Assembly: GCA_027886975.1 (NCBI GenBank)
Contig: JAPCJK010000011.1
Coordinates: 1 to 34,049, forward strand
Source of the DNA: Nitrososphaerota archaeon
GTDB taxonomy: Archaea > Thermoproteota > Nitrososphaeria > Nitrososphaerales > Gagatemarchaeaceae
DNA: 34,049 nucleotides
Direction: 5' to 3'
Both the position numbers and the translations under genes were made by a program. Below the pieces are notes generated by a model. It was not told where the DNA came from, did not search any database, and was given only the letters and a program-made list of their open reading frames with translations. This document shows, piece by piece, positions 1 through 34,049 of this stretch; the first letter of the stretch is position 1, and the number at the start of each line of letters is the position of its first letter.

Positions 1-1
1 C

Positions 2-163
2 ACGTCGGGCCATCCGTCGTTCTCGATCTTTGACGACGGCCGCGCTTTCAAGGATCACAATGCCGCGTACCTAGATCACAAGGGTGACAGCTTTGAGTTT
101 TATAAACTGGCGACCAATCAGGATGCTGTCGCCGTGGGCACCCAGAGTCATGCAGGAATCTAG
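2..163 (+). CDS. C-terminal fragment of a protein of unknown function (5' end outside window)
   Basis: Frame 2 is open from the window edge to TAG at 161-163: TSGHPSFSIFDDGRAFKDHNAAYLDHKGDSFEFYKLATNQDAVAVGTQSHAGI*. Absent from the ORF track because it has no start in the window. Confidence 0.45.
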   Translation, partial: TSGHPSFSIFDDGRAFKDHNAAYLDHKGDSFEFYKLATNQDAVAVGTQSHAGI

Positions 164-240
164 ACTTGACCTTAGAGGGATAGGTCGCTGAAAGTAGCGG
201 TCACACGCGGGCGGGACCATTCCCAGATAGTATCCAAGGG

Positions 241-1881
241 TTGGAAGGGTTAGCCTTGGGCAATAGGGCGAGCCTCGCATCGGTTTTGATAGTTGCGGTT
301 CTTGTGTTAGCCGCACTCCCATCAATGACGGGGCAGAACGTAGTGGGGGCAGGAGGCGGTCAGCGACGTTTCGGATTCGCCTTCATGAACCCGGGCGGAC
401 TGATGCAGAGCGGATACTCTGCTTCCACGTTCTTCAACGCAATGTTCCTAACTCCTCCCTACCCGTCCACGGCTGAAATCAATACCAACAACGGTATTGG
501 GGAAATCACTAGTCAGGCGACGATTGATTTTATCCTTTCATTGATGCAGCAGGCTTCTGCCTATCCAAACATCAAGCTGGTGTGGCATTTTTCATTCAAT
601 CTTTGCAGTCCCACCGAGATGAGCCAATTCCTTTCCGCTCTAGCAAAACTCGGCACCAGCCCTTACAAGTCTGCAATCGGTGCCGCCGGAGTCTACGATG
701 AGACTGCCAATGTGATTGCTGGCAATGAAGGAGTCAACTGTTCTGGCGCGGCCGAGGACGCCGCCTTCGGCCAGCTTAGCTCTGCCATAACCTCCAACGG
801 CTGGCAGTTCGTTTCAACATATTATGCGTTCCAGGGGACCAACTCGAACAACTGGAACTTCATTTACCAGACCAATTTCCCTGGCGGCGATTCGCAGGGC
901 GCCCTCAATGGCGGAGTGGGCAATCCCAGCATCGTGGGTCTGTTCGCGGGAGACGAAGACGATGCACCATTTCCCAGCCCCGGATGTTCGAACACCTTCA
1001 CAGGCGGCGCGAGTGCGACCTTTGGACTGCCCTACTGGACTACGCAATCCTTCGCGGAAGGATACACCGGTTCGTTTCCAAGTGCGGCGCCATGCCGCAA
1101 CGTGAACACCAACGCTGGCTTTCCACCTACGATTGGTCTGGTTCTTTCGACGGCTGCAACTCAACCGGCGGCCAACAGCCAGTACGTCGTGCTAGACTCG
1201 GGTCACATGGCCACTCAATTCTATCCTAGTTCGGGATGGCAGTATCAGTACTTCACTGGTGTGTCTGGAGTTTCGACCCATTGGCTATGGGATAACCCGG
1301 CGTTCAGAGCCGCCATGACCAATGAAATTGCGGCCCTTCCTGGAGCCTTCATCACAAGTACGGGCGCCACGGTCGTATCGACTTCGACGATTTCAACCGC
1401 TCCCACCACTTCAACCGCCACCACCTCCACCACCTCCTCCACACTCGGGACTGCGACCTCGACAACGACAACTGCGCAGGGAGGCACGGTGACCTTGACC
1501 CTCTCGACTACTGTAACAGTGGTCTCTCAGCCCGTGGTTTCGACGACCACCGCCACGGTAACCCGGACAACTACCTTGGCACATCAGGGTCCACCTTCCA
1601 CCATAACTTTTACGCAAAGAGAAACATCAACCGTTACGGTTACTACTTCCTACTCTACACAATTGGCGGGAACTGGGACTTCAACCCAAAATCAATCGCA
1701 GGATTCGCGTTCTCTGGGTCTAGGGACTAGTGTTGCTTATCCCTCGATGCCGATCTTCCCGCTCCAAGCCATACTTGTCGGCTTGGCAGCCGCAACCATG
1801 GGAGTAGTCTTACTTTCGAATGGGGCATTGACAAGGAGTATCAGGAAAAGAGTCTCGAGACTGGCGAAGTTTCATTCGTAA
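241..1881 (+). CDS. Secreted/membrane-anchored surface protein with Thr/Ser-rich stalk; paralogue of 19615-22479 and 22625-24073
   Basis: 546 aa ORF (TTG start); N-terminal hydrophobic signal (SVLIVAVLVLAALPSM); shared motifs RRFGFAFMNPG, YSAStFFNxMFLTPPYPST, LSLMQQASAYPNIK, FAEGYTG, SGVSxHxxWD; T/S stalk from about nt 1350; C-terminal TM plus basic tail. Confidence 0.85.
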   Translation: MEGLALGNRASLASVLIVAVLVLAALPSMTGQNVVGAGGGQRRFGFAFMNPGGLMQSGYSASTFFNAMFLTPPYPSTAEINTNNGIGEITSQATIDFILSLMQQASAYPNIKLVWHFSFNLCSPTEMSQFLSALAKLGTSPYKSAIGAAGVYDETANVIAGNEGVNCSGAAEDAAFGQLSSAITSNGWQFVSTYYAFQGTNSNNWNFIYQTNFPGGDSQGALNGGVGNPSIVGLFAGDEDDAPFPSPGCSNTFTGGASATFGLPYWTTQSFAEGYTGSFPSAAPCRNVNTNAGFPPTIGLVLSTAATQPAANSQYVVLDSGHMATQFYPSSGWQYQYFTGVSGVSTHWLWDNPAFRAAMTNEIAALPGAFITSTGATVVSTSTISTAPTTSTATTSTTSSTLGTATSTTTTAQGGTVTLTLSTTVTVVSQPVVSTTTATVTRTTTLAHQGPPSTITFTQRETSTVTVTTSYSTQLAGTGTSTQNQSQDSRSLGLGTSVAYPSMPIFPLQAILVGLAAATMGVVLLSNGALTRSIRKRVSRLAKFHS

Positions 1882-1946
1882 TCATCTTCCCGAGTCATTT
1901 CCGGAATTCCGCCTGTTGCCTCCTTGTTTCGCAATTATTCTCTCAA

Positions 1947-3005
1947 CTACAAGTAATCTCTGTCCCCAAAAGAGTGGTACACCCGCGCCTGCTGCAGTTG
2001 CAGGTCATGGTCGCTTTGATACGAGTGGAGCATGTACCTTCCCCTTTTTCCGAACCTCCTAAAACCCATATCCCTTAGGCTCGCTAGGCAACCTTCTGAC
2101 ATTGAAGCTGAGATTGAAATGTACGCCGATCCCAGCCCACTGGATCTCCTGATGGTAGCATCCAGCATGCTGGTGTAGGTGCGGGCGTCGTCGTCTTTCG
2201 CGATCAGCTCGTAGATCCTCATGAGGATTCTGCCCCTCTTCGTAGTCATCCCCGTAACCACATACCCCAAGGTTTCATCACCATTCCTGGCGCATCGAAC
2301 CTCGTAATCTCCCCACCTGGGGTCGTATCGCCATGTCAAGTATTGCCTTTTCCTTTCAAGGCCCAAATCGAACCTGTCTCGAATCGAATTCCAAATCGAA
2401 TCAACCTCGCCTGTGAATCCTTCCCGGGAGTCAGGAGGAACAGCCGTGGTAATGTCCGAGCGCGATATCCGTGAAGCTTTCAGAGCCAAGTTAACTCGGC
2501 GCAGAAACCTGCGAATCCTGTTTCTTCCTATGGCATTCACGTAGGCACCCGGATCTAATATCAGGTGAAGTTCATCGAGACTGCCTAGGTCAAAATGCGA
2601 AAACTTGCTTACAATAGGAGACGACATGTCATTTGGGAATCCAAAATTTAGGACTATCCCATTCTTCTCAGCATCTACATTCGCAGAAGTTAGAAGCTGG
2701 GTGGCGATTCCCTGGCCCCTGAATTGCGGATGCGTGGCCATGTTTAGCCCCTGGGAAGCCAGAACACTTCTTCCAAAATAGCGCACCGGGTAGCGGACCT
2801 TGGCGTAATAACCGACCAAATCTCCGCTTTCCGTCTCCGCCACCCATATGTCGCCCTCAGGACCATGGAACCCCATGGGACCATGTTTGCAAATCCAATC
2901 CCATCTTTCGATACCCTCGTATCCTGGGAAAGTAGCCTGAAGGAGGTCGTTGATCTTTGAATCGTCCCCTTGATCGTATCGTCTTGCCCTCCAGGATGAG
3001 ACCAA
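1947..3005 (-). CDS. GNAT-family N-acetyltransferase
   Basis: 352 aa; GNAT-like core MATHPQFRGQGIATQLLTSANVDAEKNG; TTG start at 3005 with TATA-like taatatta about 27 nt upstream. Confidence 0.75.
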   Translation of the reverse strand: MVSSWRARRYDQGDDSKINDLLQATFPGYEGIERWDWICKHGPMGFHGPEGDIWVAETESGDLVGYYAKVRYPVRYFGRSVLASQGLNMATHPQFRGQGIATQLLTSANVDAEKNGIVLNFGFPNDMSSPIVSKFSHFDLGSLDELHLILDPGAYVNAIGRNRIRRFLRRVNLALKASRISRSDITTAVPPDSREGFTGEVDSIWNSIRDRFDLGLERKRQYLTWRYDPRWGDYEVRCARNGDETLGYVVTGMTTKRGRILMRIYELIAKDDDARTYTSMLDATIRRSSGLGSAYISISASMSEGCLASLRDMGFRRFGKRGRYMLHSYQSDHDLQLQQARVYHSFGDRDYL

Positions 3006-3152
3006 ATGTTTCGGAGTAGGCGAAGGCCTAATATTACTTGTTTCTTTGATGATAATATCACGGTGACTGGCGTCTCATTTGCAACTCTTGGATTGTGATT
3101 GTAGATTGAATTATGTTTGTTACCAAATTCGTTGGTCTGTTCTATGGGTGAT

Positions 3153-4151
3153 TCAGCGGCGGCCAAGGATTGACCTTAGCCCCCGAACCAAGGGGCTCAG
3201 GTAGATGTTACACCAGTACCTCGTAACAAACGCGCCTCCGAAGCGCTTCTTGGACCGAAAGTTAGCGTGATTGGGGTTTGAGGACCCGTTCCCCATGTTG
3301 ATGAACCTGAAGCCGTTCTCACGGGCCCAGTTCATTGTAACCCAGTCGCTAAATAACAGGATTGAATGTGAGGGCGGACGCTCATACCCAACTTGCATCA
3401 AGTGAACGGTGCCCCTATCACGGTCGAGCAGGAGCGCGCCAGCGGCTTTCGCGGCCCTTGTCCTTACAAAAAGAATCTTGAAAGAATCCTGAAACTCCTT
3501 GCTGACAGCCGTCAGGAATGGGAGTGGCTCGACTGCGTACCCCTTTCGAAGCATGGACTGACTATACAGAGCATGAAATTCTTCAATGCTCCTTTGATCC
3601 CCCGTCACAGAAACATTGAGATCGTTCTCTTCAAAGTATCTCAGGGTCTGGCGCTCGTGCTTCTTGAAAAATTTTGCTCGTATGGTTTCTGGAGGAGTTT
3701 CCTGAAGGTCAACGAGAAAGAAACCCGCGCTGTCGTGGATTCTGACCCCAGATTTGGAGAGGTAGTCAGCGATGTTCTTGTTCGTGGTCCTGATGTGGAT
3801 GCCAGCTAGACTGATGGACGTGGGAATTGAATGCAGAAGGCTCTCGACGAGTTCGCTTGCCCTAGATGATGCCTCAGGTGAGAACAGAGGCCCAGAAGGC
3901 TCGGAGTATTCTGGCCACGTCGTCAACATCCAAGTTGGCCCGCGGTAGCGTTCATAATAGAAGGGGCAACATCCCTGAACTGCTCCACGCGCGTCCGTGG
4001 CGAGCAAGTAGATAGGCCGGTGCCCTTGTGACTCGAGAACGTTCCTCCACTTCCAGCTGTCGTAGATGGTGCCTTGAGCTTTCGTCCTTGTGAAACCGTC
4101 CCATACAGCCGCGTCTTCCGTTTCGTTCCATTTCATGCGAGAGGACAACAC
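3153..4151 (-). CDS. FemAB-like / GNAT-fold acyltransferase (BioF2-like domain)
   Basis: 332 aa; FemAB-like pattern: FFKKHERQTLRYFEENDLNVSV..., AAKAAGALLLDRDRGTVHLMQVGYE, FINMGNGSSNPNHANFRSKKRFGG. Confidence 0.7.
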   Translation of the reverse strand: MLSSRMKWNETEDAAVWDGFTRTKAQGTIYDSWKWRNVLESQGHRPIYLLATDARGAVQGCCPFYYERYRGPTWMLTTWPEYSEPSGPLFSPEASSRASELVESLLHSIPTSISLAGIHIRTTNKNIADYLSKSGVRIHDSAGFFLVDLQETPPETIRAKFFKKHERQTLRYFEENDLNVSVTGDQRSIEEFHALYSQSMLRKGYAVEPLPFLTAVSKEFQDSFKILFVRTRAAKAAGALLLDRDRGTVHLMQVGYERPPSHSILLFSDWVTMNWARENGFRFINMGNGSSNPNHANFRSKKRFGGAFVTRYWCNIYLSPLVRGLRSILGRR

Positions 4152-4816
4152 TAGGTGCTCCTAAGTGATGTCCCTTCGTCCATGGACGGACGTCGAAACT
4201 CATGCAATCTCCTAATTCTCTCGGAGATCGGAGGGTGGGACAAGGCTCCGAAGGCTCTTTCCAGCTTTGACCCAGCGCTCATCCTGCCCAGGGCGGAGGC
4301 CAACGAAGTGGGGTCGACATACCTAGCAGCCAAGAGGTCTGCCTTGTACTCTGTATGTCTCCTATAGTAGACCATAGCGAGGAAGAAAATGAACCATATT
4401 CCCGTTGGAAGTTCTAGGCTCCCGTAGGGTGCCATCAACAATGCAGACAACATCCCGACTACAAGGAACGTGCTGGCGAAAAGAGAGTGTCGACTCTTCA
4501 AATGAGCGAGTTCGTGGGCCACTATTCCTGACCGTTCATCGGCAGAAAATCTATAGAAGATTTTCTCATTGAAGACTATCTGTCTCCGAAGGGAGTTTGA
4601 CAGCGCAATCCCAGGCGAGCTAGACATCCCCCATCTCTTGATACTCGCCAAGCGCACAGCCATAGTCTGAGCCAGCTTGTCGTATTCGGGGAACTGCACC
4701 CACTTCAATGAGCGAGGGTACTGCAGTAGGAGCCATAGACTCTTGGCAGCGAGCAAGATTGTGACAGAGAAGGGGATGGAGAGTGAAATCGCATAGGTCA
4801 ACAGCCCCAGAATCAT
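4151..4816 (-). CDS. M48-family (HtpX-like) membrane zinc metalloprotease
   Basis: 221 aa; HExxH motif in IVAHELAHLKSRHSL, downstream E in HTEYKADLLAARYVD, flanking TM segments, C-terminal SHPPISERIRRL typical of M48. Confidence 0.85.
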   Translation of the reverse strand: MILGLLTYAISLSIPFSVTILLAAKSLWLLLQYPRSLKWVQFPEYDKLAQTMAVRLASIKRWGMSSSPGIALSNSLRRQIVFNEKIFYRFSADERSGIVAHELAHLKSRHSLFASTFLVVGMLSALLMAPYGSLELPTGIWFIFFLAMVYYRRHTEYKADLLAARYVDPTSLASALGRMSAGSKLERAFGALSHPPISERIRRLHEFRRPSMDEGTSLRST

Positions 4817-4853
4817 CGGGAATATCCTCCGACCAATGACTTGTATCCCCGCA

Positions 4854-4878
4854 TCCCCGGGATATTGATGCCCGGGGA
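4854..4878. other. Inverted repeat / hairpin (8-bp stem, 9-nt loop) about 38 nt upstream of the M48 protease start
   Basis: tccccggg-atattgatg-cccgggga. Confidence 0.5.
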
Positions 4879-4901
4879 AATCCGCGCAAACAAATCGCGC
4901 T

Positions 4902-4979
4902 TCATGGGATAGGATTGTAGGCCTCTGCTTTCTTAAGGAGTTCTAGCGTTCTCGCATCATTAACCCCAAGATATTGCAT
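4902..4979 (-). CDS. Possible small ORF or gene remnant (25 aa)
   Basis: Reverse-complement ATG..TGA: MQYLGVNDARTLELLKKAEAYNPIP*. Protein-like composition but very short. Confidence 0.2.
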   Translation of the reverse strand: MQYLGVNDARTLELLKKAEAYNPIP

Positions 4980-4994
4980 TCTAACTCGTGAAAC

Positions 4995-5001
4995 AAAAAA
5001 A
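4995..5001 (-). terminator. T7 tract (minus strand) downstream of small-protein copy 1
   Basis: Reverse complement gattctttttttgtttc, about 100 nt after the copy 1 stop; archaeal terminators are typically T-rich. Confidence 0.35.
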
Positions 5002-5101
5002 GAATCCCCGTTCTACTGCCAATGGAACAGGTTTGCGAACTCACCCATCTAAGGACAGCTGACCAACACGCCGCAGGGCTTGCCGCGCGGAGCTATCCTG
5101 T

Positions 5102-5230
5102 TTACGCGAATACGCAATCTTCGCCGATTTTGACGCAGGTTGCTGTTTCCGTCTGCCAGTGCTCTCCAAGTGGTAAGACGTTCCAGGCGAGGACCACTGC
5201 AGATCGGATTTTCCGAACGAGGTTCAACAT
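5102..5230 (-). CDS. Small protein, tandem family copy 1 (42 aa), unknown function
   Basis: MLNLVRKIRSAVVLAWNVLPLGEHWQTETATCVKIGEDCVFA*; similar to copy 2 with synonymous codon differences and in-frame indels. Not in ORF track. Confidence 0.65.
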   Translation of the reverse strand: MLNLVRKIRSAVVLAWNVLPLGEHWQTETATCVKIGEDCVFA

Positions 5231-5243
5231 GGTTCTTTGAGGC

Positions 5244-5269
5244 CGGTTTCTACTTAAGCCTTGTTCAGG
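5244..5269 (-). promoter_or_regulatory. Conserved promoter core of copy 1 (TATA-like CTTAAGTA)
   Basis: cggtttctacttaagccttgttcagg is identical (26/26) to 5550-5575; TATA-like element centred about 24.5 nt upstream of the ATG. Confidence 0.6.
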
Positions 5270-5381
5270 TGAGATTCACGATTCTGATTTTCGCATCAAT
5301 GTTCAAGTGCGCAGATGATATAGATTTCACCCTTCTTTTACTCCTCATTTCACTCTTCAAGAACGTATGATGCTAATGACC

Positions 5382-5388
5382 AAAAAAA
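5382..5388 (-). terminator. T7 tract (minus strand) downstream of small-protein copy 2
   Basis: Reverse complement gccgatttttttggtc, about 19 nt after the copy 2 stop codon. Confidence 0.4.
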
Positions 5389-5406
5389 TCGGCAAGTGCC
5401 TTGGTA

Positions 5407-5532
5407 CTAACCCCAGACGGGTAGGCACTCTTCGCCGATTTTGACGCATTGGCCGTCCGTCCACTGGTCCCCTGTTGGGATGACGTTCCAAGCCATTACA
5501 AATGCGGACCGGAACTTTCGGATGATGTCCAT
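5407..5532 (-). CDS. Small protein, tandem family copy 2 (41 aa), unknown function
   Basis: MDIIRKFRSAFVMAWNVIPTGDQWTDGQCVKIGEECLPVWG*; shares RKxRSAxVxAWNVxP and CVKIGE[DE]C with copy 1. Not in ORF track. Confidence 0.65.
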   Translation of the reverse strand: MDIIRKFRSAFVMAWNVIPTGDQWTDGQCVKIGEECLPVWG

Positions 5533-5549
5533 CTTAATTAATTCAGGAG

Positions 5550-5575
5550 CGGTTTCTACTTAAGCCTTGTTCAGG
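5550..5575 (-). promoter_or_regulatory. Conserved promoter core of copy 2 (TATA-like CTTAAGTA)
   Basis: Identical 26-mer to 5244-5269; TATA-like element centred about 29.5 nt upstream of the ATG at 5532. Confidence 0.6.
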
Positions 5576-5700
5576 CAGGATTCAGAATCATGAATTTGAC
5601 ACCAATGTTCAACTGAGCAGATGTTATTGATTTCACGCCACCATTCCTCAACAGCACATCTAGCAACACGACATGGCGCTTGGGAAGAAAGACGGGAAGT

Positions 5701-5835
5701 CTATTGTGATGAGGTCAGAGGCACACGAGTTCTTCGCCGATCACGGTGCACCCCGGTGGTACTTGATGGCTGCTGGGGAGGCAGGGCGTTCCAAGCCAGG
5801 CCAAATGCAGACCTTACCTTCCTGATGAAATCCAT
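5701..5835 (-). pseudogene. Small protein, tandem family copy 3, apparently frameshifted
   Basis: MDFIRKVRSAFGLAWNALPPQQPSS...; one +1 shift near cctcccc restores the family ending ...GCTVIGEELVCL* (stop at 5715-5717). TATA-like GTTAAGTA at 5859-5866. Confidence 0.5.
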
Positions 5836-5945
5836 CGCGATAATATTGAACAAATTTCTACTTAACAATCTGAGCCTCACATTCATTCGTGTGAATCCCG
5901 GCTCCATGAGTTTTATGACCACGTCGACCAGGTGCAATCTCTCTC

Positions 5946-7265
5946 ATGAGGCTTGAAAGGCAGCGAATTGGCCACGCAGTCAGGACGAACCAGTGGCTTG
6001 CACCCTCCGAACTCAGGGCTCTCCAGGTCCAGAAGCTCAAAGCCCTTCTTTCGCATGCTTACGCCTCAGTCCCTTACCACCGGAGACGTCTCGACGAACG
6101 AGGAATTCGTCCAGATTCCATTAGGTCATTGGCAGATCTTGACAAGGTTCCAGTAATGTCGAAACAGGATCTCAGGGAGAACCCGCTTGAGGACCTGGTG
6201 CCGAAGGGGTTGAAAATCGAGACTTGCAGACGAGCATATACCTCTGGGACAACGGGTACCCCGGTTTTCGTACTTGTTGACCGGGACGCCTTCGCTTGGC
6301 GCCGAGCCTATCTTGAAAGAGTTGCCGATGCCCTGGGCCTTGACCCATGGGAACACAGAGCTACTCTGCGCTTTACCTTTCCGAAGTTCGACCCCCGGGG
6401 CGACCCAGCCAATTTGAAGCTGAAGAAGTGGCTGTCGAGGAGAAGAAATCGGTATTCGCGTGAGTTCTTCTTCACATACGACTGCTTAGAAATCCTCTAT
6501 GATTTGTTGAAGTTCAAGCCCAAGGTGATTCAAGGGAATCCTGCGTACCTGATGAATCTGACCCACGCTCTCAAGGATTCTATGCGGCCCTCACTCAAAA
6601 TGTTGGGTTCAAGCGGGGACACACTGGACCTGGCGACACGCCGAGAGCTGGAGTCATTCTTCGGATGCCCCCTCTATGAAGCATACGGTTCACAGGACCT
6701 TGGTCCGATGGCGTGGCAGTGTCGGAACCGAGAGGGGTTGCACATGAACGTCGATGGATACGTATTCGAGATTGTCGGCAAGGATGGAGGTCTGGCCTCT
6801 GGAGAGTCAGGACGCCTGCTGGTCACATGCCTCGACAACTATGCTATGCCTGTCATAAGATACGAGGTGGGGGACGAAGTGACCCTAGACCCCGAACCAT
6901 GCTCATGCGGGAGGGGCCTCCCACTGATGAAGCGCGTGGATGGGAGGCAGTCAGATTTCCTTGATTTACCCGGAGGAAAGAGGATATCGCCCCAGGCGTT
7001 TGTTTCTTGCATCAATCAGGTAGCGGGCCTTCCTAGATTCCAGCTTGTCGTGAAGACTCCCGCAGACCTAGAACTCCGGCTTTATGCGCAGAATGTCTCA
7101 TCCCTACTCGTGCAGGAATCCCTCAGGAGGTGCCACGAACTTTTTGGAAGGGTCGTCAGTCTGAATGTTGTCCTTGTCAAGGAAGAGCCGAGGGCCAAAC
7201 TCAGAAGCGTGATCCCAAACCCAGACGCTCAAACGTTGGGAATAACAACCTCCCCCGTGACCTAG
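5946..7265 (+). CDS. Phenylacetate-CoA ligase / CapK-like adenylate-forming enzyme
   Basis: 439 aa; AMP-binding signature RAYTSGTTGTPVFVLVD, YEAYGSQDLGPMAWQC, GRLLVTCLDNYAMPVIRYEVGD as in PaaK/CapK proteins. Confidence 0.85.
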   Translation: MRLERQRIGHAVRTNQWLAPSELRALQVQKLKALLSHAYASVPYHRRRLDERGIRPDSIRSLADLDKVPVMSKQDLRENPLEDLVPKGLKIETCRRAYTSGTTGTPVFVLVDRDAFAWRRAYLERVADALGLDPWEHRATLRFTFPKFDPRGDPANLKLKKWLSRRRNRYSREFFFTYDCLEILYDLLKFKPKVIQGNPAYLMNLTHALKDSMRPSLKMLGSSGDTLDLATRRELESFFGCPLYEAYGSQDLGPMAWQCRNREGLHMNVDGYVFEIVGKDGGLASGESGRLLVTCLDNYAMPVIRYEVGDEVTLDPEPCSCGRGLPLMKRVDGRQSDFLDLPGGKRISPQAFVSCINQVAGLPRFQLVVKTPADLELRLYAQNVSSLLVQESLRRCHELFGRVVSLNVVLVKEEPRAKLRSVIPNPDAQTLGITTSPVT

Positions 7266-7386
7266 ATCATCGCCCTCCCACATCTATCCATAGCCGGCCC
7301 TTTCAGACTTCACTTCGCCAACATGGAGGACCCTAGAACGTGGACCCCTGGCTGCCTGCCCGAATTCACATTCTGGCTCTCAAGCC

Positions 7387-8529
7387 TTATCTGTTCATCG
7401 CATCAATCATCTTCCTTGCCACTACCGGCCATTTGAAGCGGCTCACAAAGGTTAGCCCTTTCTGCCCGCGGATCCGCCGAAGCTCGTCGTTCTCCAATAA
7501 TGTCAGAATCGCACGAGAATAACCGACAGAATCATCCTTCGGCACGAACACTCCCACCTCGCCGTAGACCTCTCTAAGCACTGGAATGTCCGAGAGAATG
7601 CAGGGCAAGCCACAGGCCAGGCCTTCCGCCACTACCCTCGCGAAACCTTCAACCATGGAGGGGAGCACAAGGATTTTTGATGCACTAAGCAAATCACGCA
7701 TTGACATCCGGTCGGAGACGTACCCTTCAAAAGCGACATTCTCCGAGATTCCCAGTCTTCGGCTTTTCTCAATCGCCTCGGGCAGATATGGTCCTGACCC
7801 GACCACAAGAAGTTTGGATTCCTTTCTCTTGCTCACGACTTTGCTCCACGCATCGAGGAGGATGCCAACGCCCTTGGCCGGATGGATTCGCCCGACAAAG
7901 ATAGCGTCATACTTCTTAGTCTGCGAAGTCGGAGTGAACCACACGTCCTCGAGTCCGCGTCCTATTACAACTACTCTTCGCGCCCGTAGAACTTCCTTTG
8001 CATAGTTTGCCATTTGATCAGTAGCAGCCAGAGCGACACAGGACGTCCGAAAACCAAACCTCCGAATCAGGTGGAAAGCCACATACCCAAGCATGCTTCG
8101 CCTATGCCTCCGATAGGAATACTTCATGAGACCGAAAAAGCCCTTGGAGTCAACGTGCCTTTTTGCATCGTCCAACACCGAGGTAAGGAACGTCTTCCTC
8201 GTAATCACGCTCGCGAAATATGCAGGCAAGAACGACTTTTCCATATAATCACCGTAGGCGTAGATAGCGTCGCACTTCAACCTCAGGCACAGTCTAAGCG
8301 CTATCAAAGATATCCGAATCATGCTTAGGCTTCCGGAAAATACATCGCGAGGCACTTCAAAGGATTGGAAGTTCAACTGATGAGTTCTTCCGAAGGCGGG
8401 CTGCCGCTCCAGAGTGTATGCGTGGACTCCTAGTCTTGTTAATTCACTCATGAGCTCAATGCAGGTTCTTTCCGCCCCATATGGTGAAAGGGTGGGGTTC
8501 GGTGTTATGAGTACCGAGAGCAGTCTCAT
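7387..8529 (-). CDS. Glycosyltransferase family 4
   Basis: Start chosen at MRLLSVLITPNPTLSPYGAERTC; FVGRIHPAKGVGILLDAW, SASKILVLPSMVEGFARVVAEGLACGLP (GT-B E-x7-E type motif). Track ORF extends to 8640 but would overlap the upstream gene. Confidence 0.85.
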   Translation of the reverse strand: MRLLSVLITPNPTLSPYGAERTCIELMSELTRLGVHAYTLERQPAFGRTHQLNFQSFEVPRDVFSGSLSMIRISLIALRLCLRLKCDAIYAYGDYMEKSFLPAYFASVITRKTFLTSVLDDAKRHVDSKGFFGLMKYSYRRHRRSMLGYVAFHLIRRFGFRTSCVALAATDQMANYAKEVLRARRVVVIGRGLEDVWFTPTSQTKKYDAIFVGRIHPAKGVGILLDAWSKVVSKRKESKLLVVGSGPYLPEAIEKSRRLGISENVAFEGYVSDRMSMRDLLSASKILVLPSMVEGFARVVAEGLACGLPCILSDIPVLREVYGEVGVFVPKDDSVGYSRAILTLLENDELRRIRGQKGLTFVSRFKWPVVARKMIDAMNR

Positions 8530-8557
8530 GCTTGGAAACGAAGAAGTTTCGTCGTAT

Positions 8558-9061
8558 TTATGAGAATGACGTCGGATCCGGCCGAAGTCGAGCCGAATCG
8601 TGACATACGCGGTTTCTCTCATGGTACCGGCCGTTGACAAGCAGCAGAAAATTGAGAATTGTGAAACTCAGTGCCAGAAAGGCCGCTTCGTGAAGCATCA
8701 AAGGAATGAATGATAGCATGGAAAGTAACTCCCAATAGACAGAAGCGAAATAGATGCTCGCTGCGCACAACAAAACGAATCTTGTTGCTGGCAACTGGCG
8801 CTTCCTCAAGCATGCAAATATGATTCCGGTCGCACTAATCGAGATTAGTGTCTGTAGGGGCTTCGCAAGCGCGAGGCCGGACGAATTGGAGGTAACCCCC
8901 ATTACCCCTCCTGGGAGTAACCCAGCCATCACAAGCGTTGGACTAACTCCTACAATTGTCAAAGAGACCCAATTGGCAAGCTCGTAGAGCCAAACCGAGA
9001 GATAGACGATGGAAGCCGCTCCCGTGAGGTCAGCAAGAATCATAGCTTTGGACGAGAGCAT
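8558..9061 (-). CDS. Hypothetical multi-pass membrane protein
   Basis: 167 aa with several hydrophobic segments (AASIVYLSVWLYELANWVSL, FVLLCAASIYFASVYWELL, AAFLALSFTILNFLLLV). Confidence 0.6.
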   Translation of the reverse strand: MLSSKAMILADLTGAASIVYLSVWLYELANWVSLTIVGVSPTLVMAGLLPGGVMGVTSNSSGLALAKPLQTLISISATGIIFACLRKRQLPATRFVLLCAASIYFASVYWELLSMLSFIPLMLHEAAFLALSFTILNFLLLVNGRYHERNRVCHDSARLRPDPTSFS

Positions 9062-9133
9062 TGATCATGCACCCGGAGAAGACGAAGTTATGTCCTTAGG
9101 CATCGAATCGAAGAAATATACGTCGTGGATTTG

Positions 9134-9156
9134 CTATTCCTTACGTTCAGGAATAG
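9134..9156. other. Perfect hairpin (8-bp stem, 7-nt loop) in intergenic region
   Basis: ctattcct-tacgttc-aggaatag between 9061 and 9228. Confidence 0.4.
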
Positions 9157-9227
9157 GAAGGCTGTCCTTCAATGCCCGACCGCCGTTTTCATCTCAGTCA
9201 TGGCGGCTATTCTTGGACCAGAAATTC

Positions 9228-10601
9228 CTAGCGCCCTCGTCCTACCCCTCGATAAGCAAACCCAGCCCGGATTGCGGCCTCGGGGTCCACCAGGTTACGA
9301 CCGTCAACCAGAACTCTGCTCCTCATCATCTTTGCCAGGCCTTGGAGGTTCAGGGACTTGTACTCCCTGTGTCCGGTCGCGATCACGATGCAATCGGTTC
9401 CCCGGACAGCCTCGTCCATGCTCTTCACCTTCGTCCCGAACACTACATCCCCCTCGTACATCGGGTCATGAATCGACATTTCTCCGCCCATCTCTGCCAA
9501 TCTTCTCCAAATCCCTTCGGCAGGGGTAAGTTGGACGTCTTTGATGTTGGGCTTGTACGCCACACCCAGAAGGGCGATTTTAGACCCTCTGACTGTCTTT
9601 CCAACCTCGTTCAACGCTTCTGATACCAATTGTACCACGTGATCGGGCATCCTATCGTTGATTTCCCTTGCCATGCGTATCATGTACGGAATGTTACCTG
9701 CCCTGACCCCTTCGCTGATCAGATAGTACGAATTCGAGGGCAGACAAGGTCCACCAACCCCCGCCCCGGGGTAGTGCGGAAGGAAGTTGTACTTCGAAGC
9801 GCAACCGTTGATAACTTCTATCGCGTCGATGCCGAGCTTCTCGAAAAGGAGACTGAACTCGTTTGCAAATGCAATGTTCACGTCTCTGAAGAGGTTCTCG
9901 GTGAGTTTGATTGCATTGGCGGTCTTCGGATTGCGAACCTGAATCACTTTCACCCCCAGCGCGGTCTGGTAAAGGGCCGACACGACCCCTAGAGACCGAG
10001 AATCTGTTGCACCGACTACCCTGGGGATGGTTCCCATGTTTGCCAGTATGTTGCCTGGGTCCGAACGCTCCGGGGCGCTGGCGAGGCCGAAGTCCCTACC
10101 TCCTTTCAGGCCCGACTCCGCCTCAATCAAGGGTTGTATCAAGTTCTCCGCCGTCCCTGGCCCTACAGTGCTTTCGACGACAACAATACTCCCCCTCCTT
10201 AGACTTCGTCCTATGGTACTCGAAGCTGACTTCACTGCCGAGTAGTCCGGTGACTTCCTGTCGTCCACCGGAGTAGGAACGCTGATGATGCTGATGTCTG
10301 AGCGCGAGACAGCCTTCCCGATGTCGGTCGTTGCTTGCAGCCTCTTTGCTTTGACCTGTTCTCGTACCATTTTGGGAAGGCCGGGTTCGTCAACGAATTT
10401 GCATTTGCCTCGGTTCACGGATGACACGACTGCGGCGCTAATGTCGGCCCCAAAAACGCGAGCGCCTGCCCTTGCGAGGATGGCAGCTGTGGGCAGCCCG
10501 ATTCTGCCGAGGCCAACCACTGCAATTGTGATTTTCCCTTGTTTCAGTAGCGAGGGCACTCTCGACGGGGAAAGAGAATGTTGTTTGATTGATGCTCTCA
10601 T
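9228..10601 (-). CDS. Nucleotide-sugar dehydrogenase, WecC-like (UDP-N-acetylmannosaminuronate dehydrogenase family)
   Basis: 457 aa; Rossmann IAVVGLGRIGLPTAAILARAG, VESTVGPGTAENL, GAGVGGPCLPSNSYYL with catalytic Cys, C-terminal KIALLGVAYKPNIKDVQLTPA. Confidence 0.88.
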   Translation of the reverse strand: MRASIKQHSLSPSRVPSLLKQGKITIAVVGLGRIGLPTAAILARAGARVFGADISAAVVSSVNRGKCKFVDEPGLPKMVREQVKAKRLQATTDIGKAVSRSDISIISVPTPVDDRKSPDYSAVKSASSTIGRSLRRGSIVVVESTVGPGTAENLIQPLIEAESGLKGGRDFGLASAPERSDPGNILANMGTIPRVVGATDSRSLGVVSALYQTALGVKVIQVRNPKTANAIKLTENLFRDVNIAFANEFSLLFEKLGIDAIEVINGCASKYNFLPHYPGAGVGGPCLPSNSYYLISEGVRAGNIPYMIRMAREINDRMPDHVVQLVSEALNEVGKTVRGSKIALLGVAYKPNIKDVQLTPAEGIWRRLAEMGGEMSIHDPMYEGDVVFGTKVKSMDEAVRGTDCIVIATGHREYKSLNLQGLAKMMRSRVLVDGRNLVDPEAAIRAGFAYRGVGRGR

Positions 10602-10628
10602 GCGTCGTTTCGACCAGATGGTCGTATA

Positions 10629-11219
10629 TTAGTTTCTTACGAAGTTGGGTGGACGAGTGTTGAACCTTGTTAGGAGTCCGGCCATTATTGCCAAGACGAA
10701 CGCCGACACGTAGAGCCAGGGATAGATTGAGTTGAGTGCGTAGTATTGCATCGAGAATGGGTAAAACAAGGGAAAGAGGCCGGTATCGACTGCCAAATGG
10801 CCCAAGAAAGCAGCGCCAATGAGGACTCCTGTTTCAATGGGCTTTTTCAACAGTATCAACTCGGCGAGGACAACGACCCCCAAGAATAGAAGCGAGTGGG
10901 CGGGTCTTATCGGCTGTGGAATTCCAAGAGCCGCGGGGATATGGTCTAGGTCGAACAGCAGCATAAGAACGACAGAAAGTATTACAGGTCTCATACTAAA
11001 TCGGATTGAAAAGAGACTCGTTGCGAAGCCGACGGCCAAACCCATCGCCGAAAGAGCGACCAAATGGGGCGGGATGGAGTAGATGGGCCGAAAAGTACCT
11101 ATCTTGAAATGAATGTCGCTTGTTAGCACTGAGACGGCCGTAAAGGTAAGCCCGACGGCAATGAAGACTGCGCTCACCTCGAGGACTTCCCGAATTGAGC
11201 CTCTAATGCTGTTCATCAT
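10629..11219 (-). CDS. Membrane-bound YdjM/DUF457-like protein (putative metal-dependent hydrolase)
   Basis: Multi-TM; DLDHIPAALG, RPAHSLLFLG, FLGHLAVDTGLFPLFYP. Start set at MMNSIRG to avoid overlap with the upstream gene. Confidence 0.65.
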   Translation of the reverse strand: MMNSIRGSIREVLEVSAVFIAVGLTFTAVSVLTSDIHFKIGTFRPIYSIPPHLVALSAMGLAVGFATSLFSIRFSMRPVILSVVLMLLFDLDHIPAALGIPQPIRPAHSLLFLGVVVLAELILLKKPIETGVLIGAAFLGHLAVDTGLFPLFYPFSMQYYALNSIYPWLYVSAFVLAIMAGLLTRFNTRPPNFVRN

Positions 11220-11265
11220 TGAATGGTTACCCTGGACCCAGGAAGACGAGAAACCTTTGGTCTCC

Positions 11266-12609
11266 CTAGTCCGCGCTTCCGATTCTCGCGTATTGAACAC
11301 CCCCCTTAGCGAAGGTTGAAGGTCTGTAGAGCCGTCTGCCATCGACTATGACGGGGGTAGCCATCAAACTCACGTAGTCCTTGGGGGTGAGCCGACGGAA
11401 CTCATCCCAATCTGTTCCTATGATACAACACTCTGCCCCTTTTAGCGATGCCTTTGCGGAAGTCCCGTACCTGACCCTAGACCCGAGGATTTCAGCAGCC
11501 TTGTCCATGCCCTGGGGGTCGTAAACGGTCACGACTGCTCCTTCCTTGATGAGCTTACGTGCTATGAGCATTGCTCTGGATTCTCTCAGATCATCACTGT
11601 TCGCCTTGAAGGTGAGACCTAGCAAGGTCACTTTCTTTCCCTTGATAGAGACACCGAGGTTCTTCGCCATTTCCAGTGTCTTTTCCGGCTGTGTGTCATT
11701 GATGCGTAGCGCCGCCTCCAGAAGCCCAGCGTTTTCACCCAGTTCGGTTGCCCTGGCTGCGAGGGCGCGCGTATCTTTCGGCAGGCAGCTTCCCCCGAAG
11801 CCTATTCCCGCCTTCGCGTATCTCCTGTCAAGTTTCGCTATGTCGACAAGCCCCCGTGCGACTGAATCTATGTCTCCTCCAGGAGTGCGGGAACAGATGT
11901 TTGCGATTGTGTTGAGGAAGGTGAGAGTAACGGCTCGGTAGGCGTTTACTGCGTACTTGATGAACTCGGCGTTCGTCGCAGAAGTCACCAGGTAGCGCGA
12001 CCTGCCAAGGTTCAGATTGCGGTAGAATCCCTTGAGGGCTCGTATCGAAGTGGGGTCAGAAGACCCTATCAGAACGGTTGATTGGTGCTTCGAATCCCAG
12101 ATGGCGCTTCCCTCTCTCAGGAACTCCGGGTTGGCAGCCAAGCCGAAACCTGTCCCCTCCTCCTTCCTGGATTCCTTCTCTAGGATCGTCTTCACCAATC
12201 CATCCGTCGAACCAGGGAGGACCGTGCTCTTGACGACAACTAGGCGGTAATCGAGGGTCCTCAACGACTTTCCAATGCTCGAGGCCGCGTCCCTGACGTA
12301 GCGGAGGTCGATTGCGCCGTTGGGGCCGCTCGGAGTTCCAACTGTTATGAAGACCATGTTCGAGTCTCGCAGTGCATCTTCATAGCTTGACGTAAGCGAA
12401 AGTCGCCCACTCCGCAGGGCCGTCTTGAGCATCCCCTTGAGGCCCGGCTCATGGATGGGTGTTGACCCACGGTTGATCATTCTGACCCTCTTCCGGTCGA
12501 TTTCGAGGCCTTTCACGCGAAATCCCCGGTCTGCGAAGACCACGGCGCTGCAGAGCCCAACGTAACCCAGCCCCACGACTGCGACGCTCTGCTTCGGATT
12601 ATCTGCCAA
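11266..12609 (-). CDS. UDP-glucose 6-dehydrogenase family protein
   Basis: 447 aa; VAVVGLGYVGLCSAVVFADRGF, GTPSGPNGAIDLRYV, AGIGFGGSCLPKDTRAL (catalytic Cys), GLTFKANSDDLRES. Confidence 0.92.
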   Translation of the reverse strand: MADNPKQSVAVVGLGYVGLCSAVVFADRGFRVKGLEIDRKRVRMINRGSTPIHEPGLKGMLKTALRSGRLSLTSSYEDALRDSNMVFITVGTPSGPNGAIDLRYVRDAASSIGKSLRTLDYRLVVVKSTVLPGSTDGLVKTILEKESRKEEGTGFGLAANPEFLREGSAIWDSKHQSTVLIGSSDPTSIRALKGFYRNLNLGRSRYLVTSATNAEFIKYAVNAYRAVTLTFLNTIANICSRTPGGDIDSVARGLVDIAKLDRRYAKAGIGFGGSCLPKDTRALAARATELGENAGLLEAALRINDTQPEKTLEMAKNLGVSIKGKKVTLLGLTFKANSDDLRESRAMLIARKLIKEGAVVTVYDPQGMDKAAEILGSRVRYGTSAKASLKGAECCIIGTDWDEFRRLTPKDYVSLMATPVIVDGRRLYRPSTFAKGGVQYARIGSAD

Positions 12610-12772
12610 GGCTAAGACCGAGACACCTCGGAAAATCGATTCTTAAGATGATTCCACGGCAAAGGTGTAGCGTTAGTAGGGAGCAAGACCAGACCCTGGA
12701 ACCTTCTGACGTCTGGCGTCTGAGGCACTGCGCGCCAATGGATAAGAGCCGCTCTTGGGGCTCTCAGACTCG

Positions 12773-13675
12773 ATGGTGAGCAACCCAAGGGTCTCAGTCG
12801 TCATGCCGAACTTCAACGAGGCAGAGTTCCTCGGGAAGGCCATCGAAAGCGTCCTTGGGCAGACCATGGCCGATCTGGAGTTGATAGTAGTGGATGGGCA
12901 TTCAACTGACAACTCGTTGAAAATCGCCCGTTCATACGCTGACGAGGACAATAGGGTCCGAGTCATAACAGAAGAGGAGCGAAAGGGAGTCTCTGCATCC
13001 AGGAACATCGGGATCCGGGAAGCGAAGGGGGAGGCAATCGCATTCCTCGATTCAGACGACCTGTACGCCCCCGAGAAACTCGAAAAGCAGTGGGCCCATC
13101 TCAAGGCCCAACCTAACCCTGTAATCGTTTATTGCGACCGATGGAAACTGGACATTGATGGGATGACGCTTCCTCCGGAAAGCTTGCAGCGACGCGCTGG
13201 GAGCGGAATGATTTTTGGGGACTTCGTCACGCGCGCTTTTGGGCACATTCACACTATCCTTGTGCCCGCACAGTGCCTCGGGCGAGTGGGATTGTTCGAC
13301 GAGTCTCTGAGATGGGCAGAGGACTACGACCTGCTCCTCCGACTTGCTCGGTCGTATCCTTTCGAATACGTTGATGAGAAGCTCTACGGGTACAGAAAGC
13401 ATCCTGGGAACACCCAAAACATCATGGACAGGCAAAGCCGACTCCGGAGCCAAGCCATAGTCCTCGAGAGGAATCTCCGGGTTGGTGGGAAACTGATGAC
13501 CCCTGATCAGAAGAAATCGGTTGTCAAAGAGCTTCTGAGGCTTTATTCCGAAACGAATCAGCGAGGAAGGTTGTTGAAGCTGGGGCTGACGAGCCGTCCA
13601 GGACCAAGATACGTCCTAAGATATTTCGGTCGCAGGGGCTTGAAACTCCTCGAGGGCACCAGAACAGCCGGGTGA
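12773..13675 (+). CDS. Glycosyltransferase family 2
   Basis: VSVVMPNFNEAEFLGKAIESVLGQTMADLELIVVDGHSTDNS, IAFLDSDDLY, WAEDYDLLLRLA. ATG at 12773 preferred over TTG at 12755. Confidence 0.9.
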   Translation: MVSNPRVSVVMPNFNEAEFLGKAIESVLGQTMADLELIVVDGHSTDNSLKIARSYADEDNRVRVITEEERKGVSASRNIGIREAKGEAIAFLDSDDLYAPEKLEKQWAHLKAQPNPVIVYCDRWKLDIDGMTLPPESLQRRAGSGMIFGDFVTRAFGHIHTILVPAQCLGRVGLFDESLRWAEDYDLLLRLARSYPFEYVDEKLYGYRKHPGNTQNIMDRQSRLRSQAIVLERNLRVGGKLMTPDQKKSVVKELLRLYSETNQRGRLLKLGLTSRPGPRYVLRYFGRRGLKLLEGTRTAG

Positions 13676-13678
13676 GGT

Positions 13679-14869
13679 CTAGGAAAGGACCTTCACCACC
13701 GCCCGTTCCAGGTCCGAAGGGCTGTAGCTAAGAGGTGCGTCGATCCCGAAAATCTTGGCGTTGCGCACCCCCGACTTTAGCACTTCGATTATTCTTGTGT
13801 GGTGCAGTGCTTCTTCGGCGATGAAATCGTTTCCCAAAGAGGCCGAGGAGCAATAGACGTATTGGCTGTGCCGCCACGGCGCCGCGGCGAACTCCCAGAA
13901 CAGCTCGGCGCCAAGCACTCTCACCAAGTCGTTACTGTCAACTTCTTTCACTGAGAAATCATTCCCGACCCCCCTTCTGATGAGGACGACTGTGCGGAGG
14001 GGGCAAGCATCCCCAATCTTGGCTCCTTCGAATATTTCGCCCAACGTCCGGCGTGGCTGGAGGTCGAGGGGCTCGTTTGGGGGGAGCTTCCGAGCAAGCT
14101 CGGGGAATGCCTCAAGATGCTGTGATTGTAACTTGACGGGTTTGGGGTACGAGAGAAGACCTCCGTTTTTCGCTAAGATGGCGAGGTCGTCCCCATAGTA
14201 GAGGAACCCCCTCTTGACCAGCTGAAGGGCCAAGGTCGTCTTCCCCACCCTGGCAGAGCCTACCACCAGCAGACCGGACCCCTCGGAAGAGAGCGCCGAG
14301 GCATGAACCAAAGAACAGCCCTTGAAGGGGAGTCGATAGTACAAGAAAGGCTCCAGGATTGCCAACAATATTCTCTCTGCCTGCTGTTCCAAACGCTCCT
14401 GTTCGAACAGGGGGCTGCCGGTGAGGGCTAGGAGACTTCTCCTCCAGCCGTGATTGGCGAGCTCTCTGAGGAGGCGCCTGAAACGCTTTTCCGCTGGCGG
14501 AAAGGTTGGCACGCAGACTTCCACCGGTTGTGTTCCTTCCTTTACCTCCCCTGTGATGGCATACTCAACCTCGTCCTTCTTTGGTTGAACACCAATACTC
14601 CGTCTGAAAACAGAGGTCTGTCTCATCTTGGCGTCGTATAGCAGCCTGTCACCAACGGTTGCTCCAGTTGGCTGCCAGTCATCTGATGGATAGGAGCCAA
14701 TCTTCAGCGTGATATCTGCATCTTCTCCATCTGCCCTGAACGGATTGAGCGTCCTGTCCAAGACATCGCCTAGTTTGGACCTAGGACTTTGGATGCCAAC
14801 GCTCAACAAGTCATGTATGTCGTAGTGTGTCAAGTCACCAACCTCGGGCGCTCCATGTGCGTTTTCCAT
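13679..14869 (-). CDS. HPr kinase-like (HprK-related) P-loop protein
   Basis: 396 aa; Walker A SGLLVVGSARVGKTTLALQLVKRGFLYYGDDLAIL, as in HprK-like proteins of polysaccharide and peptide-modification loci. Confidence 0.65.
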   Translation of the reverse strand: MENAHGAPEVGDLTHYDIHDLLSVGIQSPRSKLGDVLDRTLNPFRADGEDADITLKIGSYPSDDWQPTGATVGDRLLYDAKMRQTSVFRRSIGVQPKKDEVEYAITGEVKEGTQPVEVCVPTFPPAEKRFRRLLRELANHGWRRSLLALTGSPLFEQERLEQQAERILLAILEPFLYYRLPFKGCSLVHASALSSEGSGLLVVGSARVGKTTLALQLVKRGFLYYGDDLAILAKNGGLLSYPKPVKLQSQHLEAFPELARKLPPNEPLDLQPRRTLGEIFEGAKIGDACPLRTVVLIRRGVGNDFSVKEVDSNDLVRVLGAELFWEFAAAPWRHSQYVYCSSASLGNDFIAEEALHHTRIIEVLKSGVRNAKIFGIDAPLSYSPSDLERAVVKVLS

Positions 14870-14885
14870 TTACCGAAATCAACAT

Positions 14886-16064
14886 TCATCTGAGGGTCTC
14901 CAGAACTCGGTCTACGATAGGGGGAATCCTAGACTTGATGTCGAACTCGCCCATTCGGAGCGCTTGGTCTCTTGCATCGCTGCTGAGCGACTCCCATGTT
15001 TCATACGCGAGCTTGATGCTGTTTTCGAATTCTTTCAGGCTCGAGCCTGTCCACACTACCCCACGGAGGTTCTTGAAATCGAGGTCTGAAGTTTCTGTTC
15101 GTGTGGCAATCACAGGTTTCCCTACCGCAAGGGCCTCCGTAATCTTGAGCCATGCGCTGTGGCGAGAAAACCTGGACTTCGTGCTCGATGGGCAAAGGAG
15201 GACGTCGCAGGCTGCCAGATACTTGGGGAGTTCTTCGTAGGGCACCAGCCCCAGGTAAGCACACGCCGCCTCGGGAAACTCTTTCCTCAGTCTGACGAAC
15301 TCGCCCTGTAGGGGACCCTTCCCACCGATTATCGCGTACCCCCTGGGAACTAGACTTCCTATCTCTTTGGCAAGCGGGACAAGAACTTCTTTAATCAATC
15401 GATGTGGCTGCATGATTCCGAACCAGCCAACAACGAATTTCCCCTCCAACCCAAGACGATGTCTGATTTGGCTTCCGTCGACGTCAGAAGAAAAGCGTTC
15501 GGTGTCCACACCCCTGAAGTATCCGGCAGTCTTCTTCACAGAGAAGCCCTCCCCAACAAGCCTTCTAGCGTAGGCCTCAGACGGAAGAATCAACAGGTTT
15601 GAGAGTGAGACCATCGCTCTCTCCTCAATTGCCGAAAGCCTTTGCTCAGTAGTGCCCTCTATCATCCTTCCCTCAGCGATCTCGAAATCGGTGTATGGAT
15701 CTCTCTGGTCAAGGACGACCTTGATCCCCGCGACTCTCAGAACCAGTTCGATTGGGACTCTGCGAATGGGGGAATGACGGAAGAAGAGCCACTCATCAAT
15801 GTACACCAGCCTAACGCCGCTCCGCAGGCAGTAGACGAATATCCGTGCTGCGGAAAGAAGGGCTGCTCCAACTCCCACGGCAGGGACGCGGAGGGTCGCA
15901 AATAGGATGCCATCCCTCCGGGAAATCGAATTTTCCTTCCCCAATTGAATCCAGCTCACGCCTATTCCTCGGCGCATTATCTCCTTCGAAACGTAATACC
16001 CTTTGATATTGTCAAAGGTAGGGGGGAACCTAGCCTCTCTATCAAAGAGAAGGCCGACCCTCAA
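14886..16064 (-). CDS. Glycosyltransferase family 4
   Basis: GKFVVGWFGIMQPHRLIKEVL, YLAACDVLLCPSS, KITEALAVGKPVIATR. Confidence 0.82.
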   Translation of the reverse strand: MRVGLLFDREARFPPTFDNIKGYYVSKEIMRRGIGVSWIQLGKENSISRRDGILFATLRVPAVGVGAALLSAARIFVYCLRSGVRLVYIDEWLFFRHSPIRRVPIELVLRVAGIKVVLDQRDPYTDFEIAEGRMIEGTTEQRLSAIEERAMVSLSNLLILPSEAYARRLVGEGFSVKKTAGYFRGVDTERFSSDVDGSQIRHRLGLEGKFVVGWFGIMQPHRLIKEVLVPLAKEIGSLVPRGYAIIGGKGPLQGEFVRLRKEFPEAACAYLGLVPYEELPKYLAACDVLLCPSSTKSRFSRHSAWLKITEALAVGKPVIATRTETSDLDFKNLRGVVWTGSSLKEFENSIKLAYETWESLSSDARDQALRMGEFDIKSRIPPIVDRVLETLR

Positions 16065-17338
16065 GGATTCCGCAACTTCCGCTTTCTGGCAAGGCCGTAG
16101 TTCAATATGGCATGGGAAATCTCATCCGACTCCTTGTCCACCACTTTCTCCCAGCTGAATTGTTGTACATGGGCCCGGCCACGCGCGCCTAACTTTACCC
16201 GTTCCCCGTCGTCGGCGAGAACTGACAGAACGGCGTCTGCCAGCTCGACTGGCCTATCTGGTGGAACGAATATTGCGACGTCATCGTAGACATCTTTCAG
16301 AGGTGGGATATTCGAGAGCACGCAACATAGACCGCACCCCATGGCCTGTGAAACCGCCTGCGCAAATCCCTCATTCCTGGACGGAAAGACGAAAACCTTC
16401 GAACTATTCAGGAGTTCCACGAGTTCCTTGTCTCCCACGAATCCCTTGAATATCACGGCATCGTCGATGCCAAGGTCCCTTGTCATCGCCCGGTATGTTT
16501 CAATATTATTCTTCTCTCCCCCTCCGAGCAGGAGTAGCTTGGCCTGCGGGAGTTTTCCACGCACGATAGACCAGCTTTTGAGGAGGATGTCAATCCCCTT
16601 TTGAGGGGTCAGGCGCCCGAGGAAGACTGCTTCAAAGACCTGGCTCCGCCTACTTTCACTAAACTTCTCGTGATCGAGCCCATTCCCGACCACCACGCAA
16701 TCATGAATTCCCAGAGACTTTGCGACATCGGTTCTTGTGGCCTTGGAGAGCGCCAGGTGCCCATCCGCGCGAATTGCAGAGAACCGGTTTACTGCTGGCA
16801 CAATGCTACGCCAAATGGAGCTAGCTAGACCGTAACCCCTTTGTCTCCTCGACGCTATGCCGACTTGGAGGGATGCGAAGGCATCCTCTAAGAGGTGGTG
16901 ATATACTATCACCAGCGGCCGATGCAAGATTATCTTGAGTAGATAACCGGTAATGACGTTCTCGGGGTCCTGATTGTATGCGTAAATCGCAGAGGGCTTT
17001 TCAAAACGAGCGAGCACCAATCTTGGGATTGACATGAAGAGAACTGTCGCCAAGTCGAGGGGACTCCGGATAGGAAGACGACACTTCCTCATTTCAAACG
17101 AGTCATATGCGTTTTCACCCATGTCACGCTGAAATGAAGGGGGCATTTCGACTGTTAGAAGGCAGATTCGCCTTGCCTTGTAGACCCTTGCCTTTTCGAG
17201 AAAGCCCCTCTCATCTCCTCGTATCTGCCTGCCCCACCGGTATCTGTGGATGAAAAGGCAGAGCATCGTTCTACAAGGGCCTTGGTCCTTGTGTCTCCCT
17301 GGTGCCTTCTCGAGCGTGTCCATTGCCTCAGACTCCAC
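16061..17338 (-). CDS. Glycosyltransferase family 4
   Basis: AVFLGRLTPQKGIDILLKSWSIV, NSSKVFVFPSRNEGFAQAVSQAMGCGL. GTG start overlaps the upstream stop region. Confidence 0.87.
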   Translation of the reverse strand: MESEAMDTLEKAPGRHKDQGPCRTMLCLFIHRYRWGRQIRGDERGFLEKARVYKARRICLLTVEMPPSFQRDMGENAYDSFEMRKCRLPIRSPLDLATVLFMSIPRLVLARFEKPSAIYAYNQDPENVITGYLLKIILHRPLVIVYHHLLEDAFASLQVGIASRRQRGYGLASSIWRSIVPAVNRFSAIRADGHLALSKATRTDVAKSLGIHDCVVVGNGLDHEKFSESRRSQVFEAVFLGRLTPQKGIDILLKSWSIVRGKLPQAKLLLLGGGEKNNIETYRAMTRDLGIDDAVIFKGFVGDKELVELLNSSKVFVFPSRNEGFAQAVSQAMGCGLCCVLSNIPPLKDVYDDVAIFVPPDRPVELADAVLSVLADDGERVKLGARGRAHVQQFSWEKVVDKESDEISHAILNYGLARKRKLRNP

Positions 17339-18396
17339 TAACTCGCGTGTCGCAGAGCGGCTTCGTAGGCGCTAAGCGTGGCAGATGCACTTCTAGACCA
17401 CGTGAACTTTTCGAGGACCGCTTGTCGTCCTCTATTCCCAAGGCTTTCTGCAAGTTCGTCATCTTCACAGAGTGACCGCAGGGCCTCCGCCAGGGCGGGC
17501 ACGTCCCCCGGGGGCGTCAACAGTCCTGTCTTCATGTCCTCGATTAGCTCCGGGAGACCCCCAGTCCGAGAAGCAACTACGGGGCGCCCGACGCTCATTG
17601 CTTCGAGGGGCACTATCCCCATCGGCTCGTAGACGCTGGGGACTGCTACAACGTCTGCGATTGAATAGTAGAGGGGCAGGTCATTCTGCGGAACGACCCC
17701 GGCGAAGGTCACTTTGGAATTGAGGGCCAGCTTCTGTGCCAATGACCTCAGTTCGCCTTCCATCTCGCCCCTGCCACAAACGACCAAGAAGAGGCCCGGG
17801 AGTCGTTCGCTAAGGATGGAAAAGGCACCTAGGAGATGATGGACCCCTTTTTTTGGAGCGAGGCGACCCACATACAGAATTACCTTCTTGTTCATGAGGC
17901 CCATCTTTTGCTTCAGCGCCCGCTGATCGATGCTTGGGCTGAAGAAGTTCGCATCTACCCCGTTGTATACGGTGAAATGCCTGGGTGCGTCCTTCCCAAG
18001 GAAGTTAGAAAGCCTTCTTCCCACGAAGTTGGAAACTGATATCAAAGCGTCGTAATGTCCAAGGGTGAACTTCATGAGCTGTCTCTTTGTCTTGCTTGGA
18101 TACCAGTAAGGCGGAGTGAACCCGTGTGCTGTGCAGACACAACATCCCGCCAGGATACGTGAAGCGAGAAGTCCCGAAATTACTGGAGGAATGCTCTTGA
18201 TACCCTGGATGTGTACTACGTCGAATCCCTTGCCAACCTTAGCTGTATAGTATCCTAAGGCTAGCAAAGAAGGCATGTCGACTAATGGAAAGATGGTGAC
18301 CTGATGGTTTCGCTTACGGAACTCCCTGGACAACTCGCGCGTGGCTGTGCTGACACCTCCGATTTCCTTGAAAGTGCTTATGAAAGCGATTCTCAT
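17338..18396 (-). CDS. Glycosyltransferase family 4
   Basis: KVILYVGRLAPKKGVHHLLGAF, IADVVAVPSVYEPMGIVPLEAMSVGRPVVASRTGGLPEL. Confidence 0.92.
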   Translation of the reverse strand: MRIAFISTFKEIGGVSTATRELSREFRKRNHQVTIFPLVDMPSLLALGYYTAKVGKGFDVVHIQGIKSIPPVISGLLASRILAGCCVCTAHGFTPPYWYPSKTKRQLMKFTLGHYDALISVSNFVGRRLSNFLGKDAPRHFTVYNGVDANFFSPSIDQRALKQKMGLMNKKVILYVGRLAPKKGVHHLLGAFSILSERLPGLFLVVCGRGEMEGELRSLAQKLALNSKVTFAGVVPQNDLPLYYSIADVVAVPSVYEPMGIVPLEAMSVGRPVVASRTGGLPELIEDMKTGLLTPPGDVPALAEALRSLCEDDELAESLGNRGRQAVLEKFTWSRSASATLSAYEAALRHAS

Positions 18397-18409
18397 CGGA
18401 CCGAACCTA

Positions 18410-19522
18410 TCAATCGGAGCCGTTTGGGGGACTCAAAGCCATTTCGAGCTTGTCAACGGCCTTGTCAATGCTGAACTCTGAGATTGCCCGCTCTTGGGCT
18501 TTTTTCCCCAATTTTCTGCGAAGCTCCGGGTCGATCAGGAGTTTCCTGATTGCTTGTTCGAGAGCCTGGGCGTCATCCTCGGGAACCAGCAGACCAGTCT
18601 TGCCGTCGAGGACCGCTTCAGAGATCCCACCGGTCCTCGTGCCGACAGAAGGCATCCCGAATACTCCAGCCTCTAAGAATACAGTCCCGAATCCCTCTAC
18701 GTCGCCTCCTGTACTTCTCGCTGGAAGGACGAGCACATCGGCCATGGCGAACCGGTCGTACAGCTCCGAGCCCACCAGTGCTCCGTGGAACTTGACCCTT
18801 CCGCCAAGAGAAAGGTCCGCTGCCAGGCGTTTGAGGGTGGGCATTTCCGGCCCGTCCCCTACGATGTCAAACTCAATGTCCGGCATGTCGACCTGTAAGG
18901 ACTTGAAGGCTTTCAAAAGGAGGTCCACCCCCTTCCTCAACACCAGCCTTCCGACAAAGAGGACTCTTGGCCTGTCTTCCTCCCGACGGGTGAAAGTCGC
19001 CTCCTCGCGGATCTTGGGATCGACTGACGGATAGATGACCATGTACTTGTTTCCTCTCGAAAGGATGCTCTCGGTGAACCTTGAATTGACGGCTACAACG
19101 CTCGCAAGTCTCAGAGCGAAGAGAAGGAGTATCTTCTCCGCCATTTTCGTTCTTGCTTGCAATACGTCCCGGCCGTAAAGGAAGACCACAACACGACGCC
19201 CGCTTGCGCGGCAGTAGGCCGAGAGCGCCAGCCCGTAGAGCGTTATTGATCCGCTGACGAGGAGCAGAGCACTCAGAGAGTCTTTTATGACCATACTTAT
19301 CGAAGTGTAGAGTGAAGAAGGCAATCGCGCGGTCGACGAATTCAACCTGACGATGCTGGGGTCGCCTTCCACTCTTTTGACTTGCAGGTATCCTGGGGAA
19401 AGACTGGCAGTTTCCACAAAGTGCCCTCTTCTCCGGAGCTCTACGGCATAGTGCCTGGACCGGCCCTCAATCCCACCTATGTTCTCCGGCGGGTCGAACG
19501 TTACCAGCAGGAGCCTCGTCAC
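18410..19522 (-). CDS. Glycosyltransferase family 4
   Basis: RVLFVGRLVLRKGVDLLLKAF, MADVLVLPARSTGGDVEGFGTVFLEAGVFGMPSVGTRTGGISEAV. Confidence 0.92.
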   Translation of the reverse strand: MTRLLLVTFDPPENIGGIEGRSRHYAVELRRRGHFVETASLSPGYLQVKRVEGDPSIVRLNSSTARLPSSLYTSISMVIKDSLSALLLVSGSITLYGLALSAYCRASGRRVVVFLYGRDVLQARTKMAEKILLLFALRLASVVAVNSRFTESILSRGNKYMVIYPSVDPKIREEATFTRREEDRPRVLFVGRLVLRKGVDLLLKAFKSLQVDMPDIEFDIVGDGPEMPTLKRLAADLSLGGRVKFHGALVGSELYDRFAMADVLVLPARSTGGDVEGFGTVFLEAGVFGMPSVGTRTGGISEAVLDGKTGLLVPEDDAQALEQAIRKLLIDPELRRKLGKKAQERAISEFSIDKAVDKLEMALSPPNGSD

Positions 19523-19614
19523 GTCAAGTTGTCTCTAGGCAAGCGACGCAAGGACTGCCACGCTGGGCCGAATCTGGAAACGAGTCAGTTTTGGAAACGC
19601 CGTGCTCAGCTGAG

Positions 19615-22479
19615 TCACCATTGGGATTCTAGCTTTCTGCGATTCAAGAATCCTCTGAGGAGATATAGAGAAGCACCGCTCCCCAATAGCGCGACCAGAG
19701 CGAGCATCGGGTAGCTCAAAGCGACTGCCACGGCGAGGGTGTTTGAGCCAGCCGAACTCTGGGCCACATCGTAGGTTAGGCCCATGTAGCTGACGTGAGC
19801 GGTGTAGGTCCCGAGAGGCACGTGTGTGAAGCTCGCCAGTCCGGCGCTGTCGGACCGAGACGCCAAGACTTGGCCGTTCGCGGTTGTAATCGATACCAAG
19901 GCTCCTTGAAGGGGCATCCCGAACATGTCTGTTATCTTTGTGGTAACGTCATAGACAAGGAGAGGGATCGTCCGGGTAGTCGGGGTAGTTGAAGGGATGA
20001 CGCTGGACTGTCCCCCCGGCCCGACGTCGATTCCCATATAGAATACGCTCTGAAGAGTGTATCGCGCCCCCTCCACAATCCAGACCTGGCCGCTCGCCGG
20101 GACGTCAACGCTTCCCGAAGGCCCATACAGGCTAGCGCTGTCTGGCCTTATTGGCGCACCTGCAGAGTCCGTGAACCTGAGTTGCAATAGGACCTGGGTC
20201 TGGTATTCGGCGATGACATCCATCGAGGAACTCACCTTCAGGGTGGCCTGTGGCGAGCTGCTCTTGATTGAACCAGACCATCGCTGGAATACCCACCTAG
20301 TCTGGTCGGACGTGGAGGATGTGGCGGTGATGCTGTGGTTGGAGCCCACTGGCCAGGAGAACACGGTGGGAAGTGTGTAGCTGGACCCGTCGACCTGTAT
20401 TGTGTGCGAGCCCTCCAAAGACCAGAAGGTCACTTCGGCTAGTGCCAGGGAGCCGGCGCTGAGCGGCCTGAAGATCGCCGCAAGAGCAGAATTGTTGTGT
20501 CTGATCGTAGCTGTGATTACTGTTGAGCTCCCAACGGACTGCCCGTCCAGTGTCCAGTGATCCAGCGTGTACCCCGCCATTGGGGAGGCAGTTGCCGAAA
20601 ACGAGCTGTTGGGCGCTGAAAGGTATCTGCCCGGGGCTGGAATCGTAGTTCCTCCACTTGACGGCAGGCTTTCGAGCAGTAAGTAGTATTGCATGGGCGC
20701 CGCCGAGACATACAGCGTATAAGTAACCGCGGCTGAGATTCCGCCCGAAGTTAGCGATACTATAACGAAGTAGGTCCCTGTGGATACCGCGGAAGAGACT
20801 TGGACCTGCATCGTAGAAGAGAAACTGCTAATGCTTTGAGTTGGTGAGAAGCTAACCGTAAATCCTGGGGCAAGGTTCGGGGCAGATAGAACTCCCATCT
20901 GGTTTGTTCCGTGCATGAATGCGGCCAAGTTGACAGTTACGACTCCGCCTTGAACGACCGACCCGATGGAGGGCGAGAGGCCCAGAGCTAATGAGGGTTG
21001 GGAAACAGAAGTGATTGTCGTTGTCGTGACTATCGTGGTTGTCGTCGTCGTGACACTAGTCGAAGTGGAGGTTGCAGTCGAGGACTGAGTCGACGTAGTG
21101 GTGCTAGTAGTCGATGACGTTGGGGAGCTTGTGGTGCTCGTCGAGGAGGAGCTCGTGGTCGTTGACGAAGCTGAGGTGGAGGAGCTCGAGGTCGTGGAGG
21201 TGGCGGAAGTGCTCGAGCTGGAGGAGGTCGACGTCGAAGTTGTTGTGGTTGGAGAAGTCGACGTTGTCGTCGAGGAAGTCGAAGTTGTGGGTGGCTGCGC
21301 TCCGGTGGAGGTCAAAAACACGCCGGGGTTAGCGGCAATCCAGCCGGAGACAGTGGCCCTGAAGGGAAGGTAGTCCCACATGAAGTGGCTGCTGACCCCT
21401 GACGCACCGGATTGGTAGGTGTAGGAGCAGCCGCAGGAGCTGAGGGCACCGTAACCGTTCGCCGTGTTGCCTCCGAGCAGGTAGACCCATTGACGGTTAA
21501 ACGCCGAGACAGAAGCCGCTGCTGCGACCGCTTGGTTGACGGTCGGGGGATAGCCGGCATTGGTGACCGGATTGTGACACGGGCCAATGTTGTTGTAACC
21601 AGTCCCGAGGTAGCCTTCCGCAAAGCTCAGGGTCGACCATGCGGGTTCGTTGTATCCATAGACTGTAGAGCACCCGATACTCGGGTACGGTTGGAGTCCG
21701 TCGCTCCCGATGGTCTGCCCGACGATGTTGGAGGAGCCAGACCCATCGTTGAGGTTCGCCTGGGTGTCCCCTGTCGGATAATTTGTGTGTGCTGTGAATT
21801 GATAGTTATTCGAGCCGCTATTCGTGCCCTGCCATCCCTGCGGGTAGTAGCTGACGAACTGCCATCCATTTGCTGTGATGACCCCTTTGGCCTGGGCGAA
21901 GGCGTTGTCCACCGTTGAGCCAGTCGCTCCGTTATCCACAATGTTGAGCTGCTCGACGGCGAAGCCGACGAAGCCAATGGATGAAGAATAGGGCGAACTG
22001 TGGAGGGTGGTCATGGTGTTGGTGAAACCCGTCCATTGGGATGGATTCGTTATGTCAAATGCGACCTCCAGCCCTACCTTGACGTTTGGGTACGCGTTTG
22101 CCTGCTGCATCAGCGAAAGGAGGAAGTTGATATTATTCTGATCGGTGATTTCTTGAATCCCATTGTTCATCAGAAGCTGGACTGTGGATGGGTAGGGTGG
22201 AGTCAGGAACATCCCATTGAAGAAAGAACTGGCAGAATATCCTGCTATCCTGAGGCTCCCGATTCCAATGAAACCGAATCCGAAGCGCTGGGGGGTCGAT
22301 GGGGTCAGGGGGCTCGAGGAGAACTGTGCCCCTGACCCGTGCCCGATTGCGTTCTGAAGCGCTTGAGCGAAGGCGGGGGAAGCGTAGGTCGAGGAGAGAA
22401 TCACGAGGAGTACAACGAATCCAGCTGACACGAGTTTCCGAGCGCGGACCCAATCGTTTCCCTTCGAGTCTGAATCCAA
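19615..22479 (-). CDS. Large secreted/membrane-anchored surface protein: shared N-terminal domain, S/T stalk, beta-repeat and CNA-B-like modules, C-terminal TM
   Basis: 954 aa; signal-like FVVLLVILSSTYASPAFA; shared domain; S/T stalk; YTLDHWTLDGQSVGSSTVITATIRHNNSALAAIF resembles divergent InlB-type beta-repeats; VTDMFGMPLQGALVSITTANG..GLASFTHVPLGTYTAHVSYMG resembles carboxypeptidase-regulatory/CNA-B; C-terminal hydrophobic helix. Confidence 0.85.
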   Translation of the reverse strand: MDSDSKGNDWVRARKLVSAGFVVLLVILSSTYASPAFAQALQNAIGHGSGAQFSSSPLTPSTPQRFGFGFIGIGSLRIAGYSASSFFNGMFLTPPYPSTVQLLMNNGIQEITDQNNINFLLSLMQQANAYPNVKVGLEVAFDITNPSQWTGFTNTMTTLHSSPYSSSIGFVGFAVEQLNIVDNGATGSTVDNAFAQAKGVITANGWQFVSYYPQGWQGTNSGSNNYQFTAHTNYPTGDTQANLNDGSGSSNIVGQTIGSDGLQPYPSIGCSTVYGYNEPAWSTLSFAEGYLGTGYNNIGPCHNPVTNAGYPPTVNQAVAAAASVSAFNRQWVYLLGGNTANGYGALSSCGCSYTYQSGASGVSSHFMWDYLPFRATVSGWIAANPGVFLTSTGAQPPTTSTSSTTTSTSPTTTTSTSTSSSSSTSATSTTSSSSTSASSTTTSSSSTSTTSSPTSSTTSTTTSTQSSTATSTSTSVTTTTTTIVTTTTITSVSQPSLALGLSPSIGSVVQGGVVTVNLAAFMHGTNQMGVLSAPNLAPGFTVSFSPTQSISSFSSTMQVQVSSAVSTGTYFVIVSLTSGGISAAVTYTLYVSAAPMQYYLLLESLPSSGGTTIPAPGRYLSAPNSSFSATASPMAGYTLDHWTLDGQSVGSSTVITATIRHNNSALAAIFRPLSAGSLALAEVTFWSLEGSHTIQVDGSSYTLPTVFSWPVGSNHSITATSSTSDQTRWVFQRWSGSIKSSSPQATLKVSSSMDVIAEYQTQVLLQLRFTDSAGAPIRPDSASLYGPSGSVDVPASGQVWIVEGARYTLQSVFYMGIDVGPGGQSSVIPSTTPTTRTIPLLVYDVTTKITDMFGMPLQGALVSITTANGQVLASRSDSAGLASFTHVPLGTYTAHVSYMGLTYDVAQSSAGSNTLAVAVALSYPMLALVALLGSGASLYLLRGFLNRRKLESQW

Positions 22480-22624
22480 CTAGAACCGAAATCAAAAGTT
22501 TTCACTTCGTTAATGATACTTGCCGACTCATAAGATAGATTTTGGACATATCTTCCAATTCTATCATTGCAATATTTTTTCCTCGCACTGCATACAGCTA
22601 CCAAGCCTTCAAACTGAAAGTGTC

Positions 22625-24073
22625 TCAACCGTTTCCAGCCAAGTTATTGCTTCTGGACCGACTCCCGCGCCGGGCCAACAACGAAGGTCGAGCCAGGACA
22701 GCGAGCACCCCGAGGTCAACGATGAGGGCTATTGAGGCGATGGTGAAGACGGTACCGTCTGGCCCTGATTGGCTTGGGGTCGTAGAGGTCTGTGTACTTC
22801 CGCTTTCGGTCTTCCCAGTGCTGATGGTTGTCGTAGACGTCGTCGGGTATGAAGTTGTCCTAGTACTTGTGGTGGCCGACGTGGAACTAACAAATGACAC
22901 CGTTGTCGCGGAGTCGCTTGTCTGGCTCGCGGATGAACTACTTGTCGTGGTAGAGGAAGTCCTCGTCAGATTTCCAAGCAAGAAGATCCCTGGATTGGCC
23001 TGGACCCAGCTGTTCACGGTTCCTCTGAATACAACGTTGTCCCAGAGGAAGTGTGAGCTCACCCCCGAGGCTCCGACTGAGTAGGTGTAGATGCACCCGC
23101 AGGAACTTAATGCTCCGTAGCCGTCGGCAGAGTTTCCACCAAGTATCAGCACCCATTGGCGGTTCGACGCAGGGAGTGAAGCCGCTGCTGAAATCGCCTG
23201 GTCTATCGTGGGTGGGAAGCCGCTGCTAGTCACGATGTTGTGGCAGGGCGCGGGGCTGTTGTAACCGCTCCCCAGAAAACCTTCGGCAAAGGTCTGAGTC
23301 GACCAGGCCGGCATATCGTATCCGTATACGCTCGAACATCCAACGCTGGGGAAGGGCTGTAATCCATCCGAGCCGATGGTCTGCCCTACGATGTTGGTGG
23401 AACCCAATCCGTCGTTAAGGTTGGCCTGCGTGTCGCCAGTGGGGTAGTTTGTGTGGTCGGTGAAAAGCCAATTGTTGGAGCCTCCAATGGTGCCTTGCCA
23501 GCCCTGGGGATAATAGCTGATGAACTGCCATCCATTCCCAGTGATGATCTCATTGGCCTGAGAGAATGCGTTGTCGACCAAGACCCCAACTGCCCCGCCG
23601 TCTATGATGTTGAGTTGTTCGACGGCGAATCCTACGAAGCCAATGGAGGAGGAATACGGGGAACTTTTCAATATGTTGATTGTACTAACAAACACCGACC
23701 ATTGGGTCGAGTCACTAACGTTGAACGCAACTTCCAAGCCGATCTTGATGTTGGGATAGGCGCTTGCATACTGCATAAGCGAGAGGATGAAGTTCACGTT
23801 ATTCTGGTCCATGATTTCGCCGATGCCGTTGTTTTCGAGCAGTTGGACCGTCGAAGGATATGGAGGGGTGAGAAAGTAACCCTTGAAGAATGAGCTCGCA
23901 GAGAAGCCCGCTCCCCTGAGGCTCCCGATACCAATGAAGCCGAATCCAAGTCTTCTTTGCGGTGACGAAGCGGCGCCGGACTGGGGCGCGAGATAGAGGA
24001 AGGCGGGAATTAGCAAGATAATCACGACTCCAAGGGAGAAGGCCGGGCGGGCGATACCTCTAGAAGTAATCAT
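22625..24073 (-). CDS. Secreted/membrane-anchored surface protein, tandem paralogue of 19615-22479
   Basis: 482 aa; signal FSLGVVIILLIPAFLYLA; N-terminal domain very similar to the neighbour (NWLFTDHTNYPTGDTQANLNDGLGSTNIVGQTIGSDGLQPFPSVGCSSVYGYD); S/T stalk; C-terminal TM plus basic tail. Confidence 0.85.
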   Translation of the reverse strand: MITSRGIARPAFSLGVVIILLIPAFLYLAPQSGAASSPQRRLGFGFIGIGSLRGAGFSASSFFKGYFLTPPYPSTVQLLENNGIGEIMDQNNVNFILSLMQYASAYPNIKIGLEVAFNVSDSTQWSVFVSTINILKSSPYSSSIGFVGFAVEQLNIIDGGAVGVLVDNAFSQANEIITGNGWQFISYYPQGWQGTIGGSNNWLFTDHTNYPTGDTQANLNDGLGSTNIVGQTIGSDGLQPFPSVGCSSVYGYDMPAWSTQTFAEGFLGSGYNSPAPCHNIVTSSGFPPTIDQAISAAASLPASNRQWVLILGGNSADGYGALSSCGCIYTYSVGASGVSSHFLWDNVVFRGTVNSWVQANPGIFLLGNLTRTSSTTTSSSSASQTSDSATTVSFVSSTSATTSTRTTSYPTTSTTTISTGKTESGSTQTSTTPSQSGPDGTVFTIASIALIVDLGVLAVLARPSLLARRGSRSRSNNLAGNG

Positions 24074-24095
24074 TGCGGGATGTGCAGTTTCCGGA

Positions 24096-25286
24096 CTATG
24101 GGACCGTACCTATCTGTCGTGATTCTTCCTGGGCCTTCGCTAAGAGCTGGGTCCTCCCTCCTCGCTCCAGCCCGACGAGTGACTCATAGGCCTCCACTAC
24201 TTGAGGGGCGACCTTCTTGATATCGTAAGATGATTCCGCCAACGCCCTGCTCTCTTCCGCCAGCTCTTGGAGCCTGCTTGGATCCCGTGACAGCTCAAGG
24301 AATGCTCGCGCGAGGGCTCCTGGGTCCTCCGGCGGTGCGAACACTGCGTTCCCGCAGGTCACCTCCCTGAAGATGGGATTGTCCGAGCAGACTATTGGAA
24401 GGCCCATTGACATCGCTTCCGCAAGGGCCACCGGAAATACCTCCCCCCCGGCGAATCCAGTAGTGTAGATGCAGAAGGCGTCAGCCGCCGCATAGAATGG
24501 CCTGGGATCCTCGACCCTTCCAGTGAAAATCACCCCCGGGTAACGCTCGCTGAGATATCTCGCGAATTTGTCAGTGGCAGTGGGAGCCCCTCCGATAATC
24601 AGCGCGGAGTCGAGCTTATCCCTGAGCATCTCGTAGGCCCTGCAGATGTCCTCGATGCCCTTTGTCCGCTTGATCTTCCCGAAGTACAGAATGACAAACT
24701 TGCCATCTAGACCAAGGGTCTCACGAACGGAACTCCTGACGGCCCTTCTTGAATAATATCGGGTATCGACCATGTTGGGGATGACCCTTATCTTATCGGC
24801 GTTGATGCCCGAAACACTTTCGACCAGGTCTCTCTTGGCGACCGATGTAGGGGAGATGATTAGCCCCGCATGTCTGAACGAATTCGTCACAATTTGCTGG
24901 CCCATGTTGTGCCTAATGAAGTCCTGGGCGTACCAGGCATCCTCCCTTGTAACCGAGTTGTGAATGTGCACCACCCGGGGCGCACCGAGCAGAGGGAAGA
25001 GTGAGAGGATTTGTCCCTCGAACCCGTTGAAATGTATGATGTCATAGTCTCCGCCTCTGAGCTCTCTCCAAGCTCTAATCGCCCACTGGGAGTAGCCTCC
25101 GAACTCCCCCGTCCCTCCGCGTACCTGGTGGACCTGCGGGTCTTTGATATGGGTGCGATGGAACCGTGTTACCACGCTTACAGAGTGGCCGTCGAGTCGG
25201 AGCTCATTGCAGAGCATCTTGACTACATTCTCTACCCCCCCGGTCCCGTCAGGGGGGAACTTGGGCGCAACGAGGAGGATTTTCAT
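24096..25286 (-). CDS. Glycosyltransferase family 4
   Basis: MKILLVAPKFPPDGTGGVENVVKMLCNELRLDGHSV, FVILYFGKIKRTKGIEDICRAY, GGEVFPVALAEAMSMGLPIVCSD. Confidence 0.92.
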   Translation of the reverse strand: MKILLVAPKFPPDGTGGVENVVKMLCNELRLDGHSVSVVTRFHRTHIKDPQVHQVRGGTGEFGGYSQWAIRAWRELRGGDYDIIHFNGFEGQILSLFPLLGAPRVVHIHNSVTREDAWYAQDFIRHNMGQQIVTNSFRHAGLIISPTSVAKRDLVESVSGINADKIRVIPNMVDTRYYSRRAVRSSVRETLGLDGKFVILYFGKIKRTKGIEDICRAYEMLRDKLDSALIIGGAPTATDKFARYLSERYPGVIFTGRVEDPRPFYAAADAFCIYTTGFAGGEVFPVALAEAMSMGLPIVCSDNPIFREVTCGNAVFAPPEDPGALARAFLELSRDPSRLQELAEESRALAESSYDIKKVAPQVVEAYESLVGLERGGRTQLLAKAQEESRQIGTVP

Positions 25287-26296
25287 CTGTTTTCGTTGTC
25301 GCCTGCCCCGCTCAAGACTTCTTCGTAGAGCTGGGTCAATATTCTGGTCTGCTTCATCAGGTCGAATTTCTCAAGGACGTTACGGCGACCCGCCTCTCCC
25401 AGCCTAAGCAGTAGCTGCCGGTCCCCCGCAGTCCTTTCAAGCGCCGCCTGAAGAGCCGAAGGATCATTTGGAGGCACCAGGAGTGCCGATTCGCCCGGGA
25501 GGACGGTCTCTGGAATACCCCCTACACTCGACCCGACCCCTGGAATCCCACACGCCTGCGCTTCTATCATTACCATCCCCAGTGCTTCGGTTATCCCGCT
25601 GGGAAAGATTGTGCTGGGAAGAACGAACACGTCGAGGCTTCTGTAAAAGTCTGGGAGCCCGCTCCTGGGTAGCCATCCGAGGAATTCGACCTTGTCTGCT
25701 ATTCCAAGCTTTGCAGCCTGTTCTTGGACCCCAAGGTCGTTTCCGCCTCCTCCTGCTACCTTGAGCACCGCATTGGGAGCCGACTTCGTCAATCCTTTGA
25801 ATGCTTCGAGCAAAGTGCCGAGTCCCTTGACCTTGTCGAAGCGACCTGCCGCACCGAGCACGAACCTTCCGTCCTGGGAGCGAGGTGCGCCCGGACTGAA
25901 CAGTTTAGTGTCAACTCCGGGGCTGACTACGTTGGCGGCGAATCCGTTCCCCATGATGGAGCTTGCTCGGTCGCAAACATATTGGGAGACTGCGATGATC
26001 TCGTCTGCATAGCCGAGCGTCCTTCGGAGGACTTCGAGCGTATCAACGTCTGGCGACTTTTTCACACTGTCTTCTCCGTAGAGAGTCATGACCAAGGGAA
26101 CATGGAGATGTAGCTTGAGCTCATGGGAAGCTCGCCCCATCCACGAAAAGTGGCTGTGGATCAGACCCGGCTTTTCTCTCCTCGCCACTTCGAGCCAGTA
26201 GGGAACCCCAAACGATTCGCCCATCATCGCGGCCCTAGCCCTGATGGTGTTCTTCCTGAGGGCGCCCAAGGAGTGAAAGGCGAACACAGGGTCCAT
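25283..26296 (-). CDS. Glycosyltransferase family 4 (annotated start probably truncates N-terminus; homology-like frame open to 26506)
   Basis: FVLGAAGRFDKVKGLGTLLEAF, SLDVFVLPSTIFPSGITEALGMVMIEAQACGIPGVGSSVGGIPE; upstream in-frame KVAHVIDHFLPLNLPLIYDQIKSLALSNFSPLVLSLKRDNADVFP looks like GT4 N-terminal sequence. Confidence 0.88.
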   Translation of the reverse strand: MDPVFAFHSLGALRKNTIRARAAMMGESFGVPYWLEVARREKPGLIHSHFSWMGRASHELKLHLHVPLVMTLYGEDSVKKSPDVDTLEVLRRTLGYADEIIAVSQYVCDRASSIMGNGFAANVVSPGVDTKLFSPGAPRSQDGRFVLGAAGRFDKVKGLGTLLEAFKGLTKSAPNAVLKVAGGGGNDLGVQEQAAKLGIADKVEFLGWLPRSGLPDFYRSLDVFVLPSTIFPSGITEALGMVMIEAQACGIPGVGSSVGGIPETVLPGESALLVPPNDPSALQAALERTAGDRQLLLRLGEAGRRNVLEKFDLMKQTRILTQLYEEVLSGAGDNENR

Positions 26297-26519
26297 CGGG
26301 AAGACATCTGCGTTGTCTCGCTTTAGACTCAGGACAAGAGGCGAGAAGTTGGATAAAGCAAGAGATTTAATTTGGTCGTAGATCAGAGGAAGGTTCAGCG
26401 GCAGGAAATGGTCGATGACGTGGGCTACTTTTGGCGTCTCTCTTCCCTTTCCAGAGTCAGACCGAGACTCTCGATCTAAGATGCCGAACCGTTGACTCGA
26501 GCACTTCTATGCATCTCCC

Positions 26520-27281
26520 CTATTGGATGAGCCATCGGCGTTCGTAGAACCTGGAAGGTCCCCTGGAGGATACTTTGCCTTGCTCTCCAATCCACCTTGC
26601 ATAGTCCCTGATGCGCTTCATGTCTTTACTTTGAAACTGAGACCGATACACACCCACTGCCTTCATCTTCATCGGAAAGACGCCGGTGATGTCCACGAAC
26701 TCAGGGCTGAGGCGCAGTCCGTAGTGGTGACTCAACTTCGCAATTCTTGACTCGACGCTCGAGGGGTTGGCGTAGGGGACATCTTCGTAAAGTCGCACTT
26801 GTTCCTTCGAGACGCTCCCCTCTTGCAAGAGTCCGATGAACGCATCGAACACGACTTCATGGTCTGGATGCCCACCTACTCCCATGGGGACCAGGACCAC
26901 ATCTGGCTTGTCCCTGGCGAGTTCTTTCCGCAAGATGGTCCCAAGACGTTGGACCATACTTCTCTCCTCTTTACTCCTGAGCGAGCTGTCCTGGAGAACG
27001 AAGAAGCGGGGAGAATATGAGATGAGCGTCGCAGCGATTTGCTCCTCCAGGAACCTCACAGTAGTCGCCAAGATAGTGCTACTGAACCTCGTGCTGCGGG
27101 TGTGGTCGGAAATGGAGAACAAATTGTAGACCGTCACACCATTCATTCTTCCGAGAAGAAGAATTGACCCCCCAACCGAAAGTGTGGCGTCATCAACATG
27201 AGGGGAAAGGACTACGATAACGGACTCCGGTCCCACTGATTTCGCCCGTTGATTGGCGGCCAATTGTGTTCCTCTCCACAT
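26520..27281 (-). CDS. PIG-L / LmbE-like deacetylase
   Basis: VIVVLSPHVDDATLSVGGSILLL, PDVVLVPMGVGGHPDHEVVFDAF. Start set at MWRGTQLAANQ; the longer track ORF overlaps the upstream gene. Confidence 0.85.
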   Translation of the reverse strand: MWRGTQLAANQRAKSVGPESVIVVLSPHVDDATLSVGGSILLLGRMNGVTVYNLFSISDHTRSTRFSSTILATTVRFLEEQIAATLISYSPRFFVLQDSSLRSKEERSMVQRLGTILRKELARDKPDVVLVPMGVGGHPDHEVVFDAFIGLLQEGSVSKEQVRLYEDVPYANPSSVESRIAKLSHHYGLRLSPEFVDITGVFPMKMKAVGVYRSQFQSKDMKRIRDYARWIGEQGKVSSRGPSRFYERRWLIQ

Positions 27282-27294
27282 CAGACGAGCACGC

Positions 27295-28485
27295 TTACCG
27301 GGAGAGTTCCCTGTAGGCATCAGTGACGCGCGTCGCGACCGAATCCCAAGTGAACTTGGTCTCGACCTTGGCCCGTCCAAGCCTCCCCATCCGACGGGCC
27401 GTTTTCGTGTCCTGAAGCAGCGATAATATCGCGCCGGCAAGCTGACTCGCGGAGCCAAATCGAACGAGGATTCCCGTTTCGTTGTTGTCGACCACTTCGC
27501 GCAATCCTCCTCCATCCGTTGCAACCACCGGTATCCCACATGCCATCGCCTCTATCGCGACCTTGGAGAACGTTTCATAATAGGAAGGGAGGGCGAATAC
27601 CTCCGAAGCCCTGTAGAAGTCCACCAGCTCAGAGTTTGGGACCGCGTCCAAGAACGTCACCCTGCCGGCAACCCCAGCAGAATCCGCTTCCCTCTTTAGA
27701 ATCTTCAGATAGTCCACCCCGCCAAGCCACTTGGGGACTCCCCCCACGCAGAGGAGGTGGGAATCCTGGACCTCTTTCCCTATCGTTGCCATCGCCCTAA
27801 TCAGATAGGTTATTCCCTTCCTCAGGCCAAAATGCCCAACGTAGAGGATAGTGCGCTTGCCCCGGAGGTGGGCGATTGCGTCGGGGAGCTGGGTCGGGGT
27901 GCCGGGGTAGAATGTCTTCGCGTCCACTCCATTGTAGACTACGCTCACTTTGCTCTCCTTGATTTTGTAAAATCCTGTCACGTCTCCCTTGGAAGCTGCG
28001 CTGACGGTGAGCACCTTGTCGGCGCTGGACCAGAAGATTCGCTCGCGAAACATATGGTAGTCAACTGAGAGTGAATTTTGATTTCGAGTGATGGTACCCC
28101 CTCTAAGGGTCAGAGGGGTGTGGTGCGACCTCGAGGTCCCATGCACGTGGCAAACGAGAGGGAAAGACCTGAAGTACTTTGTCGTAAAGAGGGCGAAACC
28201 GCAGGTCGCATGGGCGTGGACGACCCACTCAGGCCCGGCGCCGGCCAGCCTTCTGACCAGTCTCATCGAATTCAGCGTAAATGGGGGAGGCACGCGATGC
28301 ACTCGGACTCCGCGGACCTCTTCCTCAGGGGGGCTCCCGTTGGAGGGAGACACAACATGGACATCGTACCCTTGCCTAACCTGTGCTTCCGAAAGACCGA
28401 CGAAGACAGGCTGGAGTCCATATGTTGAGCGCCCGCCTTGGGGGTAATCCCACACCAGCCTGCAGACCCGGGAAATCAAACTCAC
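27295..28485 (-). CDS. Glycosyltransferase family 4
   Basis: RTILYVGHFGLRKGITYLIRAM, ASEVFALPSYYETFSKVAIEAMACGIPVVATDGGGLREVV. Confidence 0.92.
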   Translation of the reverse strand: MSLISRVCRLVWDYPQGGRSTYGLQPVFVGLSEAQVRQGYDVHVVSPSNGSPPEEEVRGVRVHRVPPPFTLNSMRLVRRLAGAGPEWVVHAHATCGFALFTTKYFRSFPLVCHVHGTSRSHHTPLTLRGGTITRNQNSLSVDYHMFRERIFWSSADKVLTVSAASKGDVTGFYKIKESKVSVVYNGVDAKTFYPGTPTQLPDAIAHLRGKRTILYVGHFGLRKGITYLIRAMATIGKEVQDSHLLCVGGVPKWLGGVDYLKILKREADSAGVAGRVTFLDAVPNSELVDFYRASEVFALPSYYETFSKVAIEAMACGIPVVATDGGGLREVVDNNETGILVRFGSASQLAGAILSLLQDTKTARRMGRLGRAKVETKFTWDSVATRVTDAYRELSR

Positions 28486-29507
28486 TGGCCTCGATTGCGC
28501 TTCGAAGGGACGGATGCTCCGCGGAAGAGGGATTCTGCCATCCTTTCAACCGCCTGTCTGCTATTCAATTTGGGAGACCATCCTAACTTTGTGATCTTGG
28601 TCGCGTCGAGTAGCATCGTCTTCACGTCCCCCATCCATCCCCTCCCTCCATCGACCCCCCCGGTGTACTTTACTTGCACGTTTTGCAGGCCGCTTTTCTG
28701 GACCACGATTCTTGCAATCTCCGAAACTTGGACTTGGTCGGATCCCCCAAGATTGTAAAGCGAAACCCCCGGCCCACTCCGAGTCACGGCAGCCATCAGC
28801 CCGTCGATGCAATCATCGATAAAGAGGTACGATTTGCTCTGAGTCCCGTCGCCGAGCAACTCCAGCTCATGCGGATTAGCACGCAGCTTCTTCGCAAGGT
28901 CATAGACGACCCCATGAGTGCTCCCGGGACCGACGACATTCGCAATGCGGAGGATGACCCCATTCATGCCTAGACTGCTGCAGTGGGACGAGACGAGCGC
29001 CTCCGACGCCAGCTTGGAGGCTCCGTAGGCGGATATCGGCAGGAGGGGGCCATAGTCCTCTGGAGTGGGGAGGACCTTCGGTTCACCGTAGACAGTGGAC
29101 GAAGAAGAAAAGACGAAGTCCTTCACGGATGTCCCCGAGGCACACTGGAGAACTACATGGGTGGCTAGGACGTTCTGCCGGAAGCAGTTCTCCATGTCGT
29201 TGAGCTCGAGCCTGACTTCGGGATTCGCCGCCAAGTGGAACACGGTGTCAACCCCTTGCAGGGCCTTGCTCACGTCCCGAGAAGAAGTACAATCGCCTCG
29301 GACGAGGGTGACCCTCCCTTTGGAGGCGAGGATGCGTATCGAGTCGGCCCTCGGGCCTGAAGACAGGTTGTCGAGGACAGTGACTTCCAACCCTCGACGG
29401 ACAAGCTCCTTCGTCAGGTGCGACCCCATGAACCCTACGCCCCCCGTGACAAGCGCATGATGGAGTCTTGCTTTCGAGGCGGTCCGTTTCGCTGCGGGCA
29501 TGTTCAA
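28482..29507 (-). CDS. NAD-dependent epimerase/dehydratase (extended SDR, UDP-glucose 4-epimerase-like)
   Basis: ALVTGGVGFMGSHLTKELVRRG, VFHLAANPEVR, SSSSTVYGE, YGASKLASEAL (YxxxK). Confidence 0.9.
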   Translation of the reverse strand: MNMPAAKRTASKARLHHALVTGGVGFMGSHLTKELVRRGLEVTVLDNLSSGPRADSIRILASKGRVTLVRGDCTSSRDVSKALQGVDTVFHLAANPEVRLELNDMENCFRQNVLATHVVLQCASGTSVKDFVFSSSSTVYGEPKVLPTPEDYGPLLPISAYGASKLASEALVSSHCSSLGMNGVILRIANVVGPGSTHGVVYDLAKKLRANPHELELLGDGTQSKSYLFIDDCIDGLMAAVTRSGPGVSLYNLGGSDQVQVSEIARIVVQKSGLQNVQVKYTGGVDGGRGWMGDVKTMLLDATKITKLGWSPKLNSRQAVERMAESLFRGASVPSKRNRGQ

Positions 29508-30517
29508 GCCCGCCCGAGGTCGCGGCTGCTCATCCCTGCCCTTGCCATCGAGAGGATGAGGAGGCCGTAGACTGCTCCCAAGCTGTAAGCCAGTTTTGCG
29601 GCGACGGCTATAGGGGAGGAAACAACTGTATCGCTAACAGAACCAGAACGTGTCCTGTGCCCCAAGACCGCCACCAGCATGTAGAGGATGACTCCGGCAA
29701 CAAGTACGAGACTCGCAGGCAGAAGTCCTGCCATGGGAATCACAGCAAGCACCAGAACAACGAAGGCAACAGGGGCAAGGTTGAGCAGCACCGAAAGCAC
29801 ATCCTTGCGCTTCGCTTCGAAGACCACCCTCCTTCGCCCCCCGGCGCACTCCTTCCGGATGAGCCCTGAGAAGGTCTCCGGCTTTCTGTGATACCAGTTC
29901 ACTCCTCCTACGTAGGAGATCTTGTAACCCAACTCCTTGACCCTGGCGCAAAGGTCTTTGTCCTCGGCCTGGGCGAGCGATTCGTCGAACCCCCCTACAT
30001 CGGCCAGGCACTCTCGTCTGTAAACCCAGGCCCATCCGGGGTCGGCCTGTACCCTTTCGTCGAACCTGGCGTCCGTCCCACCGAACGACCTGTAATACCT
30101 TCTCAGGACCGGGTTCGACGCCGGGAGGGCGGTACCTCCGACGGACACGCCACCCGCGTTCAAATTCGAGTCCAGGGACTCCACGGCTTTCGCAAGATAA
30201 TGACGCTCGAAAGTGTCATCCCCATCGGCGAACATAACTATCTCGCTGTCAGTACTCCTCCAGCCTTGGTTGCGTGCCTTCGACCTTCCGACCCCAGCGC
30301 ACTTCACCACTCTGCAATCATTGTACTTTGAGAAGCTATCCACAACCCCTGCGGTGTCGTCGGTAGAAGAAGTGTCTAGGACTATCACGATATCCTTCGA
30401 CTCGAAGGATTGGGCCGAGAGACTGGTAAGGCACTCTCCTAGAGACATGGCGTTGTTGTAGGCAGTCACCACGACGCTGACCCGGGCGGTTCCCTTCCCA
30501 CTTTCGGAGGCTGACAA
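29504..30517 (-). CDS. Glycosyltransferase family 2 with C-terminal TM segments
   Basis: RVSVVVTAYNNAMSLGECLTSLSAQSF, VMFADGDDTFERHYL, AQAEDKDLCARVKELGYKI; TTG at 30517 avoids the 59-nt overlap of the track ORF (to 30580). Confidence 0.87.
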   Translation of the reverse strand: MSASESGKGTARVSVVVTAYNNAMSLGECLTSLSAQSFESKDIVIVLDTSSTDDTAGVVDSFSKYNDCRVVKCAGVGRSKARNQGWRSTDSEIVMFADGDDTFERHYLAKAVESLDSNLNAGGVSVGGTALPASNPVLRRYYRSFGGTDARFDERVQADPGWAWVYRRECLADVGGFDESLAQAEDKDLCARVKELGYKISYVGGVNWYHRKPETFSGLIRKECAGGRRRVVFEAKRKDVLSVLLNLAPVAFVVLVLAVIPMAGLLPASLVLVAGVILYMLVAVLGHRTRSGSVSDTVVSSPIAVAAKLAYSLGAVYGLLILSMARAGMSSRDLGRA

Positions 30518-30521
30518 TCCC

Positions 30522-32687
30522 TTATTCGTCAGCTTTCCGTTCTTCGGCTGGATGACCTCTCGCCAGGGCCTCCACTTCAAAGGTTATCCGGGTGGATTCG
30601 AGTGCGTCGGCGAAGGTGACGATGGAAGAGGGGCGGCCTCTGATCATCTTCTCTATCTCCTGGAGCTCAGAGGCGTGCCCTTTGTCGGGAGAGTTCTTCG
30701 AGAATCTACGCGTCCCGGATGGCTCTATGACTTCGAGAGAAGCAAAGTCATCGAGCACGAAGGCGGTCCCCTGCCCGAAGACCTCCAGCCTCTCTCTTTC
30801 CATACGTCTGTTCCCCAAGGCGGAATATGTTAGAGACGCGACAGACCCCTCGGGGTATTTCAGTGCGACAACGAGGTTGTCCCTGGTCACCGTAGTTGAG
30901 TCTGTGATACCTGCAGTGGTGACCTTGATTTCCGGTCTCCCAGAGCCTAACAGGAAGTCGAAGAGATCGATGAAGTGGCAACACTCCGCGACAATCCTTC
31001 CCCCTCCTATCTCTGGGTCCTGGACCCAGCGCGACTTTGAAATGTAGTCAGCGTTTACCCGGTAACTAAGGAGGAAGGGCCCGTCGAGTTTCACCATCTC
31101 TTCCTTGAGTTTTTTGACAAGGGGCGCGTACCTGCGGTTGAAGCCAACGATTATGGTTGCCCCAGTTTCACGCTGGACGTCCGCGACCTCACGGAGCTGT
31201 TCCTCATTGATGCAGAGGGGTTTCTCTACGAAGACTGTCTTCCCCGCCTTTGCGGCCAGTGTGACCATCTCCGAATGGAGGTTGTTCGGGGTGGTAATCA
31301 CCACGAGGTCCACATCCTTGTCCTCAAGGACCTCCGAATAGTCGGTCCCGTATCTCTCGAACCTGTATCTTTCTCCAAGGCGCTTCGCGTTCAGCGGGCT
31401 GGAAGAAACAATCCAGCGAAGGTTGAACGAGGAGTCGCGCCGCAGGGCAGGGATAAGGACCTCCTTGGCGTAGTTCCCTGGTCCGACAAGGGCGACCTGT
31501 ATCCTCCCCTCGGCCTTTTGCTTGGCGCGCCCCAGCGAACCAAGTTCCTTGGCCTGACTGACGGACTGGTCGTATTTCAGGAGGACGGCCACCTTCGACT
31601 CGTTCACCAGGGAGGAGTAGGCTGCTCCTGCATCATCGACTAGATAGACTCCTGCGAGCAACTTTCTCGTATCTATCTTTTTCTCCGAGATCAGGGCCAG
31701 GAATCCCTCAAGGTTGCGCGCGAGTGTCCACCTTACGTAGCCAACGGGGTAGTCCTGCCCCTTCAACTCGTAGGCAGGGTCGAACCTCCCAGGCCCAAGG
31801 GAGCGGGACATCACGGCTTCCAGCTCCTTCTGGAAGTAGTCCTTCCGTTCGAAGTCCATACCCACTCTCCCGACAATGGTGATTTTCGCTCTGTCCCTGG
31901 CCAACCTGGACGCAAGGTTCACAGGCTCGCTGCTCGCGGTTGCCGCACAGACTATCACGCTGTCCAGGCCCTTCCCACCGGAAAAGTGAAGGACGTGGTC
32001 TGCGAGTCGGGGATCCTCTGATGAGAGAGTCAGGTCAGCCCCCACTGCCTTTGCGAGCTCGAGTCTGTCTTCCCTCAGGTCGATTGCCACCACCCTGCAG
32101 CCCGCAGCCTTTGCTATCTGGACGGTAAGGTTCCCCACGAGCCCAGCGCCTATGACTCCCACGGTCTCCCCGATCTGAGATCCGCTTCGACGGAAACCGT
32201 GAAGTGCGATGGCGCCGACGGTGGCAAAGGCCGCCTCCTCGAGGTCCACCCCGGCGGGGACCTTGGCAAGGAGGTTCCGAGGGACTGCTATGAACTCGGC
32301 GTGGCATGCCTTTCCCTCCCCGGCGCAGGCGACGCTCTCTCCCACTACAATGTCTGTCACGTTTCTTCCTACCTTCACTACCTGTCCGGAGACGCTGTAC
32401 CCCAACGCAACCTGAGGATTTCGCACGAACTTCACGTAGTCGATTACACCGCTCGTCCCCTCCGTCTTCCACACGTTCGCCGTAAGGTTCAGTGCCTTCC
32501 TCAACTTCGAGCGGTCACCCACGACTTCGCGCGTGGTCAGCGGTTCGGTGGCCTCGATGGTCCAGGACTCTGTCCCTGTGCTTATGAGCGAGAAGGCCGA
32601 CCGCACCAGAATTTCGTCGGGTCCACACGTTGGAGCTGGGACTACGAGAACCTTGACCTTTCCGGCGCTGGCGACTACCTGCTTCAA
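30522..32687 (-). CDS. Two-domain oxidoreductase: zinc-type alcohol dehydrogenase (MDR) fused to Gfo/Idh/MocA dehydrogenase
   Basis: 721 aa; MDR half ALGYSVSGQVVKVGRNVTDIVVGESVACAGEGKACHAEF, VGVIGAGLVGNLTVQIAKAAG; Gfo/Idh half VALVGPGNYAKEVLIPAL, VVITTPNNLHSEMVTLAAKAGKTVFVEKPLC. Confidence 0.9.
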   Translation of the reverse strand: MKQVVASAGKVKVLVVPAPTCGPDEILVRSAFSLISTGTESWTIEATEPLTTREVVGDRSKLRKALNLTANVWKTEGTSGVIDYVKFVRNPQVALGYSVSGQVVKVGRNVTDIVVGESVACAGEGKACHAEFIAVPRNLLAKVPAGVDLEEAAFATVGAIALHGFRRSGSQIGETVGVIGAGLVGNLTVQIAKAAGCRVVAIDLREDRLELAKAVGADLTLSSEDPRLADHVLHFSGGKGLDSVIVCAATASSEPVNLASRLARDRAKITIVGRVGMDFERKDYFQKELEAVMSRSLGPGRFDPAYELKGQDYPVGYVRWTLARNLEGFLALISEKKIDTRKLLAGVYLVDDAGAAYSSLVNESKVAVLLKYDQSVSQAKELGSLGRAKQKAEGRIQVALVGPGNYAKEVLIPALRRDSSFNLRWIVSSSPLNAKRLGERYRFERYGTDYSEVLEDKDVDLVVITTPNNLHSEMVTLAAKAGKTVFVEKPLCINEEQLREVADVQRETGATIIVGFNRRYAPLVKKLKEEMVKLDGPFLLSYRVNADYISKSRWVQDPEIGGGRIVAECCHFIDLFDFLLGSGRPEIKVTTAGITDSTTVTRDNLVVALKYPEGSVASLTYSALGNRRMERERLEVFGQGTAFVLDDFASLEVIEPSGTRRFSKNSPDKGHASELQEIEKMIRGRPSSIVTFADALESTRITFEVEALARGHPAEERKADE

Positions 32688-33463
32688 ACTGCTTCAGCTC
32701 TCCTCTGGACTTCGCTCTTTAGGGGTACGAAATATTTGGGGTCCGAGCAGCTGAAGTCTCGGTTGAACTTGTCATGATATGCTCCTTGGAAAGGTGCTGA
32801 AAGTCTGGCAACGAAGAATGCGCCCCTTTGGGCTACGCTGACAGTCTCGCCCACCTCGAAGACCCTTCTCCCAAGCCTGAGTTCATCCGTGTACTTCCTG
32901 ACACGGAACCTGAACAAACCCATCCCCCAACTCCTCTCCACGTGGCGGCCGGACCTTGCCACGATTGGGAATATCGTCCAGGAGTATTTCCCCAATTTCG
33001 CGGCCCTGCTCCACAGGTCCCAGTCTTCACCGTAGTGCAGATTCCTCCATCCCCCAAGCTCCGATATCAGCGAACGCGGGCCGATGGTGATGTTCGTAGT
33101 CCAGTCTCCCGGCCTTGACACCACGGCGAGGATGCGCCCCTCGGACGTTGAGTGGTAGATGCCGACGAGCTCAGGGAGGATGGGGTTGAACACATCGTCC
33201 ATGTCTAACTGAGCTATGATGTGCTCTCCGGCTGAGTTGACCATCGCCGCCTGACGCCCCAGGCCTCTTGACCACTTTCCCCGGACGAGTTTGATTGCGC
33301 CGCTCCTCGCGTACTCATCAAGGACAATTTCTGAGCCGTCGTCGCTCATGTTGTCAGAAATCACCACTTCGTAGGATGAGTCGAGTTGTGGGAGCAGGCT
33401 ATCCAGGGCTCCCTTCAATGTCTCCCTGTCATTGTAATGGGTTATGCAGATGCTGTACTTCAA
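32684..33463 (-). CDS. Glycosyltransferase family 2
   Basis: YSICITHYNDRETLKGALDSLLPQLDSSYEVVISDNMSDDGS, IAQLDMDDVF, YGEDWDLWSRAAKLG. Confidence 0.88.
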   Translation of the reverse strand: MKYSICITHYNDRETLKGALDSLLPQLDSSYEVVISDNMSDDGSEIVLDEYARSGAIKLVRGKWSRGLGRQAAMVNSAGEHIIAQLDMDDVFNPILPELVGIYHSTSEGRILAVVSRPGDWTTNITIGPRSLISELGGWRNLHYGEDWDLWSRAAKLGKYSWTIFPIVARSGRHVERSWGMGLFRFRVRKYTDELRLGRRVFEVGETVSVAQRGAFFVARLSAPFQGAYHDKFNRDFSCSDPKYFVPLKSEVQRRAEAV

Positions 33464-33490
33464 CGGGGGGTCCCCCTGGATTCTTCCAAT

Positions 33491-34049
33491 TTAGAAGTGC
33501 CCGAGGGTCCCATCTCTCTTCGCCCTGGTGAGTCCCCAGCGGAAGACGTAGTAGCTAAGCGGGAGGAGAATAACTCCGAAGAGCGCCGCAATACCAAAGC
33601 TCAGTGCCACACCTGGGTCGAGGAGCGAGGCGTTCTCAAGGGTGGAGAGCCTCACAATGTGGTACACCCAGGTCTGGGGGAGGATCCAAGATATGTTCGA
33701 CAACCCGGGGACGTAGTCGTTCAGGTGCTGGACGGGGAAGGTTATCCCAGAGAACAGGTTCGCAGCGATGGTGAGCCCCCAGCTTACGGGGTCGCTTGTC
33801 TTCGTCACTATTCGGAAGGCGGTGCTTACCATCGCGAGAGAGAAGACAATCACGGATGAGATTGCCATGGCGAGTACGAAACTTATGGGGTTCACGAGAA
33901 GGTTTGCGTGAAAGTACACTATTCCCACGACGAGCTGGGGAATGAAAAGTATCACGGAAAAAATGTAAGGCCAGAGGACCGTGCCGAGAATGAATGTGGG
34001 GGTCCTGAGCCCCGCCATCAGAATCGTTTCCAAAGTGAAGGGGTTTATG
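33491..34049 (-). CDS. ABC-2 type transporter permease, C-terminal part (5' end outside window)
   Basis: Frame is open to the window edge (INPFTLETILMAGLRTPTF...); multi-TM; FSGITFPVQHLNDYVPGLSNISWILPQTWVYHIVRL typical of ABC-2 permeases. Confidence 0.75.
   Translation of the reverse strand, partial: INPFTLETILMAGLRTPTFILGTVLWPYIFSVILFIPQLVVGIVYFHANLLVNPISFVLAMAISSVIVFSLAMVSTAFRIVTKTSDPVSWGLTIAANLFSGITFPVQHLNDYVPGLSNISWILPQTWVYHIVRLSTLENASLLDPGVALSFGIAALFGVILLPLSYYVFRWGLTRAKRDGTLGHF

Follow-up and report, generated by a model that had tools for sequence, protein, structure and literature searches.

Three tandem copies of a small-protein gene, each behind its own predicted promoter, in an archaeal genome

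Ribosome profiling in Methanosarcina mazei has revealed unannotated sORFs of 70 amino acids or less that are restricted in distribution and at least one of which is leaderless (PMC11456600). The array described here shares these properties; it differs from the M. mazei sORFs in being made of tandem paralogues, in having a promoter for each copy and in the evidence for it being comparative. In layout it also resembles the Ldr loci of E. coli, where 35-aa toxins are accompanied by cis antisense RNA (PMC8309996): both consist of repeats of a few hundred bp arranged in tandem, each repeat being an independent gene for a peptide of 35-42 aa. What characterises membrane type I toxins is, however, a hydrophobic transmembrane stretch (PMC8309996), whereas the array peptide has neither a transmembrane helix nor a profile match, belongs to an archaeal host and is known from sequence alone. 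Small cysteine-containing archaeal proteins are also represented by the zinc-finger micro-proteins of Haloferax, such as HVO_0758 (PMC10716476), which have two C(P)XCG motifs in place of the single C-x6-C of the array peptide. Membership of this micro-protein class was considered and rejected, since it needs the four cysteines of both motifs and the array peptide has two. RiPP gene clusters, finally, are common across archaea (PMC12144867), and the precursors of lasso peptides and other RiPPs resemble the array peptide in being short, in their helical first half and in a Gly/Ala..Glu/Asp tail; by contrast with those systems, the array genome has no lasso protease and no RiPP enzyme lies beside the array. 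That tail and an HPr-kinase-like gene at 13679-14869 had suggested a lasso peptide, which was rejected because PF13471 is absent.

The array lies on the minus strand of a 34,049-nucleotide stretch of DNA (hereafter the window), which is contig 13 of a genome of 2.05 Mb in 151 contigs (94.8% complete). Copy 1 (5102-5230, ATG to TAA) is an intact open frame for a 42-aa protein, MLNLVRKIRSAVVLAWNVLPLGEHWQTETATCVKIGEDCVFA, and copy 2 (5407-5532, ATG to TAG) an intact open frame for a 41-aa protein, MDIIRKFRSAFVMAWNVIPTGDQWTDGQCVKIGEECLPVWG. Copy 3 (5715-5835) begins at an ATG at 5835 as MDFIRKVRSAFGLAWNALP and then leaves the frame; its C-terminal half continues in another frame, ends in GCTVIGEELVCL and stops at 5715. 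A profile finds the two halves separately, at E values of 4e-11 and 1e-8 that are inflated by the inclusion of copy 3 in that profile, and copy 2 as a single-sequence query also picks up the N-terminal half (E 0.0015). Copy 3 retains the promoter box, the N-terminal half, the IGEE-containing C-terminal half in its other frame and a stop at the expected place. The two cysteines of each intact copy are retained in both as C-x6-C, compared with C-x8-C in copy 3 when read across the frameshift. Copy 3 is either a pseudogene or a base-call or assembly error, and because it is broken the family may be decaying. The direct repeats are spaced by 305 and 303 bp, and of the 2,597 small ORFs with an ATG start in 552 kb of the genome, window included, the three copies form the sole neighbouring same-strand set with similarity at E < 1e-3. 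Reading the minus strand anew thereby reproduced the coordinates, translations and third-copy frameshift given in a preliminary description of this DNA, together with its tandem duplication and the C-x6-C of copies 1 and 2.

That description had also claimed that the copies are coding and had proposed dN/dS as a check. Over the 39 aligned codons of copies 1 and 2, codon positions 1, 2 and 3 carry 13, 7 and 20 differences, respectively. The Nei-Gojobori (NG86) estimates for this comparison of paralogues within one genome are dN 0.37 and dS 0.86, giving a dN/dS of 0.43 overall that is lower in the N-terminal half (in the N-terminal 20 codons dN is 0.20-0.31 and dS is either saturated or about 1.4-1.5). 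The BLOSUM score between the two proteins is 131, against 64-70 ± 14 under independent nulls in which the same substitutions were placed at random; none of 20,000 trials reached 131 (P < 1/20,000). In a six-frame comparison the annotated frame alone was extreme (z 4.4), the runner-up being an antisense frame (z 1.9), and the N-terminal 20 codons gave the same outcome for all three pairs of copies (P 0.00015 to 0.005). The earlier coding claim is upheld by these results, and copies 1 and 2 look, from their sequences, truly protein-coding and under purifying selection at the protein level. The DNA encoding CVKIGE (5119-5137 and 5433-5451) is identical between the two copies, silent sites included, unlike the rest of the frame where silent sites are near saturation; gene conversion and constraint at the nucleotide level are both possible.

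Upstream of the frames, all three copies have TTAAGTAGAAA in common, 21-32 nt before the ATG, with the box starting 28-32 nt ahead of that codon. The TATA-like box of copy 1, CTTAAGTA (5251-5258, minus strand), stands 21-28 nt before its ATG within a 26-bp block identical in copy 2; the same box, CTTAAGTA, occupies 5557-5564 of the minus strand in copy 2 (25-32 nt before the ATG), and copy 3 has TTAAGTA at 5859-5865, also on the minus strand (24-30 nt before the ATG). Copies 1 and 2 further have CCTGAACAAGGCTTAAGTAGAAACCG in common upstream of the ATG. TTAAGTA is rare, with 15 sites on both strands of the same 552 kb, three of them in the array, compared with 50 for the reversed word. Among other genes with free upstream DNA, 12 of the 19 occurrences of TTAA within 80 bp fall at -40 to -26, and one other gene of the genome has a near-identical AGGCTTAAGTATAAAC. 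The distance of the array promoters from the start codon is the usual one, and each copy has its own putative archaeal promoter, laid out as in this genome's other genes. An archaeal TATA box normally lies about 25 bp before the transcription start; with a box 21-32 nt before the ATG, the mRNAs should therefore start at or just before the ATG, which implies that they would be near-leaderless. Because its core, CTTAAG, is a palindrome, the box by itself is not enough to fix the direction of transcription.

A second, distal element of 20 bp, GTGAAATCNATANCATCTGC, is found 81-100 nt before the ATG of copy 1 (GTGAAATCTATATCATCTGC, 5311-5330, minus strand) and 85-104 nt before that of copy 2 (GTGAAATCAATAACATCTGC, 5617-5636, minus strand), the two being identical at 18 of 20 positions; at up to 3 mismatches it has no further match genome-wide. 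Homology between copies 1 and 2 runs from about -100 up to the stop codon, falling to chance level directly after the stop and also upstream of the distal element. The duplicated and retained unit is therefore element, promoter and frame.

No homologues were recovered from the remainder of the genome and from 100 relatives, from all 46 genomes of the family, from 401 genomes of the order and 401 of the class (two overlapping draws), and from GTDB representative contigs, viral contigs, phages and plasmids. The best foreign matches (E 0.01-0.5), seven of which were examined in six-frame translation, were judged to be chance, being short, interrupted by stops or within larger frames. Pfam, NCBIfam, PHROGs and the PDB gave no significant match, the best PHROG (0.022) and PDB (0.54) values being at chance level. 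The preliminary description, made without database searches, had recognised no known family, and this held in every family library and collection tried. It had also named a conserved RNA structure on the opposite strand as an alternative source of the repeats, a point examined here in part, through Rfam, which had no match on either strand of the array. As far as these collections were searched, the family appears to be lineage-restricted. It is a genuine family of small-protein genes, not listed before and with neat promoters, and it is ordinary in kind, lineage-restricted small proteins being already known.

Downstream of the array, on the same strand and 285 bp beyond copy 1, lies a gene for a short M48-family membrane metallopeptidase (4151-4816, minus strand; PF01435, E 4e-14), overlapped by one base by a gene for a FemAB/GNAT-like transferase (3153-4151, minus strand; PF13480, E 7e-8; TIGR03019, E 2e-16, below cut-off). 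The divergent neighbour encodes a CapK/PaaK-like adenylate-forming enzyme (5946-7265, plus strand; PF00501, NF045666). In the genomes of the family, relatives of the M48 peptidase are weak (best E 2e-9, 31% identity), and the FemAB-like protein matched nothing else at E ≤ 1e-15 across 301 genomes of the class, 300 of them other genomes; there is therefore no syntenic locus in relatives for comparison. The island around the array holds glycosyltransferase, UDP-sugar dehydrogenase and epimerase genes as well as the CapK-like and FemAB-like ones. The array is placed by these neighbours within a predicted accessory exopolysaccharide island, its DNA being assigned as accessory because no homologues were found and the FemAB-like neighbour is missing from the other genomes of the class. 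The GC content of the window (54.8%) is near that of the sampled genome (56.1%).

Several other features of this DNA are recorded here. The HPr-kinase-like P-loop protein of the polysaccharide island (13679-14869, minus strand) matches PF07475 (E 1e-6) and HprK-related kinase B (E 6e-8), neither hit reaching the cut-off. A perfect inverted repeat, CCCCGGG-ATATTGATG-CCCGGGG, lies at 4858-4880, some 40-65 bp ahead of the M48 peptidase start. A putative secreted or surface protein (241-1881, plus strand) with no Pfam match carries a long mucin-like region rich in Thr/Ser and, at its C terminus, a hydrophobic segment, and a 721-aa fusion (30522-32687, minus strand) joins a zinc alcohol-dehydrogenase-like domain to a GFO/IDH/MocA oxidoreductase (PF00107, PF01408).

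An initiation-factor-like GTPase of the genome is closest to those of the soil Thaumarchaeota MAGs TA_13 (72%) and archaeon isolate 13_2 (70%), with an 80% match to TA_14 over a shorter stretch and other Nitrososphaeria next. The host, known from a MAG, thus belongs to a non-model Nitrososphaeria lineage that is probably from soil, and we infer that this lineage lies near group 1.1c.

Our main reading, to which we assign a probability of about 0.8, is that the array consists of three tandem duplicates within the accessory island, each an independent transcription unit carrying a leaderless, lineage-restricted small-protein gene; this figure spans coding selection, promoter layout, duplication and restricted distribution and excludes the inferred mechanism. 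In each unit, about 100 bp of upstream sequence would be followed by an archaeal promoter and then by a frame of 41-42 codons on an essentially leaderless mRNA.

An AlphaFold prediction from two sequences gives a helix at residues 3-17 and hairpin strands at 30-32 and 35-37, with a mean pLDDT of 59; at this low confidence the fold is a sketch, a cationic amphipathic helix followed by a C-x6-C hairpin. The amphipathicity of the helix (muH 0.54-0.59) is above that of shuffles (P 0.02-0.04), its mean hydrophobicity is 0.10-0.17 and it has only about 17 residues ahead of a Pro; as predicted, it is too weakly hydrophobic to span a membrane. The best-fitting reading of this layout, which we favour tentatively, is that the peptide is a membrane-peripheral accessory or regulator of the surface-polysaccharide island. 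Its basic amphipathic N-terminal helix (RKxRSAxxxAWN) would lie against the membrane on its inner side, while a partner would be touched by the C-terminal C-x6-C hairpin, as a disulfide or a metal-bound turn. The peptide could then assist or regulate, in a dosage-tunable manner, a membrane-bound step of the island, for example the assembly of polysaccharide or the M48 peptidase next door, the putative tie to the peptidase and polysaccharide genes being one of adjacency.

It is more doubtful that the peptide is an intracellular regulator binding DNA, RNA or protein, in which the basic helix would serve recognition and the cysteines would bind metal or sense redox state. The RKxR basic patch and the retention of the cysteines in both intact copies are consistent with such a role. 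However, the cysteines number only two, neither Pfam nor NCBIfam returned a DNA-binding or zinc-finger family, and the hydrophobic face of the helix fits membrane or protein contact better.

We consider it unlikely that the copies encode precursors of a secreted, possibly modified peptide (a RiPP, archaeocin or pheromone), with the helix as leader, the cysteine tail as core and the M48 and FemAB/GNAT enzymes as processing machinery. Their small size, the several paralogues, the helix-plus-cysteine-tail layout and the adjoining membrane peptidase and transferases all point towards precursors. Against this, CVKIGE in the tail is conserved more strongly between copies 1 and 2 than any other stretch, whereas cores are usually variable; PF13471, the B2 transglutaminase-like leader protease, gave no hit at E ≤ 0.01 in this genome, which is 94.8% complete; the neighbours scanned included no enzyme of a known RiPP family; and the only PqqD domain of the genome is elsewhere, on contig C99. 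There (L198, 1375-3180) the PqqD-like domain forms a fusion with an M50-like membrane protein that is at least 600 aa long. A pheromone- or bacteriocin-like locus in particular, in which divergent tandem precursors, each with a leader that binds membranes and a loop closed by a disulfide, would be matured by the M48 peptidase, is very unlikely, and we know of no such system described in Nitrososphaeria.

Equally improbable is that the array is the archaeal counterpart of type I toxin-antitoxin repeats, with tandem membrane-active toxins that would be silenced by antisense RNA. Tandem repeats with their own promoters and a small basic-helix peptide do resemble Ldr loci, but the weakly hydrophobic helix leaves the peptide without a hydrophobic transmembrane stretch and the other strand is negative in Rfam. 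That the repeats are regulatory DNA or a small RNA with accidental reading frames is the least credible of these readings, since, although conservation between copies 1 and 2 is higher in the 100 bp upstream (79%) than in the first part of the frame (68%), this reading would predict neither a frame-specific protein signal nor homology ending at the stop codon, and Rfam offers no match.

The peptide itself matters only if a function as a signal, a toxin or a regulator of surface polysaccharide proves true. The duplication allows short, near-leaderless genes without homologues to be recognised from a single genome, and for an uncultured Thaumarchaeote lineage of soil the array supplies three compact promoters, with their box and distal element.
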